This document shows positions 1 to 64,000 of a stretch of 64,000 nt of DNA, in pieces. Every line of letters begins with the position of its first letter. Positions within the stretch are counted from its first letter, which is position 1. Source of the stretch: Nisaea sp. (GTDB lineage: Bacteria; Pseudomonadota; Alphaproteobacteria; Thalassobaculales; Thalassobaculaceae). The notes beneath the pieces are model-generated. The model worked only from the letters and a program-made list of their open reading frames with translations, did no database searches and was not told the origin of the DNA. The translations under genes were made by a program, and so were the position numbers. The stretch is from assembly GCF_017640745.1 (NCBI RefSeq), contig NZ_JAEPQA010000019.1, positions 1 through 64,000 of the forward strand, read 5' to 3'.

Positions 1-52
1 GTGTTGGATGGGAGGGGTGCCGCCGGATCGGACGATCGGCGGGCATAGCTGG

Positions 53-541
<489 letters not shown>

Positions 542-593
542 TTATTGGGAAATCCGGAAATTCGCTAAGCTTATATTTTGTGCATAAATTTTA

Positions 594-607
594 GGCACGA
601 ATGTAGC
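594..607 (+). promoter_or_regulatory. Candidate sigma-54-like promoter facing the UbiH-family gene
   Basis: The plus strand reads AGGCACG-AATG-TAGC, with the -24 GG at 594-595 and -12 GC at 606-607 at the obligatory ten-base spacing. It would start transcription about 110 bases before the hydroxylase start at 731. The core dinucleotides match, but the flanking T at -26 and the TT at -14/-13 are imperfect, and a nitrogen link for this hydroxylase is not otherwise known. Confidence 0.3.
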
Positions 608-730
608 CGTGATGTAATTTTGTGCATCGCAACAGGAGATGCGACAAAGCGCGCGGGACCTTGTTTGACGGCTCCGGCCCTGTATCTTCGCTGGCACCCA
701 TTAGATGCGGTCAGCCGGAGAAAAGGCGTC

Positions 731-1963
731 ATGAATCACCCGGATTGCGATGTCCTGATCGTCGGCGGCGGCTTGTCGGGCATGTCGGCCGCCCTGGCGC
801 TACAGGCGACCGGCCTGAGCGTAACGGTGATCGATCCGGTCCCGGCGGAGGTTCAGGCCGCCGCGGGATACGACGGCCGGACCACGGCGATCTCCCAGAG
901 CAGCAAGCGGATGCTGGACCGGCTGGGGGTATGGCAGGCAATGCCCGAACCGGCCTGCCCGATCGGAGATATCCGGGTGCAGGAAGGCGGCTCGCCCCTG
1001 TTCCTGCAATTCGACCGCGAGGATGCCGGTCCGGAGGCTATGGGCTTCATCGCCGACAACGGTTCCCTCAAGGCCGGACTCTACCGTCAGGCCGCCGGCA
1101 AGGACGGCCTGACGGTTCTGGCTCCCGCCTCGGTCGCCGCGCTTGAGGGCGGGAGCGGCTCGGTGACGGCAACACTCGAGGACGGCAGACACGTTACGGC
1201 CCGTCTCGCTTTGGCCGCCGACGGGCGCCGCTCGCCGACGCGACGCCGGGCCGGGATCCGGGCAACCGAGTTTTCCTACGGGCAGACCGCGATCACCTGC
1301 ACCGTGACCCATTCCCGCCCGCATAATTACGTCGCCTACGAGCATTTCCGGCCCGCCGGCCCCTTTGCCATGCTGCCGCTGATGGACGCGGAGGACGGAA
1401 GCCACAGATCCTGCCTCGTCTGGAGCGAGCGCACGGCGACGGCAGAGGCGCTTCTCAAACTGTCGGACGCGGAATTCGACCGGGAACTCGCGGACGCCTT
1501 CGACGATTCCCTCGGCGAGCTTCACGTCAGCGGCAAGCGCTGGGGCTATCCGCTCGGCCTTATCCATGCGGAGCGCTATATCGGCAACCGTCTTGTCCTG
1601 ATCGGGGACGCTGCGCACGGCATTCACCCGATCGCCGGACAGGGCTTCAATCTCGGCCTGCGCGACATCGCGGCTCTGGCCGACACGATCGAGGATGCGC
1701 TGCGGCTCGGACTTGATATCGGCTCGGCCCCGATTCTTGACAAATACCAGCGCTGGCGCCGCTTCGACGTGATGTCCCTGATTGCGGCGACGGACGGGCT
1801 GAACCGGCTGTTCTCGAACAATTCGGCGGCGGTGAAGCTGCTTCGCGATGCCGGCCTCGGCCTCGTGCAGCGGATCGGGCCGCTGAAGCGCGCTTTCATG
1901 CGCGCCGCCATGGGAACGGCGGGAGACCTGCCGCGCCTTATGCGAGACCCTGCACAGCGCTAG
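731..1963 (+). CDS. UbiH/UbiF/COQ6-family FAD-dependent ring hydroxylase
   Basis: This 410-residue flavoprotein monooxygenase probably hydroxylates the aromatic ring of a ubiquinone precursor. The N-terminal Rossmann motif GGGLSG is at residues 12-17, a DG-type motif (ADGRRSPTRR) lies mid-protein, and the second FAD motif LIGDAAHGIHPIAGQGFN begins at residue 290, with the HPIAGQG signature of the UbiH/COQ6 group. The ATG at 731 is preferred over the longer open frame because it places the dinucleotide-binding fold at the extreme N-terminus and has GGAG at 717-720. Which ring position is used cannot be decided from sequence; alphaproteobacteria use several paralogues (UbiL, UbiM, UbiH). It stands alone, divergent from glnK. 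Confidence 0.88.
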   Translation: MNHPDCDVLIVGGGLSGMSAALALQATGLSVTVIDPVPAEVQAAAGYDGRTTAISQSSKRMLDRLGVWQAMPEPACPIGDIRVQEGGSPLFLQFDREDAGPEAMGFIADNGSLKAGLYRQAAGKDGLTVLAPASVAALEGGSGSVTATLEDGRHVTARLALAADGRRSPTRRRAGIRATEFSYGQTAITCTVTHSRPHNYVAYEHFRPAGPFAMLPLMDAEDGSHRSCLVWSERTATAEALLKLSDAEFDRELADAFDDSLGELHVSGKRWGYPLGLIHAERYIGNRLVLIGDAAHGIHPIAGQGFNLGLRDIAALADTIEDALRLGLDIGSAPILDKYQRWRRFDVMSLIAATDGLNRLFSNNSAAVKLLRDAGLGLVQRIGPLKRAFMRAAMGTAGDLPRLMRDPAQR

Positions 1964-1972
1964 GGCCGCGCT

Positions 1973-2347
1973 TCACGGCTCGCGGCTAAGGCCGGCCTCT
2001 TCGAGTTCCTTCAGGTAGCGTGCCCAGATCTGGTCCTTCTCAGCGCCGAGCTTGTGGAGATAGCGCCAGGTATAAATGCCGCTGTCATGCAGGTCGTCGA
2101 ACTTGATCCGGACGGCGTAATTTCCGACCGGTTCCATGCCCATGATGTTCACGTGCGCACGGCCGTGCACGAGCTTCTTTTGCGACGGCACGTGGCCCTG
2201 CACCTCGGCCGAGGGACTCTCGACCCGGAGCAGTTCCGCCGGAATGCTGAAGCTCTCGCCGGTGTCGAAATCGATCTCAAGGCATTTTTCCGCAGATTGA
2301 ACGCGGATCTCGGTCGGCCAGATCTCGGTCGCGAAACTCTCGCTCAT
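1973..2347 (-). CDS. DUF971 (gamma-butyrobetaine hydroxylase N-terminal-like) protein
   Basis: This 124-residue protein is a free-standing DUF971 domain, the fold also found at the N-terminus of gamma-butyrobetaine hydroxylases. Its pattern is WPTEIRV...LEIDFDTGESFSIPAELLR...NYAVRIKFDDLHDSGIYTWRYL, with the conserved FDDLHDSGIY block near the C-terminus. The molecular role of free-standing forms is not settled; a link to Fe-S or redox proteins has been suggested for relatives. It is the last gene of a tight minus-strand operon, starting 4 bases after the Trm112-like gene. No metal-binding cysteines are present. Confidence 0.85.
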   Translation of the reverse strand: MSESFATEIWPTEIRVQSAEKCLEIDFDTGESFSIPAELLRVESPSAEVQGHVPSQKKLVHGRAHVNIMGMEPVGNYAVRIKFDDLHDSGIYTWRYLHKLGAEKDQIWARYLKELEEAGLSREP

Positions 2348-2351
2348 GGTC

Positions 2352-2627
2352 TCAGTCCGCCCTCTTGCCCGAGCCGGCCGTCATGGCGGCGGCACCTTCG
2401 GCCACCGGATCCCCGTTCTCATCGAGAGACCGCGCCTCGTCGGGCAGCATGATCGGCACGCCGTCGCGGATCGGATAGGCCAAACGGGCCTGCTTGCTCA
2501 CCAGTTCCGACCGCTCCCGGTCATAGGTGAGCGGCGCCTTGGTGATCGGGCAGACCAGAATTTCGAGCAGCTTCGGGTCGACTTCGCGTTCCGCAGAACC
2601 GGCCGCGGACTTGTCAGTGCCGTGCAT
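2352..2627 (-). CDS. Trm112/YcaR-family small protein
   Basis: This 91-residue protein belongs to the Trm112-like (UPF0434/YcaR) family: [19 protein letters not shown] followed by [18 protein letters not shown]. Eukaryotic and archaeal Trm112 partners activate methyltransferases; the bacterial role is less clear. Only one cysteine remains where zinc-binding members have CPxC, so a zinc site like that of yeast Trm112 is unlikely; the CPxTK form is common in alphaproteobacteria. The start overlaps the end of the upstream LON-domain gene by 14 bases, indicating translational coupling. The N-terminal ~15 residues are not conserved, so a slightly later start is possible. Confidence 0.85.
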
Positions 2628-3288
2628 ATTCCTCGTCCCTCAGATCGTGGACCGCCATCTCTAGCAGGGCCAGCATGGTGTCGCCACGTTCCTGCAGCGT
2701 CGGCGCCTCCAGCAGCGCCTGTTTCTCCAGCGGTCCAAAGGGACAGACCATTGCGAGCGTCGTCAGCAGCTGGATATCCGCGGCATTTTCGATCGACTCC
2801 CAGTCGGCGCGGATGCCCTGGACGGCGAAATAGTCCTTGAGGCCGCGCATCAGGCGGGAGCGGTCAAGCACCAGCGTCTCATCCGATTTCTTGAAATCGT
2901 CGGCGAAGCTGCACCAGTCGGCGACCACGCGACGGTATCCGGAGCGGCTTTCCAGCTCCTGTTCGACATGGAAGCGCGCGACCCCCGTCAGGGTGATCAG
3001 GAAGCGCCCGTCCTCGGTCTCGGAAAAGGAGGTGATCCGGCCCGCACAGCCGGTCCGCTGCAGACAGGGAGTGTCGGCCTCGCCTGCCTCGGCCGGCTGG
3101 ATCATCCCGATCAGCCGGTCGGTGGCGAGCGCGTCCTGCGTCATCACGAGATAGCGCGGCTCGAAGATATTGAGCGGAAGTTTGCCGCCCGGCAGCAGCA
3201 GGACGCCGGGCAGGGGAAAGACCGGAATGCAGGCAGGCATGTCCTCCAGGTTCGGAGAAAAAGGGCTGCGCGACAGGGTATCCGGCAT
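2614..3288 (-). CDS. LON substrate-binding-domain protein (no protease)
   Basis: This 224-residue protein is a stand-alone Lon N-terminal domain: [26 protein letters not shown] at the N-terminus, then [21 protein letters not shown], which are signatures of the family. There is no AAA+ ATPase or Ser-Lys protease domain, so it probably recognises unfolded or modified proteins without degrading them. It lies 19 bases downstream of the thioredoxin-fold holdase gene and overlaps the Trm112-like gene. The pairing of YbbN and a LON-domain protein, common in alphaproteobacteria, points to protein quality control. Specific partners are unknown. Confidence 0.88.
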
Positions 3289-3307
3289 TTCCTTCAGACC
3301 TCCATAT

Positions 3308-4213
3308 TCAGGAAAACAGGACGGCGGAGAGTTTCCGGCGGCCGTCGACCGTGACCGGGTCGGTATGGCCGAAGGCCTCGAAGAACTTGACCAGCTGCTT
3401 GCGCGCCTTCTGCTCTTCCCACTCGCGGTTCAGGCGAATGCTCTCGATCAGGGCATCGACCGCGCCTTCCCGGTCGCCGCCGGCGAACAGCGCCATGGCA
3501 AGGTCGTAGCGGGCCTGGTGGTTTTTCGGATCGGCCTCGATCGCCGCGAGCAGCTCCGCCACTTCGCCGGCATCGACGCTCTCGCTCGCCAGTTCAAGCG
3601 AGGAGATCGCCGCATGAACCTCCGGCGCCTTCTTGAGCTGCTCGGGAAGCTGATCGATCACCTGCTGCGCCTGCTCGACCTGGCCGAGCGCCACGAGGGC
3701 CCGGATCAGCCCGGCATTGCCGCGGACATTCTCCGGATCGTGCTGCACGACCTGGCTGTAGATCCCGCCGGCGCCCTGGGCATCGCCCGCCTCGAGCATC
3801 TGGTCCGCCGCGTCCAGCGCCTCGTCGAGCGGCGACTCGCCCGCGGCTCCGCCGGTCAGGCGCTTGACGAACTCACGGATCTGGCTTTCGGGGAGGGCAC
3901 CCTGGAACCCGTCGACCGGGCGGCCCTGGAAGAATGCGAAGACCGCCGGGATCGATTGCACCCGCATCTGCTGCGCGATGGCCGGGTTTTCGTCGATATT
4001 GATCTTCACCATGCGGACCGCGCCCTTGGCGTCGCGCACCACCTTCTCCAGCATGGGCCCGAGCTGTTTGCAGGGACCGCACCACGGTGCCCAGAAGTCG
4101 ACGATCACCGGCGTCTCGCGCGACGCTTCGATCACGTCGGCCATGAAGCTGTTCTGGTTCGAGTCCTTGATCAGATCTGCGGCGTCCGGCGCGGCGTTGA
4201 TGAGGGTTTCCAT
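3308..4213 (-). CDS. ybbN: YbbN/CnoX-type thioredoxin with TPR tail
   Basis: This 301-residue protein has an N-terminal thioredoxin domain (about 20-125) with the active site WAPWCGPC, Cys45 and Cys48, and a C-terminal region of TPR-like helices (about 150-290, including ALVALGQVEQAQQVIDQLP). This is the architecture of YbbN/CnoX, which protects chaperonin substrates from oxidation. Escherichia coli CnoX has lost the first active-site cysteine; this copy keeps CGPC, as in Caulobacter, so it may also reduce disulfides. It heads a minus-strand operon followed 19 bases later by the LON-domain gene. The ATG at 4213 gives the expected length. Confidence 0.92.
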   Translation of the reverse strand: METLINAAPDAADLIKDSNQNSFMADVIEASRETPVIVDFWAPWCGPCKQLGPMLEKVVRDAKGAVRMVKINIDENPAIAQQMRVQSIPAVFAFFQGRPVDGFQGALPESQIREFVKRLTGGAAGESPLDEALDAADQMLEAGDAQGAGGIYSQVVQHDPENVRGNAGLIRALVALGQVEQAQQVIDQLPEQLKKAPEVHAAISSLELASESVDAGEVAELLAAIEADPKNHQARYDLAMALFAGGDREGAVDALIESIRLNREWEEQKARKQLVKFFEAFGHTDPVTVDGRRKLSAVLFS

Positions 4214-4279
4214 TGGATCGTCCGTTCTTTGCTTAGGGGTAAAGTTTGACCGACGGCTTCACTTGACAAGGCCCCCGCG

Positions 4280-4822
4280 TCATTCGGCGAGCGCACCGAG
4301 ATCGAGAATCTCCGGCGCATAGCCGAGATCGGCCAGAAACGCCTGCAGGCCCGCGGGAGAGACCGCGATCGTCATTTCGTTCGAGAGCGGATGATAGTTC
4401 AGCGGATCGAACTCCAGCATCTCCTTGTCGAGCACCACATTCACCTCCCGGCCGGTATCGTTGATCAGGGCGAAGGGAGAGACCGCCCCCGGGATCACGC
4501 CGAGATAGGTCATCAGCCGGTCGGCGCTGCCGAAAGACAGCCGCGCGCCGCCGAAGGCCGCGCCGAGCTGCTTCAGGTCGATGGGCCGGTCCTCGAGCGT
4601 GACAAGCAGCCACATCTTGCCCTTGCGATCCCGCAGGAAGAGGTTCTTGCAGTGCCCGCCTGGAAGCTCTCCACGCAGCGCCTTGCTGTCCTCGACGGTG
4701 AAGAGCGGCGGATGCCGGTGCAGATCGTAGGCGACGCCGGTTGCGTCGAGATGGGCCAGTAACTGCTCCGGCGTCCTGGGGGCCGCCCGGGTCTCCTCGG
4801 AGGCTGATTCACTCTCTGCCAT
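4280..4822 (-). CDS. YbaK/ProX-type prolyl-tRNA deacylase
   Basis: This 180-residue YbaK/EbsC-domain protein resembles free-standing deacylases that hydrolyse Ala or Cys wrongly attached to tRNA-Pro. It contains HRHPPLFTVEDSKALRGELPG, the lysine-bearing GGHCKNLFLRDRKGKMWLL, and a GVIPGAVSPFALIND block, which match the bacterial ProXp-ala group. The frame is open to 4984, but the upstream extension is low-complexity and unlike the family; the ATG at 4822 is chosen. It precedes the ybbN operon in the same direction with a 66-base gap. A tRNA gene lies 214 bases upstream on the other strand. Substrate specificity (Ala versus Cys) is inferred from overall resemblance. Confidence 0.85.
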   Translation of the reverse strand: MAESESASEETRAAPRTPEQLLAHLDATGVAYDLHRHPPLFTVEDSKALRGELPGGHCKNLFLRDRKGKMWLLVTLEDRPIDLKQLGAAFGGARLSFGSADRLMTYLGVIPGAVSPFALINDTGREVNVVLDKEMLEFDPLNYHPLSNEMTIAVSPAGLQAFLADLGYAPEILDLGALAE

Positions 4823-5036
4823 GGCACGATCCACTCTCGATTTCATTGTCCGGCAGCACCGGCAGCGCCCTCCGGGAGCACAGGAAATAGCCGGAAAAGC
4901 CGGAAAAACCAAGGGTTTCGTGCTCACTCCGGCATTCTCGGGAGGCCCCGAAAAAAAATGTAATTTCGAGGCTTGCATTGCCAAGAACAGTTTGTATTAT
5001 CGCGGCCTCTTCACGGCGTCACCGACGCTGCTGGAT

Positions 5037-5111
5037 GCGGGCGTAGCTCAGGGGTAGAGCACAACCTTGCCAAGGTTGGGGTCGTGAGTTCGAATCTCAT
5101 CGCCCGCTCCA
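5037..5111 (+). tRNA. tRNA-Gly(GCC)
   Basis: A complete 75-base tRNA folds here. The acceptor arms GCGGGCG (5037-5043) and CGCCCGC (5101-5107) pair perfectly, the discriminator is T, and CCA is encoded at 5109-5111. The anticodon stem CAACC/GGTTG encloses the loop TTGCCAA with anticodon GCC, and the T-loop reads TTCGAAT. It decodes GGC/GGU glycine codons, which are frequent in this genome. Confidence 0.97.
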
Positions 5112-5145
5112 AATTCTCTCAGGAGAAGTGAAGACAGAGACGATG

Positions 5146-5172
5146 AAAGCGGCCCTCCGGGGCCGCTTTTCG
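5146..5172 (+). terminator. Intrinsic terminator between tRNA-Gly and the TonB receptor gene
   Basis: A perfect 10-base-pair stem (AAAGCGGCCC with GGGCCGCTTT) surrounds a TCCG tetraloop at 5156-5159 and is followed by TTTCGTTT. The stem begins with AAA, so it can act in both directions. It sits between the tRNA and the convergent TonB-receptor gene and probably ends both transcripts. Confidence 0.8.
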
Positions 5173-5237
5173 TTTATGTGCCCCAGCTTGACCGAGAGGC
5201 GGGAGAGCCGGCACGCCCGCTCCCCCGCATATCCGGC

Positions 5238-7331
5238 TCAGAAGCGCGCCGTCGCCCGCAGATAGAAGGACCGACCCGGCTCATCGACCTGCACCTCGGT
5301 CGCATCGAACGAGTTCGAGCGATTGAGGTGATAGGCATAGTCCCGGTCGAACAGGTTGGTGACCCCGACCCGAACCTCGAACGGCGTGAATGTCTCGACC
5401 GAGGCGTAGAGATCCTGGGTGAACCAGGCGGGAGTCTTGTCGGCGTCACGCCCGGAGCCCGTGCTTGGGTCGTCATCCACCCGGGTCTGCTTCAGCGCAC
5501 CGCGGAAGACCGTGCCGACCTCCCAGCCATCGCCCCGATAGGCCAGCGACAGACTGCCTTCGAGCGGCGGGATCTGGGCCAGCGGCCCGTCCTCGTCGAG
5601 ATTCTCGCCGTAGGTATAGGTCGCGTCGCCCGCGAGCACCCAGTTTCCGGCGAAGCGATAGTCGCCGCTCACGGTGAGGCCGGACAGCAGCGCATCGACG
5701 TTGCGATAGACCGTCGCCCCGTTCGAGAGCAGGACCCCGCTCTGGCCGCGCGCGCTGTCGCGGAGAATGAAGTCGCTCACCCGGTCGACATAGGCCGTCG
5801 CGCCGAACGACCAGCCGTCGTCGCGGGTCGAGAGGCCCGCCTCGAGCTGATGGTGCGCCTCCGGCTTGATATCCGGATTGCCGACCCAGCTGCTCGCCAT
5901 CATGTCGGAGGCCATGGAACGCTCGGTCGCGTCGGCCGTGCGGACGGACCGGCTGAACCCGGCATGGAGCACGGTACTGTCCGTCAGATCGTATTCCAGC
6001 CGCGCGAGACCGCCGAAATTGTTCTCGGAACGATCGTCCCCGGTCTCTCCGTAATACATCCGGTAGAGGTCGTTCGGGCTGCGCCCCTTCGAGGCGACGA
6101 CCTCGTCCGCCCGCCCGAGGCTGGCCTCGACACGGTCGTAGCGGCCGCCGAGCACCAGCCGGGTCTTCTGGGCGACATCCATCGTGCTCTCGGCGAAGAG
6201 GCCGAGCTGGCCGATCTCCGTATCCGGCCACATGAGGGAATTCAGCGTATTCACATTGCTGTCCGACATGCCGGAATAGCGTTCCGCCTCGCGCCGATTG
6301 TGCTGGTAGTCGAGCCCGACGGTCAGGGCAGCCGATCCGACGGCAAGATCGGCGGCAAGGCTGCCGCCGAAGGTGTCGGACTCGGAATCGACCCGCATCG
6401 CCATCGGCGCCGTACGGGTCCGCAGCGAGTAATTGTCCATCACATGCTCGACGCCCGTTGCGAAACCTTCGGCACGGACTTCGGTGAACGACCCGGCGGC
6501 GACCGGAAGTCTCACCTTGCCCCGCAGGGTTCGGGAATCATCGACCGGCGCATCCATCGCGGCACCTTCGAAGAGCGCGTCCTCGGTGCTTGCAAAACCG
6601 GCGCCGAGAGAGACCGCGGCGCCGTCGTCCTTTTCGTACCCTAGGACGGTGTCGATCGAACGCTGCGAGAAGCTGGAGCGGACCTCGTTGCCATCCCCGT
6701 CATCGTAATTGTCGGCCTCCTTGGCAGCGCCGACCACTCGGGCATAGGCGCCGTCGCGTCCGGCCGCCACATCGCCGAAGGCATCGCGGATATTGCCGTT
6801 CGACTCCCAGCCGCCGCCGGCCTGTCCGCGATATGATTTCCCTGTCTCGAAGACGGGCGCGAGGCGTTGGAAGTCGATATGGCCGCCCGGCCCGCCGGCT
6901 CCCCGGGTGACACTCTGATAGCCTTGCGAGACAGTGACCTGGTCATAGGTCTCCACCGGCGCGAAGGAGGCCGGCGGATCCATCCGGTTCGGACAGCCGC
7001 CGTAGATATAGGCGCCGTCCGTGGTGATGTTGAGCTGGTTGCCCTGCATGCCGCGGATCACCGGATCGATGCCGTGCCCGCCCATCCGCACCCCGGATAT
7101 CCCTGGCACGCTGCGCAGGAAGTCGCCGCCGTCGGCAACTGGCGGGCTGGACGGGCTGTGCGGAGGCAGCACGGATTGGGAAGGTTCGGAAAGCCAGGGG
7201 GCCTCGATCACCAGTTTCGGGAGGGACGCAGCCGCGCTGCCTTCCGTGGAGGATTGTGCCCGCGCATCTACGGCCGGCAGCGCCATGGCGGCGACGGCAA
7301 GGCCGAGCGGTATCTTCTTTCGAATGCTCAT
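5238..7331 (-). CDS. TonB-dependent copper receptor (NosA/OprC type)
   Basis: This 697-residue outer-membrane receptor has a signal peptide (about 1-25, ending VDARA), a TonB-box-like LVIEA near residue 40, a plug domain and a 22-strand-type barrel ending in aromatic RATARF. The plug contains YIYGGCPNRMDPPASF, which matches the GCPN-MDPP motif that marks the copper-receptor group (OprC, NosA) rather than siderophore receptors. In Pseudomonas, NosA supplies copper for nitrous-oxide reductase; whether this organism denitrifies is not shown here. The start ATG at 7331 is set by the signal peptide, since the upstream open frame is not conserved-looking. A DUF2946 gene lies upstream in the same direction. 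Confidence 0.9.
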   Translation of the reverse strand: MSIRKKIPLGLAVAAMALPAVDARAQSSTEGSAAASLPKLVIEAPWLSEPSQSVLPPHSPSSPPVADGGDFLRSVPGISGVRMGGHGIDPVIRGMQGNQLNITTDGAYIYGGCPNRMDPPASFAPVETYDQVTVSQGYQSVTRGAGGPGGHIDFQRLAPVFETGKSYRGQAGGGWESNGNIRDAFGDVAAGRDGAYARVVGAAKEADNYDDGDGNEVRSSFSQRSIDTVLGYEKDDGAAVSLGAGFASTEDALFEGAAMDAPVDDSRTLRGKVRLPVAAGSFTEVRAEGFATGVEHVMDNYSLRTRTAPMAMRVDSESDTFGGSLAADLAVGSAALTVGLDYQHNRREAERYSGMSDSNVNTLNSLMWPDTEIGQLGLFAESTMDVAQKTRLVLGGRYDRVEASLGRADEVVASKGRSPNDLYRMYYGETGDDRSENNFGGLARLEYDLTDSTVLHAGFSRSVRTADATERSMASDMMASSWVGNPDIKPEAHHQLEAGLSTRDDGWSFGATAYVDRVSDFILRDSARGQSGVLLSNGATVYRNVDALLSGLTVSGDYRFAGNWVLAGDATYTYGENLDEDGPLAQIPPLEGSLSLAYRGDGWEVGTVFRGALKQTRVDDDPSTGSGRDADKTPAWFTQDLYASVETFTPFEVRVGVTNLFDRDYAYHLNRSNSFDATEVQVDEPGRSFYLRATARF

Positions 7332-7518
7332 TGAGTTCACTTTCGATCTGCAACCTGAATGTCGGAATGCCCCGAAACCTCGGTCCGCCGCCCATGCACC
7401 CGGCCGGACCGGACCGCACATAAGTGCGGTCGACACCGGGAGTTCGCAGGAACGACGGCACGCAACGGCCGATCGGCCGTTCCGCGCGAAACGCAGGCTA
7501 ACGGGGATAACTGGAGGT

Positions 7519-7959
7519 TCAGGAGAGGATCGGAGGCGCCCGGGAGTGGAACGGAGCCCATCCGGCCCGGCCGACACGCGCCAGAAGCGCGATGGCTCTT
7601 TCGATACGGGATGAGCTGCCCGAGGGTCCCACCGCTGGCAGCTCCGGCAGAAGCGCAAAGGCGCTGCCGGAAAGATGCAAACACGCCGGACAGAACGGTG
7701 TGGCGAGATCCGGTGCACCACCATCGCTCTCGGCGGGGGAAGCGGGACGGATCCCTCCGGCGGTACAGATTTCCAGGGCCGCGCGAATAACGGCGTCGCG
7801 ACCCTCGAACGGCAGCGCGTCGACCGCAAGAGCCTGGCCAACACCGAGGCCAAACCGCATCAGCACCAGTGCCGCCGCAAACAGCGCGACGAACTGGCGG
7901 CGGAGCGTCCCCCGGCTTGCCGCGGGATTATGGTGGCTATGACGGCACTTCACGGACAT
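7519..7959 (-). CDS. DUF2946-family protein, probable copper-handling partner
   Basis: This 146-residue protein has a short N-terminal CRHSHH cluster (residues 5-10), one hydrophobic segment (about 24-46) that may be a signal anchor, and a CPACLH motif near residue 90. Small proteins of the DUF2946 group often precede copper-type TonB receptors, as here (188 bases, same strand). The Cys/His motifs suggest metal contact, but function is unproven. The ATG at 7959 has a poor ribosome-binding site; a later start would remove the CRHSHH cluster. Confidence 0.7.
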   Translation of the reverse strand: MSVKCRHSHHNPAASRGTLRRQFVALFAAALVLMRFGLGVGQALAVDALPFEGRDAVIRAALEICTAGGIRPASPAESDGGAPDLATPFCPACLHLSGSAFALLPELPAVGPSGSSSRIERAIALLARVGRAGWAPFHSRAPPILS

Positions 7960-8027
7960 GGGAGTCCAATATCAATCCGGCCGCGGGCGATCAATTGCCG
8001 GATTGCCGCAGGCTCACGCCGGGAATT

Positions 8028-8936
8028 CTACCCGCCGAGCGATCCGCGGGCTTTCCGCCGCGCAAGTACCGCCTCACGATGGCTGATATAGGCGGTCGAA
8101 CAGAAGATCACCGCGCCGCCGAGCCAGACCCATATGGTGGGTTCCTCTCCGAACAGCAGGAAGCCCATGACTGCGATCAGCGGCAGCTTGATGAATTCGA
8201 GCGGCTGAAGCTGGGTGATTTCGGCGAGACCGCAGGCCCGGGTCCAGCACATGTGGCCGAGCGTGCCCGCGCCGGCGAGACAGAAAAGCCAGAGCCAGGT
8301 CATCGGATCCGGCCAGGTCCAGTAGAACAGCGCCGGTACGAGGGAAAGCGGGCTCTGCAGCAGTACCATCCAGAGCACGATCGCTTCCGGCCTCTCGGTC
8401 GCCGTCAGTTTCTTCACCACCAGCGCGGTGATGGAGATCCCGACCGCGTTTCCGAGCGCCAGCAGCGCACCCGGCGTTATCGCCTCCATCCCGGGGCGGA
8501 GCACGATGAGCATGCCGACGAAACCCGCGGCGAGCGCCGCGACGCGGCGCGCCCTGATCACTTCTCCGAGCACCAGAACGGCGCCGATCGTGGCGAAGAG
8601 CGGCGCGGTGAAGCCGAGCGCGGTCGCCTCTGCGAGCGGGATCATGGTGATTGCCGCGAAGCCCGCCGCCATCGCAACCAGGTTGATCGCCGCGCGCAGC
8701 CCATAGAGTCCGTATTTCTCCGTCCGCAGCGCGCCCAATCCCTGCCGCATGATCCAGGGCGCCATCAGCACGACCGCGAGAAAATTGCGGAAGAACACGA
8801 CCTCCAGCACATGCAGGGTCTCGGAGGAGAGGCGGATGAAGAGCCCCATCGAGGTGAAGAACACCATCGCCGTACTCATGAGGAGAGTTGCCCGTAACGT
8901 CGCGGGCAACCCGGAAAAAGCGGCGATGAAACGCAT
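8028..8936 (-). CDS. EamA/DMT-family transporter
   Basis: This 302-residue membrane protein has ten hydrophobic segments in two homologous halves, as in the drug/metabolite (EamA) superfamily. The second half ends GGAVIFCSTAYISHREAVLARRKARG, with a positively charged cytosolic tail. Such proteins export or import small metabolites; the substrate cannot be read from sequence. It is a single gene, oriented away from the DUF465 gene and separated from the DUF2946 gene by 68 bases. Confidence 0.88.
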   Translation of the reverse strand: MRFIAAFSGLPATLRATLLMSTAMVFFTSMGLFIRLSSETLHVLEVVFFRNFLAVVLMAPWIMRQGLGALRTEKYGLYGLRAAINLVAMAAGFAAITMIPLAEATALGFTAPLFATIGAVLVLGEVIRARRVAALAAGFVGMLIVLRPGMEAITPGALLALGNAVGISITALVVKKLTATERPEAIVLWMVLLQSPLSLVPALFYWTWPDPMTWLWLFCLAGAGTLGHMCWTRACGLAEITQLQPLEFIKLPLIAVMGFLLFGEEPTIWVWLGGAVIFCSTAYISHREAVLARRKARGSLGG

Positions 8937-9116
8937 GTCGGTGAAGCCTGAGAACAGATTGACCCGCCGAGACTATCGCGGCCCTTACCGCATGACCAGC
9001 GCTCAGGTCCCGAACAAGATCCGGCCGACAACTTGACCTGGATCAAAGAAGCGGCGGCGGCGACATGCTCCTATTGTCAGAGCTAATGACGGCAATGACC
9101 AACCCAGGAAACGAAA

Positions 9117-9353
9117 ATGTCCCACGTCCCGCACGAGCTCGCAGAAGAATTTCCGGAAGCGGCCGACAAGATCCACGAACTGAAGATGAGCAATGCTCAT
9201 TTCGCCAAACTGGCCGACGCCTATCATGAGGTGAACAGGGAAATTCACCGGATCGAAGCGGAAATCGAACCGACGTCGGACGCCTATGCCGAAGAGCTCA
9301 AAAAGAAGCGGCTGGCGCTGAAAGACGAGGTCGCGGGCTTCCTGAACGTCTGA
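9117..9353 (+). CDS. YdcH-family (DUF465) small helical protein
   Basis: This 78-residue acidic, helical protein matches the DUF465/YdcH family: VPHELAEEFPEAADKIHELK, then FAKLADAYHEVNREIHRIE and LKKKRLALKDEV. It probably forms a helical hairpin. Function is unknown. It begins behind GGAAACGAAA and ends 5 bases from the 3' end of the convergent sensor-kinase gene. Confidence 0.88.
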   Translation: MSHVPHELAEEFPEAADKIHELKMSNAHFAKLADAYHEVNREIHRIEAEIEPTSDAYAEELKKKRLALKDEVAGFLNV

Positions 9354-9358
9354 CCGGG

Positions 9359-12300
9359 TCAGACGGACGCCAGGTCTTCCTCAAGCAGGCCCTTCTTCGA
9401 GAGATGCGCACGCGTCGTATCGAGGGCCTGCTTGAGTTCACTCTCAAAACGCGTCCGGAGCGGTTCTTCCTCCGTATTCGTGGGCATACCGGACCGGAGC
9501 CGCGATTCCAGCTCCGCCGCCGCGGCATTCAGGGCCGTCAGGCCGAGATTCCCTGCGACTCCCTTGATCTGGTGGACAAGCCGGGATGCGGCGATGTAGT
9601 CGCCGCTGTCCATCAGACCTCCGAGCTTGTCGGCATTTCCCGCATTCTGCCGGCAGAACTCGTTGAAGAGCCGCCCGGCGAGTTCGTCCGATCCAAGCAT
9701 CTTCGCGGTGCGCTCAAAAGCTTCGAAGCCAGCACCCTCATCGCCTGCATCCGAGCCGGCGGAGCGGGCTTCGGCTTCGGTTCCGGCCTCCGTTTCGGCC
9801 TCGAACGTGATTATCTCGAACTGACCCGAGCGCACGCCGGCAAGCACCTGATAGAGCTTCTCTTCCTCGATCGGTTTTGCGATATGGGCATTCATTCCGG
9901 CTGCGAAACAGCGATCGATCTCGGACGAGATCGCATGAGCGGTCGCCGCGATGATGGGGAGGCTGCCAAAGCGGCCGTCCGCCCGAATCAGGCGCGTCGC
10001 CTCGATGCCGTCCATAACCGGCATCTGGATGTCCATGAGAACGGCATCGTAGTTCCGCGGACCGCCGGCGGTTACCGCTTCCACCGCGAGCTGGCCGTTG
10101 GCGACGAGTTCCACCTCGACCCCGACGCGGCGCAGAAGCGCCTCGATGACCTGTTGATTGATCGCATTATCTTCCGCAACCAGCACCTTCATGCCCGAAA
10201 CCCGTGCCGGGAGCGAATCTGACGGATCGTCCTCGACCTCACGGTCTTCTGCAAGAGCGCGCAGCAGGCGCAACAGCCGCTCCAGCGCGATCGGCTTCGT
10301 CAACACACCGCTCAGGCCGGCGGCGCGTGCCTGTTCCGTCAGACCTTCCGCGTTTGCGCCGGTAACCAGAACAACTTTGGGCGGAGCGCCGCCCCCCCTA
10401 TGGGTTTCCCGGATCATCCGCGCGGTTTCCAGACCATCGGCCTCCGGCATGATCCAATCGAGGACCACGAGGTCGAAACCTTTTCCTTCGCGCCGGGCCT
10501 TGTCGATGCGCGCAAGCGCGGCCGGTCCGGACTCGGCTTCCTCCACATCGAGTTCTATCGATCGGAACATGCCTGTCAGGACGATCCGCGCCGTCTCGCT
10601 GTCATCGACGACCAGAATTCTCCAGTTCCTGAAAGGGGCGTTCGCCCGGTCGGCCGTCAGCAAGGGACTGACGGATGTCCGGAACGGGAGGGTGACATGG
10701 AAGACGCTGCCTTCGCCGGGCGTGCTTTCGACCCAGATCCGCCCGCCCATCCGCTGAACGAGGTCGAGGCAGATCGAAAGTCCGAGGCCGGTGCCGCCAA
10801 ATTGCCGCGTCGTCGAGACATCGGCCTGCGCGAACGGTTTGAAGATCCTTTCGCGCTGCTCCTCGGTCATGCCAATGCCGGTGTCTTCCAGCCTGAAATG
10901 CAACTCGACCCGATCGTCGGCCATCTCTCTCGGCTTGACGTGAAGCCTGACCGACCCCTGCCTGGTGAACTTGACTGCGTTGTTGCAGAGATTGGTCAGG
11001 ATCTGAGCGACCCGGAGCGGATCGCCATAGAGATCCAGCGGCGTATCCGGATCGACAAAGACGCCGAACTCCAGCCCTTTCTCGACCGCCATGTCCCGTG
11101 CAATCCCTCCGGACTGCTCGATGACCTGGCGGAGGTTGAAATCGGTGGCGTCGATTTCGAGCTGACCGGCCTCAATCTTCGAGAAATCGAGGATGTCGTT
11201 GATGATGCCGAGAAGGATCTGCGAAGACGAAACGATCTTCGCGACAAAGTCGGTCTGCGTTTCGTTCAACTCGGTCCGTTGAAGCAACCGCCCGAGACCG
11301 ACGATGCCGTTGAGGGGTGTGCGGATCTCGTGGCTCATATTGGCAACGAAAGCGGACTTGGCGCGGCTCGCTGCCTCTGCCTCTTCCTGACGCTGCTTCA
11401 GTTCGGTAATGTCGACCCGGAAGGAGAGAAACCCGCCGTCCGGGGTCTTCGAGTCCTGGATCCGGATCCATCGACCATCGGGAAGAAGCTGTTCGGCAAC
11501 TGGCCCGGGTTCGTCGAACTGCCGGAGCCGCATCGCGATCCATTCCTCCTCGCGGCCGACGGCTTCCGGAATTTCCCCTTCGTATGCCGATACGCGGATG
11601 ATCTCCTCGAAACTCCGCCCCGGAATCATCGTCCGGCGCGTGCTCGGGTACAAATCCTTGAAGCGCTCGTTGCTGAGCACCAGACGCTTCTCGCTATCGT
11701 ATAGGACAAAGGCGCCGTTCATGGCGTCGAGCGCGATACGCAGCCGGCGCTCGGCTTCGGTTGCCAGTTCCTTGGCGGCAATCAGTCCCGCTTCCTGCGC
11801 CGCCAGCGTCTGAACGTCCCCTCGCCGGCGCTCGTGATAGATGCCCAGACCCGCGACCGGCGCCGCAATGGCAAGTCCGATCAGAAGGACCGGGAGCCAG
11901 ATCCGCAGATAGATTCCGTTGGGGACGATCCAGCCGCCTTTCGGCCGCCCGGCAAACACCCATTCGCCAACCGGAAGACTGACCGGCTGCAGGACAGGGT
12001 CGGACCGGAACAGCCTTTCATCGCCGTAGAAGACGCCCCCGTCGAGGCCCTTTCCGTCGCGTCCGCGGATCGCGAATTCGAACGTCATCTCCGCGGCCTC
12101 GCGAGGAATCCCCGCGGCAGCGTAGAGCTCCTCTACATCGATAACGGCGGAGACCAGACCCCAGAAGCTCTCGCTCCCGTCGGCGTTCTTGGCGAAAACC
12201 GGATAACGCCCGATCACCGCGACACCGCCCTGAAGCAGGTTCAGCGGGCCGGCCATCACCAGGTCGCGCGCGTCCCGGGCCGCGAAGGCTGCAGCCCTTT

Positions 12301-12685
12301 GCGCCTCGTTCTTGCGGTAATCGAGGCCAAGCGCGCCTTCATTGCCTTCACGCGGGTAGATATAGCGCAGCACCAGATCCGGAGCGGCACCGATGTTTCG
12401 CAATTGCAGACGCCGGGTGAAGAGCCGTTCGGCAATCTTGTAGAACTGGTCTCCCGTCATCTCCGGATTGGCCGAGATCGTCGCCGCAAGCCCGCCGACA
12501 AGCCTGATGTTCGACGCAATGATGCCTTCGAGGCGGGTCCTCAGAAGATCCAGCTCGCTTGAGATCTCCTGACGCGCCTGTGCTTCGTGCGCCCGCCGGG
12601 CCTCGACCGAGAGATAGCATCCGATGCCAATAGCGGCGGCGAAGACCAGCAGCGCCGGCACCATCGCTAGAATCCGAATTCGCAT
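9359..12685 (-). CDS. CHASE-domain hybrid sensor histidine kinase with two receivers and HPt
   Basis: This 1108-residue protein is a complete phosphorelay in one chain. In order: a transmembrane helix (about 5-25), a periplasmic CHASE domain, a second helix (about 265-290), a PAS domain (ALDAMNGAFVLYDSEKRL), a HisKA box (FVANMSHEIRTPLNGIVGL), an ATPase domain (N-box LCNNAVKF, GTGLGLSI), two receiver domains (LVVLDWIMP; AVLMDIQMPVMDG) and a C-terminal HPt domain (HQIKGVAGN). CHASE domains bind small extracellular ligands; the ligand is unknown. A GTG at 12712 is possible, but the ATG at 12685 has GGGA upstream and puts the first helix at the N-terminus. It diverges from the glutamate dehydrogenase gene; no dedicated response regulator is adjacent. 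Confidence 0.92.
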   Translation of the reverse strand: MRIRILAMVPALLVFAAAIGIGCYLSVEARRAHEAQARQEISSELDLLRTRLEGIIASNIRLVGGLAATISANPEMTGDQFYKIAERLFTRRLQLRNIGAAPDLVLRYIYPREGNEGALGLDYRKNEAQRAAAFAARDARDLVMAGPLNLLQGGVAVIGRYPVFAKNADGSESFWGLVSAVIDVEELYAAAGIPREAAEMTFEFAIRGRDGKGLDGGVFYGDERLFRSDPVLQPVSLPVGEWVFAGRPKGGWIVPNGIYLRIWLPVLLIGLAIAAPVAGLGIYHERRRGDVQTLAAQEAGLIAAKELATEAERRLRIALDAMNGAFVLYDSEKRLVLSNERFKDLYPSTRRTMIPGRSFEEIIRVSAYEGEIPEAVGREEEWIAMRLRQFDEPGPVAEQLLPDGRWIRIQDSKTPDGGFLSFRVDITELKQRQEEAEAASRAKSAFVANMSHEIRTPLNGIVGLGRLLQRTELNETQTDFVAKIVSSSQILLGIINDILDFSKIEAGQLEIDATDFNLRQVIEQSGGIARDMAVEKGLEFGVFVDPDTPLDLYGDPLRVAQILTNLCNNAVKFTRQGSVRLHVKPREMADDRVELHFRLEDTGIGMTEEQRERIFKPFAQADVSTTRQFGGTGLGLSICLDLVQRMGGRIWVESTPGEGSVFHVTLPFRTSVSPLLTADRANAPFRNWRILVVDDSETARIVLTGMFRSIELDVEEAESGPAALARIDKARREGKGFDLVVLDWIMPEADGLETARMIRETHRGGGAPPKVVLVTGANAEGLTEQARAAGLSGVLTKPIALERLLRLLRALAEDREVEDDPSDSLPARVSGMKVLVAEDNAINQQVIEALLRRVGVEVELVANGQLAVEAVTAGGPRNYDAVLMDIQMPVMDGIEATRLIRADGRFGSLPIIAATAHAISSEIDRCFAAGMNAHIAKPIEEEKLYQVLAGVRSGQFEIITFEAETEAGTEAEARSAGSDAGDEGAGFEAFERTAKMLGSDELAGRLFNEFCRQNAGNADKLGGLMDSGDYIAASRLVHQIKGVAGNLGLTALNAAAAELESRLRSGMPTNTEEEPLRTRFESELKQALDTTRAHLSKKGLLEEDLASV

Positions 12686-13002
12686 TGGTCCCTGTCTCGC
12701 AAAGTGGCGCACGGGCGCACGCGCCCTGAATCTGTTCGTCTGGATGATAACCGGTTTGGTTCGATCATATGCTCCGGCGCGTTACCAATCCCTTAAGACC
12801 GGCAGTCTAGCCCGGTTTCGGCCCGACGGGACAAACACATCAAAACGATATCGCAACGACTCCGCCGTTGCCGGGGAGATTTCGCCGTTGGGACCGGTAT
12901 GTCCCTGAAATTCAATAATTTGGCGTTTCTCAGGCATGGGCAAATGGAGTAGCCTTCGAAGAAGGGACTGGGGCCAGACTTACGGTGGCGGGAGGAAATC
13001 GC
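12686..13002. other. Divergent kinase / glutamate dehydrogenase intergenic region
   Basis: The 317 bases between the two divergent genes hold no supportable gene. An inverted repeat GGGAC-CGGTAT-GTCCC lies near 12890-12905, and the 8-mer CGCCGTTG occurs twice at about 12863 and 12883. A GG-N10-GC pair occurs at 12922-12935 but matches sigma-54 poorly elsewhere. Promoters for both genes must lie here; none is clear. Confidence 0.4.
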
Positions 13003-16000
13003 ATGCACGATAAGCTGCACACCCTGAAACAGGAACTGATCGACGGCTTGATCGCGCTGCTGCAGGACCGGGTCGCCAAAGACAAGCAGGCGGAAGCGGA
13101 AAGCTTCGTGCGGCAGTTCTATGCGAATGTCGCGCCGCAGGACATTCTCGACGAAGAGCCGGAAGATCTGCTCGGCGCGGTGCTCTCGATCTGGGAATTC
13201 GGCAAGATCCGCGCGCCGGGCAAAGCCACCATCAGGGCCTATAACCCGCGCTTCGATTCGACCGGCTGGCAATCCCCGCATACCGTCATCGAAATCATCA
13301 ACGACGATATGCCGTTCCTCGTGGATTCCGTGACCACGGCTCTGATTTCCCAGGATCTCACAGTCCATCTCGTGATCCACCCGATCCTCGCGGTCGAGCG
13401 CTCGAGCGATGGCAAGCTGGAGCGCATCCTGGAGAGCGGCGCGGCCGGCGATGGAAATCTGCGCGAATCCTTCATGCAGCTCCGGGTTTCCGAGCAGACT
13501 TCGGCCGAGGTGCTCGCCGATATCGAGCGGGAGCTGCACTCGGTCCTCGAGGACGTCCGCTGCTCCGTCGAGGACTGGCGCATCATGCGCGAGAAAGTGC
13601 TCGACGTCGTGACGGAGATCGGCGCGCGGCAAACGCCGCACAACCGCGAGGAAGTCAGCGAGGTCATCGATTTCCTGCGCTGGATCGAGGACAACCATTT
13701 CACCTTCCTCGGCTATCGCGAACTCGATTATGTCGGCAGCGGCAAGAACGCCAGGATGCAGGTGGTGGACGGTTCGGGCCTCGGCATTCTGCGCAATCCG
13801 GAGGTCGGCGTGTTCGACGGCCTGCGCGAGCTCGGCCGGCTTCCGGAAGACGTCCGCAGCTTTCTGACCAGCCCGGACCTGCTGCTGATCATGAAGGCCA
13901 ACCGCAAGGCGCGGGTCCATCGTGCCGTTCACATGGACACGATCATCGTCAAGAAGATCGACGAGACCGGCAAGGTCACCGGCGAACACCGTTTCATCGG
14001 CCTCTTCACCTCCGTCGCCTACAATCAGCGGCCGAGCGATATCCCGATGCTGCGTCAGAAGGTCCACCGGATCGTCCAGCGCGGCGGCTTCGCGCCGGAC
14101 AGCCACGATGCAAAGGCGCTGGTCAATATCCTGGAAACCTATCCGCGGGACGAGCTGTTCCAGGCGAGCGAGGACGATCTTCTCACCACGTCGATCGGCA
14201 TCCTGCATCTCCAGGAGCGGCAGAAGACGGCGCTCTTCGTCCGTGCCGATCCCTTCGAACGTTTCGTTTCAGTAATTCTTTTCGTCCCGCGCGATCACTA
14301 CACCACCCAGATCCGCGAGCGGTTCGCCGAAATTCTTTCGAAGGCTTTCGACGGCACCATCGCCGCGTTCTACACGCAGATGTCGGACTCCGTTCTCGCC
14401 CGCCTTCATTTCATTATCAAAACGGAGCGTGGTCAGGTTCCCGAGGTCGATCTCGCGGAGCTCGAACACCGGCTTGCCGATACCGCCCGCTCCTGGGCCG
14501 ACAAGCTGCATCAGGCGCTGGTCGAGGCCCGTGGAGAGGAACGCGGAAACGCCCTGCTCCGGCGCTATCGCAACGCCTTTCCGTCCTCTTACAGGGAGAC
14601 CTATTCGGCGCAGGGCGCGATCTTCGACATCGACCGGATCGAGGAAACCCTGTCCGACGGCCGCCTGGCGATAAACCTGTTCCGCCCTGTCGGTTCCGGC
14701 GACCGGGAGCTGCACCTGAAATTCTTCCATCGCGATACGCCCGTCCCGCTCTCGGACGTCATGCCGATGATCGAGAATATGGGCGTCCGGGTACTCAGCG
14801 AACGACCTTACGAGGTTTCCTCGAGGGATCTCGGCAACGCGGTCTGGATCCACGATTTCGAGATGCAGCTGAAAGGCGGACAGGCCGTCGATGTCGCCCG
14901 GATCCGCCAGCCGTTCCACGATGCCTTCGAAGCCGTCTGGACCGGCAAGATGGAGGATGACGGCTTCAATATTCTGGTGCTGCAGGCGGGCCTGACCTGG
15001 CGGCAGGTATCGATGCTGCGCGCCTATGCGAAATACCTGCGGCAGGCCGCCTTCACCTTCTCCCAGACCTACATGGAGGAGACCCTGGCGGAGAACGCAC
15101 CGATCGCCCGGCTTCTGGCCCAGCTCTTCGAGGCGCGTTTCGACCCGGCGAGAGACGGGTCGAAACGGGCTTCGGAAGCCGATGCCGTCTCCGCGGAGAT
15201 CGAGGCCGCACTCGACAATGTGGCCAATCTCGACCAGGACCGGATCATCCGTCGCTACCTGAACCTGATCCGGGCGACGCTGCGGACGAACTATTACCAG
15301 CCGGACGCCGCGGGCCAACCGAAGCCCTATATTTCCTTCAAGCTCGACAGCCAGGCGATCGAAGACCTGCCTCTGCCACGCCCGCTGGTCGAGATCTGGG
15401 TCTATTCGCCACGTGCCGAGGCCGTGCATCTGCGCGGCGGTCGGGTCGCCCGCGGCGGCATCCGCTGGTCCGACCGGCGGGAGGATTTCCGCACCGAAAT
15501 CCTCGGCCTGATGAAGGCGCAGCAGGTCAAGAACGCGGTCATCGTCCCGGTCGGCTCCAAGGGCGGCTTCGTGGTGAAGCGTCCGCCCGCGGACGGCAGC
15601 CGCGAGGCCATGCAGGCCGAGGCGATCGAATGCTACAAGACCATGATGCGCGGGATGCTGGACATCACCGACAACATTTCCGGCACCGACATCGTGCCGC
15701 CGGAAATGGTGATCCGGCACGACGAGAACGATCCCTACCTCGTGGTTGCCGCCGACAAGGGAACGGCGACTTTCTCGGATATCGCAAACGGAGTCTCCCA
15801 GGAGTACGGCTTCTGGCTCGACGACGCCTTCGCCTCCGGCGGGTCTGCCGGCTACGATCACAAGAAGATGGGCATCACGGCCAAGGGCGCCTGGGAATCG
15901 GTGAAGCGCCATTTCCGGGAAATCGGCGTCGATATCCAGACCACGGACTTCACCGTCGTCGGTGTCGGCGACATGAGTGGCGACGTCTTCGGCAACGGCA

Positions 16001-17862
16001 TGCTGCTTTCCAAGCACATCCGGCTCGTCGGCGCCTTCAACCATATGCACATCTTCTTCGACCCGTCCCCTGACGCGGCGAAGAGCTGGGCCGAACGCAA
16101 ACGGCTGTTCGACCTGCCGCGCAGTTCCTGGACCGATTACGACACAAAGCTGATCTCCAAGGGAGGCGGGATCTATGCCCGCTCGGCGAAATCGATCGAT
16201 GTCACACCGGAGATGAAGACAGTCCTCGGCGTGAAAAGCGACAAGATCACGCCGAGCGACCTGATCCGCGCCATGCTGACGGCGAAGGTCGACCTGCTCT
16301 GGTTCGGCGGCATCGGCACCTATGTCAAGGAAAGCGGCGAAAGCAATCTGGACGCGGGAGACCGGGCCAACGACGCGCTCCGGATCAATGCCCGGGACAT
16401 CGGCGCCAAGGTGGTCGGCGAGGGTGCCAATCTCGGCGTGACGCAACGCGCGCGGATCGAGTTCGCCCTCGGCGGCGGACGGATCAACACCGACGCGATC
16501 GACAATTCCGCCGGCGTGGACTGCTCGGACCACGAGGTCAATATCAAGATCCTGCTCGGCGCCGTCGTCGCGGAAGGCGACATGACCCGCAAGCAGCGCG
16601 ACAAGCTGCTGGAGGAGATGACGGACGAGGTTGCCGACCTGGTGCTGAAGGACAATTACGACCAGAGCCAGGCCCTGACGATGGCGATGGATGAAGGCAC
16701 CGCCCTGCTCGACGCCGAGACGCGGCTGATCCGCGAGCTTGAGCGCAGCCACCTCAAGCTCAACCGGGCGGTCGAGTTCCTGCCGGATGACGAGACCCTG
16801 GCCGAGCGGATGGCCGCCGGCCGCGGACTCACCCGCCCGGAACTGGCGGTGCTGCTCGCCTATGCCAAGATGGAGCTCTATGACGAGATCCTGCCGTCCG
16901 AATTGCCGGACGACCCGATGCTGGCCGAGGATCTGATCCGCTACTTCCCCGCCCGGGTGCACAAGACCCTGGCACCGGTCATCCGGGAGCACAGGCTGAA
17001 GCGCGAGATCATCGCGACCTATGTCGCCAACAGCATGATCAACCGGGTCGGCGCGACCTTCGTCAACGCGGTGCGCGAGCAGACCGGCGACGGCGCACCC
17101 GACATCGCGCGCGCCTATATCGTCGCCCGCGACGTCTTCGCCATCCGGCAGCTCTGGTCTGCGGTCGAGGATCTGGACAACAAGGTCTCGGCGGACGTGC
17201 AGACCCGGATGCTGCTCGATATCAAGCATCTGGTGGAGCGAGCCGCCGTCTGGTTCCTGCGCAACGAGCGGCGTCCGCTCGACCTGCAGAACCTGACCGG
17301 AACCTATATCGAGGGCATCGCCGAACTGACCCAGAGCCTCGACAAGGTGCTGACGGACACGCACCGCGACGTGGTCGCGAAGAAAGCGGCAAAACACGAG
17401 GCCGCCGGGGTTCCGAAGGACCTTGCGCGCGGGGTCGCGAGCGCCGATGTGCTGGTCTCCGGCTGCGATATCGTCCGCCTCTCACGGCAGACCGGAGAGA
17501 GCGTGCCGCGGGTGGCCGAGGTCTATTTCGCCCTCGGCAACAAGTTCTCCATCGACTGGCTCCGCGAGCGGGCCGACCTGGTGGTGGCCGAATCCCACTG
17601 GCAGAAGATGGCGGTCTCGGCCGTGGTGGACGATCTCTACAATCACCAGTTCCAGCTCGCCCAGACCGTGCTCGGCGAATGCACCGAGGCCAAGATGAAG
17701 AAAGCGGAGGCCGAGAAGAAAATCGACAGATGGGCCGCCTCGCGCAAGGAAGCCTCGGAGCGGATGAGCCGGTTGCTTGCCGACCTCCGCGCGGCGGACG
17801 GCGTCGATCTCTCCATGCTGGCCGTCGCCAACGGCCAGTTCCGTTCCCTGCTGGCCCACTAG
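13003..17862 (+). CDS. NAD-specific glutamate dehydrogenase, large 180-kDa class
   Basis: This 1619-residue enzyme oxidises glutamate to 2-oxoglutarate and ammonia with NAD. The length and layout are those of the large bacterial GDH class: a long regulatory N-terminal half with ACT-like segments, then the catalytic core containing GGIRWSDRREDFRTEILGL, VPVGSKGGFVVK and GGIGTYVKES, then a C-terminal helical domain. The start ATG at 13003 follows GGGAGGAAA at the right distance; a GTG at 12985 would overlap that ribosome-binding site. It is a single gene, with the MFS gene beginning 17 bases after its stop. Together with glnK it marks nitrogen and glutamate metabolism in this segment. Confidence 0.95.
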   Translation: MHDKLHTLKQELIDGLIALLQDRVAKDKQAEAESFVRQFYANVAPQDILDEEPEDLLGAVLSIWEFGKIRAPGKATIRAYNPRFDSTGWQSPHTVIEIINDDMPFLVDSVTTALISQDLTVHLVIHPILAVERSSDGKLERILESGAAGDGNLRESFMQLRVSEQTSAEVLADIERELHSVLEDVRCSVEDWRIMREKVLDVVTEIGARQTPHNREEVSEVIDFLRWIEDNHFTFLGYRELDYVGSGKNARMQVVDGSGLGILRNPEVGVFDGLRELGRLPEDVRSFLTSPDLLLIMKANRKARVHRAVHMDTIIVKKIDETGKVTGEHRFIGLFTSVAYNQRPSDIPMLRQKVHRIVQRGGFAPDSHDAKALVNILETYPRDELFQASEDDLLTTSIGILHLQERQKTALFVRADPFERFVSVILFVPRDHYTTQIRERFAEILSKAFDGTIAAFYTQMSDSVLARLHFIIKTERGQVPEVDLAELEHRLADTARSWADKLHQALVEARGEERGNALLRRYRNAFPSSYRETYSAQGAIFDIDRIEETLSDGRLAINLFRPVGSGDRELHLKFFHRDTPVPLSDVMPMIENMGVRVLSERPYEVSSRDLGNAVWIHDFEMQLKGGQAVDVARIRQPFHDAFEAVWTGKMEDDGFNILVLQAGLTWRQVSMLRAYAKYLRQAAFTFSQTYMEETLAENAPIARLLAQLFEARFDPARDGSKRASEADAVSAEIEAALDNVANLDQDRIIRRYLNLIRATLRTNYYQPDAAGQPKPYISFKLDSQAIEDLPLPRPLVEIWVYSPRAEAVHLRGGRVARGGIRWSDRREDFRTEILGLMKAQQVKNAVIVPVGSKGGFVVKRPPADGSREAMQAEAIECYKTMMRGMLDITDNISGTDIVPPEMVIRHDENDPYLVVAADKGTATFSDIANGVSQEYGFWLDDAFASGGSAGYDHKKMGITAKGAWESVKRHFREIGVDIQTTDFTVVGVGDMSGDVFGNGMLLSKHIRLVGAFNHMHIFFDPSPDAAKSWAERKRLFDLPRSSWTDYDTKLISKGGGIYARSAKSIDVTPEMKTVLGVKSDKITPSDLIRAMLTAKVDLLWFGGIGTYVKESGESNLDAGDRANDALRINARDIGAKVVGEGANLGVTQRARIEFALGGGRINTDAIDNSAGVDCSDHEVNIKILLGAVVAEGDMTRKQRDKLLEEMTDEVADLVLKDNYDQSQALTMAMDEGTALLDAETRLIRELERSHLKLNRAVEFLPDDETLAERMAAGRGLTRPELAVLLAYAKMELYDEILPSELPDDPMLAEDLIRYFPARVHKTLAPVIREHRLKREIIATYVANSMINRVGATFVNAVREQTGDGAPDIARAYIVARDVFAIRQLWSAVEDLDNKVSADVQTRMLLDIKHLVERAAVWFLRNERRPLDLQNLTGTYIEGIAELTQSLDKVLTDTHRDVVAKKAAKHEAAGVPKDLARGVASADVLVSGCDIVRLSRQTGESVPRVAEVYFALGNKFSIDWLRERADLVVAESHWQKMAVSAVVDDLYNHQFQLAQTVLGECTEAKMKKAEAEKKIDRWAASRKEASERMSRLLADLRAADGVDLSMLAVANGQFRSLLAH

Positions 17863-17878
17863 ACGGGCAGGCGCGGGA

Positions 17879-20316
<2,438 letters not shown>

Positions 20317-20373
20317 AAATACTTACAAGACGAACACCAGATGTTGTGTGATCGGCGGGAGCGGTCCGGAGCT

Positions 20374-21024
20374 CTAGCGGGTCCGAACGGCCGAAACAGC
20401 CTCGCGCACGGGCCGGAAGGAGCGGCGGTGATGCGGGGTCGGACCGAGGGTCGCGAGCGCGGCCAGATGCTCGGCCGTTCCATAGCCTGCATTGCGCTCC
20501 CAGCCATAGCCCGGATGATTCTCGGAGAGCACGGTCATGATGGCGTCGCGGTGCACCTTGGCGATGATCGAGGCGGCGGCGATGCTTGCCGAGAGCTGGT
20601 CTCCCTTGATCACGGTCCGCGCCGGCATCGCGAGCTTCGGCAGCCGGTTACCGTCGATGAGGCAGAGATCCGGCTGCGCGCCAAGCACGGTCCCGAGCGC
20701 CTCGACCGCGCGGCTCATTGCCAGGAAGGTGGCCTGCAGGATGTTGATCCGGTCGATTTCCTCGACCTCGGCCATCCCGATCCCGAACGGAATGGTCTCG
20801 CGCAGCCGAGCCGCGATGGCATCCCGTCTGGCGATGGAGAGCTTCTTGGAGTCGTTGACCTCGGCGATCAGGGGGTCAGCGTAGAGCGACGACGGAATGC
20901 AAGCGGCTGCTGCGACGACAGGGCCCGCAAGAGGTCCACGACCGACTTCGTCGATCCCCGCGACGAGCGTTCCGCGATCACCTCCGGCATCGATTTCGAG
21001 GCTCAGATCGGGCAAAAAACTCAT
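20374..21024 (-). CDS. rnhB: Ribonuclease HII
   Basis: This 216-residue enzyme cuts RNA in RNA-DNA hybrids and starts removal of single ribonucleotides from DNA. Family motifs are [20 protein letters not shown] (catalytic Asp-Glu), [16 protein letters not shown] with the third acid, and [19 protein letters not shown]. The C-terminal [15 protein letters not shown] is also typical. It lies 149 bases upstream of ccrM in the same direction; that pairing is common in alphaproteobacteria. The ATG at 21024 matches the family length. Confidence 0.96.
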
Positions 21025-21054
21025 TCCTCAGATACAAAGTACCGGTTCGGAAGC

Positions 21055-21094
21055 TACCCGAATAACCCAGAAATTTCATTGGGTTGACCGGGTA
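21055..21094. other. Long imperfect inverted repeat upstream of rnhB
   Basis: TACCCG (21055-21060) pairs with CGGGTA (21089-21094), and AACCCA (21064-21069) pairs with TGGGTT (21080-21085), with a 3x3 internal loop (AAT/GAC) and a ten-base apical loop. That gives 12 base pairs in one hairpin. There is no T-run, so it is not a classical terminator. It lies 31-70 bases before rnhB on the minus strand and could be an operator or a 5' UTR structure. Confidence 0.45.
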
Positions 21095-21283
21095 GGCCAT
21101 GGCCGGGACGGCCCGAGTTCGCCGCCGGTTCCGACCCAGACTTACATCAGGGTCTGCCTTGGCGCTACAAGTAGTTATACGCGGGGCGCTATCCCCGAAA
21201 TATTGTATCGGTGACATGTTCCGGCTTGCGAGTCCCGCGGTCCATGGCGAGATAATCCGCAAGATTCCAACCGGGGCAGCGTC

Positions 21284-21880
21284 ATGCTTGAAGACTGGAT
21301 CGCCGGGTTCGCCATTTTCGCTCTGACCCTGAGCATCACACCCGGCCCGAACAACACCCTCTTCGCGACCTCCGGCGTCAATTTCGGCATTGCCCGGTCC
21401 GTTCCGCACATCCTCGGAGTCGCCATCGGTTTCCCGGTGATGATCGCCGCCGTCGCGCTCGGTCTCTGGTCGCTGCTCAGTACCGTGCCCGGGCTGCTCG
21501 ATGCCCTGCGCTATGCCTCGATGGCTTTCCTCGTCTATCTCGCCTGGAAGATCGCCGGCGGCTCGACCAACAATCTCGGCAAGCCCGCGAGACCGATGCG
21601 GTTTCATGAGGCCGCCGCCTTCCAGTGGGTCAATCCGAAGGCCTGGCTGATCTCCGCCGGCGCCATCACGACCTTCGGCGGCGTGCTCGCGGACGGCTCC
21701 TCCGCGATCGCTTCGCGCCTGCCAATCATGTGCGTCCTGTTCTTCGCCGCGGTGATCATCTCCGGCTTCACCTGGGCCGGGATCGGCGCCGGGCTGTCCC
21801 GCTGGCTGCAGGGCACGCGGCTCCGCGTCGCGAATATCGCGCTCGCCCTGCTGCTGCTCTCCTCGCTCTTCCTGACCTGA
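21284..21880 (+). CDS. LysE-family amino-acid exporter
   Basis: This 198-residue membrane protein opens DWIAGFAIFALTLSITPGPNN, the hallmark of the LysE/RhtB exporter family, and has about six hydrophobic segments. Such proteins export amino acids or related metabolites. The ATG at 21284 has a weak upstream GGGGC. It is a single gene, convergent with the radical SAM gene, from which it is separated by 6 bases. Confidence 0.9.
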   Translation: MLEDWIAGFAIFALTLSITPGPNNTLFATSGVNFGIARSVPHILGVAIGFPVMIAAVALGLWSLLSTVPGLLDALRYASMAFLVYLAWKIAGGSTNNLGKPARPMRFHEAAAFQWVNPKAWLISAGAITTFGGVLADGSSAIASRLPIMCVLFFAAVIISGFTWAGIGAGLSRWLQGTRLRVANIALALLLLSSLFLT

Positions 21881-21886
21881 CGCCGG

Positions 21887-23032
21887 CTAGAGCAGGCTGA
21901 GCTGATCGCCCGCGCGCGACGGGACCTCGAACCGGTCGGTGCGGAGCGGCGGAAATTTCGACGCGAGCCCCGCCCGTTTCTTCGCCACCTCGAAGCGGCG
22001 ATGGATCAGCGCGGCATAGGGGCCCGAGCCGCGCATGCGCTCCCCCCACTCCGCCCGGTAGAGCGCACCGCCGCGGGTCTGCCGGATGAGCGAATAGACC
22101 CGCTCCGCCCGGTCCGGGAAATGCTCCTCCAGCCACTCGCGGAACAGATCCTTGATCTCCAGCGGCAGCCTGAGAAGGATGTGGCCCATTCCGCGCGCAC
22201 CGGCTTCCGCAGAGGCTTCGACCAGAGCCTCGATCTCGCCGTCATTGATCGCCGGAATGATCGGTGCCGCCAGTACATGCACCGGGATGCCTTCGGACCT
22301 CAGCGCATGGACCGCGTCGAGGCGGCGCGCCGGGGTCGCGGCCCGCGGTTCCATGATGCGGGCGAGATCGCGATCGAGCGTGGTGATGCTGAGCGCCACG
22401 GAAACGAGGCCGCGTGCCGCCATCGGCGCCAGGATATCGATGTCCCGGGTGACCAGAGCCGACTTTGTGACGATCGAGAGCGGATGGCCGAAATCCGAGA
22501 GCACCTGCAAGATCTCCCGGGTGATCCGCCGCTCCTTCTCGACCGGCTGGTAAGGGTCGGTATTGGTGCCGAGCGCCATCACCGCGGGCCGGTAGCCGGG
22601 CTTGCGCAGCGCCGCGTCCAGCAGCGCCGCCGCATCCGGCTTCGCCAGCAGCTTCGTCTCGAAGTCGAGACCGGGAGAATAACCGAGATAGGCATGGGTC
22701 GGCCGGGCGAAGCAGTAGATACAGCCATGCTCGCAGCCCCGATAGGGATTGATCGAGCGGTCGAACGGCACGTCGGGAGACTGGTTGCGGGCGATGATGG
22801 TGCGTGACGCATCCACCGCGACCTCCGTCTTCGGCCGCTTTTCGACGTCCCATCCGTCCGGCGAAGCACCGTGGAAGGGATTGTCGCCGGGCCAGCCGCC
22901 GATCACGCGCTCCCGGCGCTCGCGCTCGAACCTCCCGGTCGCGTTGGTTACCGCGCCCCGACCCTTCAGAGGGGAACGGGTCAGGACCTCGGGGTCCGCC
23001 GGCTCCGGCATAGTGAAATCGGTTTCGACCAT
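21887..23032 (-). CDS. PA0069-family radical SAM protein
   Basis: This 381-residue protein carries the cluster motif YRGCEHGCIYCFARP (CxxxCxxC) of radical SAM enzymes and resembles the PA0069 group, which is distantly related to spore photoproduct lyase. It has SPLKGRGAVTN near the N-terminus, a recurring motif of this group. The reaction is unknown. The ATG at 23032 is preferred over a start at 23062. It is the last gene of a minus-strand set with the DUF4169 gene (41 bases upstream) and the kinase-like gene. Confidence 0.88.
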   Translation of the reverse strand: MVETDFTMPEPADPEVLTRSPLKGRGAVTNATGRFERERRERVIGGWPGDNPFHGASPDGWDVEKRPKTEVAVDASRTIIARNQSPDVPFDRSINPYRGCEHGCIYCFARPTHAYLGYSPGLDFETKLLAKPDAAALLDAALRKPGYRPAVMALGTNTDPYQPVEKERRITREILQVLSDFGHPLSIVTKSALVTRDIDILAPMAARGLVSVALSITTLDRDLARIMEPRAATPARRLDAVHALRSEGIPVHVLAAPIIPAINDGEIEALVEASAEAGARGMGHILLRLPLEIKDLFREWLEEHFPDRAERVYSLIRQTRGGALYRAEWGERMRGSGPYAALIHRRFEVAKKRAGLASKFPPLRTDRFEVPSRAGDQLSLL

Positions 23033-23073
23033 GGACGGATGGTAGAGCCGAATAGAGAACAAAACAAGAACAA

Positions 23074-23283
23074 TCAGGAATCCTCCGGCGGAACCTCCTT
23101 GTCCATCCGGTGTAGTTCAAGTCGTTCCAACTGCTGTTCCCGGCGCGCCGCATCCGCCGCGTCCCCGGCACGTTCCGCGCGGGTGCGGCCGAATTTCGAC
23201 CGGTTTTCCTCGGCCTTCCTGGCATCCGCCTCGCGCGCCTTGCGCTTGCGGGCCTGACGCAGATTGACGATCTTGCCGCTCAT
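23074..23283 (-). CDS. DUF4169 small basic protein
   Basis: This 69-residue, highly charged protein begins MSGKIVNLRQARKRKAREA and continues with a helical Arg/Ala/Glu-rich segment, matching the DUF4169 family of alphaproteobacteria. Function is unknown. The frame is open upstream to 23469, but the ATG at 23283 has GGAGGAAC-type sequence upstream and gives the usual length. It starts 28 bases after the kinase-like gene. Confidence 0.8.
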   Translation of the reverse strand: MSGKIVNLRQARKRKAREADARKAEENRSKFGRTRAERAGDAADAARREQQLERLELHRMDKEVPPEDS

Positions 23284-23311
23284 CCGTTCCTCCGGAACCT
23301 GCCGCCGGACG

Positions 23312-24370
23312 TTAGTCCAGCACCAGCGGATCGGGCCCCTGCCACTCGCTTCGAACCCGCTCCATGGTCTCGCGCCGGGCCATCCGGCGCAAGCGCTCCA
23401 GAACCCCCTTGAGCATCCGGTCGCGCCTGCCGTCCCCGCCCTTCGAGACCTGCGCGACGTTTTCGGCATACCAGCGGCAGCCCCAGGTCGTGGTCCGGAG
23501 CCAGGTCAGGCGGCGGAACGGCAGCAGCCACGACTCCAAAGCGCGCGCGAGGGACGGCGGAACGGCCGTCCTGTAGGTGTCGTAGAAATCGATGATATCC
23601 GCGCGGCTCACCTCTCCCGTGACATCCGGATCCCAGGTCACCGAAGTGTGGAGCGAGGCATGCGCGAGGTCGATCGCCGGATTGCCGTACTGGGTCTTCT
23701 CCATGTCGACGAAGATCGCGCGCCCATCCTTCTGGACGACATAATTGCCCGGGTGGGTGTCCGTCAGGACGAGTGTCGGCGGCAATGGCGTCATGCCGTA
23801 CTCCGCGGCGAAATCGCGGGCCCACTTGCGCTCTTCCTCAAGGATCGTCCGTGCGCCCCGGTCCTCGACCAGGGCCGGGATGAACTCCGCCTGCGCCTCG
23901 ATCAATGCGACCAGCGCCTCGATCGGACGTACGGTCCGGGTCAGCGGCGCCATTTTTTCCGGAACCGGCAGGCGGTGTACGCTGGCGAGCGTCTCAGCGA
24001 TCTGGGGCAGATCGCGCGGAAGCTGGGCCGGCTTGCCCTCAACCGCGTCCACGATGAGAGCACCGTTCGGCAGCCGCGGGCTCGGGTCGAGCTGGCCGTG
24101 GATTGCCGGGGTGTGGCGGCTTGGCGCGGCACGACGGAAACATTCGGCCTGCAGGGAAAGCGCTTCTTCCGGCGTCATGTCGCGCCCGGCATGGCGCGGC
24201 ACTCGTACCAGCAACCGGTGTCCCTGCCAGGTTCTATCGCCGAGCAGAACGTGATCGTGCGTGAGACCACGTTCCGGCAGTTTGATCAGATCTTCGAGAG
24301 CAAGCCCATGGTAAGTCTTGAGCTTCATCAGCTCGGCATGGAGATTGCGAATGTCGAGATCGGTGGTCAT
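23312..24370 (-). CDS. APH-fold phosphotransferase family protein
   Basis: This 352-residue protein has the aminoglycoside/choline kinase-like fold. A Brenner-like motif VLTDTHPGNYVV and the metal motif IFVDMEKTQYGNPAIDLAH are in the right order in the C-terminal half. The catalytic loop has TDTHPGN where most kinases have HGDLHPGN, so the first His is missing; activity needs testing. Substrate is unknown; small-molecule kinase activity is more likely than antibiotic resistance. It leads a three-gene minus-strand set. Confidence 0.78.
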   Translation of the reverse strand: MTTDLDIRNLHAELMKLKTYHGLALEDLIKLPERGLTHDHVLLGDRTWQGHRLLVRVPRHAGRDMTPEEALSLQAECFRRAAPSRHTPAIHGQLDPSPRLPNGALIVDAVEGKPAQLPRDLPQIAETLASVHRLPVPEKMAPLTRTVRPIEALVALIEAQAEFIPALVEDRGARTILEEERKWARDFAAEYGMTPLPPTLVLTDTHPGNYVVQKDGRAIFVDMEKTQYGNPAIDLAHASLHTSVTWDPDVTGEVSRADIIDFYDTYRTAVPPSLARALESWLLPFRRLTWLRTTTWGCRWYAENVAQVSKGGDGRRDRMLKGVLERLRRMARRETMERVRSEWQGPDPLVLD

Positions 24371-24480
24371 GGCCGCAAGAACTCTGAAATGGTCTAATCT
24401 GGCGCACCGCTGACAGCAGGGGCGCCTCTCCCGGCATCTGTTAGCACAGCCGGTGAAGTAGCGGAAAAATAAGGTCGCTC

Positions 24481-25275
24481 TTGGTTAAGCGCGGGACATC
24501 GAAGAACGAGGATCTGTGGCGCATACCGCCGCCGGGCGCCTTCGGGCCGCTCGACGAGCATGGCCGGCGCCTCGGCGTTGCGGCGCCGGAGCTCTCGCTC
24601 AGCGTCGTCATCCCCTGCCTGAACGCGGAGGACGGTCTGCAGCGCACCCTGGACGCCCTTGGCAGTGCCGCTCGCTCGGGCTTTACGCCGGAGATCGTCG
24701 TGGTCGATGGAGGCTCGACCGATCGCACCAGGGAGATCGCGGAAGCGGCCGGCGCCCGCGTCATCGAGTGCGCGCCCGGACGCGGCACGCAGCTCGCCAC
24801 CGGAGCACGGGCCGCGAAAGGCGACTGGCTTTTGTTTCTGCACGGGGACACCGCCCTCGAGCGCGGTTGGGCGGCCAGCGTGATGGTTTTCGCCAGCAAC
24901 GATCGCAACCGCGAGCGGGCGGCGGTCTTCAGCTTCGCCCTCGACGACGAGAGCGCGGCCGCAAGATGGCTCGAGAAAGTCGTGCGCTGGCGCAACAGGT
25001 GGCTCGGCCTGCCCTACGGCGATCAGGGGCTGCTGATCCACCGGCGCTTCTACCGCCGTCTCGGCGGCTACAAGGAGATTCCCCTGATGGAGGATGTCGA
25101 TCTGATCCGCCGGATTGGCCTCGCCCGCATTGCCCTGTTCGACATCCGCGCCGTGACGTCCGCCGAGCGCTATGTCCGCGGCGGCTATCTGCGGCGCATG
25201 CTCAGGAACTTCGTCTGTTTGACCCTGTTCTTCTGCCGCGTTCCTCCACGGCTGATCGCCCGGATCTACGGCTGA
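24481..25275 (+). CDS. TIGR04283-like family-2 glycosyltransferase
   Basis: This 264-residue GT-A glycosyltransferase has LSVVIPCLNAEDGLQ, VVDGGSTDRTREIA (nucleotide/metal binding) and LLFLHGDTALERGW, which fit the group named for arsenosugar biosynthesis (TIGR04283). The only plausible start is TTG at 24481, seven bases after AAGG; no ATG or GTG precedes the domain. It is followed four bases later by a DUF2064 gene, the usual partner. Neither an arsenite methyltransferase nor an arsenosugar radical SAM gene is nearby, so the arsenic link is inherited from the family name and not shown here. Confidence 0.85.
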   Translation: MVKRGTSKNEDLWRIPPPGAFGPLDEHGRRLGVAAPELSLSVVIPCLNAEDGLQRTLDALGSAARSGFTPEIVVVDGGSTDRTREIAEAAGARVIECAPGRGTQLATGARAAKGDWLLFLHGDTALERGWAASVMVFASNDRNRERAAVFSFALDDESAAARWLEKVVRWRNRWLGLPYGDQGLLIHRRFYRRLGGYKEIPLMEDVDLIRRIGLARIALFDIRAVTSAERYVRGGYLRRMLRNFVCLTLFFCRVPPRLIARIYG

Positions 25276-25279
25276 GCCG

Positions 25280-25861
25280 ATGCCGCGGAAAACCCTGATC
25301 GTCTTCGCCAAGACACCGCGCGCCGGCCTGGTCAAAAGCCGGCTCGCCCGCGATATCGGGCGCCACGCAGCGACCCGATGGTATCGCGGAAACCTCTCCG
25401 CCACCCTGGGACGGCTCGGCCGCGGCCGGCGATGGGACTGCCGTATCTTCGGTACACCTCATCACGCCGCCCATTGGCCCTGGCCGCACCCCTGGCGCTT
25501 CCGGCATCAGGCGCCCGGCGATCTCGGACACCGGATGCTCCGCGCTCTACGCTCCTCCAGCGGGGGGCCCGTGGTGCTGATCGGCAGCGATATCCCGGGG
25601 ATCGGGCCGGCCCATATCGCGGAGGCCTTCCGGAAGCTCGGGAGCAACGACGCGGTCTTCGGACCTTCGGCTGACGGGGGCTACTGGCTGGTCGGATTCT
25701 CTCCGCGCTATCGCAGCGATCCGTTCCGGCAGGTGCGCTGGTCGACGGAGCATGCCCTCGCGGACACACTCAGGGGATTCGGTCCGGGACACCGGATCGG
25801 GTTCGTCGCTGAACTGAGGGACGTGGATACGGGTGCCGACCTTGCGGCACCCGGGACCTGA
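25280..25861 (+). CDS. TIGR04282-like (DUF2064) nucleotidyl/glycosyltransferase
   Basis: This 193-residue GT-A-like protein has VFAKTPRAGLVKSRLA at the N-terminus, LIGSDIPGI and GPSADGGYWLVG, all typical of DUF2064/TIGR04282. These resemble MobA-like nucleotidyltransferases. It lies four bases after the TIGR04283-like gene, so both are probably co-transcribed. The product they make is unknown. It ends 5 bases from the convergent moaB gene. Confidence 0.85.
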   Translation: MPRKTLIVFAKTPRAGLVKSRLARDIGRHAATRWYRGNLSATLGRLGRGRRWDCRIFGTPHHAAHWPWPHPWRFRHQAPGDLGHRMLRALRSSSGGPVVLIGSDIPGIGPAHIAEAFRKLGSNDAVFGPSADGGYWLVGFSPRYRSDPFRQVRWSTEHALADTLRGFGPGHRIGFVAELRDVDTGADLAAPGT

Positions 25862-25865
25862 CCTG

Positions 25866-26417
25866 TCAGGCGGAGCGGCCGTAAAGCTCGTGCTCGCGCA
25901 GGCGCGGCATGATCTCGACGAAATTGCAGGGGCGGAAGCGGATATCGAGCTGGTTGGCGAGGATCTCGTCCCAGGCATCCTTGCAGGCCCCGGTCGAACC
26001 CGGCAGGGCGAAGAGATAGGTGCCGCGCGCCACGCCGGCGATCGCCCGCGACTGGATCGTCGAGGTACCGATCTTCGGATAGCTTATCCAGCGGAAAAGC
26101 TCGCCGAAGCCCTCGATCTCCTTCTCGAAGACCGAGCGGAACGCCTCTGGCGTCACGTCGCGCCCGGTGAGCCCGGTGCCGCCTGTGGAGAGCACGACGT
26201 CGATGCCGTCATCCTCGATCCAGGTTTTCAGCTGAGCGGTGATCGCGGGGACATCGTCTGTCACGATCTTGCGGTCCGCGAGAATGTGACCCGCGCCTGT
26301 CAGACGCTCGACCAGCGTGTCGCCGGAGCGGTCCGTTTCCAGTGTCCGCGTGTCGGAAACGGTCAGAACGGCAATGTGAACGGGTACGAAAGGACGGGAC
26401 TCGTCAATTCCTGGCAT
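25866..26417 (-). CDS. moaB: Molybdenum cofactor protein MoaB
   Basis: This 183-residue protein has the MoaB/Mog fold: VLTVSDTRTLETDRSGD, VLSTGGTGLTGRDVTPEA and LPGSTGACKDAW. MoaB-type enzymes adenylylate molybdopterin or assist molybdenum insertion. The ATG at 26417 overlaps the end of the upstream transglycosylase gene by 14 bases, indicating translational coupling. No other molybdenum-cofactor gene is in the window. Confidence 0.92.
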   Translation of the reverse strand: MPGIDESRPFVPVHIAVLTVSDTRTLETDRSGDTLVERLTGAGHILADRKIVTDDVPAITAQLKTWIEDDGIDVVLSTGGTGLTGRDVTPEAFRSVFEKEIEGFGELFRWISYPKIGTSTIQSRAIAGVARGTYLFALPGSTGACKDAWDEILANQLDIRFRPCNFVEIMPRLREHELYGRSA

Positions 26418-28290
26418 GTTTCGGGTCGCCCGGCTGCTCTGAGAGATCGATTGACTCATAGCGCGGCCAGGACCCGGCGGCAATGTGATCCAGCGACGGA
26501 GCGGGCTGGCCGAGACGCAGCCGGTACATCCAGAGATTGGTCAGCACCCGCTCGATGAATTCGCGGGTTTCATGACGCGGAATCGACTCGATGAAGAGCA
26601 GCGGATCCTGCTTGAAGTCGACATCCTTGGTCCATTTCCGCAGCGTCCCCGGGCCGGCATTGTAGGCGGCGAGGAGCTGGAACAGGCCTTCGTTCACGCT
26701 GTCCTGCTTAAGCAGGTGGCCGACATATTCCTGGCCAAGCTTGAGATTGAGGTTCGGATCCATCAGCGCCTTGCGGCCGTCGCGGCTGCGGAAGCTGTGG
26801 TCGCCCGCAACCCAGGCCGCGGTCCGCGGCATGATCTGCATTACGCCGATGGCCCCGCGCCCGCTGCGCGCATTGGCATTGAACTTCGATTCCTGCCGGG
26901 CGATGGCGTAGATCAGCGCCTTGTCGATCCCGGCGATCGAGTCGAGCTGCCAGTCCGGAAGCGGGTAGAAGGCCGCGTAATAGGGCCGGTCGCCGCGTGC
27001 CCGGAGGATTCCGGCGATCCGCATGGCGAGGCCCGGCATGCCGTTGCCGGCGGCGACGGTCATGATTGCCCCGTGCATGTAATCCGGCATGTTCGGATAG
27101 AGACGGCGGAGCTCCTTTTCCGCGAGGTCCATGCGGCCGACCTGCATCAGGGCGAAGGTGCGGCGACCGCCGGGCGCACCGAGGAGCGCTTCCTTGGTAT
27201 CCTCATTGAGTTCGGGCAGGGTCCAGTCCAGCGGCATATCGATGCCGAGCGCACGCCGCGCCAGAAGCCCGTAGAACGTCGCCGAATGGGTCGCGGCCTG
27301 AGCCAGCCAGAGAGTCGCCTGACGCGGCCGCCGCTCGGCGAGATGCGCGCGCGACGCCCAGTAGGCACCCGCGGCCTTTACCCAGCGGGAGACGTCCGGT
27401 GCCCGCGCCAGCGACTCGAAATGCCCGGACGCGGCGTCGTAATCGCCCTGACGCCAATAGGCGAGGCCGGCCGTCCAGTGCGCTGTCGGGATCAGGTCGC
27501 CGGAAAGCTCCAGGCTCTCCTTCGCATACCGGATCGCCTTCTCGTCCACATTGAAGACGAAATAGCCATGCGCGATCTCGGCCAGCGCGTGAGCCCGATC
27601 CGTCTTGTCGAGGCCTTTTCCGGCCTTGGAATTCAGATACTTGACGCCGCCGGTCGGATAACCCTGGCGAACAAACCTGCGAATCTCGCGGATCACGCTG
27701 CGCCCGTGACGGGACACCGTCGGCCCCTTGCGGCTCAGGTGCTGTTGCGGCTCGACCGCACCGTTAACCTGGGAGGCGCCGCTGCCGGTCAGGTACCCCT
27801 TCTCGGGACGTGCCGGCGGCTTCCAGTTTCCGGGTTTCCGGCGAAGTGCCAAGCGATAGACCTTGCGGGCGCCCGGATGGTCGGCGTAGGCCGCCATCCA
27901 GTCCTTAAGTTCCTTGTATTTGGAACGATAGGCAGTCGGGTGCATGTAACGCTGATAGAGCACGTGGCCCATCAGGATCTCGTCGTCCAACTCGGCGATC
28001 AGCTTATCCGCGGCACGCCATTTTCCGGCGTCCTGCAGTTCGAATATTTTCCGATAACGGGCGACGTCTTCGTCGCCGATCACCTCGAATCGGATCTGCG
28101 GCGCGACCGATTCGGACTCAAGAACGTCGTAGGATGATGCTCGCGGCGGAATCGCATCGTTGCGGGCGGCGGCGTGAGCCGGCCCGTAGACGATTGATAT
28201 CCCCGTGGCCAGACCCAGGATCGCGGCTGCGAAAACCCGGATCGCGAGCCACCCCCGGCGGGGCGGAGTCGGTTTTTCACCTCTCATCAT
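26404..28290 (-). CDS. Slt-type lytic transglycosylase
   Basis: This 628-residue periplasmic enzyme cleaves peptidoglycan to 1,6-anhydromuropeptides. It has an N-terminal signal/anchor segment (about 15-40), a long alpha-helical superhelical region, and a C-terminal SLT domain with the catalytic Glu in IARQESKFNANARS and the GVMQIMPRTA and AAYNAGPGTLRKW motifs. The architecture is that of Slt70-like soluble enzymes. ATG at 28290 or 28287 is the likely start; a GTG at 28296 is also possible. moaB overlaps its 3' end. An unusually AT-rich region lies upstream. Confidence 0.93.
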   Translation of the reverse strand: MMRGEKPTPPRRGWLAIRVFAAAILGLATGISIVYGPAHAAARNDAIPPRASSYDVLESESVAPQIRFEVIGDEDVARYRKIFELQDAGKWRAADKLIAELDDEILMGHVLYQRYMHPTAYRSKYKELKDWMAAYADHPGARKVYRLALRRKPGNWKPPARPEKGYLTGSGASQVNGAVEPQQHLSRKGPTVSRHGRSVIREIRRFVRQGYPTGGVKYLNSKAGKGLDKTDRAHALAEIAHGYFVFNVDEKAIRYAKESLELSGDLIPTAHWTAGLAYWRQGDYDAASGHFESLARAPDVSRWVKAAGAYWASRAHLAERRPRQATLWLAQAATHSATFYGLLARRALGIDMPLDWTLPELNEDTKEALLGAPGGRRTFALMQVGRMDLAEKELRRLYPNMPDYMHGAIMTVAAGNGMPGLAMRIAGILRARGDRPYYAAFYPLPDWQLDSIAGIDKALIYAIARQESKFNANARSGRGAIGVMQIMPRTAAWVAGDHSFRSRDGRKALMDPNLNLKLGQEYVGHLLKQDSVNEGLFQLLAAYNAGPGTLRKWTKDVDFKQDPLLFIESIPRHETREFIERVLTNLWMYRLRLGQPAPSLDHIAAGSWPRYESIDLSEQPGDPKHARN

Positions 28291-28296
28291 GACCAC

Positions 28297-28506
28297 GCTA
28301 AGTAGGGCAAGAAGAAGGCAATCTCAAGCAGCGATTTCGGGTACCTGCATCCCGCCAATAGCCACAACTACTTAAGTTTGGATTTTGATGTAAAGACTTA
28401 ATACAAGGTAATACTTTTCGTCTTTTCAATGTGTTAGATGGTACAACTATCATGGTTAACGGATCGGGGGAATTCTCGCCAATTTAAGCGAAAACATTTC
28501 CGTAAA
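28297..28506. promoter_or_regulatory. AT-rich upstream region of the lytic transglycosylase gene
   Basis: This 210-base gap is much richer in A/T than its surroundings, especially 28360-28500. A direct repeat TAATAC occurs at 28399-28404 and 28409-28414, ten bases apart. TTAACCAT, the half-site associated with CtrA in Caulobacter, is present on the minus strand at 28459-28452. No supportable gene is here. It most likely holds the transglycosylase promoter; CtrA control is inference. Confidence 0.4.
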
Positions 28507-29376
28507 TTACTGAATAATTTGCTTTATTGCCAGCAGATCGCGCCATGCGAGGGCCTTCTGACCGGAGGATCGGAGCAGAAAGGCGGGATGAAAAAGCGGG
28601 ATTGCCGGAATGGGTCCGTCGAGCCCCGCACCGGCATATTCGAACTGCCGGCCGCGTAGCCGCATGATGCCCTGACGCTGGTCGAGAAGCGTTTTTGCCG
28701 AAGTCCCCCCGACCGGAACCAGAACGCGCGGACGGACCAGTTCGATGTGGCGCCGGATGAACGGCAGACAAGTTGCGATTTCGGCCGGTGTCGGCTCGCG
28801 GTTTCCGGGCGGGCGCCAGGGCAGGATATTGGTGATGTAGGCGTTTTTCTCGCGATCGAGGCCGATCGACTGCATCATCCGGTCCAGCAAGCGTCCACTC
28901 GCGCCGACGAAGGGGCGCCCCTGACGGTCCTCGTCCGCGCCGGGCGCCTCCCCGATGAACATTACATCCGGCCGTTCCACGCCTTCGCCAAAGACGAGAT
29001 TTGTCGCCGTGACCTTGAGCGGAAAACCCTCGAGGGCGTCAAGCGCGGCGCGCAGCTCTTCGAGGGTTTGCGCCGCCGAGGCAAGAGCGCGGGCAGCACT
29101 GTCCGACGGCGGCTCCGCAGCGGCCGGCGGACGCCGGGGAGCCGCTTCGACAGCGGGTCGCGCCATTTGTTTCGGAGTCGTAACGGGCGCTGGTGCAGCG
29201 TCTGCGGGTAACTGTGCCGGACCCGGCACAGAGGCCGCAGCGGCGGCGGCAAACCAGTCCACCGGCTCTTCCCCGATAGCCTCGTCGGCGCCGAGTTCGA
29301 CGTACCATTGAAGCAGCGCTTCGGGGTCCGGTTGGGTCTCGTCCAGCGAAAGGCTCACGCGTTCCTCGTCTCTCAT
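28507..29376 (-). CDS. Family-4-like uracil-DNA glycosylase
   Basis: This 289-residue protein removes uracil from DNA. The C-terminal 200 residues carry motif [18 protein letters not shown] and motif [10 protein letters not shown] of the family-4/5 group. The N-terminal ~95 residues are acidic then Pro/Ala-rich and probably disordered. The segment before motif A reads [15 protein letters not shown]; as I recall, close relatives have EGC here. Only one cysteine remains in the protein, so a [4Fe-4S] cluster like that of the archaeal enzymes cannot form. The ATG at 29376 is chosen over a GTG at 29385. It diverges from the ETF-QO gene. Confidence 0.88.
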
Positions 29377-29469
29377 TCGTCGCACAGGCCCATTCGCGTC
29401 GCTTGTCGACGCCGGGGAGCTGTGCCAAGTAAGACACTAACCTGTGTAAGAAACGATTTGGAGAGGTTC

Positions 29470-31104
29470 ATGGAACGCGAGTCGATGGAATACGACGTCG
29501 TCATCGTCGGGGCCGGTCCTGCCGGCCTATCGGCCGCGATCCGGTTGCGCCAGCTTTCGGAGCAGCATGGCCAGGATCTGAGCGTCTGTGTCATCGAGAA
29601 GGGCTCCGAGGTCGGCGCCCATATCCTGTCCGGCGCGGTGATGGAGCCGCGGGCGATGGCCGAGCTCTTCCCGGACTGGAAGGAACGCGGCGCGCCGCTG
29701 AACACGCCGGTGACCCAGGACCGTTTCATGTACCTGACCCGCAATGGCGGGTATCAGCTGCCCTGCCCGCCGCAGATGAACAATCACGGCAATTACATCA
29801 TCAGCCTCGGCAATGTCTGCCGTTGGCTCGCCGAGCAGGCCGAGGGTATGGGCGTCGAGATCTATCCGGGCTTCGCTGCCGCCGAGGTGCTCTATGACGA
29901 GAACGGCGCCGTCCGCGGCGTCGCGACCGGAGATATGGGTATCGGCAAGGATGGCGAGCAGACCGCCAACTATACGCAAGGCATCGAGCTGCACGCCAAG
30001 CAGACCCTGTTCGCCGAGGGCGTGCGCGGCTCCCTGACCAAGACCCTCTTCGAGCGCTTCAATCTGCGCGACGGCGTCGACCCGCAGACCTACGGGATCG
30101 GCATCAAGGAGCTCTGGGAAGTCGATCCGGCCGTGCATCAGGAGGGCCTCGTCGTCCATACGGTCGGCTGGCCGATCGACGGCGGCACCTATGGCGGCTC
30201 CTTCCTCTATCACCTGGAAAACAACCAGGTGGCGGTCGGCTACGTGATCGGGCTCGATTACGAGAACCCGCATCTCAGTCCGTTCGAGGAATTCCAGCGC
30301 TACAAGACGCACCCGAAGATCCGCCCGTTCTTCGAGGGCGGCCGGCGTATCTCCTACGGCGCGCGGGCGATCAACGAGGGCGGGTTCCAGTCGATCCCGA
30401 AGATCACCTTCCCCGGCGGTGCCATCCTCGGCTGTTCGGCCGGGTTCCTGAACGTGCCGAAGATCAAGGGCTCGCACACGGCGATGAAGTCCGGCATGAC
30501 CGCCGCCGAAGCCCTGTTCGACGCCATGAAGGACGGCGCAGGCGCCGGGCTCGAGATCACCGATTACCGCGCCCGGATGGAGAAGAGCTGGGTCTGGGAC
30601 GAGCTCAAGGCGGTGCGCAACATCCGCCCGGGCTTCAAGGCCGGCTTCCTGATGGGCATGGCCAATGCGGGCTTCGAGACCCTGTTCAAGGGCAAGAGCC
30701 CCTGGACCCTGCATCACCACCACGACCACGAATGCCTGAAGCCGGCGGATCACTGCGAGAAGATCGCCTATCCGAAGCCGGACGGAAAGGTCAGCTTCGA
30801 CCGCCTGTCCTCGGTCTTCCTCTCCAACACCAACCATGAGGAAAACCAGCCGGCGCACCTGACCCTGAAGGATCCGTCGGTTCCGGTGGAGCATAATCTC
30901 GCGCTCTATGACGCACCGGAGCAGCGCTATTGCCCTGCCGGCGTCTACGAGATTGTCCGCGACGACGACGGCAGCAATCCGCGCCTGCAGATCAACGCGC
31001 AGAACTGTGTCCACTGCAAGACCTGCGACATCAAGGATCCGACCCAGAATATCAACTGGGTGGTTCCCGAAGGCGGAGGCGGACCTAACTATCCGAACAT
31101 GTAA
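29470..31104 (+). CDS. Electron-transfer flavoprotein-ubiquinone oxidoreductase
   Basis: This 544-residue membrane-associated enzyme passes electrons from electron-transfer flavoprotein to ubiquinone. It has an N-terminal FAD motif [20 protein letters not shown], a central ubiquinone-binding region and a C-terminal [4Fe-4S] domain (RYCPAGVYE, then [13 protein letters not shown]). These four cysteines and the overall length match ETF-QO. The ATG at 29470 has GGAGAGG at 29460-29466. It is followed by the TPR lipoprotein gene after 56 bases. Confidence 0.96.
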
Positions 31105-31160
31105 ACCGATTGACGCCTGAGGCCTTATCGCCAGATCGCCGGAAACGAGAGGGTAGAATC

Positions 31161-32891
31161 ATGACTGCACGAGGACCGCGTAACGGAGGCCTCGCAGTGG
31201 CATTCCTTGCGGCCGTGACGCTGTCTTCCTGCGCCGCGACCGGTCCGGCGGTCGATCTTCCCGAGATCCCGCAGCGCGATACGGTCTCCGGAGACTATCT
31301 CAAGGCCCTGCACGCCTATCGAAGCAGCGATCTCGGCGCCGCAGCGCGGAATTTCGGTGCCGTGCTGGCGGCCGATCCTGGCAATCCAGGCCTCACCCAG
31401 CGCACTTTTCTCGCCCGCATTTCCGACGGGCGAACCGCAGATGCGCTGGATATGGCGTCCGATCTGGTCGCGCAGCAGAATGGCTATGCTTTCGGCCGGC
31501 TCGTGCTCGCCCTCGCCGCCCTGAAAGAAGGGGATTACGCCGCGGCCCGCGGACAACTCGAGGCCCTCGAAGAGTCGCGCCTGACGCAGATCCTGCGTCC
31601 GCTGCTGCTTGCCTGGGTCGAAGCCGGAAGCGGGAACTGGGGGGCGACCGAGAAACATCTGGACGCGATCCGCAAACAGGGAGGGTTCGCCCTCCTGGCG
31701 GATCTCCATGCCGGGTACATCGCGAGCCTCAAGGGGGATTTCGAGGCTCTCGACAAATCGTTCCGCTCCGCGCTTTCCGCGCTCGACCGGCCGCCGGCAC
31801 GGCTACGTATCGGCGCCGCGCTGCATTACGCCAAGGCCGGTCACGGGTCGGCGGCGCGCGAGATCCTAGCCGGCGGCGATCTGACCGATCAGAACAGGGA
31901 CGCGCTCGACGCCGCACTGGCGGCCGCAGAGGCCGGCCGGCCGGCCAAGGGTCTCGTCTCTTCGGCAACGGACGGCGTCGCCGAGGCCATGTTCGACATC
32001 GCGAGCGCCCTGCAACGTGACCGCGGCAGCGAAATCGCGCTGATCTATGCCCAGCTCGCGCTCTACATGCGGCCCGACTTTCCACTCGCCCGCCTGCTGG
32101 TCGGGGAGATTCTCGACGACCGCGACCGCCACGCGGACGCGCTGGCGATCTACCGGGGGATCGGGCGGGATTCGATCTATCACATGATGGCGGGGCTCAG
32201 GACCGCGGCGGCACTCGATGCCGAGGACGATAGGGCCGGCGCTCTCTCCGTGCTCCGCGACCTCGCCCGGACCTATCCGGACAATGGAACGGTGCTGGTC
32301 CGCCTCGCGGACACGCTACGGTCGGACGAAGCCTGGGAAGAAGCGATCGCGGCCTACGATGCAGCCTTCGAAAAGCTCGGCGCGGCCGCCAACGATGACT
32401 GGACATTGTTCTATACCCGCGGCATCGCGCTCGAACGGGCCAAGCGATGGGAGCGGGCCGAGGCGGATTTCCTGAAAGCGCTCGAGCTCTCGCCGGAACA
32501 GCCCTACGTCATGAACTATCTCGGTTATTCCTGGGTCGAGCAGGGCGTCAACCTCAAGGAGGCGCAATCCCTGATCGAACGTGCCGTCCGGCAGCGGCCG
32601 AACGACGGTTACATCGTCGACAGTCTCGGCTGGGTGCTCTACCGCACAGGACAGCACCGGGAGGCCGTTACCCATCTCGAACGGGCGGTGCAGCTCCGGC
32701 CGGGCGACGCGGTGATCAACGATCACCTCGGCGACGCCTATTGGCGGGTCGGCCGCCGCCTGGAGGCGACCTATCAGTGGCGCCGGTCGCTGGAGATGAA
32801 CCCCGAACCCGATCTGGCTTCGGAGATCGAGCGCAAACTCCGCGAGGGCCTGGTCACGGACGATGCGCCGGCCGCGCCCGGAAATGGCTGA
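31161..32891 (+). CDS. TPR-repeat lipoprotein
   Basis: This 576-residue protein has a lipoprotein signal peptide with a lipobox ending at Cys24 (TLSSCAATG) and consecutive TPR units across the chain, including the clear block YLGYSWVEQGVNLKEAQSLIE and GWVLYRTGQHREAVTHLERA near residue 480-540. TPRs mediate protein binding, so it is probably a membrane-anchored scaffold. The partner is unknown. The ATG at 31161 has GAGAGGG upstream. The last 8 bases overlap the start of ispE. Confidence 0.88.
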   Translation: MTARGPRNGGLAVAFLAAVTLSSCAATGPAVDLPEIPQRDTVSGDYLKALHAYRSSDLGAAARNFGAVLAADPGNPGLTQRTFLARISDGRTADALDMASDLVAQQNGYAFGRLVLALAALKEGDYAAARGQLEALEESRLTQILRPLLLAWVEAGSGNWGATEKHLDAIRKQGGFALLADLHAGYIASLKGDFEALDKSFRSALSALDRPPARLRIGAALHYAKAGHGSAAREILAGGDLTDQNRDALDAALAAAEAGRPAKGLVSSATDGVAEAMFDIASALQRDRGSEIALIYAQLALYMRPDFPLARLLVGEILDDRDRHADALAIYRGIGRDSIYHMMAGLRTAAALDAEDDRAGALSVLRDLARTYPDNGTVLVRLADTLRSDEAWEEAIAAYDAAFEKLGAAANDDWTLFYTRGIALERAKRWERAEADFLKALELSPEQPYVMNYLGYSWVEQGVNLKEAQSLIERAVRQRPNDGYIVDSLGWVLYRTGQHREAVTHLERAVQLRPGDAVINDHLGDAYWRVGRRLEATYQWRRSLEMNPEPDLASEIERKLREGLVTDDAPAAPGNG

Positions 32892-33759
32892 CATCGGCAC
32901 GCGGGTTCTGCTCGCACCGGCAAAGATCAATCTCGGACTTCGTATCCTGGGCCGTCGGCCCGACGGCTATCACGAGCTCGTCAGCCTCGTTGCCTTCGCC
33001 GATCTGCATGACCGCATCACGGTGTCCGCTGCCACGGGTGAAGAAGACGGGCTGACTGTGGCCGGGACGTTCGTCCGCGCGCTCGACAGCGACAATCTGA
33101 TTTTGCGGGCGATTTCCGGCTTTCGCGGGATCGAACCGGGCCTCCCCGCGCTGCGGATCCATCTGGAAAAGTCGATCCCCGTGGCCGCCGGGCTTGGCGG
33201 CGGCTCGGCGGATGCTGCGGCAATGCTGCGCTTTCTCGCGGGACTTTCCGGACGGGACCCGATGGAGAATGACATCCGGCGCCTCGCGGCCTCACTCGGC
33301 GCCGATGTGCCGGTCTGCCTCGACCCCCGCAGCCGGATCATGCGGGGCACCGGCATAGACCTCGATGCACCGGCGGACGACTTCGCACCGCAGCCGGTTC
33401 TGCTCGTCAATCCCGGTGTCCCCGTGCCGACCGGCGCCGTCTTCGGCGCCCTGGATGCCGGGCCGGTTCCGGCAGACACGGCAAAGGCCGAAACCGGTCC
33501 GCTCGATCGGAACGACCTGGAAGCCCCCGCTTGCCGTATCGCGCCGGAGATCACAGACGTCCTGACATTCCTCAGAGAGCTCCCGGGCGTTGCGGCCGCC
33601 CGACTGTCCGGTAGCGGCGCGACCTGTTTCGCCCTGTTCGAGACCGAGGCCGGGCGCGATCAGGCAACCCGCCGCGCCGAAGCGGCACATCCCGACTGGT
33701 GGCTGCATGCCGGCATGCTTCGGAACTGGGCGGCGGACGAGCTGGATCTTCCGGCCTGA
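32884..33759 (+). CDS. ispE: 4-diphosphocytidyl-2-C-methyl-D-erythritol kinase
   Basis: This 291-residue GHMP kinase performs the ATP-dependent step of the non-mevalonate isoprenoid pathway. It has LLAPAKINLGLRILGRRPDG at the N-terminus and the ATP-binding PVAAGLGGGSADAAAML, then SGSGATCFALFE near the C-terminus, all typical of IspE. The ATG at 32884 overlaps the stop of the TPR gene, indicating coupling. It ends 8 bases before the convergent Sel1 gene. Isoprenoids feed ubiquinone, used by ETF-QO upstream. Confidence 0.95.
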   Translation: MADIGTRVLLAPAKINLGLRILGRRPDGYHELVSLVAFADLHDRITVSAATGEEDGLTVAGTFVRALDSDNLILRAISGFRGIEPGLPALRIHLEKSIPVAAGLGGGSADAAAMLRFLAGLSGRDPMENDIRRLAASLGADVPVCLDPRSRIMRGTGIDLDAPADDFAPQPVLLVNPGVPVPTGAVFGALDAGPVPADTAKAETGPLDRNDLEAPACRIAPEITDVLTFLRELPGVAAARLSGSGATCFALFETEAGRDQATRRAEAAHPDWWLHAGMLRNWAADELDLPA

Positions 33760-33767
33760 CGCGGTCC

Positions 33768-36059
33768 TCAGGGCGTCGCGGCCTTCAGGCGCTTCAGGAG
33801 TTCCGGGCTGGCTTCGCCCGTTTGCGGAATGCCGGCGGTTTTCTGGAAGGTCCGGATGGCGTTGCGTGTTTTCGGTCCCATCAGCCCGTCGAGGCGACCG
33901 TCATAGATTCCGAGACGGGTGAGTTCACCCTGGACTTCCGCGACCAGACTGGCCGGGGTGGTGGTGACGATCTGGATGCCGTCAGCGCCGCCGAGCGGCG
34001 TCTCCATTTCCGATGCGACGTCCCCGCTTCCTGCCAGAAGTTCGATCGCGCGCTCGTCTCCGGCTCCGGCGGCGGCGCGATATAGATCCAGGGCGGCGGC
34101 CTTGTCCTGCGCGACCCCGAGACCCTCGTCCGTCATCACCGCGAGATTGTAGAGGGCCCGGGCCAGTCCCTGGTTCGCCGCGGCGCGGAACCAGCGGGCC
34201 GCTTCCTCGAAATTGAGCGGAATGCCGCGGCCTTCGGCGTACATGACGCCGAGATTGTACTGCGCGTTCGGATGACCCTGTTCGGCGGCGCTGTGATACC
34301 AGAGCAGCGCCCGCACATCGTCCTTGCGGACGCCCTGACCGGTCTCGTAGAGCACGGCGAGATTGTATTGCGCGCTCGCGAGCCCCTGGATCGCCGCTTC
34401 CCGCAACAGCTCCGCCGCGCGCGCCGGATCCTTCGGACCGTTCTTGCCCGCGAGATAGCCGATCGCAAGGTCGTGCTGCGCGGTCGCATCGCCCGCTTCG
34501 GCCCGTGCCGCCAGTTCGTCACGCGCCGACCCGGAGGCGCCGGCGTCTTTCGGCGGCAATGCGGCAACCTGATCGCCACCTGCAGCCGCGCCCGGAGAGG
34601 CGGGCAGAGCCGGTGCCGGCGGCGGCGCCACTTCGGTCACCGACTTCGCGGGGGCGGCTTCGGGAACCGGAACCGGCTGCGATTCTTGCGGTTTGGGTGC
34701 GATCTCGACTGGGGCGGGGGCTGGCGGCTGCGGTGCCGGCTCCGCGTTCGCCGTTGAAGGCTCAGTGGTCGTCGACGGCGCTTCCGCAGCAACCGGCGGG
34801 ACCGTCTCGGCCGGAGCCGGTCGGGTTTCCTCACGACCGGACACGGCATCAGATGGCGGGGTGGCAGGTTCGGGCCGGGGCTCCGAAGGCACGGGCGTAC
34901 TGGCCGCGTCAGCCGGCGTCTCTTCCGTTGCCCGGGCACGATCAGGGGCTTGTTCCGGCTGTTCGGCTTTGTCGCCACCGAACAACGCGGTCTTGGCCTG
35001 GTTCAGGATCGGATCCAGCTTCGCCGAGAGCGTCTCCACGATATGAGAGGCTCCGATCGCCACTGTGGTGATCGTGGGACGGACATTACGCTCGATCCCG
35101 GCCCGCACATGGCCAAGGCCGACATGATCCGCCGCGGCGTAAAGACCAGCTGCGGCGAGGATCAGGATGGCGGCAGCCGATAGTGCAAGAGTCCGGCGGA
35201 TCGACCGGCGTGGACGTTCCGGGGAGCGGACGGTCTCTTCGGCGGCAGCACCCGGGTGGGATTCATAGCCGCTCTTCTGCACGCCGCGGAACGCCATCGG
35301 CAATTCGAGCGGTTCGGCCGGAGCCGGAGCGCGGGACGGCGGCTCGAGATCGAACTCCGTCGGCCCCAGGTCTCCGGTCGGCGGCGGCGGATCGGTGTCC
35401 ACCGCGTCGACGGCGCCCGCAAGGGCCCGGAGCCGCCGGTCGATTTCCCGGGCCCTGTCGGAACCCGCGCTCGCCTCGCCGGTCACCAGGGGCATGTCGA
35501 AACTGTCTATGGCCGGGTCCAGATCGTGGATCGGAGGCAGCGGGAAACCGAGTTCCGGCGCGGCGGCCTCGGCGGGCCAGGACGCTTCCTCCTCTGGCAA
35601 CGGCGGGGCCTCGGGGCCGAAATCGTCGTCATAGTCAGGCTCCGGCTCCGTCGCCGGCTCCGCGTCCGGAACGGGGCCGATACGGGGCTGCGCCTGGGCA
35701 TTGCGTTCCAATGCCACCATGCGCTCGGCAAGATCCAGCAGCGCCAGACCCATCGGGCGCAGAGCATTGTCCAGCCTGCTGGAGGACGCATCCAGTTCGT
35801 CGTCGACGATATCGAGCAGGATGTCGGCGCTTGCCCTGCTGATCTCCGCCGGTCCGGGTTCCGGGAGTGCCTCCGGAACGCTCGCCGCCGGCTCGGAGTC
35901 CGGACGGTCGTCCCGGGGACGCTGGCCTCCATGCACCCGGATGGCGTGATCGATCCAGGCTCCGATCGTCTGCTCTTCCCGATCCGCCGCCGCGCGCGCG
36001 ATATCGCGGACATCTTCCTCGATACCCTTCACGCTCCATGTTGTCGGCTTCCGGACCAC
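33768..36059 (-). CDS. WSxKG-module transmembrane protein with Sel1 repeats and peptidoglycan-binding domain
   Basis: This 763-residue protein has four parts. An N-terminal ribbon-helix-helix-like module (about 1-45, TTWSVKGIEEDVRDIARAA, then IGAWIDHAIR) is cytoplasmic. An acidic Pro/Glu-rich linker carries a helix ALRPMGLALLDLAERMVALE. One transmembrane helix lies near 290-310. Periplasmic Sel1 repeats (YNLAVLYETGQGVRKD, YNLGVMYAEGRGI) and a C-terminal peptidoglycan-binding domain follow (LTRLGIYDGRLDGLMGPKT). The layout resembles PodJ-like polarity proteins. The GTG at 36059 has AGGAG five bases upstream; GTG at 36065 is too close. It is third in a row of genes with the same N-terminal module. 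Confidence 0.85.
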   Translation of the reverse strand: MVRKPTTWSVKGIEEDVRDIARAAADREEQTIGAWIDHAIRVHGGQRPRDDRPDSEPAASVPEALPEPGPAEISRASADILLDIVDDELDASSSRLDNALRPMGLALLDLAERMVALERNAQAQPRIGPVPDAEPATEPEPDYDDDFGPEAPPLPEEEASWPAEAAAPELGFPLPPIHDLDPAIDSFDMPLVTGEASAGSDRAREIDRRLRALAGAVDAVDTDPPPPTGDLGPTEFDLEPPSRAPAPAEPLELPMAFRGVQKSGYESHPGAAAEETVRSPERPRRSIRRTLALSAAAILILAAAGLYAAADHVGLGHVRAGIERNVRPTITTVAIGASHIVETLSAKLDPILNQAKTALFGGDKAEQPEQAPDRARATEETPADAASTPVPSEPRPEPATPPSDAVSGREETRPAPAETVPPVAAEAPSTTTEPSTANAEPAPQPPAPAPVEIAPKPQESQPVPVPEAAPAKSVTEVAPPPAPALPASPGAAAGGDQVAALPPKDAGASGSARDELAARAEAGDATAQHDLAIGYLAGKNGPKDPARAAELLREAAIQGLASAQYNLAVLYETGQGVRKDDVRALLWYHSAAEQGHPNAQYNLGVMYAEGRGIPLNFEEAARWFRAAANQGLARALYNLAVMTDEGLGVAQDKAAALDLYRAAAGAGDERAIELLAGSGDVASEMETPLGGADGIQIVTTTPASLVAEVQGELTRLGIYDGRLDGLMGPKTRNAIRTFQKTAGIPQTGEASPELLKRLKAATP

Positions 36060-36153
36060 CGGCACTCCTGGGTTGATCGGCTAGGCTAGAGAGTAGTGGT
36101 CGGGTCGATACCGCCTAACCCTCAGCTTTCGTTCAATTTATACAGAATCGAAC

Positions 36154-36165
36154 GGTAGCGCTACC
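36154..36165. repeat. 12-base perfect palindrome GGTAGCGCTACC
   Basis: GGTAGCGCTACC at 36154-36165 is its own reverse complement and overlaps the stop codon of the coiled-coil gene. The core CGGTAGCGC recurs at 37069-37077 in front of that same gene. It may be a shared operator of the WSxKG genes or chance. Confidence 0.25.
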
Positions 36166-36985
36166 CGCGACGGAAAAGACGCGAAAAGAAACCGCGTCCG
36201 GAGCCCTGGCCCGGCAGAACCAGGCGCTCGACACGGCCCAGACGCTCGGAGAGCCGCATGACGGCGCGTTCGATTGGCGCGGTGGAGAAAGACGCCTCCT
36301 GCGATGCCGGCAACGCGGCGGCCGGGCGTGCATTCAGTTGATCGACTTCCGCCGTCAGAGCCTCGATCTTGCTCAACAAGGGCTCGAAGCGCGCGAGGGT
36401 TCTGTCCTCCGCCGCGTCAACCTTGGCTCTGAGTTCCCGCAACTGAGACTCCAGGGTTTCCACCCTCTTGGCCAGCGCAGCACCTTCGGCCTCGGACATT
36501 CCGGGCGCTGCAGGCACTGCCGCAGGCGCCGGAACCGGGTGCTGCATCTGCGGGACCGGCGGCGGATATCCGGAATTGGCCGGCATCGGCGGCTGAACCG
36601 GTGCTGGCGGAGGCGCATGCTGGGCACCACGGAATTGCCAGGGATAGCCGGCAGAGGCCGTGGCGACCATGCCGCGGTCGATCGCCTCTTCGGCAACGCT
36701 CCATTGCCCCCGTCCGAAAGCGAAGCGCGGATCGACCCGGCCGCTGCGATGACGCTCGCGCGGTCCGTCATGATCTCGTTCGGCCGGGGAGGCATTATGC
36801 TCCCGGGCCGGCTCCGGCTCGGCCGCCGCCTGCTTATCCTCTGCCGGTTTGTCGCTTGCCGCGTGTCGGATCTGTTCGCTCAGCCAGACACCGATCGGCA
36901 TACCCGCCTTGCGCGCCGCGATCTTGGCCGCTTCGCGGTCTTCGGCAGAGATGCCTTTCACACTCCACGGAGATTTGCCTGACAC
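36161..36985 (-). CDS. WSxKG-module coiled-coil protein
   Basis: This 274-residue protein begins MSGKSPWSVKGISAEDREA and continues AARKAGMPIGVWLSEQIRHA, the same module as its neighbours. A Pro/Gln-rich linker (about 90-160) follows, then a coiled coil (about 165-225: LAKRVETLESQLRELRAKV) and a C-terminal segment ending in basic FFSRLFRRG. There is no transmembrane helix or signal peptide. I do not recognise a catalytic domain. The start is GTG at 36985, behind GGCGGG. Relatives in alphaproteobacteria are probably annotated as hypothetical. Confidence 0.75.
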   Translation of the reverse strand: MSGKSPWSVKGISAEDREAAKIAARKAGMPIGVWLSEQIRHAASDKPAEDKQAAAEPEPAREHNASPAERDHDGPRERHRSGRVDPRFAFGRGQWSVAEEAIDRGMVATASAGYPWQFRGAQHAPPPAPVQPPMPANSGYPPPVPQMQHPVPAPAAVPAAPGMSEAEGAALAKRVETLESQLRELRAKVDAAEDRTLARFEPLLSKIEALTAEVDQLNARPAAALPASQEASFSTAPIERAVMRLSERLGRVERLVLPGQGSGRGFFSRLFRRG

Positions 36986-37158
36986 CCGACAACCCGCCTT
37001 TGGCTTGTTTCAAGGGTCGCGCCGCTATAACGGCGGCCGATGCGCTGAAAAATACCAAAGGTTACCCGGTAGCGCAATGATTTCTGCGACTTTAAGGGGA
37101 TATGGCGCACCCGATATGACCGGGTAGAAAACGGTCTCAGGTAGTGGGAAGTGCCAGT

Positions 37159-37560
37159 CTACCAACCGTCGAGACGGCGCTGCTCCGGGATCTGTGCCGC
37201 GGGTTCCGGATTTTCGGCTGTAGCCTCTTCGAGCCGGGTCAGACGGCGGGCCATCCGCTCGATGATGTCCTGCAGCGGTCCGACCACATGGGCGACCTGC
37301 TCCTCGGCCGCATAGATCCGCTCGCGCACGGCGGCGCGCAGGGCCTCTTCATCCTCCGGACTGGCGACGACCGGTCCGCCGCTTACGCGCCCGGCCGGGC
37401 GCGGTTCCGACGCAGCACCCGGCTCCGGGCCGACATCGCGGATCGCGCGGCTCACCCATTCGCCGATCGTTATGCCCTGCTGCGCGGCCGCCTTCTTCGC
37501 GATCTCGCGCGCCTCGGGCGACACGCCTTTCAGGCTCCAGGGCAGCACCGATTTGGCCAT
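37159..37560 (-). CDS. Short WSxKG-module protein
   Basis: This 133-residue protein begins MAKSVLPWSLKGVSPEAREI and continues AAQQGITIGEWVSRAIRD, then has a short linker and a helix VVGPLQDIIERMARRLTRLE near residue 95-115. It contains little beyond the shared module and this helix. The ATG at 37560 is clear; the longer frame upstream is not conserved-looking. It is the first of the three related genes in transcription order. No function can be assigned. Confidence 0.75.
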   Translation of the reverse strand: MAKSVLPWSLKGVSPEAREIAKKAAAQQGITIGEWVSRAIRDVGPEPGAASEPRPAGRVSGGPVVASPEDEEALRAAVRERIYAAEEQVAHVVGPLQDIIERMARRLTRLEEATAENPEPAAQIPEQRRLDGW

Positions 37561-37684
37561 GTCCGTCTTCAACCTCGAAAAGCCAAAGGATCTGAAGAGT
37601 CTAACCGCTCGTCCCGCGGATGTTAAGGGTGCGGTGTCGAAGCGGTTGCAAGCAATCCGCTTTCTGACTATGTTCCCGCGCGAT

Positions 37685-37759
37685 TGGGGCGTAGCCAAGC
37701 GGTAAGGCAGCGGTTTTTGGTACCGCCATGCGCAGGTTCGAATCCTGCCGCCCCAGCCA
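37685..37759 (+). tRNA. tRNA-Gln(TTG)
   Basis: A complete 75-base tRNA. The acceptor arms TGGGGCG (37685-37691) and CGCCCCA (37749-37755) pair, followed by discriminator G and an encoded CCA at 37757-37759. The anticodon stem GCGGT/ACCGC encloses TTTTGGT with anticodon TTG, which decodes CAA glutamine. It ends one base before the stop of the convergent cyclase gene. Confidence 0.97.
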
Positions 37760-37760
37760 C

Positions 37761-39098
37761 TCAGCCCTCCCTGATTTCATAGATCTCGACAGAACCGCCG
37801 GTTCCCTCCACGGCCTGCTCGCCGATTGCCGAAAGACCCGGCAGATCCGCGGCTTCCGCGGCCAGTGCCCGGGTCGCGCCGTCGCAGAGGGCCCGGACGC
37901 CAAGCGCCTTCGTGTGTTTCTCCAGCTTGGCCGCCCGGTTCACCGCATCGCCGATTACCGTGTATTCCAGCCGCTCGGCATCGCCGACAGCGCCGAAAAC
38001 GACGCGGCCGCTGGCAGCGGCCATGCAGATCCTGAGCATGCCCGGCGCCAGAATCTCCCCATCCGGTGTCCAGTCCCGGGTCGCAGCGAGCAGGTCCCGC
38101 ATCGCCCGGAGCGCGTTTGCCGCATGCTCCGGGTCCGGCTCCGCCGCGCCGAAAGTCGCCAGCACCCCGTCGCCGAGAAACTTGTCAATGCTGCCGCGAT
38201 GACGCCGCAGCACCGGGCCGACCAGGGCCTGATACTCGGCCAGGATCCGCAACACCTGCTGCGGCTCCAAACGAGCGCTCAGCGCCGTGAAGCCGCGGAT
38301 ATCGACATAGAGGATGGTCGCCTCGCGGTGCTCCCCGCTGCCGGCCGACAGCTCGGCCTCCGCATGCGTGATCTTGCGCGCCACCTCGGGCGCAAAGAAG
38401 CGCGAGAGATCGCGGGCCGCCGTACCTTCCGCAACCGCGCGCACCAGCAGGCGGCGGCCGCGATGGATCGCCACCGCAAGGATCGCGGTGACCATCAGGA
38501 TCGAGATCACCTTGTCGAATTCCGCGCCGATCAGGACCGCGTTTGAGGTCAGGTAATCGACATAATCGCGCGTGATCATCGGGTCGGTAGGATCGACCAC
38601 CATCGCATAGGCGACCAGCGCCAGCCAGCCGAGCGCCGCGCCGATGCCGGCGAGCAGGACATAGCCGACCTCCAGGCGGAACGAGCGCAGCGCAATGAAA
38701 ATGAACACATAGAGGATTGTCGGCGCCTTCAGATAGAACGAGGCCGGCTGCTCGTACTGCAGGTGAAAGCTCCAGATCGTCACCATCAGCAACACGATGT
38801 CGCCGATCACCGAAAGAGCGAGAAACCAGGGCGGCAGAAGCCTACGGTAGGAGAGGACAAGGCGCAGGACCGTGAAGCCGAAATAGGCGCTCAAGACCCA
38901 GGGGATCGGCTCGAACCGGGCCGTTTCGGCAAAGGTCTTCGGAGACAGCGTGTAGAGCACCGCCCAGATCGAGACGACCGTCAACTGGACCCAGCCGATC
39001 AGGATCTCGTTCTGCGCCTCCTGCTCACGGATCGCCGCCTCGACACGGCTCGGCAGGCGTCCGGTGTCCTGTTTCCTCTTTCCGGTGCTCTCCGCCAT
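37761..39098 (-). CDS. Membrane class III adenylate/guanylate cyclase
   Basis: This 445-residue protein has six hydrophobic segments in its N-terminal half (about 35-225) and a C-terminal class III cyclase domain. The metal-binding ILYVDIRGFTALSARLE, the DKFLGDGVLATFG block and LEYTVIGDAVNRAAKLE are intact, so it is probably active and makes cAMP. The ATG at 39098 has AAGGCGGGG upstream; a TTG at 39128 would overlap the methyltransferase gene by 19 bases. The membrane part lacks a recognisable sensor domain. It follows the methyltransferase gene by 11 bases on the same strand. Confidence 0.9.
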   Translation of the reverse strand: MAESTGKRKQDTGRLPSRVEAAIREQEAQNEILIGWVQLTVVSIWAVLYTLSPKTFAETARFEPIPWVLSAYFGFTVLRLVLSYRRLLPPWFLALSVIGDIVLLMVTIWSFHLQYEQPASFYLKAPTILYVFIFIALRSFRLEVGYVLLAGIGAALGWLALVAYAMVVDPTDPMITRDYVDYLTSNAVLIGAEFDKVISILMVTAILAVAIHRGRRLLVRAVAEGTAARDLSRFFAPEVARKITHAEAELSAGSGEHREATILYVDIRGFTALSARLEPQQVLRILAEYQALVGPVLRRHRGSIDKFLGDGVLATFGAAEPDPEHAANALRAMRDLLAATRDWTPDGEILAPGMLRICMAAASGRVVFGAVGDAERLEYTVIGDAVNRAAKLEKHTKALGVRALCDGATRALAAEAADLPGLSAIGEQAVEGTGGSVEIYEIREG

Positions 39099-39109
39099 CC
39101 CCGCCTTGC

Positions 39110-39973
39110 CTAGAGCTTCTCGAGCCAAAGGCTGGTCTCCAGAGCTCCGTCGGGAAGCGGCAGCCAGCCGAGATCCGGCGCCTCTGACGTTCCGAGCAGA
39201 CGGGTCCGGGCGAAATGGCTCGAGAACAGAGGCGCGAAGCCCTTGCCCGCGAGCAGCGCGGCGACCAGCAGCTGCTCGTTATATGTGCGCCACGCCCAGG
39301 CTTCGGGATAGGGGTCAGGCAACACTATGTCGTGAATATGCACCAAGAGACCCGCCGGCAGCGTCGGCAGCAGGTGATTGAGGACCAGATCCACGTCCGA
39401 TCCCGGCAGCGCCAGATGGCTGGAATCGAGAAACAGGATATCGCCCGCCCCGAGCCGCGGCAGATCTCCCGGCTCCACCTGCTGGATCGTCCGGTTCAGG
39501 AAGCGGACCCCGGTGCCGCTGAGATCCGCGCGGGGCGCAGGATCGACACAGGTGATCTCGGTGGCGAGGCCGCCGTCGCGGACAGCGCGGGCGAGGAAGC
39601 GCGTGCTGTGCCCCGATCCGATCTCCAGGATCCGCGCCGGACGGCGTTCGCGGACCAGCACATAGGCGGCCGCGGCATCGAGGGCCGGAAACCAGTCCTG
39701 CCGCCAGCGCGGTTCCGGCGGCGGTGCGTCGCCGATCGCCAGGAGCGCCTCACGGTAGCTCTCGATCTCGCGCAACACGCCGCTGAATGCCGGTAGCGCC
39801 TCGCCGGCAAAGCGCTCCTCGATCCACGCATACCGACTACCTTCGCTAGGCACCTCCGCTGCATAACGGTAGGGCATAAAGTAACCCATTGGTTTAATGC
39901 CTAGAATCGTGCTTAGGCCCAAGCGTATGCGGCGCCAGGTATGTCCCTTTGACGGGTGATTGGATCGGGTCAT
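39110..39973 (-). CDS. Class I SAM-dependent methyltransferase
   Basis: This 287-residue protein has a class I methyltransferase fold: ILEIGSGHSTRFLARAV is motif I, and ITCVDPAPRADL, ILFLDSSHLALPGSDVD and IHDIVLPDPYPEAW follow in order. These later blocks resemble small-molecule or glycan methyltransferases near polysaccharide genes. The substrate is unknown. Its ATG lies one base after the stop of the MBL-fold gene, so the two are translationally coupled. Confidence 0.85.
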   Translation of the reverse strand: MTRSNHPSKGHTWRRIRLGLSTILGIKPMGYFMPYRYAAEVPSEGSRYAWIEERFAGEALPAFSGVLREIESYREALLAIGDAPPPEPRWRQDWFPALDAAAAYVLVRERRPARILEIGSGHSTRFLARAVRDGGLATEITCVDPAPRADLSGTGVRFLNRTIQQVEPGDLPRLGAGDILFLDSSHLALPGSDVDLVLNHLLPTLPAGLLVHIHDIVLPDPYPEAWAWRTYNEQLLVAALLAGKGFAPLFSSHFARTRLLGTSEAPDLGWLPLPDGALETSLWLEKL

Positions 39974-39974
39974 A

Positions 39975-40823
39975 TCAGAGTGTAATCGTCAGGCCTTCAT
40001 GGGCCGCGACCGTGCCCGGACGACGTTCTTCGGCCTGCCGCACGATCTCGTCCATGACTTCGTCGGTGTGGCTCGGATCATGATGGAACAGAACCAGCTT
40101 GCCGACTCCCGCCGCGTCCGCGAGCCGGATTCCCTCCTGCCAGGTGGAATGGCCCCAGCCGACGAATTTCGGGAATTCCTCGTCGGTATAGCAGGCGTCG
40201 TAGATCATCACGTCCGCGCCCTCGATCAGCTCAAGGATATTCCGGTCGGGGTCGCCCGGCACATGCTCGGTGTCGGTCACATAGCAGATCGACTTTCCGG
40301 CATAGTCGAAGCGGTAGCCGATCGCGCCCTGGGGATGGTTCAGCATCGTGGTGCGCACGGAAATCTCGGGGCCGAATTCGAGGACATCGCCCGGAGCGAA
40401 GTTTCTGAAAGCCAGCTCCGACTGGAAAACCTCAAGCGGCACCGGAAACAGCGGCGACGACATCAGGCGGGCGAGGACATCCCGCATGTCCTTACCGCCG
40501 GAGAGGTGGCCGGACCAGATCCTGAACACGTTGCCTTTCTTGAAGGCGGAGGTGAAGAACGGCAATCCGCCGATATGATCGAGGTGCGAATGCGTGAAGA
40601 GCATATCCGCATCCACCGCGCCCGTCTTGTCGAGCGCGAGGCCGAGATTGCGCAGTCCGGTGCCGGCGTCGAGGATAAACAGTCTTTCGCCGCAGCGTAT
40701 TTCCAGACAGGCCGTATTGCCGCCATAGCGCACGAAGTCCGGCCCCGGGCAGGCGAGGCTTCCGCGTGCCCCCCAGATCCGGACAAAAAACTCGGCTCCC
40801 GGCGACAAGATCGATCCCCCCAC
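39975..40823 (-). CDS. MBL-fold metallo-hydrolase
   Basis: This 282-residue protein has the metallo-beta-lactamase fold: FTHSHLDHIGGLPFF is the HxHxDH metal motif, TMLNHPQGAIGYRFDYAGK follows, and YDACYTDEEF and LVLFHHDPSHTDE supply later ligands. The N-terminal RIWGARGSLACPGPDFVRYG is typical of the tRNase Z/phosphodiesterase-like subgroup. Substrate unknown. The start is uncertain: GTG at 40823, or TTG at 40808 with GGGGGG seven bases upstream. Confidence 0.85.
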   Translation of the reverse strand: MGGSILSPGAEFFVRIWGARGSLACPGPDFVRYGGNTACLEIRCGERLFILDAGTGLRNLGLALDKTGAVDADMLFTHSHLDHIGGLPFFTSAFKKGNVFRIWSGHLSGGKDMRDVLARLMSSPLFPVPLEVFQSELAFRNFAPGDVLEFGPEISVRTTMLNHPQGAIGYRFDYAGKSICYVTDTEHVPGDPDRNILELIEGADVMIYDACYTDEEFPKFVGWGHSTWQEGIRLADAAGVGKLVLFHHDPSHTDEVMDEIVRQAEERRPGTVAAHEGLTITL

Positions 40824-40931
40824 CCAATTTCGGGCTAAATTGCCGGCTTAATCGGTGCCGCAAGTCTGCATGACCCGCGCCGACGTGAAAAGATCAAATC
40901 GGGACAAGCGCCTAATTGGACTCCACGGTGC

Positions 40932-41624
40932 TCACGGCACCAGCCGGTAGCCGCCGGGATCGGTCACGAGGATCTGCGCATTCGATGGATCGATCTCGAT
41001 CTTCTGACGCAACCTGTAGACATGGGTTTCCAGCGTGTGCGTGGTCACCCCGGCATTGTATCCCCAGACCTCGTTCAGCAGGGTCTCGCGCTTCACCATG
41101 CGTCCGCCGGTCCGGTAGAGATATTTCAGGATCGCGGTTTCCTTTTCCGTCAGCCGCACCTTCTTGTTCTTGGCCTCGTCGATCAGCAGCTTGGCGCTGG
41201 GACGGAAACTGTAGGGACCGATGGTGAAGACCGCGTCGTCGCTCTGTTCGTGCTGGCGCAGATGCGCCCGCATGCGCGCGAGGAGGACGGCGATCTTGAA
41301 CGGTTTGGTGACGTAGTCGTTGGCGCCGGCATCGAGACCGAGAATCGTATCAGCATCGCCGTCCTGCGCCGTCAGCATCACGACCGGAGACTTCACCCCA
41401 TGGCGCCGGATCAGCCGGCAGACGTCGCGCCCGTCCATATCGGGCAGGCCGACATCGAGCAGAATCAGATCGAAATGGGCCGACTTGACGGTCTCCAGCG
41501 CCTCCGCTCCGGTCTCCACCGCCTGGACTGCAAATTCTTCATGCAGTTCCAGCTGCTCGGCCAGCGTGACCCGAAGCGCTTCGTCGTCTTCGACCAGCAG
41601 GACTTTCTTACCGTTCACCATCAC
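40932..41624 (-). CDS. OmpR-family response regulator (orphan)
   Basis: This 230-residue regulator has a receiver domain (about 6-120) with phospho-acceptor Asp in LILLDVGLPDMDG and Lys in YVTKPF, and a winged-helix DNA-binding domain with the EVWGYNAGVTTHTLETHVYR recognition segment. No sensor kinase is adjacent, so it is an orphan here; the nearest kinase is the CHASE hybrid about 28 kb away. It is a single gene, with 67 bases to DUF427 upstream. ATG at 41624 or 41621. Confidence 0.93.
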   Translation of the reverse strand: MMVNGKKVLLVEDDEALRVTLAEQLELHEEFAVQAVETGAEALETVKSAHFDLILLDVGLPDMDGRDVCRLIRRHGVKSPVVMLTAQDGDADTILGLDAGANDYVTKPFKIAVLLARMRAHLRQHEQSDDAVFTIGPYSFRPSAKLLIDEAKNKKVRLTEKETAILKYLYRTGGRMVKRETLLNEVWGYNAGVTTHTLETHVYRLRQKIEIDPSNAQILVTDPGGYRLVP

Positions 41625-41691
41625 CCGTCACGATCCGCTACATAAATGGAAATCCACACTTAAGTAGATTGCGCCGCGAATACCAGAGTCT

Positions 41692-41997
41692 TTAGACCGG
41701 TTCCACGACGACCTCTTTCCAGAAACTGACGAAGTCTCGAAGACGCGCCGCTTTTCTTGTCGGCCGTGGATAGGACCATGCGGCACTCTCGACGACCCGG
41801 TCTCCGGCCGTCACATCATAGTAGACCGCCTCCCCGCGCCACGGACATTGCGTCCTCGTCCCGCTATCCTTCAGCAGCTCGAAATTGACGGAATCCGGCG
41901 GAAAATAGACGCTTCCCTCGATCGTAATTGTGTCCCTTTCCGATGCCCGCGCGATTTCGGTATCGCCAAGTCGGGCCACCAGAACCTGATCGAACAT
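41692..41997 (-). CDS. DUF427 domain protein
   Basis: This 101-residue protein is a single DUF427 domain: VYFPPDSVNFELL, then TQCPWRGEAVYYDV and AAWSYPRPTRKAARLRDFV, which match the family. Function is unknown; the fold is a small beta barrel. It is 15 bases downstream of the alpha/beta-hydrolase gene on the same strand and is probably co-transcribed. Confidence 0.9.
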   Translation of the reverse strand: MFDQVLVARLGDTEIARASERDTITIEGSVYFPPDSVNFELLKDSGTRTQCPWRGEAVYYDVTAGDRVVESAAWSYPRPTRKAARLRDFVSFWKEVVVEPV

Positions 41998-42012
41998 GAC
42001 CCTGCCCCCGCC

Positions 42013-42894
42013 TCAGAAGGCCGGCGCCAGGATCAGCCGGAGCATGGCCTGGCACAGCGGATGGTGCGGATCGCCGAAGGCCTCAAGCGCGGTAAAATGA
42101 TCGCGATCAGGCAGATCGACGAGCTCGACAGGCTGCCGCTTCGCCCTGAGCGCTTCGGCAAGCTCGTCGCGCTGGCGCAGATATTCCGGCCCTTCCAGGC
42201 CGCCGACCGTCAGCAGGTGCGGCGGCAGCCTCAGGCCCGCGGCATCCGCGTCGCGCACGCGTGCGATCGGCGACAGGGCCTCCGCCTCCTCTTGCGAGAG
42301 AGACAGCACATCGTTCAGATAACAGAGCCGGATCGGCTCCAGATCATGCAGCCCGCTTACCGAGCAGATGCCCTTCAGTACACCCTGCGGCATGCCGGCC
42401 GGCCCGCCCATGAAGGCCGAGAGGTGACCGCCTGCGGAATGACCCGCGAGATAGAGCCGGGACGGGTTTCCGCCGTAGCCGGACGCGTTCTCTGAAACCC
42501 AGCCGATCGCGGCCCGAATATCCTCGGTGATATCGGAGACCGAGACCTCCGGGCAGAGACGGTAGCCGACCGACACGAAGGTGATGTCCGCCGCGATGAA
42601 GGTCGGCACGAGGAAATGCGCGATCGACTTGTCCCGCATGTGCCAGTAGCCGCCGTGAACGAAGATCAGGACAGGCGCATCGCGCTTGCCGGCGGGAAAG
42701 ATATCGACGCGCTGGCGGGGATGCTCCCCATAGGCGATGTCGAGATCGGCCGAGAACTGACGGCGGACCTCCGCCCCCTTGGCTTCCCATGACGCCGAGA
42801 TTTCCGCGCTGTTCGCGACCTTCTTGCGGTTGTCGTACTCCCGGTCTAGTGCCGCGCGGTCATAGGTTTTGAAAAGCGTCATCGCCGTATCCAT
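42013..42894 (-). CDS. Alpha/beta hydrolase (kynurenine formamidase-like)
   Basis: This 293-residue hydrolase has the oxyanion motif FVHGGYWHMRDKS, the nucleophile elbow LAGHSAGGHLSAF and a late catalytic His in PDRDHFTALEAF. The HGGYW motif is shared with bacterial kynurenine formamidase-like and carboxylesterase enzymes. Two starts are possible (ATG 42894 or 42882); the longer GTG at 42918 is less likely. It is divergent from ribA by about 90 bases, and DUF427 follows it. Confidence 0.88.
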   Translation of the reverse strand: MDTAMTLFKTYDRAALDREYDNRKKVANSAEISASWEAKGAEVRRQFSADLDIAYGEHPRQRVDIFPAGKRDAPVLIFVHGGYWHMRDKSIAHFLVPTFIAADITFVSVGYRLCPEVSVSDITEDIRAAIGWVSENASGYGGNPSRLYLAGHSAGGHLSAFMGGPAGMPQGVLKGICSVSGLHDLEPIRLCYLNDVLSLSQEEAEALSPIARVRDADAAGLRLPPHLLTVGGLEGPEYLRQRDELAEALRAKRQPVELVDLPDRDHFTALEAFGDPHHPLCQAMLRLILAPAF

Positions 42895-42983
42895 CTTTCC
42901 GTGGTTGAAAAGAAACACTGCGTTAGGCGCGGCGGCGGTTCAAGGCGCTTGACCTTGGCCCCGGGCGGAAGATGATGCGGCTC

Positions 42984-44141
42984 ATGGAAAACACTCAGTT
43001 CAAATCCGGCGGCGGCGCGCCCGCCTCTCCCTCGACCCAGACCTCCGTCGACCGCGCGATCTCGGAACTTCGCCGCGGCGGCCTTGTGCTGGTGCACGGA
43101 TCGGCCGATGACAGCGTCCTGCTGGTGCTCGCCGCCGAAATGGCCAACCAGGTGGCGCTCGCCGCAATGGTCCGCCTCGCCGGCAGCCTCCCGTCGGTGA
43201 TCGTGCCGCGGAACCGGGCGCGCGACATCACGGGCAACGAGGCCATCCCGCCCTATTCCAGCATGGCGCTGCCGCGCGGCGTCGATGCGGCCCTGGTTCG
43301 CCAGATCGCCGACCCGCTGTTCGAACCGGAGAAACTCGGCGCCCTGCGCCGGGCGCTGACCATCGTCCCGGTGCGCGCCGGACGTCTCGGGCCCGCGGTG
43401 GTCCAGCTCGCCAAGTGGTCGCGGCTGCTTCCCTCGGTCGTCGTGGCTCGTGTCACCGACGTGAAAGCCGCGGAGGCCGCGCGCTGGGCCCATGCCCAGG
43501 GGCTGCTCTCCCTCGCCGTCTCCGATATCGAGGATTATGTCGAGGCGAGCGCGCGCCGCCTCAGCCGGGTCGCAACCGCGCGCGTGCCGCTCGCTGCCGC
43601 GGAAAACGCGCGGATCGTCGCCTTTCGCCCGGCCGACGGCGGCGAGGAGCATCTCGCGATCATCATCGGGGAGCCGGATTTCGACGCCCCGGTTCTGGTC
43701 CGTCTCCATTCCGAATGCCTGACCGGCGATCTTCTCGGCAGCCTGCGCTGCGATTGCGGCGACCAGCTCCGGGGGGCGCTCAAGGAGATCGGCAACCAGG
43801 GCTCCGGTATCCTGCTCTATCTCGCCCAGGAAGGCCGCGATATCGGGCTCATCAACAAGCTGCGCGCCTATCAGCTGCAGGATCTCGGCAGCGATACCGT
43901 CGACGCAAACGAACAGCTTGGCTTCGAGGCCGACGAGCGGGTCTATCTGAGCGCCGCCGAGATGCTCCACCAGCTCGGGGTGAAGTCGGTGCGGCTGATG
44001 ACCAACAATCCGGAAAAGATTGCCCAGCTCAAGAGCTGCGGCGTCGATGTCGTGGAACGGGTCGCCCATATCTTCCCCTCCAATGCCCACAACGAGGGCT
44101 ACCTGAAGACCAAGGCGGCGCGCACAGGCCATCTTTTCTAG
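42984..44141 (+). CDS. ribA: GTP cyclohydrolase II with degenerate RibB-like N-terminal domain
   Basis: This 385-residue protein has a complete C-terminal GTP cyclohydrolase II domain (from about residue 190): VRLHSECLTGDLLGSLRCDCG supplies the zinc cysteines, and GILLYLAQEGRDIGLINKL and LMTNNPEKI follow. The N-terminal ~180 residues align loosely with 3,4-dihydroxy-2-butanone-4-phosphate synthase (RGGLVLVHGSADDSVLLVLAAE) but lack the acidic DDEDRENEGD site, so that half is probably inactive. ATG at 42984 or 42972. No FMN riboswitch is visible in the short upstream gap. Confidence 0.9.
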   Translation: MENTQFKSGGGAPASPSTQTSVDRAISELRRGGLVLVHGSADDSVLLVLAAEMANQVALAAMVRLAGSLPSVIVPRNRARDITGNEAIPPYSSMALPRGVDAALVRQIADPLFEPEKLGALRRALTIVPVRAGRLGPAVVQLAKWSRLLPSVVVARVTDVKAAEAARWAHAQGLLSLAVSDIEDYVEASARRLSRVATARVPLAAAENARIVAFRPADGGEEHLAIIIGEPDFDAPVLVRLHSECLTGDLLGSLRCDCGDQLRGALKEIGNQGSGILLYLAQEGRDIGLINKLRAYQLQDLGSDTVDANEQLGFEADERVYLSAAEMLHQLGVKSVRLMTNNPEKIAQLKSCGVDVVERVAHIFPSNAHNEGYLKTKAARTGHLF

Positions 44142-44186
44142 GGGACTCAACAGGCTGCCTGCGAGGCGGTTTCAGCCACATTCAGC

Positions 44187-44201
44187 TGGTACGGGGCTTG
44201 C
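44187..44201 (+). promoter_or_regulatory. Strong sigma-54-type promoter for the 44231 gene
   Basis: The sequence TGGTACG-GGGC-TTGC at 44187-44201 differs from the consensus TGGCACG-N4-TTGC at one position only. GG is at 44188-44189 and GC at 44200-44201, exactly ten bases apart. Transcription would begin near 44212, leaving about 19 bases to the ATG at 44231, with AGGAG in between. This is the best sigma-54 match seen in the window. Confidence 0.7.
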
Positions 44202-44230
44202 ATTCCTGAAGGGCAAAAGGAGCCTTTGCG

Positions 44231-45103
44231 ATGCAAGTCACTCAATCGGCGGCACAACCTGCCTGGTGGTCCCAGTCCTTTCAGTCCGGCGAACGCGACG
44301 TGAAACAGGATATCCGCGACCGGTCTTCCGTGAGCGCGGAGACCGAAACCGGCGATCAAGGTTGGGGAGAAGACGGCTTCGGGTTCGACGATTTCATCGA
44401 TATCGTGAATCCGCTGCAGCATCTGCCTTTCATCTCGACACTCTACCGCGAACTGACCGGCGACAGCATCGCCCCGGCGGCGCGCATGGCAGGCGGAACC
44501 CTGTATGGCGGTCCAGCAGGCATGATCGCGAGCGTCGCCAATGTCTTTGTCGAGGCAGAGGCGGGCGCAGATATCGGCGGCACCATGGTCGCGCAGCTTA
44601 CAGAGCGCGACGCCGCCCCCTCGTCCATTCCGGCGGCCGACGACAGCGGCTCCAAACAAATGCTCGCGCAAGCACCAAACGATTCGGTTCCGCAACAACC
44701 GATCTCCACCGATCTCGCCAACCTTCCCTCACCACAAGCGCTTGCCGCCTATGCTCAGGCCAGCGCCCTCGGCGTTCCGGGACGATCCAACGGGCCGGTG
44801 GACTGGAGCAGCGGTGTGATCACGCCGAAACAGGAGTCCGGACCCTCGCTGCAGAGCGTCACCGGCCGCGGACTCGATGACCTGATCCGCGAAAGCCAGG
44901 CCAAGACCGCGACGCGCAAGCGCGGACCCTCGCTGCCGTCCCTCACGGAACCGGGCCTGAAGAACCGGGGCGCCGCCCCGGTCGAGACCGCGTCCGCCAA
45001 TCCTGCGAACCCACCGGCTAACCGGGCCGGGCTGGCCGATTGGATGATGAAAGCCCTCGACAAGTATGAAACCATGAAGGCTCCGGACCAGCACACGGGC
45101 TAG
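44231..45103 (+). CDS. Conserved hypothetical protein behind a sigma-54 promoter
   Basis: This 290-residue protein has no signal peptide. Its most ordered part is about residues 55-105 (FDDFIDIVNPLQHLPFISTL, then LTGDSIAPAARMAGGTLYGG), which I recall seeing in other Rhodospirillales-type proteins annotated hypothetical. The rest is low-complexity with repeated GPSL segments (SGPSLQSVTGRG, RGPSLPSLTEPG). A Gly/Ala-rich hydrophobic stretch (90-110) could bind a membrane. AGGAG precedes the ATG. Function unknown; the promoter suggests a flagellar or nitrogen regulon. Confidence 0.75.
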   Translation: MQVTQSAAQPAWWSQSFQSGERDVKQDIRDRSSVSAETETGDQGWGEDGFGFDDFIDIVNPLQHLPFISTLYRELTGDSIAPAARMAGGTLYGGPAGMIASVANVFVEAEAGADIGGTMVAQLTERDAAPSSIPAADDSGSKQMLAQAPNDSVPQQPISTDLANLPSPQALAAYAQASALGVPGRSNGPVDWSSGVITPKQESGPSLQSVTGRGLDDLIRESQAKTATRKRGPSLPSLTEPGLKNRGAAPVETASANPANPPANRAGLADWMMKALDKYETMKAPDQHTG

Positions 45104-45135
45104 CCGCGCTCCTGCTGTCCTGACGGAGGGGTTTC

Positions 45136-45657
45136 TTGGATCTTGTTCTCAGGGCCGGCGACGCCGGCATCTACCATCTCGACATGAACGGCGAGCTGTT
45201 GCGTTGCGCGATCGGCAAGGGCGGTGTGCGGACAGACAAGCGCGAAGGCGACGGCGCGACGCCAGTCGGGCGTTTTCCTTTGCGCCGTATCTTTTACCGC
45301 CGCGACCGTCTGGCACCACCACCCGGCTGCAAGTCCCCGATCGAAATCGCACCGGATCAGGGCTGGAGCGACGACCCGGCCGATCCGGATAACTATAACC
45401 GCCTCGTCGTCCTGCCCTACGACGGCTCGCATGAGCGGCTGATGCGCGAGGATGCGGTCTACGACGTTGTGGTCGAACTCGGCTACAACGACGACCCGCC
45501 GATCCCGGGCCTGGGCAGTGCGATATTCATGCATGTCGCCCGGCCGGACTACTCCGGTACCGAGGGCTGCGTCGCCCTCGCCCTGCCGGACCTGCTGAGA
45601 GTGCTGGAACAGTGCGGAGGAGAAGGCGCGGTCGTGGTTCCGCCGGATCTCGCCTAG
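45136..45657 (+). CDS. YkuD-family L,D-transpeptidase
   Basis: This 173-residue protein is a compact L,D-transpeptidase catalytic domain: GDGATPVGRFPLRRIFYR near the N-terminus, then IFMHVARPDYSGTEGCVAL with catalytic His and Cys. It may cross-link peptidoglycan, but no signal peptide is present, as in several cytosolic-looking alphaproteobacterial members. The start is a TTG at 45136 behind GGAGGGG; a later ATG at 45184 would cut into the domain. The 3' end overlaps the YggS gene by 4 bases. Confidence 0.87.
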   Translation: MDLVLRAGDAGIYHLDMNGELLRCAIGKGGVRTDKREGDGATPVGRFPLRRIFYRRDRLAPPPGCKSPIEIAPDQGWSDDPADPDNYNRLVVLPYDGSHERLMREDAVYDVVVELGYNDDPPIPGLGSAIFMHVARPDYSGTEGCVALALPDLLRVLEQCGGEGAVVVPPDLA

Positions 45658-46355
45658 CCGGCGGGCTTCTGCCGTTCCCCGAAGATTGCCGTACCGACCC
45701 GCACATGGGTGGCACCGAACTCGATCGCGGTCTCGTAGTCGCCGCTCATGCCCATGCTCAGCTTCTCGAGGCCGTGGCGGCGGGCGATCTCCCGCAGGAG
45801 CGCGAAATGCAGTGCCGGTTCCTCGTCCACCGGCGGGATGCACATCAGTCCGGTGACATTGAGACCGTGCTCGTCGCGGCAGCTTTCGATGAAGGCATCG
45901 GCCTCCGAGGGCAACACGCCGGCCTTCTGCTCCTCCTCGCCGGTATTGACCTGGACGAAGCATTCGAGGCTGCGTCCCTGCTTCTTCATTTCGCCTGCGA
46001 GAACCCGGGCCAGCTTCGGACGATCAACCGTCTCGATCACGTCGAACAGAGCAACCGCATCGGCCGCCTTGTTGGTCTGGAGCGGCCCGATCAGATGCAG
46101 GGCGACATCGGGATATTTCTGCTTGAGCGCCGGCCATTTGCCTTGCGCTTCCTGGATCCGGTTCTCGCCGAAGACCCGTTGTCCTTCCTCCAGCGCCGCC
46201 TCGACGCGCTCGACCGGCTGCACCTTGCCGACGGCAACGAGCGTCACCTCGTCCGGCGCGCGGCGCGCGGCTTTCGCGGCCGCCGCGATCTGCGCGCGGA
46301 CAGTCCGGAGATTGTCCGCAACGTTCACGTCGGCATCATTTTCCGCAATGTCCAT
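45654..46355 (-). CDS. YggS/PLPBP pyridoxal-phosphate homeostasis protein
   Basis: This 233-residue protein binds PLP without a known catalytic reaction and affects vitamin B6 and amino-acid balance. The PLP lysine lies in VTLVAVGKVQPVERV (KVQP replaces the usual KTxP), and FGENRIQEAQGKW, LHLIGPLQTNKA and LSMGMSGDYETAIEFGATHV are family signatures. The ATG at 46355 lies 4 bases after the stop of the TPR-sulfotransferase gene, so it is co-transcribed with that unit. An earlier ATG at 46370 is possible but lacks a ribosome-binding site. Confidence 0.93.
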   Translation of the reverse strand: MDIAENDADVNVADNLRTVRAQIAAAAKAARRAPDEVTLVAVGKVQPVERVEAALEEGQRVFGENRIQEAQGKWPALKQKYPDVALHLIGPLQTNKAADAVALFDVIETVDRPKLARVLAGEMKKQGRSLECFVQVNTGEEEQKAGVLPSEADAFIESCRDEHGLNVTGLMCIPPVDEEPALHFALLREIARRHGLEKLSMGMSGDYETAIEFGATHVRVGTAIFGERQKPAG

Positions 46356-46359
46356 CGTC

Positions 46360-48270
46360 TCAATCCCCATAGCCAAAGCGTTCAATTTCCGCGTGCAGCT
46401 CCTCGGCTGCCGCCATCAGTTTAGGCCCGTATCGCTGCCAGCGCGCCACGGCATGTCCGTAGAGGGGCTGCGTTACCTGCGCATAGCTCGGCGTCGCGAT
46501 ATAGCCCCGGCCGCGGGCGTGCTCGTGAAAGGCCAACAAGCGTTCGTCCCACTCCAGCCCGAGGAAGTTCAGCACCGGCTCGGTCGAGCCCCTCAGATCG
46601 CGCGTCATGTCCTCGTACCTGACCGTGACCACCGACAGGTTGAGGGTCTCCATGTAGCGCTCCCAGAGCGAGAAGACCTCGCGATAAAAACGGATGGTGT
46701 CATCCAGCGAGCAGAATACCGCCATGGAATGGTTGAGGCTGAAATTCTGCATCAGGCAGCTGAGGCAGACGTCGCAGGGATGACGTAGCGCCAGAATAAA
46801 GCGCGCGCGCGGAAACAGCCGCTTGATAAGTCCCGCATGGACAATGTTCAGCGGCATCTTGTCGATATAGAGCGCGCCATCCGACGGCACCATGAAGCGT
46901 GAGCGTTCAGCGAAATAGGCGGATCTGAGATCCGCAAGCTTCGCCTCCGACAGGGTCTCCAGCGCGCCCGGATAGACCCCCTCCGCCCGTAGCCTGAGCG
47001 CCAGATTGGTAATCAGCGGACGCTCTTCCAAGACCTCCACACTCGGATGGGCATTGAGCACCTGATCCAGCAAGGTGGTGCCGGAGCGCGGAAACCCGAC
47101 GAGAAATACGGGGTCCGGTTCGCCCGGAGCGGGGGCCGCCACATCCTTCGCCCAGGCAGGGACCTTGGAATATGCAACCGCCAGCTCCGCCACTTCGGAG
47201 AATGCACGACCCGGCTCGAGCTGACCGTCGCGGAATTCCTCGAACTGCACACGGTTGGCCGTCTCGAACCATTCGAGGGCCTCCTCGCACTCCCCGAGCG
47301 CGTCCAATGTCTGCGCCAGTTCGAAACCGAGCCTGAACGTGTCGGGTCCTTGAGCAATTCCCTTCAGAGCCGGCACGAGCAACGATTTTGCCTCTTCGTG
47401 ACGTTTCAGCCGCCGAAGCACGCGCCCTCGAAGAGCCGTCAGAAACTGATCCTGCGGCGCGAGGAAGCCTCCGTTCCGCGCAACCAGCAGCGCCTCTTCG
47501 AGAGCCGACTGCCGGTCGAGCAGCTCGGCGAGGAGCCTCAGGGATGCGGTTTGCCGCGGGTCCGCTGTAACAGCACGCCGTGCCATCCGGACCGCCCGCG
47601 CGAGATCGCCGGTTTCACGGCAGAATTGCGCCAGCGCGCGAAGCACCCGCGGATCTGCTGTATCCCCGCGTAGAAGTTCGTCGAAGCGCTGCTTCGCGGC
47701 CTCGGTGCGGCCCATCGAGAGATAGATGCTGGCAAGATTGCTGCGGATCTCGATAGCGTCATCCCGCCGCGCGGCCCGTTCGAGCATTTCGGCGGCGCGC
47801 GGCAGGTTCCACTGACTGCGGTAGATCACCGCCAGATTGTTCAGCACAGCCGGATCGTCGCCCAGCGCCAGTGCCGTTTCGAGCGCGGGCGCCGCCACGT
47901 CGTAGCGCCCGAGTTCCAGCAAGATGCTGCCGTGGAGTTTCTGGACCTGCGGGTTATCGCGAAGCCGCCCGGCAATCGGCCCGAGCAGCTCGGCGGCGGA
48001 AGCGGCAGCACCTCTGTGGAACCGCACCTGCGCCAGGTTCACCGCGACCTGAAGTTCCGTCGCCGGTGCCAGACTGCGGGCCTTTTCCAGAAGCGCCTCG
48101 GCGCGCTCGAAATGCCCGCCGGACGCCTCCAGCATGCCGAACGTGTAGAACGGCCGCCAGTCACCCCCGGCCTTGCGCAAGACGCGCGCATATTTTTCGC
48201 GCGCATCCCTCCAGCGCCCGGCCGAAGCGAGGCGCTGGATCGGCCCGAGATCGTTGGACGCTGCTGCCAT
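46360..48270 (-). CDS. TPR-sulfotransferase fusion
   Basis: This 636-residue protein has TPR repeats over about residues 10-340 and a PAPS-dependent sulfotransferase domain at the C-terminus. The 5'-phosphosulfate loop VFLVGFPRSGTTLLDQ is at about 389-403 and the 3'-phosphate motif RFILALRHPCDVCLSC at about 490-505. TPR-sulfotransferases often modify proteins or exopolysaccharides; the TPR part would select the target. It is 21 bases downstream of a second sulfotransferase and 4 bases upstream of YggS. The acceptor is unknown. Confidence 0.9.
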   Translation of the reverse strand: MAAASNDLGPIQRLASAGRWRDAREKYARVLRKAGGDWRPFYTFGMLEASGGHFERAEALLEKARSLAPATELQVAVNLAQVRFHRGAAASAAELLGPIAGRLRDNPQVQKLHGSILLELGRYDVAAPALETALALGDDPAVLNNLAVIYRSQWNLPRAAEMLERAARRDDAIEIRSNLASIYLSMGRTEAAKQRFDELLRGDTADPRVLRALAQFCRETGDLARAVRMARRAVTADPRQTASLRLLAELLDRQSALEEALLVARNGGFLAPQDQFLTALRGRVLRRLKRHEEAKSLLVPALKGIAQGPDTFRLGFELAQTLDALGECEEALEWFETANRVQFEEFRDGQLEPGRAFSEVAELAVAYSKVPAWAKDVAAPAPGEPDPVFLVGFPRSGTTLLDQVLNAHPSVEVLEERPLITNLALRLRAEGVYPGALETLSEAKLADLRSAYFAERSRFMVPSDGALYIDKMPLNIVHAGLIKRLFPRARFILALRHPCDVCLSCLMQNFSLNHSMAVFCSLDDTIRFYREVFSLWERYMETLNLSVVTVRYEDMTRDLRGSTEPVLNFLGLEWDERLLAFHEHARGRGYIATPSYAQVTQPLYGHAVARWQRYGPKLMAAAEELHAEIERFGYGD

Positions 48271-48291
48271 TCAAACCCCGATATCGACGGA

Positions 48292-49137
48292 TCAGACGCG
48301 CGGCGTTCCTGACTTGGAAATATATCCAAGCTCCAGGAGCAGATCGTAATGGCGCTCGGTCAGGCGTTTCACGTGATCCTCGCTGAGCACCTGCCGGTAG
48401 CCGCCGACGCCGCCGGCACGGAAGAATTTCTGCGACTGGTGCACCCGCTCGCGGAAACCTGTCTGCTTCTCCTGGCCGGCGACCACAGAAAAGCTGCTGT
48501 TTCGGATCGCGCGCTTCAGTCTTTCGGAGTCCTTCGGCACACCGAGATACCGCATGAAGGCTCCGAACGCCTTGGTCGGATTCTTTGCCATCGCCTCGTA
48601 TTTCAGGGTCAGCGGATTGAAATTCTCGACGGCGTGCCAGCTCCGGTAGTGATCGGTCCAGGTGCCCAGCACCTGGAATACGGCAGCCTTTGTCGTCCGG
48701 GTCGTCTGCAGATAGGAGGTCATGGCCTCCACCGCATCGTCCAGCGAGAGCCGGTAATGGTCCGCATAGGAAACCGTTACGTCGTAGACGTTGCGCACGA
48801 CATAGACGGCGCCGGCCGTATGCTCGAGATGAATCAGCGGTCGGCCTTCATGCATCATCAGCGCGTTATGCGTCTTCACGATCGCGGTTTCCGGCTGCGA
48901 CGCCCAGGATTTCTGCAGCGGCTCGCGAAGCGCATGGATATCCGCATCGCTCAGCTGCGCAAGCGGCTTGCCGGCGATCTGTTCATAGAGCGGCCCCATC
49001 ATGTCGCCGAACCGCACGACCCCGAGATCGTTGATCGAAACCGGCTCCGGGCTGTTCCGGAACAGGTTCTCGATGAAGATCCGGAGCCAGGTGTTGCCCG
49101 ATTTGGGAAAGGAGGCGAGCCACAGAATACCGCTCAT
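48292..49137 (-). CDS. PAPS-dependent sulfotransferase
   Basis: This 281-residue single-domain sulfotransferase has the 5'-PAPS loop LASFPKSGNTWLR (F10-W17) and the 3'-phosphate motif YVVRNVYDVTVSYADHY. It resembles cytosolic-type sulfotransferases of small molecules or peptides more than the glycan type. The gene starts 19 bases after the stop of the JmjC-type gene and ends 21 bases before the TPR-sulfotransferase, so all three are probably one transcript. The acceptor is unknown. Confidence 0.92.
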   Translation of the reverse strand: MSGILWLASFPKSGNTWLRIFIENLFRNSPEPVSINDLGVVRFGDMMGPLYEQIAGKPLAQLSDADIHALREPLQKSWASQPETAIVKTHNALMMHEGRPLIHLEHTAGAVYVVRNVYDVTVSYADHYRLSLDDAVEAMTSYLQTTRTTKAAVFQVLGTWTDHYRSWHAVENFNPLTLKYEAMAKNPTKAFGAFMRYLGVPKDSERLKRAIRNSSFSVVAGQEKQTGFRERVHQSQKFFRAGGVGGYRQVLSEDHVKRLTERHYDLLLELGYISKSGTPRV

Positions 49138-49156
49138 CGCGCTGTTTCCAGAATCG

Positions 49157-50344
49157 TCATCCGCGCAGCCGCCAGATCACCCCGTGTTTGGCGAGCGCAC
49201 CCAGGAGCGCCTCGAACTGCGGAACCCGGTCCGGGAAGGCCGCACGAAGGTCGGAAAGCCAGATTTCTTCCGACCCGACGATTTTCTCGACGACCGCGTA
49301 GTCCTCTTTCGCAATGTCGAGGCTGAAGCCTTCTCCGCTGAGAGTCGCCGCCTGCCCCCTGCGCGCCAGCTTCACCGGGCGCCGTGTGACCATGAAGTAG
49401 ATATCGGGCGTGCGGTCGGGAAGATTATGGCGCACCACCTTGTCGGCCACCTGAGCCATCAGATAGCCGCGGACATGATTGTGGAACTCCGGCCGTGCCA
49501 TATGTTCTGCAACCTTCTTGCCAAGCTCCGTGATGTAGTTGGCAAGGTCATCCCCGTCATCGAAATGTGGGATTCGCTTCCGGAAGAACTCGTCCTGATG
49601 GAGATACGGGGTCAGCATGTTGAGCGAGGAGTGACCGTCGACATAGGTGGCGCCGAAGGACAGGTGCAGCGACGCGGTATCCGTGGTCATCGCGTCGTGA
49701 TAGAGCCCGCGCGGCAGGTAGAGCACATCGCCCGGGCGCATCACGATCTGCTGCATGACCTCGCCCTTCTGCTGATTGTGCTGCTCACGGGAGAAGTCGC
49801 CCGGACGGACCCGCGGCACATCGATCGCCTCGTTGACCCGTCCCCGATAGATGTTCCAGGTCTTCTCGCCCTCGATCTGGATCGCGAAGACGCACATCGT
49901 ATCGAAGTGAGAGTGATAAGCCTGAACGCTTTTCCAGGAACAATAGGCGTTGCAGGACGCGTGCGTGCCGGTCAGACGTTCGATGAACCGGGTGGCATCC
50001 TGGATCGAGGGATGAATTCCCTCGATGAAGTCGAGGACCAGGCTTGCGCCCTTGGACATCAGGAAACGGACGCGTTCGGGATCGGGAACGAGAACGTTGG
50101 CGCCCCTGCGGTCGCGTCCCGGCTGGCAATACTGCTCGGACGGCAGGACGTTGCCGTCCACAGCCATCTCCATAAAACTTGCGTTCCACAGTTTCGACCG
50201 GTTGATCAGGTCATTCATTTGTTCCCAGCTGAAGAGCGCGTCGACCGGATCGAAGGAGCCTTTTTCGAAGTAATAGGCCTTGTCCCAGTAATCGCTCAAG
50301 AACTGGTCGCGGGTGATTTTCTTGAAGAAATTCTCGAACTGCAC
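49157..50344 (-). CDS. JmjC/cupin-type 2-oxoglutarate oxygenase, RoxA-like
   Basis: This 395-residue protein has the JmjC fold with Fe(II) ligands His146 and Asp148 (AYHSHFDTM) and His216 (LPRGLYHDAMT), and Lys161 (IEGEKTWNI) placed to bind 2-oxoglutarate. The C-terminal segment WLSDLRAAFPDRVPQFEALL then HGVIWRL looks like the winged helix of ribosomal oxygenases of the YcfD/RoxA-MINA53 type. It is therefore probably a protein hydroxylase. It leads a compact unit with two sulfotransferases and YggS. A small-molecule substrate is the main alternative. Confidence 0.85.
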   Translation of the reverse strand: MQFENFFKKITRDQFLSDYWDKAYYFEKGSFDPVDALFSWEQMNDLINRSKLWNASFMEMAVDGNVLPSEQYCQPGRDRRGANVLVPDPERVRFLMSKGASLVLDFIEGIHPSIQDATRFIERLTGTHASCNAYCSWKSVQAYHSHFDTMCVFAIQIEGEKTWNIYRGRVNEAIDVPRVRPGDFSREQHNQQKGEVMQQIVMRPGDVLYLPRGLYHDAMTTDTASLHLSFGATYVDGHSSLNMLTPYLHQDEFFRKRIPHFDDGDDLANYITELGKKVAEHMARPEFHNHVRGYLMAQVADKVVRHNLPDRTPDIYFMVTRRPVKLARRGQAATLSGEGFSLDIAKEDYAVVEKIVGSEEIWLSDLRAAFPDRVPQFEALLGALAKHGVIWRLRG

Positions 50345-50437
50345 GCTCTCGCCCCCTCATTCCGGTCTGCTTCGGATGTGTATATCAGGGGCTGGGACAG
50401 TTCCAAAGCGGCAGACGGCAAATCAGATGCATGCCGC

Positions 50438-50470
50438 AAAAAGAAAAGGGGCCGCACAAGGCGGCCCCTT
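50438..50470 (-). terminator. Terminator of the porin gene
   Basis: AAGGGGCCGC (50446-50455) pairs with GCGGCCCCTT (50461-50470) around a five-base loop. Read on the minus strand, the hairpin is followed by TTTTCTTTTT. It lies 25 bases after the porin stop. It separates the porin transcript from the oxygenase-sulfotransferase unit. Confidence 0.9.
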
Positions 50471-50494
50471 CCCGAAGTCCGTAATCCCGGAGGA

Positions 50495-51598
50495 TTAGAA
50501 GGACAGCTTCATGCCGACGACGAAGAAGGTGCCATCGGTACCTTCCGCGCCAGTGTTGTCGGTGTCGTACTCGGTGTGGCCGAGGGTGGCCGCAGCGGTC
50601 ACGCCCGGGCCGAGCGCGTACTTGCCGGACAGAGCATAGGTGTTCTGTTCGCCGGTACCGGAGGTCACACCGGCAGTGGTGGAACCTTCACGCTCGCCGT
50701 GGAACCAGCCGAGGCTGACGCCCCACGGGCCAGAGGCATAAGCGACGCCGAGGTTGTAGCCTTCTTCGTCCAGGGCATCGGTGGTGCCTTCGGACTTGGC
50801 ATAGGACGCGCCGGCGGAGAAGCCGCCGAAGCCGACGGTCAGGCCGAGGGCCCAAGCAGCCGGGTCGTCCTGACCAGCGGTCGCACCTTCGGTGAACGTG
50901 CCGTAACCACCGGAAACGCCGAGGTCGAAGCCGCCGAGGTCACGCTTGAAGTTGGCACCGATCGCATAGCCGTCAGAGAAGCTGGCGTTGCGGTCCGGCT
51001 GACCGTTGGCGTCCTGGCCGTTGTCCGGAATATAGGACACACCAAGCTGGAAGCCTTCGATACGCGGCGTGTAGTAGGTCAGCTTTTCGGAGTCGTTGGT
51101 CCGGTTCGGCTCAACGTTGGTGGAACCGAACGGGCTGCGGAAGAAGCCGCCGGAGACGGAAGCCGGCTGGGTCACCCAGTCGCCCTGGTCACCGGAGTTG
51201 ATGCCGATGCCATACTCGTCCGGAGCATAGTTCATCTTGTAGAGAGCGGAGTTCTCAGAACCCAGGTTGATCTCACCAAAGTTGCCTTTGACGATCAGGT
51301 AGGATTCGTCGATCTGGTCACCAGCGTTGCTGTTGGCTTCCAGCTGGACGTTGATGCCGACAGAAATGCCGTTGTCCAGGGTGGTCATGCCGGTGAAGTG
51401 GATTTCGGAGTCGGACTTGACGTCGAAACCGCTGTAGTCGTTGGTGGAACCGGTGCCTTCGTCCTGAGAGACGTAGCCGAACCACTGTTCCATGTAACCG
51501 CCGACAGACACTTTGAGCTTTTCAGCAGCGTCCGCGGACGGCGAGGCGATCATGCCAGCGGCAACAATCGCGGTCGTTCCGAGAAGAATCTTTTTCAT
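50495..51598 (-). CDS. Gram-negative porin
   Basis: This 367-residue protein has a signal peptide (MKKILLGTTAIVAAGMIASP, ending SADA) and a 16-strand beta-barrel pattern ending in FFVVGMKLSF, with C-terminal Phe. The middle has NFGEINLGSENSALYKM, a typical porin motif for the L3-type constriction loop. It is an outer-membrane general diffusion channel. Its codon use is distinctly biased (GGT-free runs of CTG, GTC, TTC and ATC on the sense strand), suggesting high expression. It has AGGGGA before the ATG and a strong terminator downstream. Confidence 0.92.
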   Translation of the reverse strand: MKKILLGTTAIVAAGMIASPSADAAEKLKVSVGGYMEQWFGYVSQDEGTGSTNDYSGFDVKSDSEIHFTGMTTLDNGISVGINVQLEANSNAGDQIDESYLIVKGNFGEINLGSENSALYKMNYAPDEYGIGINSGDQGDWVTQPASVSGGFFRSPFGSTNVEPNRTNDSEKLTYYTPRIEGFQLGVSYIPDNGQDANGQPDRNASFSDGYAIGANFKRDLGGFDLGVSGGYGTFTEGATAGQDDPAAWALGLTVGFGGFSAGASYAKSEGTTDALDEEGYNLGVAYASGPWGVSLGWFHGEREGSTTAGVTSGTGEQNTYALSGKYALGPGVTAAATLGHTEYDTDNTGAEGTDGTFFVVGMKLSF

Positions 51599-51935
51599 TT
51601 TCCCCTACTCCCGAGAGTCGTCGGTTGAATTAACGCGGTCAGTTGAATGCAGATGAACTGCTTAACCCCCTAACCTGACGTCAAAGCATCACTATTCGGT
51701 CCCCCTGTGACCGTCAAGAAAGACAGGCCGGACATTTATGCAAATCTGTCTCAATGTGGCGAAAATGCCACAAACCCATGGCACATCGGGGATTTATCGG
51801 ATTTAGTGCCGACTCGACGGCTGCCTCCACATGGCAAGTTGTTCCGAACCCATAGAAACGGTAAAAGGCGTCTCGACCACATGAAAAACGCGAGTGCGAA
51901 TCTTGGCTGATTTAAGGATTCCGGGGCTTTTGGGA
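51599..51935. promoter_or_regulatory. Divergent porin / DUF3576 intergenic region
   Basis: These 337 bases contain the promoters of two divergent genes. An inverted repeat TGTGGC-GAAAAT-GCCACA is at 51755-51772, about 157 bases upstream of the porin start. No convincing gene is present; the 67-codon open frame at 51707-51910 lacks a ribosome-binding site. A specific promoter cannot be pinned down. Confidence 0.4.
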
Positions 51936-52469
51936 ATGTGCGGCCGACTGAAATACGCGGCTCTGTTGGGCGTGTTCGCCCTTGCGGCATGCGAAGGCGC
52001 GGATATCGAGTACGAATATCCGCGCTCCGGGCCGGGCGGCCGGCCGACCTATGAGAAAGAGTCAAAAGTCTTCGGCGAGGACGGCTTCACACTCTTCGGA
52101 GAGGATGCCGACAAGCAGCAACAGCAGGGGGCACTCGGTTCGGGCATTGCGGTGAACAGCTTTCTCTGGCGCGCCTCGCTCGACACCATTTCCTTTATGC
52201 CGCTCGCATCCGCGGATCCGTTCGGTGGCGTGATCATCACCGACTGGTACTCGCCGCCGGAAACCCCGAACGAGCGCTTCAAGATCAATATCTTCATCCT
52301 CGATCGGGCACTCCGGTCGGACGGCGTGCGCGCGAAGGTGTTCAAACAGCGCATCGCGGCCGACGGCCAGTGGCAGGACATCGGAACCGAGGAGAAGCTC
52401 CATCGGGATCTGGAGGATGCGATCCTCACCCGTGCGCGCCAACTACGGATCGGCACCACCGGGAACTGA
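51936..52469 (+). CDS. DUF3576 lipoprotein
   Basis: This 177-residue protein has a lipobox ending at Cys19 ([10 protein letters not shown]) and the DUF3576 core [31 protein letters not shown]. The family is found mainly in alphaproteobacteria next to leuS and lptE. Role unknown, probably outer-membrane-associated. The ATG at 51936 is set by the signal peptide; the open frame starts at 51894. It leads a plus-strand operon with leuS, lptE and holA. Confidence 0.9.
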
Positions 52470-52563
52470 CGCCGGAGAGGTGTATCCAGACCGCCCGGCT
52501 CCTGATGGGGAGCCGGTTTTGAAGACGATCAGGCGCCCGGGCGCCAAAGACCAAGGCCAAGAG

Positions 52564-55125
52564 ATGTCCCGTTACAATTTTCGCGAAACCGAGTCGAAGT
52601 GGCAGCGTGTCTGGGAAGAGCAGCACTGCTTCGAAGTGAGCGAAGATCCGGAAAAGCCGAAATACTATGTCCTCGAGATGTTCCCCTATCCGTCCGGGCG
52701 CATCCATATGGGGCATGTGCGGAACTATACGCTTGGCGACCTCGTCGCCCGCTACAAGAAGGCGAAGGGCTTCAATGTCCTGCACCCGATGGGCTGGGAC
52801 GCCTTCGGCTTGCCGGCGGAGAACGCGGCCTTCGAGCGCGGCGTGCATCCGGCGAAATGGACGCACGAGAACATCGCCTCCATGCGCGAGCAGCTGAAAA
52901 GCATGGGGCTGTCCTACGACTGGCGGCGGGAGATCGCGACCTGCGATCCGTCCTATTACCGCCACGAGCAGAAAATGTTCCTCGACTTCTACAAGGCGGG
53001 GCTCGCCTACAAGAAGGAGAGTTGGGTCAACTGGGATCCGGTCGAGAACACGGTGCTCGCCAACGAGCAGGTGATCGACGGCATGGGCTGGCGCTCCGGC
53101 GCCCCGGTCGAGAAGCGCCTGCTGTCGCAATGGTTCCTGAAGATCACCGAATATGCCGACGAGCTGCTGGAAGCGCTTGAGGGTCTGGACCGCTGGCCCG
53201 ACCGTGTCACGCTCATGCAGCACAACTGGATCGGCAAGTCGGAGGGCGCCCGCGTCTTCTTCAAGCTGAAAGACAACGAGGAGAAGCTCGAGGTCTTTAC
53301 CACGCGTCCCGATACGCTCTACGGCGCGTCCTTCTGCGCAATCGCGGCAAACCACCCGATCGCGGCGCAGGTGGCGGAGAACAACCCGGCGCTCAAGGAG
53401 TTCATCGCCGAGTGCAACCGCATGGGCACCAGCGAAACCGAAATCGAGACGGCCGAGAAGAAAGGCTTCGATACCGGACTCAAGGTCGTCCATCCGCTCG
53501 ACGAAAGCTGGGAACTACCGGTCTATGTCGCGAATTTCGTGCTGATGGAATACGGCACCGGCGCGATCTTCGGCTGTCCGGCGCACGATCAGCGCGACCT
53601 CGACTTCGCCCGTAAATACGACCTGCCGGTGACGCCGGTCGTGCTGCCGCCCGATGCCGACGCCGCGAGCTTCGAGGTCGGAACCGAAGCCTATGTCGGT
53701 CCGGGCAAGATCTACAATTCGGACTTCCTCGACGGGCTGTCGGTCGACGAGGCCAAATCGAAAGTGGCAGAACGCCTGCAGTCAATGGGGTGCGGCGAAA
53801 AGACGACGACCTATCGCCTGCGCGACTGGGGCGTTTCCCGCCAGCGGTACTGGGGCTGCCCGGTTCCCTTCATTCACTGCCCGGATTGCGGCGAGGTTCC
53901 GGTTCCGGAAGCGGACCTCCCGGTCGAACTGCCGGAAGACGTCGAGTTCGAGGGTGCCGGCAACCCGCTCGACCGGCATCCGACCTGGAAGCACGTTGCC
54001 TGCCCGAGCTGCGGCGGCAAGGCCGAGCGCGAGACCGATACGTTCGACACGTTCTTCGAATCCTCCTGGTACTTCGCGCGCTTCGCCGACGCCGAGGCCG
54101 AGAACGCCTTCTCGAAGGAGGCGGCGGAGTACTGGCTGCCGGTCGACCAGTATATCGGCGGCATCGAGCACGCCGTCCTGCACCTGCTCTATTCCCGCTT
54201 CTTCACCCGCGCGCTGAAGAAATGCGGCTACCTCAATCTCGACGAGCCCTTCGCCGGCCTGATGACCCAGGGCATGGTCTGTCACGAGACCTACAAGGAT
54301 GAGAAAGGCGCCTGGCTGTTTCCGACCGAGGTGAGGAAGGAAGGTTCCGGCTTCGTCAAGGCTGCCGACGGAACGCCCGTCAAGGCCGGCCGCATCGAGA
54401 AGATGAGCAAGTCGAAGCGTAACGTGGTCGATCCGGAAAACATCATCGGCAGCTATGGCGCCGACACGGCCCGGCTCTTCATGCTGTCGGACTCGCCGCC
54501 GGAGCGCGATCTCGAATGGACCGAGTCCGGGGTCGAGGGATCCTGGCGCTATCTCAGCCGTCTCTGGCGCCTGATCACCGAGCCGGCGAAACCCTTCGCG
54601 CCGCGCGGCACCGCCCGGCCGGCCGAGCTTTCCGGCAAGGCGGAAGCGGCCGAGAAGGCCGTGCACAAGGCAATCAAGGGGATCGGGGAGGCGATCGAGC
54701 GGTTCCGCTTCAATACGGCGGTCGCCCAGGTGCGCGAACTCAGCAACACCCTCGCGGAACTTGACGGTGACGACGAGGGCTCCGCCTGGGCCCGCCGTTT
54801 CGGCTACGAGACCCTGGTCCGGCTGGTCGAACCGATGGTTCCGCATATCGCCGAGGAACTCTGGGTCGAACTGGGCGGCGAAGGCCTGCTCACGAACGTG
54901 CCCTGGCCCGTCTTTAGCGAGGATTTGGTACGCGACGACACGCTTACCATCGCCGTACAGGTCAACGGAAAGTTGCGCGGCACAATAGAAGCTGCACGCG
55001 ATGCGGACAAATCCGGTGTCGAGGAAGCCGCACTGGCCCTCGAGAACGTGCAGAAGATCCTCGAAGGCAAGGCTCCGCGCCGGGTTATCGTGGTTCCCAA
55101 CAAGATTGTGAATATCGTTGCCTAG
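52564..55125 (+). CDS. leuS: Leucyl-tRNA synthetase
   Basis: This 853-residue class I synthetase charges tRNA-Leu. The HIGH-type motif [15 protein letters not shown] and the KMSKS motif [12 protein letters not shown] are present, with a CP1 editing domain between them that contains the threonine-rich [13 protein letters not shown] zinc-binding CPSCGGK is also seen. ATG at 52564 begins [19 protein letters not shown], the family start. Its last bases overlap lptE. Confidence 0.97.
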
Positions 55126-55639
55126 AGCGCTTACCGCCTCCGTCCTGGTTCTTCTCCTCGCCCTCGGCGCCTGCGGGTTCCAGCCGGTCTACGGGAAACG
55201 GGCCGGCGAGAGCGGGCGGCAGAGCGCCGTGACGGAGGATCTCGCCTCGATCGCGATCTCGACGATCGCGGACCGGGCCGGTCAGCTGCTCCGCAACAGC
55301 CTGCTCGACAAGTTGACCCCTCGGGGCACGCCGGGCCGCGCACGATACCGGCTCGATGTCGGTCTGAGCGAGACGCGGTCCAATCTTGTGATCCTGAAAG
55401 ATTCGACTTCGACCTTCGCCAAGGTCCGGTTCGCGGCCACCTTCGTTCTGGTCGACCTGGAGACGGGACAGCCGGTGCATCGCGGACAATCCGAGTCCAC
55501 GACCACCTTCAACCGGGTAGATTCGGATTTCGCAACGCTTTCCGCCGAGAAAGATGCGCGCAGGCGCGCCGCCGATGAAATCAGCGAGGATATCCGGCTG
55601 CGTCTCGGTCTTTATTTCAATCGCCTGCGCAGCTCCTGA
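55118..55639 (+). CDS. lptE: LPS-assembly lipoprotein LptE
   Basis: This 173-residue outer-membrane lipoprotein plugs the LptD barrel and helps insert lipopolysaccharide. It has a signal peptide with Cys19 ([13 protein letters not shown]), the GFQPVYG motif of LptE, and the [11 protein letters not shown] tail. A TTG at 55118, inside the leuS stop region, is the only start that keeps the whole signal peptide; the frame is closed by TGA at 55109-55111. It is between leuS and holA. Confidence 0.92.
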
Positions 55640-55651
55640 CGGAGATCTGCG

Positions 55652-56728
55652 ATGAAGCTGAAATCCAACGAGATTGCAGGTTTCATTCGCCGCCCGCCGG
55701 AAAATGTCCGGGCCGTCCTGATATACGGGCCGGACGGCGGGCAGGTTCGGGAAATCTCCGACAAGATCGCCAAGACCGTCGTCGAGGATCTCGCCGACCC
55801 GTTCCAGGTTGCCGATCTTGTGCCGGAAAGCCTGAAAGACGAACCGGGCCGCATCGCGGACGAGGCCGCTGCGATCTCGCTCACCGGCGGGCGACGGCTG
55901 GTACGGCTCCGGGGCGCGACGGATACGGTGACAGCTTCGGCCGTACTGGCGCTCGGCGCCGAGACGGGCGACAGCCTCATCATCATCGAGGCCGGAGCGC
56001 TCGAGGCACGCTCGAAACTGCGCAAACTCTTCGAGACCGAGAAGCAGGCGGTCGCCATCCCCTGCTATCTCGACAGCGGTGCCGGTCTCGACAGTGTCAT
56101 ACGGGAGACCCTCGCAAGCTTTGAAGTGCGGGCCACCCCGGACGCCCTCGCCTACATGACCGCGCATCTCGGCGGAGACCGCCGCGTGACACGCTCCGAA
56201 GTGGAGAAGCTCGCGCTCTATGTCGGCAAGGGCGGAGAAGCGAGCCTGGAGGACGCCCAGCAGCTGGTCGGCGACAGCAGCGCCCTCGCCCTCGACCAGA
56301 TCGCGCTTGCGGTGGCGAACGGCGACGTGGCGGCAGCGGACCGCATGCTGCAGCGGGGCTATGCCGACGGGTTGAACGCGATCGCCGTGCTGCGGGCGGT
56401 GCTCAGACACTTCCAGCGGCTGCACCGCGCGGCGGCGCACATGGCGGACGGCGACAGCGCCGATCAGGCTGTGCAGAAATTGCGGCCGCCACTCTTCTTC
56501 GCCGTGAAACCGGCCTTCATGGCGCAGCTCCGCGCCTGGCCGATCCAGCGCCTGCGCCTCGCCCTCACCCGCCTCGCGGAAGCCGAAACGCAGTGCAAGT
56601 CCACCGGCACGCCGGATCTCGCCGTGGCCGGACAGACACTGCTCGGCCTCGCCTACAGCGCGGCGCGCAGCCGGGCACGGGCACCCGGCCGGCAGCCGTC
56701 ACGGTTCACGCCTGGAAAATCAGGATGA
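55652..56728 (+). CDS. holA: DNA polymerase III delta subunit
   Basis: This 358-residue clamp-loader subunit opens the sliding clamp during replication. It has YGPDGGQVREISDKIAKT, GRRLVRLRGATDT and LIIIEAGALEARSKLRKL, in HolA order, and a C-terminal helical collar domain. It follows lptE by 12 bases, a common alphaproteobacterial pair. The 3' end overlaps convergent parB by 9 bases. Confidence 0.93.
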   Translation: MKLKSNEIAGFIRRPPENVRAVLIYGPDGGQVREISDKIAKTVVEDLADPFQVADLVPESLKDEPGRIADEAAAISLTGGRRLVRLRGATDTVTASAVLALGAETGDSLIIIEAGALEARSKLRKLFETEKQAVAIPCYLDSGAGLDSVIRETLASFEVRATPDALAYMTAHLGGDRRVTRSEVEKLALYVGKGGEASLEDAQQLVGDSSALALDQIALAVANGDVAAADRMLQRGYADGLNAIAVLRAVLRHFQRLHRAAAHMADGDSADQAVQKLRPPLFFAVKPAFMAQLRAWPIQRLRLALTRLAEAETQCKSTGTPDLAVAGQTLLGLAYSAARSRARAPGRQPSRFTPGKSG

Positions 56729-57784
56729 GGGGGTCGTCTCGCCGTCTTCGATCAGTTCGCTGAAATCGATCGAGTTGCCGTCGGCCTTCGCGATTTCTTC
56801 CGCCGTCTCCTGATCGTAGTCCGGCACGTCCCCGAGAAATCCGCTCATCGCCGGCGAACTCAGGTCGGCGCTGACCGTGCGCGGTGCGGACATGATGGCA
56901 AGAAGGGCGTCGAGCTGTTCCAGACTTTCGTACTGGATCATCAGCGCCCCCGACTGACCGTCGACGCCGGTGGCGATCTCAACATGCATGCCGAGCTTCT
57001 GGGACAGGTCCTGCTCCAGCGCCCTGGTGTCGGCATCCTTCTCGACCGATGCCTTCCGGCGCGCCTGCTTCGGCGCAGTCTGACCGGACGGCTGCTTTTC
57101 CTTCTGCACCAGACGCTCGGTCTCACGGACATTGAGCTTCCGGCGCACTACCTCGGCCGCCAGCGCCGCCGGGTTCCCGGCCGTAAGCAACGCGCGGGCA
57201 TGGCCGGCGCTGATCTCGCCGGCGTCGAGATAGCCGCGTACTTCCGTCGGTAGCGCCAGCAGGCGCATGGTGTTCGCAACGTGGCTGCGGCTCTTGCCGA
57301 CCGCTCGTGCGACGTCCTGCTGGGAGTGGCCGTGCTCCTCGACCAGGCGGTGATAGCCTTCGGCTTCTTCGAGCGGATTGAGATCCTCGCGCTGGACGTT
57401 CTCGATGATCGCGATCTCGAGCGCCTCGCGATCGTCGAACTCGCGGATATGCGCCGGGATCTCGTGCAGCTGGGCCCGCTGGGCGGCGCGCCAGCGGCGC
57501 TCGCCGGCAATGATCTCGAAGGTGCCGGGCTGGTCCGGGTCGCGGCGCAGCAGGATCGGCTGGATGACGCCCTTCTCGCGGATACTGTCCGCCAGCGCGT
57601 CCAGTTCCTCCTCGTCGAAGATCCGGCGCGGCTGGAAACGGCCCGGATGAACCTTCTCGATCGGAACGGACTTGCTTTGCTGCAGCCGGTCGACGGAGCC
57701 GCCTTCGGTCTCGCCCTCACCGAGGAGCGAGGCGAGCCCGCGGCCGAGCCGCCGGTTCTTGGCGCTGGCGCTGCCGTTTTCCAT
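56720..57784 (-). CDS. parB: Chromosome partitioning protein ParB
   Basis: This 354-residue CTPase binds parS and spreads to build the partition complex. It starts GRGLASLLGE, has a GERR-type box IIAGERRWRAAQRAQL, a helix-turn-helix (SQQDVARAVGKSRSHVANTM), and a C-terminal dimerisation region. ATG at 57784 lies two bases after the ParA stop; a GTG at 57790 (AGGAGC upstream) is possible. Two parS sites occur in this window. It is convergent with holA. Confidence 0.95.
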   Translation of the reverse strand: MENGSASAKNRRLGRGLASLLGEGETEGGSVDRLQQSKSVPIEKVHPGRFQPRRIFDEEELDALADSIREKGVIQPILLRRDPDQPGTFEIIAGERRWRAAQRAQLHEIPAHIREFDDREALEIAIIENVQREDLNPLEEAEGYHRLVEEHGHSQQDVARAVGKSRSHVANTMRLLALPTEVRGYLDAGEISAGHARALLTAGNPAALAAEVVRRKLNVRETERLVQKEKQPSGQTAPKQARRKASVEKDADTRALEQDLSQKLGMHVEIATGVDGQSGALMIQYESLEQLDALLAIMSAPRTVSADLSSPAMSGFLGDVPDYDQETAEEIAKADGNSIDFSELIEDGETTPSS

Positions 57785-57786
57785 GC

Positions 57787-58614
57787 TCACGCGGCGATGC
57801 TCCTTTCGCGCTTCATGACTTCGCTGGCCAAGTGGATATAGGCCTGCGAGCCTGAACAGCGCATATCATAGACGATGACCGGCAGCCCGTGCGAGGGCGC
57901 CTCGGAGACCCGGACGTTCCGCGGGATCACGGTGCGGTAGACCTTGTCGCCGAAATGCTCCCGCACATCCTCGGCCACCGCGATCGAGAGATTGTTGCGG
58001 CGGTCAAACATGGTCAGCACGACGCCCTGGATCTCGAGGTCCGGATTGAAGGCGGTGCGCACGCGCTCCACCGTCCGCATCAGCTGGCTCAGACCTTCCA
58101 GCGCATAGAACTCGCACTGCAGCGGCACCAGAACGGCGTCAGCCGCGACCAGCGCGTTCAGCGTCAGCAGGCCGAGCGAGGGCGGGCAGTCGATCAGGAT
58201 ATAGTCATAGGTGTTCGTACCCGGAGCCATGTGCCGGACCAGCGCCTCGCGCAGGCGAAACTCTCGGTCCTCGATCGTCACCAGTTCGATCTCCGCGCCG
58301 GACAGGTCCTGCGAGGACGGCACGATGGAGAGCCGGGGAACTTCGGTCTCGAGCGTCGCGTCGGCGATGGCCGAGGCGCCGATCAGCACCGAATAGGAAT
58401 CCTCGTCCCGGTTCTTCCGCGGCACGCCGAGTCCGGTGCTCGCATTGCCCTGCGGATCCAGGTCGATGACCAGCACTCTTTTCTGGCAGGCCGCGAGCGC
58501 GGTGGCGAGGTTGATGGTGGTCGTGGTCTTGCCGACCCCACCCTTCTGGTTCACGACGGCGAGAATCCGGGGCGCTACGGCGGCATCACCCCTCAGCATC
58601 ATGGCTTCCGACAT
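57787..58614 (-). CDS. parA: Chromosome partitioning ATPase ParA
   Basis: This 275-residue ATPase drives segregation of parS-ParB complexes. The deviant Walker A VVNQKGGVGKTTTTINLA and YILIDCPPSLGLLTLNAL are intact, as is FDRRNNLSIAVAEDVREH. The ATG at 58614 has GGAGGG eight bases upstream; the longer frame to 58698 would overlap rsmG further. Even so its start lies 29 bases inside rsmG, showing tight coupling. Confidence 0.96.
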   Translation of the reverse strand: MSEAMMLRGDAAVAPRILAVVNQKGGVGKTTTTINLATALAACQKRVLVIDLDPQGNASTGLGVPRKNRDEDSYSVLIGASAIADATLETEVPRLSIVPSSQDLSGAEIELVTIEDREFRLREALVRHMAPGTNTYDYILIDCPPSLGLLTLNALVAADAVLVPLQCEFYALEGLSQLMRTVERVRTAFNPDLEIQGVVLTMFDRRNNLSIAVAEDVREHFGDKVYRTVIPRNVRVSEAPSHGLPVIVYDMRCSGSQAYIHLASEVMKRERSIAA

Positions 58615-59212
58615 ACGATATGCCCTCCAAGCGCAAGAGACATCCCTCGGGGTCCGACCAGCTCGGGGTGAGGGTTTCTGCCATATTCCATCTTTCACGA
58701 GCGGTAGTCAATTCCTTCTCGACCGCCCTACCCTTCAGGAAGAGGCAAATGCCGTCATCCTTCAGATGCGGCTTGGAGTAGTTAAGTAATACATCGACGG
58801 ACGCGAGAGCCCTCGCGGTCACAATATCAACATCTAGTGGGCTGACCGATTCTACCCTACTAGCGTGAATGGTCACTTCGGCGCCGCAGGCGCGGGCTGT
58901 TTCACGCAGGAAGACCGCCTTGCGCTGATCCGACTCGCAAAGATGCACATCCCGCGCACCCATGATCGCCAGTACCAGCCCGGGAAAGCCGGCGCCGCTT
59001 CCGATATCGAGCAGACGGCGATGATTCGGCGGCAGTTCGGGAAAGATCTGCGCGGAATCGAGGAAATGACGCAGCCAGATGTCCGGCAGCGTGCTCTTGG
59101 AGACAAGATTGATGGCGCGCTGATAGCGCTCGACCATCCCCGCATAGATTTTCAGGCGCTCGAACGTTTCACGTGAAACGCCCGTCCGGGAAGCAAACTC
59201 TTCGGGGCTCAC
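58586..59212 (-). CDS. rsmG: 16S rRNA (guanine-N7) methyltransferase RsmG
   Basis: This 208-residue enzyme methylates G527 of 16S rRNA. Motif I is [15 protein letters not shown]. The N-terminus contains [10 protein letters not shown], whose codons contain a parS site. The start is a GTG at 59212 in a GTGA overlap with the mnmG stop, so it is translationally coupled. It overlaps parA at the 3' end. Confidence 0.95.
59165..59180. other. parS site inside rsmG
   Basis: CGTTTCACGTGAAACG at 59165-59180 is a 16-base perfect palindrome; its central 14 bases match the conserved bacterial parS core GTTTCACGTGAAAC. It encodes Val-Ser-Arg-Glu-Thr of RsmG. It is exactly 2000 bases from the second site. 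Confidence 0.85.
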
Positions 59213-61068
59213 GCTGCGTCCCTGCCGATCCGGCGCACGTGGCGCAGCAGCAGAATGACGGCCGCCGGGGTCACGCCGTCGATCCGCGCCGCCTGGCCGA
59301 TCGTCCGCGGCGCAACCTTGATCAGCTTCTCGCGTACCTCGTTCGAAAGTCCCGAGATCGCGGCATAGTCGAGCGTCCCCGGGATCTCCAGCGCCTCGTC
59401 GCGGCGATAAGCCGCGACGTCGCTTTCCTGACGCTCGATATAGCCGGCATATTGCGCGTCGATCTGCACCTGCTCCGCGACCGCGGGCTCCAGGGTGCCG
59501 AGTTCTGGCCAGAGAGCCACCAAGCCATCCCAGCTCACGGTGCGGTAGCCGAGAATGTCGAACGCACTGCGCCAGACGCCGTCCTGATTGACCTTGATCC
59601 CGGCCTTCTGAAGCGCGTTCGGCGTGCCGCCAAGCCTGCGGGCCAGCGCCCGCCCCTCCTCGACCGCCGCGAGCTTCTCCATGAAACGCGCCGCGCGCGT
59701 ATCGCCGACACAGCCGATCTCCATGCCCTTCGCGGTCAGACGCTGGTCCGCATTGTCAGCACGCAGCCGCAGCCGGTACTCGGCCCGCGAGGTCAGCATG
59801 CGGTAAGGCTCGCTGACGCCCTTTGTCACGAGATCGTCGATCAGCACGCCGATATAGGCGTCGGCCCGGTCGAGCACGAAACGCTCGCCCCGGCCGCCGG
59901 TCCGGAGCGCTGCGTTGACGCCGGCCATCAGACCCTGCGCCGCCGCTTCCTCGTAGCCCGTGGTTCCGTTGATCTGTCCGGCAAAATAGAGACCCGGCAC
60001 CCGCTTGGTTTCCAGCGTGTGCGAGAGCTCCCGCGGATCAACGTAATCATATTCGATCGCGTAGCCCGGACGGATGATCCGCGCATTCTCCAGCCCCGGG
60101 ATGGTCTTGAACATCTCGTGCTGCACATCGGCCGGAAGCGAGGTCGAGATCCCGTTCGGATAGACCGTCGGATCGTCCAGTCCCTCAGGCTCCAGGAAGA
60201 TCTGGTGCTGCGAGCGGTCCTCGAAACGGACCACCTTGTCCTCGATGGAGGGACAGTAGCGCGGCCCCACGCCTTCGATCCGGCCGCCATACATCGCCGA
60301 GCGATGCAGATTGTCCCGGATGAGCTGATGCGTGCGCTCGTTGGTGTAGGTGATGAAGCAGCTGATCTGCGGCACCTCGATCCGGTCCGTCAGATAGGAG
60401 AAGGGCTCCGGCGGATCGTCCGCCTTCTGTTCCGGCAGCCCCGACCAGTCGATGGTCGTGCCGTCGAGACGGGCCGGCGTCCCGGTCTTGAGCCGTCCGA
60501 GGCGGAACTGGAAACGGGCCAGCGTTTCCGCAAGGGCCACCGCCGGTGCATCTCCCACGCGGCCCGCCGGGCGGCGCTCCTCGCCGAGATGGATCTCGCC
60601 GCGCAGGAACGTCCCAGTGGTAAGCACCACCGCGCCCGCGCGGATCTCGCGCCCGCCCTCGACCACAATCCCGGCAATCGCGCCGCTCTCGTCAAGCAGC
60701 AGATCCTCGACCGAACTCGCCTCGATGGTGAGATTGTCCTCTTCAGCCAGAAGATCCTGGATCGCCTTGCGGTAAAGCGCCCGGTCCGCCTGGGCCCGGG
60801 GGCCGCGCACGGCCGGGCCCTTGCTCCGGTTCAGCATGCGGAACTGGATACCGGCGCGGTCAATGGCGCGGCCCATGATACCGTCCAGCGCATCGACTTC
60901 ACGCACGAGATGACCCTTGCCCAGCCCACCGATGGCCGGGTTACAGGACATTTCTCCGATGGTCTCGATCTTGTGGGTGGCGAGAAGCGTGCGGGCGCCC
61001 ATCCGGGCCGCCGCGGCCGCCGCTTCGCATCCGGCATGGCCGCCGCCCACGACAATCACGTCATACAT
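59209..61068 (-). CDS. mnmG: tRNA uridine-34 modification enzyme MnmG
   Basis: This 619-residue FAD protein (GidA) works with MnmE to install carboxymethylaminomethyl groups on wobble uridine. It starts [20 protein letters not shown] and has [20 protein letters not shown] and [22 protein letters not shown] at 61068 is chosen because the FAD motif follows at once; the open frame begins at 61107. It ends in the GTGA overlap with rsmG. Confidence 0.97.
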
Positions 61069-61164
61069 GGAACCAGTCTCCGGATCGCATGGTTCTCGGT
61101 GCGGCACAAAATGAGGTTCCGCCCGGGAAAACGCAATGCTTCATTCGCGATACCGGCCCTGCGT

Positions 61165-61180
61165 GTTTCACGTGAAACAG
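61165..61180. other. parS site between mnmG and mnmE
   Basis: TGTTTCACGTGAAACA at 61165-61180 is an exact match to the consensus 16-base parS palindrome. It lies in the 118-base gap between mnmE and mnmG, 97 bases upstream of the mnmG start. Confidence 0.93.
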
Positions 61181-61186
61181 GACCGC

Positions 61187-62539
61187 TTATTTGCCGATAC
61201 AGAACTCTGAAAACACAAGATCCAGTATCTCTTCGATATCCACCGCGCCGGTGACCCTTCCGAGCGCGCGGGCGGCGAGACGCAGGTCCTCGGCGACGAG
61301 ACCGTATTCCACCTCTTCCTCGCCCGCTTCGAAGGCCGCGAGCGCCGCGGCCCGGCGCAGATGCTCGAGACACTCCGAAAGGCCCTCGCGGTGCCGGGCC
61401 CGCGTCAGGGCCGGAGCTTCCCCGATATCCATCAACTCGGCCGCCACCTCCCCAATCCGGGACAGAAGCGCGTCCAGCCCCTCGCCTGTCTTGACCGAGA
61501 TCGCGATCCTGTCGGCAGGAAGCTGGGTCCGGGCCTCGACGGAGAGCTGATCGGCTTTCGTCGCCACCAGGATGCGCTCCCGACCTTCTCCGGTCTCCGC
61601 CGGCAGGGCTTCTTCTGCCGCATCGCGGAGATCGAGCACCAAATCGGCGCTCGCGGCCCAGGCCCTCGCCCTGCGAATCCCCTCGGTCTCTACCGAATCC
61701 ATACTTTCACGGAGCCCGGCCGTATCCGCTACCAGCACGGGGAATCCCTTTATGTCGAGATGAACCTCGATCACGTCCCGAGTCGTACCCGCTACATCGG
61801 ACACTATCGCGGCATCCCTTCTGGAGAGCCAGTTCAGGAGGGATGACTTGCCCGCATTCGGGGGGCCGACGATGGCCATACGAAGTCCGTCCCGGAGGCG
61901 CTCCCCGCGCCCGCCATCGTCGAGATGGGCCGCAATACCGGTTTCCAGCGCGTCCATCTGACCGCGGATCTGCTGCCAGACTTCTTCCGGCAGGTCCTCG
62001 TCCGGAAAATCCACCAGTGCCTCGATATAAGCGAGGATCTTGACGATCTGCGCCCGCCAGTCCGCGTAGAGCGCCCCGAGGGCGCCGCGGCTCTGGCGCC
62101 GCGCCTGGACACGCTGCGCGTCTGTTTCCGCGTCCACGAGATCCGCAATGCCTTCTGCCGCGGTCAGATCCATCTTTCCGTTGAGCACCGCGCGGCGGGA
62201 AAACTCCCCGGGCTCAGCGATGCGATATCCCGGCTGCTGTCCGAGGACCCGGAGCATCGCGGTTTCCACCGCCCGGCCGCCATGGAGCTGATATTCGACG
62301 ATGTCCTCGCCGGTGAAGCTCGCCGGCGCGGCAAAAGCCAGCACGAGACCGTCATCGACGATCTCATCCCCGTCCCGCACGGTCGCGCGGACCGCATAGC
62401 GCGGCTCGATCCCGACAAGGCCCGTCAGGCGCTGCAGGCCGTCGAAGGCACCCGGACCGGAGACCCGGAAGACAGCGACGCCCGCACGCCCCGCCGCGGA
62501 GGCGAGCGCATAGATCGTATCGTCAGGCGACCCGTTCAT
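61187..62539 (-). CDS. mnmE: tRNA uridine-34 modification GTPase MnmE
   Basis: This 450-residue GTPase (TrmE) is the partner of MnmG. It has an N-terminal folate-binding domain (TIYALASAAGRAGVAVFRVS), a central G domain (GPPNAGKSSLLNWL, VAGTTRDVIEVHL, DTAGLRE), and the C-terminal catalytic FCIGK. ATG at 62539 gives the family length. The neighbouring upstream gene is divergent, so rho, often nearby in relatives, is not adjacent. Confidence 0.97.
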   Translation of the reverse strand: MNGSPDDTIYALASAAGRAGVAVFRVSGPGAFDGLQRLTGLVGIEPRYAVRATVRDGDEIVDDGLVLAFAAPASFTGEDIVEYQLHGGRAVETAMLRVLGQQPGYRIAEPGEFSRRAVLNGKMDLTAAEGIADLVDAETDAQRVQARRQSRGALGALYADWRAQIVKILAYIEALVDFPDEDLPEEVWQQIRGQMDALETGIAAHLDDGGRGERLRDGLRMAIVGPPNAGKSSLLNWLSRRDAAIVSDVAGTTRDVIEVHLDIKGFPVLVADTAGLRESMDSVETEGIRRARAWAASADLVLDLRDAAEEALPAETGEGRERILVATKADQLSVEARTQLPADRIAISVKTGEGLDALLSRIGEVAAELMDIGEAPALTRARHREGLSECLEHLRRAAALAAFEAGEEEVEYGLVAEDLRLAARALGRVTGAVDIEEILDLVFSEFCIGK

Positions 62540-62644
62540 CAGCTGGCAGACTCCCGTGCCGTTCGCAGCGCTGGACCTTCGGCCCCTCAGCCCTCACCTT
62601 GGGTTGGAGGCGATCGTTTTCACTCCCGGACCGGACCCTGCCCC

Positions 62645-64000
62645 ATGCGCAACGAGCTCGACAAGGAAACCAGCCCCTACCTGCTGCAGCACAAGGACAA
62701 TCCCGTGCACTGGCAGACCTGGTCCGAGGACACCATCGCCGCCGCCCGCGCCGCCGACAAGCCGATCCTGCTCTCGGTCGGCTACGCCGCCTGCCATTGG
62801 TGCCATGTCATGGCCCACGAGAGCTTCGAGGATCCGGACACGGCGGCGGTGATGAACGAGCTCTTCGTCAACGTCAAGGTCGATCGCGAGGAACGACCGG
62901 ATCTCGACATGATCTACCAGACTGCGCTCGCCATCACCGGACAGCAGGGCGGCTGGCCGCTCACGATGTTCCTGACACCGGAAGGCGCGCCCTTCTGGGG
63001 CGGCACCTACTTTCCGCCAGAGCCACGCTATGGCCGTCCCTCCTTCCGCGACGTGCTGCGCCAGGTCGCGGGCGTCTATCGCGAAGAACCGGGACGCGTC
63101 GCGGGCAACGTCACCGCCATTTCCCAACGCCTCGACGCGGTCTTTGCCAGCAACCCCGGCGACGGCGTCCCGCTTGAGGCCGCGCCCGAGGTCGCCCGGC
63201 GCTTTCTGGCGGAGCACGATCCCGTGCACGGCGGGATCGGCGATGCGCCGAAATTCCCCCAGCCGACGATCCTGAAGTTCCTCTGGCGCACCGGCCAGCG
63301 AACCGGGGACGGGCAGATGCTCCAGGCGGTCCGCACCACCGTGACAGCCATGTGCGAGGGCGGGATCTACGACCATCTCGGCGGCGGCTTCGCGCGCTAT
63401 TCGACCGACGCGGAATGGCTGGTGCCGCATTTCGAAAAGATGCTCTACGACAATGCCCAGCTGCTCGCGCTGATGACCGAGATGCAGCGCCAGGAACCCA
63501 GCCCGCTCTACGAGCAGCGCATCCGCGAGACCGTCGGCTGGCTGTTCCGGGAGATGATCTCCGAGAGCGGCGGCTTCGCCTCCTCCCTCGATGCCGACAG
63601 TGAGGGTGTGGAAGGAAAATTCTATGTCTGGGATGCGGCGGAGATTGAACGCGCACTGACGGAAGCCGGGCTCGATGCCGCGCTCTTCGCCGCGCATTAC
63701 GACGTGATCCCGGGCGGGAACTGGGAAGGCGCGACGATCCTCAACCGCAGTCATCGCAAAGGCCCGTTCGAGGCCGAAACCGAGGAAAAACTCCGGGCCG
63801 CACGGACGCATCTCCTGAAGATCCGCGACGGCCGCATCCGACCCGGCTGGGACGACAAGGTGCTGGCGGACTGGAACGGCCTGACGATCGCCGCATTGGC
63901 GGACGCCGCCAGCCTCTTCGGCGAGGAAGAATGGCTGGAACGCGCCGAGACGGCTTTCACCATTATCACCTCGCACATGGAAGCGGACGGACGGCTGCTG
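62645..64000 (+). CDS. DUF255 thioredoxin-domain protein (YyaL/spermatogenesis-associated 20-like), partial
   Basis: This gene starts at ATG 62645 and runs off the right edge after 452 codons. It begins NELDKETSPYLLQHKDNPVHW and has the YAACHWCHVMAHESFED thioredoxin-like motif with CxxC, then GQQGGWPLTMFLTPEG and GGTYFPPEPRYG, all highly conserved in the YyaL family. Downstream there is an alpha/alpha toroid-like region (YDHLGGGFARYSTDAEWLVP, ADWNGLTIAALAD). Function is uncertain; relatives are about 670 residues long. Confidence 0.93.
   Translation, partial: MRNELDKETSPYLLQHKDNPVHWQTWSEDTIAAARAADKPILLSVGYAACHWCHVMAHESFEDPDTAAVMNELFVNVKVDREERPDLDMIYQTALAITGQQGGWPLTMFLTPEGAPFWGGTYFPPEPRYGRPSFRDVLRQVAGVYREEPGRVAGNVTAISQRLDAVFASNPGDGVPLEAAPEVARRFLAEHDPVHGGIGDAPKFPQPTILKFLWRTGQRTGDGQMLQAVRTTVTAMCEGGIYDHLGGGFARYSTDAEWLVPHFEKMLYDNAQLLALMTEMQRQEPSPLYEQRIRETVGWLFREMISESGGFASSLDADSEGVEGKFYVWDAAEIERALTEAGLDAALFAAHYDVIPGGNWEGATILNRSHRKGPFEAETEEKLRAARTHLLKIRDGRIRPGWDDKVLADWNGLTIAALADAASLFGEEEWLERAETAFTIITSHMEADGRLL

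Follow-up and report, generated by a model that had tools for sequence, protein, structure and literature searches.

Analysis of a 64,000-nucleotide stretch of Nisaea sp. DNA (the window) and of related loci revealed that a gene encoding a porin, at least one gene for a PAPS sulfotransferase (ST1) and, in some lineages, genes for a JmjC oxygenase, a TPR-sulfotransferase (TPR-ST) or PAPS synthesis occupy a common chromosomal slot. This gene arrangement points to an undescribed chemical decoration of the cell surface, perhaps of the pore itself. In the best reading, the locus modifies either the porin or some partner at the surface; sulfation would be the core reaction and hydroxylation an accessory one. 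The specific proposal of a surface modification around the outer-membrane porin, in which ST1 and TPR-ST sulfate and JmjC hydroxylates the porin, is a serious possibility that falls a little short of an even chance.

The initial annotation had described JmjC, ST1, TPR-ST, and YggS as a compact operon. All four genes were found on the minus strand, with gaps of 19 (JmjC/ST1), 21 (ST1/TPR-ST), and 4 (TPR-ST/YggS) bases, and the family assignments were confirmed by Pfam (JmjC_2, Sulfotransfer_1, and Sulfotransfer_3 with TPRs) and by NCBIfam (YggS). The inventory had missed the Porin_4 gene immediately upstream, which is positioned 150 bases from JmjC and less than 3 kb from ST1. The porin, JmjC, and ST1 genes are consecutive on the same strand, and the porin is the most conserved partner of the gene set (Table 1). 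An in-frame TTG at 46385 is an alternative start of YggS, which would overlap TPR-ST if used. The window's genome encodes an APS kinase domain (G000:C6:24720-25166, within a 641-aa frame), which indicates that PAPS can be supplied. A strong terminator parts the porin from the enzymes, so co-transcription is not demonstrated by this arrangement, and no sigma-70-type promoter was found in the porin-JmjC gap. A hairpin of a similar kind was detected 3' of the porin in 39 of the 44 porin/enzyme pairs with a gap of at most 600 bases (median gap, 117).

Table 1. Features of the porin slot and its anchors in the window
Feature	Position	Strand	Evidence or remark
Porin, Porin_4 PF13609, 367 aa	50495..51598	-	Pfam E 3.6e-56
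Strong intrinsic terminator, porin/JmjC gap	50443..50473	-	13-pair stem and T tail
JmjC Fe(II)/2-oxoglutarate oxygenase, ROX type, 395 aa	49157..50344	-	PF08007; GTG start
ST1, PAPS sulfotransferase, 281 aa	48292..49137	-	PF00685; porin-linked clade member
TPR-ST, TPR superhelix and TPST-like sulfotransferase domain, 636 aa	46360..48270	-	PF13469
YggS, PLP-binding protein, locus anchor	45654..46355	-	NCBIfam TIGR00044; closes slot in relatives
YkuD L,D-transpeptidase, locus anchor	45136..45657	+	PF03734; conserved neighbor
DUF3576 protein, anchor on porin side	51894..52469	+	PF12100; conserved neighbor
LeuS, leucyl-tRNA synthetase, locus anchor	52564..55125	+	Start set from 853-aa orthologues; ORF itself longer
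RibA-type GTP cyclohydrolase II, outer locus anchor	42972..44141	+	PF00925

ST1 matched Sulfotransfer_1 with 80 bits (cut-off, 22). The motifs PKSGNTW (P11-W17), which we take to be the PAPS loop, and KTH (H90), the His of which is presumably catalytic, are retained in nearly all of the 97 aligned ST1 rows, the His itself in 95 of them, including the window. The distribution of ST1 was monitored in 289 sampled Alphaproteobacteria genomes, with matches of at least 259 bits classified as close and with the porin matches listed reaching down to about E 1e-12. Among the matches listed, 61 of the 86 close ST1 genes were located less than 3 kb from a Porin_4 gene, 60 of them on the same strand, and 49 of the 63 genomes contained such a porin-near copy. 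Weaker ST1 paralogues were located that close to a porin in 2 of 35 cases among the matches listed, and both copies (G204 and G244) are tandem copies within porin-slot arrays. The other 25 of the 86 close ST1 genes had no porin within 3 kb among the matches listed. Eight of these belong to a single array (G324) that is truncated by the start of its contig; others, e.g., in G205, are positioned away from contig ends. The upstream genes of five porin-less copies, viewed by eye, revealed nothing clear. Tandem ST1 copies are diverged, with 40 to 78% identity in L169. In G256, ST1 is located next to three porins (L148). Plasmid records contained only two distant ST1 matches, from Hyphomicrobiales bacterium UR115 and Tistrella mobilis, and the coordinates of both are those of weaker paralogues already in the survey (G073 and G256). 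Of the 40 ST1 loci fetched, 5 have PAPS-synthesis genes in the interval from ST1 to YggS, and two of these 5 (L146 and L154) showed no porin within the stretch examined.

Nearly all of these genes share an ancestral slot, leuS-DUF3576-slot-yggS-ykuD-ribA, which is conserved across families; its content, gene order, and orientation vary between lineages. The porin-enzyme linkage counts are not independent because they reflect largely one ancestral neighborhood. YggS, previously taken as a member of the operon, is a locus anchor and not likely a member of a pathway. The co-occurrence implied by the initial annotation held within the family, where JmjC neighbors ST1 in 17 of 17 loci; outside the family, only parts of the set were recovered. 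The porin precedes JmjC and ST1 in 16 of the 17 same-family loci, the 17th contig starting at JmjC, and TPR-ST is present as one ORF in 15, as two pieces in one, and absent from one. Relatives that lack JmjC retain porin-ST1-YggS (seven loci of the same family and two of other families).

Sixty slots with both anchors were compared; L227 was entered as porin plus TPR-ST, its JmjC overlapping a YggS frame that is too long, and the count leaves out the TPR-ST of L050, which is in two pieces. A porin was also present in 54 of the 55 slots that hold any such enzyme. The commonest arrangement was ST1 and porin without JmjC (28/60); JmjC and porin without a sulfotransferase accounted for 7/60 slots, and JmjC without any sulfotransferase was found in 8/60. 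These counts bear on a strict pathway, in which JmjC makes a hydroxyl on a peptide or small molecule and the sulfotransferases then sulfate that same hydroxyl. JmjC and TPR-ST do share the slot in the Nisaea family, as well as in L227 and L229, which represent two other families. However, the obligatory hydroxylate-then-sulfate order first proposed is not required, because JmjC is usually missing where ST1 is present and sulfotransferases are often missing where JmjC is present, and no precursor-peptide gene was recognized (small ORFs were outside the systematic search). We regard the strict pathway as quite improbable.

The genes might also have no functional tie and be carried together in a vertically inherited neighborhood, as the conservation of leuS to ribA across families would allow. 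The slots fetched through YggS have the fairest ascertainment, and ST1 was found there in 8 of 11 slots with a porin versus 0 of 2 without, a sample of 13 slots that is too small to establish dependence of ST1 on the porin; one of these slots (L098) contains a weak porin-like ORF of 44.6 bits. Nevertheless, the slot content shifts repeatedly and the enzymes still accompany a porin, porins and ST1 copies have multiplied side by side in L132, and an ST1-porin pair occurs in L141 with no anchor found within 12.8 kb. Weaker paralogues of both ST1 and JmjC are rarely porin-near among the matches listed. A purely inherited association is improbable in the light of these observations.

JmjC matched JmjC_2 with 83 bits (cut-off, 22). 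Its Fe/2-oxoglutarate site had been described as intact, and H146, D148, K161, and H216 were indeed found, invariant in 18/18 aligned family members. The predicted model (residues 1 to 395) aligned to NO66 with a Z score of 22.8 over 350 residues and to YcfD with a Z score of about 19, at 15 to 22% identity to NO66, MINA53, and YcfD in structural alignments. The relative placement of the domains is unsure because of the high rmsd to NO66 (10.8), the model pTM being 0.61. Alignment of the model to NO66 and YcfD revealed a dimerization region and a winged helix C-terminal to the JmjC domain. As predicted by the model, JmjC is folded along its whole length like the protein (ribosomal) hydroxylases, which supports the resemblance noted earlier. 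The modeled active site and domain order correspond to those of the ROX enzymes (YcfD/RoxA, NO66, and MINA53); the difference is the location of JmjC in a porin slot with sulfotransferases.

Among the matches listed, 13 of the 24 JmjC relatives outside the family were located less than 3 kb from a porin, compared to 0.11 expected from a simple density estimate, and 1 of 15 distant JmjC genes was within 3 kb of one. Rows of 183 and 154 bits and two Nisaea rows were placed in neither group; neither the 183- nor the 154-bit row was near a porin among the matches listed. The non-family JmjC-porin pairs sit at the same leuS-yggS slot, which weakens the argument for independence, and the JmjC genes most closely related to the Nisaea-family clade are without porin linkage. 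JmjC could be read as an ordinary ribosomal oxygenase that acts on a ribosomal protein and is present at the locus by descent, unrelated to sulfation. The fold shared with NO66, MINA53, and YcfD fits this explanation, as do the slots with JmjC and no sulfotransferase and the 6 of 20 JmjC loci fetched outside the family that lie outside the slot. We consider it somewhat unlikely, given that JmjC adjoins at least one slot anchor in the other 14 of these 20 loci, that the Nisaea-family JmjC is positioned between the porin and ST1, with orders and orientations differing, and that the JmjC/ST1 junction in the window is tight.

By Pfam, TPR-ST combines TPRs with a Sulfotransfer_3 domain (129 bits; cut-off, 27). 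The nearest matches of its catalytic part are protein-tyrosine sulfotransferases (TPST2, E 7.9e-13); PRSGTT and E415-E416 have counterparts in the TPST2 alignment and do not vary in 17/17 aligned rows, and we assume that the Glu of this TPST-type pair is catalytic. Judged from the alignment, TPR-ST keeps the phosphosulfate loop and Glu pair of TPST1/2 but differs from them in its long N-terminal TPR superhelix. The top Foldseek matches identified this superhelix as OGT-like. The comparison with OGT/SPINDLY, in which a TPR superhelix likewise leads into a transferase domain, concerns the manner of working and is confined to the TPR part, the transferase being a sulfotransferase and not a glycosyltransferase. 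No N-terminal signal was evident. Because the hydroxylase fold of JmjC is accompanied by a TPST-like TPR-ST with an OGT-like superhelix, a protein product is plausible, as first suggested. Among the neighbors of other TPR-sulfotransferases (63 of 144 ORFs and 25 of 82 families listed), no recurring outer-membrane receptor partner was found, and the recurring neighbors in the 25 families listed were just response regulators and proteins with TPRs. A porin does come next after the TPR-ST of L264.

The porin alignment (64 ST-linked rows, window included, versus 21 unlinked) contained no Tyr, Ser, or Thr column that cleanly splits ST-linked from unlinked porins. The best hydroxyl-residue column reached 58% versus 5%, but the window has Phe there, and no site is claimed. 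Of the same-family porins, 15 of 16 from JmjC-bearing genomes have an Asn at position 91, which is missing in 7 of 7 from JmjC-lacking genomes; the exception, read by eye from the alignment, is L040, which also lacks TPR-ST. Because the sequences are related and differ here by one length change, the Asn may serve as a weak lead only.

In other systems, enzymes of the PF00685 type use small molecules and glycans as sulfate acceptors. The sulfotransferases may have a glycan or lipid of the surface as their substrate (LPS, capsule, or aminolipid), the porin being co-located through a shared outer-surface role. The nearest solved ST1 relatives by sequence, Teg12 (E 5.7e-13), Teg14, and more weakly StaL (2.2e-4), are consistent with this, and no porin residue tracks ST1. 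The substrates of Teg12, Teg14, and StaL are non-ribosomal glycopeptides, whereas no glycopeptide cluster was recognized among the window and relative genes examined. A glycan or lipid substrate is unlikely in our estimate, since a Pfam scan of selected slot genes found that the slots repeatedly hold porins and not glycan or lipid genes, and since the architecture of TPR-ST is that of a protein-modifying enzyme.

The bacterial PAPS enzyme RaxST has a protein substrate of its own, RaxX, a peptide of 60 residues encoded beside it. The window resembles the RaxST/RaxX tyrosine sulfation system of Xanthomonas (PMC6637879) in that a PAPS enzyme is encoded alongside a candidate protein substrate. It differs in that the putative substrate is an outer-membrane porin instead of a 60-residue peptide, that ST1 is a PF00685 enzyme, and that JmjC is added. 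Among the papers listed, none appeared to describe porin sulfation or this locus, in a body of literature that covered subscription journals thinly.

In the preferred model of porin modification, ST1 would use PAPS to sulfate hydroxyl-bearing side chains of the porin before export, most likely those of Tyr, Ser, or Thr. Where several diverged copies of ST1 exist, they would serve several porin sites. In the Nisaea family, JmjC would put a hydroxyl on a side chain of the same porin, and the TPR-ST superhelix would grip the unfolded chain and sulfate a further site, possibly, not necessarily, the hydroxyl made by JmjC. The modified porin would carry extra negative charge, which could alter pore selectivity, salt tolerance, or phage recognition. 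The wider proposal, that many Alphaproteobacteria possess a dedicated multi-site porin sulfation, supplemented in some lineages by a hydroxylase of the ROX type and a TPR sulfotransferase with OGT-like architecture to give hydroxylated and sulfated porins, is tentative; each porin site would perhaps have its own ST1 paralogue, with sulfation preceding export.

If the porin is the target, bacterial protein sulfation would reach beyond the known peptide signal and include an outer-membrane pore protein of many genera. Permeability, salt tolerance, and phage binding would then probably be affected, and the ROX-type hydroxylase would gain a possible non-ribosomal role. Even with another surface substrate, the spread of a porin-linked sulfotransferase locus over many families of Alphaproteobacteria offers a lead to the role of its enzymes that can be tested directly.

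Analysis of the window revealed all four genes of the initial annotation, with the intergenic gaps (19, 21 and 4 bases) and the JmjC residues (H146, D148, K161 and H216) as claimed. Pfam and NCBIfam bore out the families of the JmjC oxygenase, the PAPS sulfotransferase (ST1), the TPR sulfotransferase (TPR-ST) and YggS. A Porin_4 gene, absent from that annotation, is positioned upstream of JmjC. The source genome belongs to Nisaea, its JmjC protein sharing 85% identity with the counterpart in Nisaea denitrificans DSM 18348 and 84% with the one in N. nitritireducens. The window's porin-JmjC gap showed no sigma-70-type promoter. A terminator follows the porin in 39 of 44 porin/enzyme pairs, a pattern consistent with a highly expressed porin and with enzymes served by weak read-through or by their own promoter.

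Features of the window and of related loci (L, locus; G, genome; C, contig)
Feature	Position	Strand	Remark
leuS, DUF3576	window		outward of porin
Porin_4 gene	window, 51598-50495	-	150 bases upstream of JmjC
Strong terminator	window, 50473-50443		after porin
JmjC	window, 50344-49157	-	
ST1	window, 49137-48292	-	
TPR-ST	window, 48270-46360	-	
yggS	window, 46355-45654	-	
ykuD, hypothetical gene, ribA	window		past yggS
Second ST1 paralogue	L039:6796-7762; L038:466-1290	opposite	between porin and JmjC; separate fragments in L039
TPR proteins	L223:692-5900; L240:1581-6001		family f101; several, adjoining JmjC at YggS end of slot
ST1 array	L169:310-8000 (G324:C157)		nine tandem copies immediately before YggS
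TPR-methyltransferase protein	L156:6847-9645		932 aa; between two ST1 genes in porin slot
Second strong ST1 match	G003:C23:116286-117116		N. nitritireducens; one in-frame TAG reported

A search of 61 genomes, 36 of them from the window's family (its own genome included), revealed a JmjC orthologue at E < 1e-100 in 18. In all 17 loci besides the window, ST1 directly follows JmjC and YggS ends the gene group. The porin precedes JmjC-ST1 in 16; the contig of the other, L049, begins at JmjC. TPR-ST is a single ORF in 15 loci, two pieces in L050 and missing from L040. For genomes lacking the orthologue, loci were reached via YggS. Porin-ST1-YggS is kept without JmjC in seven same-family loci (L082, L084, L085, L091, L094, L095 and L096) and in two of other families (L088 and L090), ST1-YggS lies close to the contig start in L086 and L087, and L089 and L093 have the porin and lack ST1. 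Because porin-ST1-YggS persists in JmjC-less loci, porin and ST1 form the most widely shared unit; JmjC with TPR-ST is either an addition to it or a part lost repeatedly.

An ST1 profile built from 31 sequences found 121 copies in 76 of 289 Alphaproteobacteria; among 97 aligned rows, nearly all retain the active-site motifs. Porin_4 was then searched in these 76 genomes. Close copies, scoring at least 259 bits, number 86 in 63 genomes. A porin is found no more than 3 kb from 61 of them, spread over 49 genomes, and shares their strand in 60 cases. Only 2 of the 35 weaker copies are as near to one, both tandem copies within porin-slot arrays. Such counts overstate independent support, since most of the neighbourhood has been passed down as a single block. 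Eight of the 25 porin-less close copies belong to the G324 array, whose contig begins within it, at an extra ST1 fragment; those of G146 and G286 are at contig ends, and others, including G205 and G003:C23, are not. The nearest listed porin to the G003:C23 match is 104 kb away.

A census covered the slot between leuS-DUF3576 and yggS-ykuD-ribA in 60 fetched loci with both anchors, most fetched for holding ST1 or JmjC. Slots held porin+ST1 (28), porin+ST1+JmjC+TPR-ST (13), porin+JmjC (7), porin+ST1+JmjC (2), porin+ST1+TPR-ST (2), porin+TPR-ST (1), porin+JmjC+TPR-ST (1), JmjC alone (1), porin alone (2) or none of these genes (3). The porin is thus present in 54 of 55 enzyme-bearing slots; the exception, L238, has one just past YggS. 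The fairest sample is the 13 slots fetched by YggS from genomes picked for an absent JmjC orthologue: 8 of the 11 that have a porin (counting the porin-like ORF of L098) contain ST1, and neither of the two that lack one does, numbers too few to test.

The JmjC profile matched in 39 of 289 genomes. Outside the family, a porin lies no more than 3 kb from 13 of the 24 copies scoring at least 190 bits, where porin number and genome size predict 0.11; of 15 copies below 125 bits, 1 has a porin that near. Among 20 such non-family loci fetched, 14 have at least one anchor (LeuS, DUF3576 or YggS) beside JmjC and 6 have none; among the 14, JmjC and porin often read toward leuS rather than YggS. L227 and L229 carry JmjC, porin and TPR-ST with its full sulfotransferase domain, and no ST1. 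In a phylogeny of 42 JmjC proteins, porin linkage has to change state 4 times, and well-supported branches force at least 2 of these changes; the closest outgroups to the Nisaea-family clade lack porin linkage. No catalytic domain was recognised in the TPR proteins of L223 and L240.

A Pfam scan of ten unassigned slot genes identified seven as PAPS-synthesis genes, positioned between ST1 and YggS in 5 of 40 fetched ST1 loci: L146 and L156 each have a PF01507 (CysD-like) gene together with a CysNC-like gene, L154 has a fused form, and L152 and L168 each encode an APS-kinase protein. The sequence examined contained no porin at L146 and L154. The window's genome encodes APS kinase elsewhere. Arrays also occur. 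L132 reads porin-ST-ST-porin-ST-ST, with porins 77% identical and sulfotransferases 56-57% identical within a block versus 46-50% across blocks. The copies in L169, whose contig starts inside the array, share 40-78% identity. The L156 TPR-methyltransferase protein is possibly another modifying enzyme.

Modelled at a mean pLDDT of 81, JmjC aligns from end to end with the ribosomal oxygenases NO66 (Z 22.8) and YcfD (Z about 19), at high rmsd; its best solved relatives by sequence are NO66 and B. subtilis YxbC. The catalytic part of TPR-ST is closest to TPST2 (E 7.9e-13), and with the whole model as Foldseek query the best 50 rows consist of TPR and other repeat proteins, led by OGT. The closest solved relatives of ST1 are Teg12 and Teg14.

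Gene linkage, conserved active sites, fold types and, at some loci, PAPS genes are established directly. Alignment comparisons pinned down no modified porin residue. At residue 91 of the window porin, the presence or absence of Asn, a one-residue length difference among family porins, tracks the presence of a TPR-ST gene in the aligned rows, over too few independent events to carry weight. No description of porin sulfation or of this locus came up among the papers listed in searches of an open-access library. Modification may take place in the cytoplasm before export, on the porin or on a surface molecule associated with it, with sulfation as the probable core activity and JmjC hydroxylation and TPR-ST as putative lineage-specific extras. 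The gene unit first read as a possible hydroxylate-then-sulfate pathway is conserved; the evidence bears out the strict form of that pathway only in part. A firmer result is the porin-linked sulfotransferase locus seen in many alphaproteobacterial families, to which a ribosomal-oxygenase-type JmjC is accessory.
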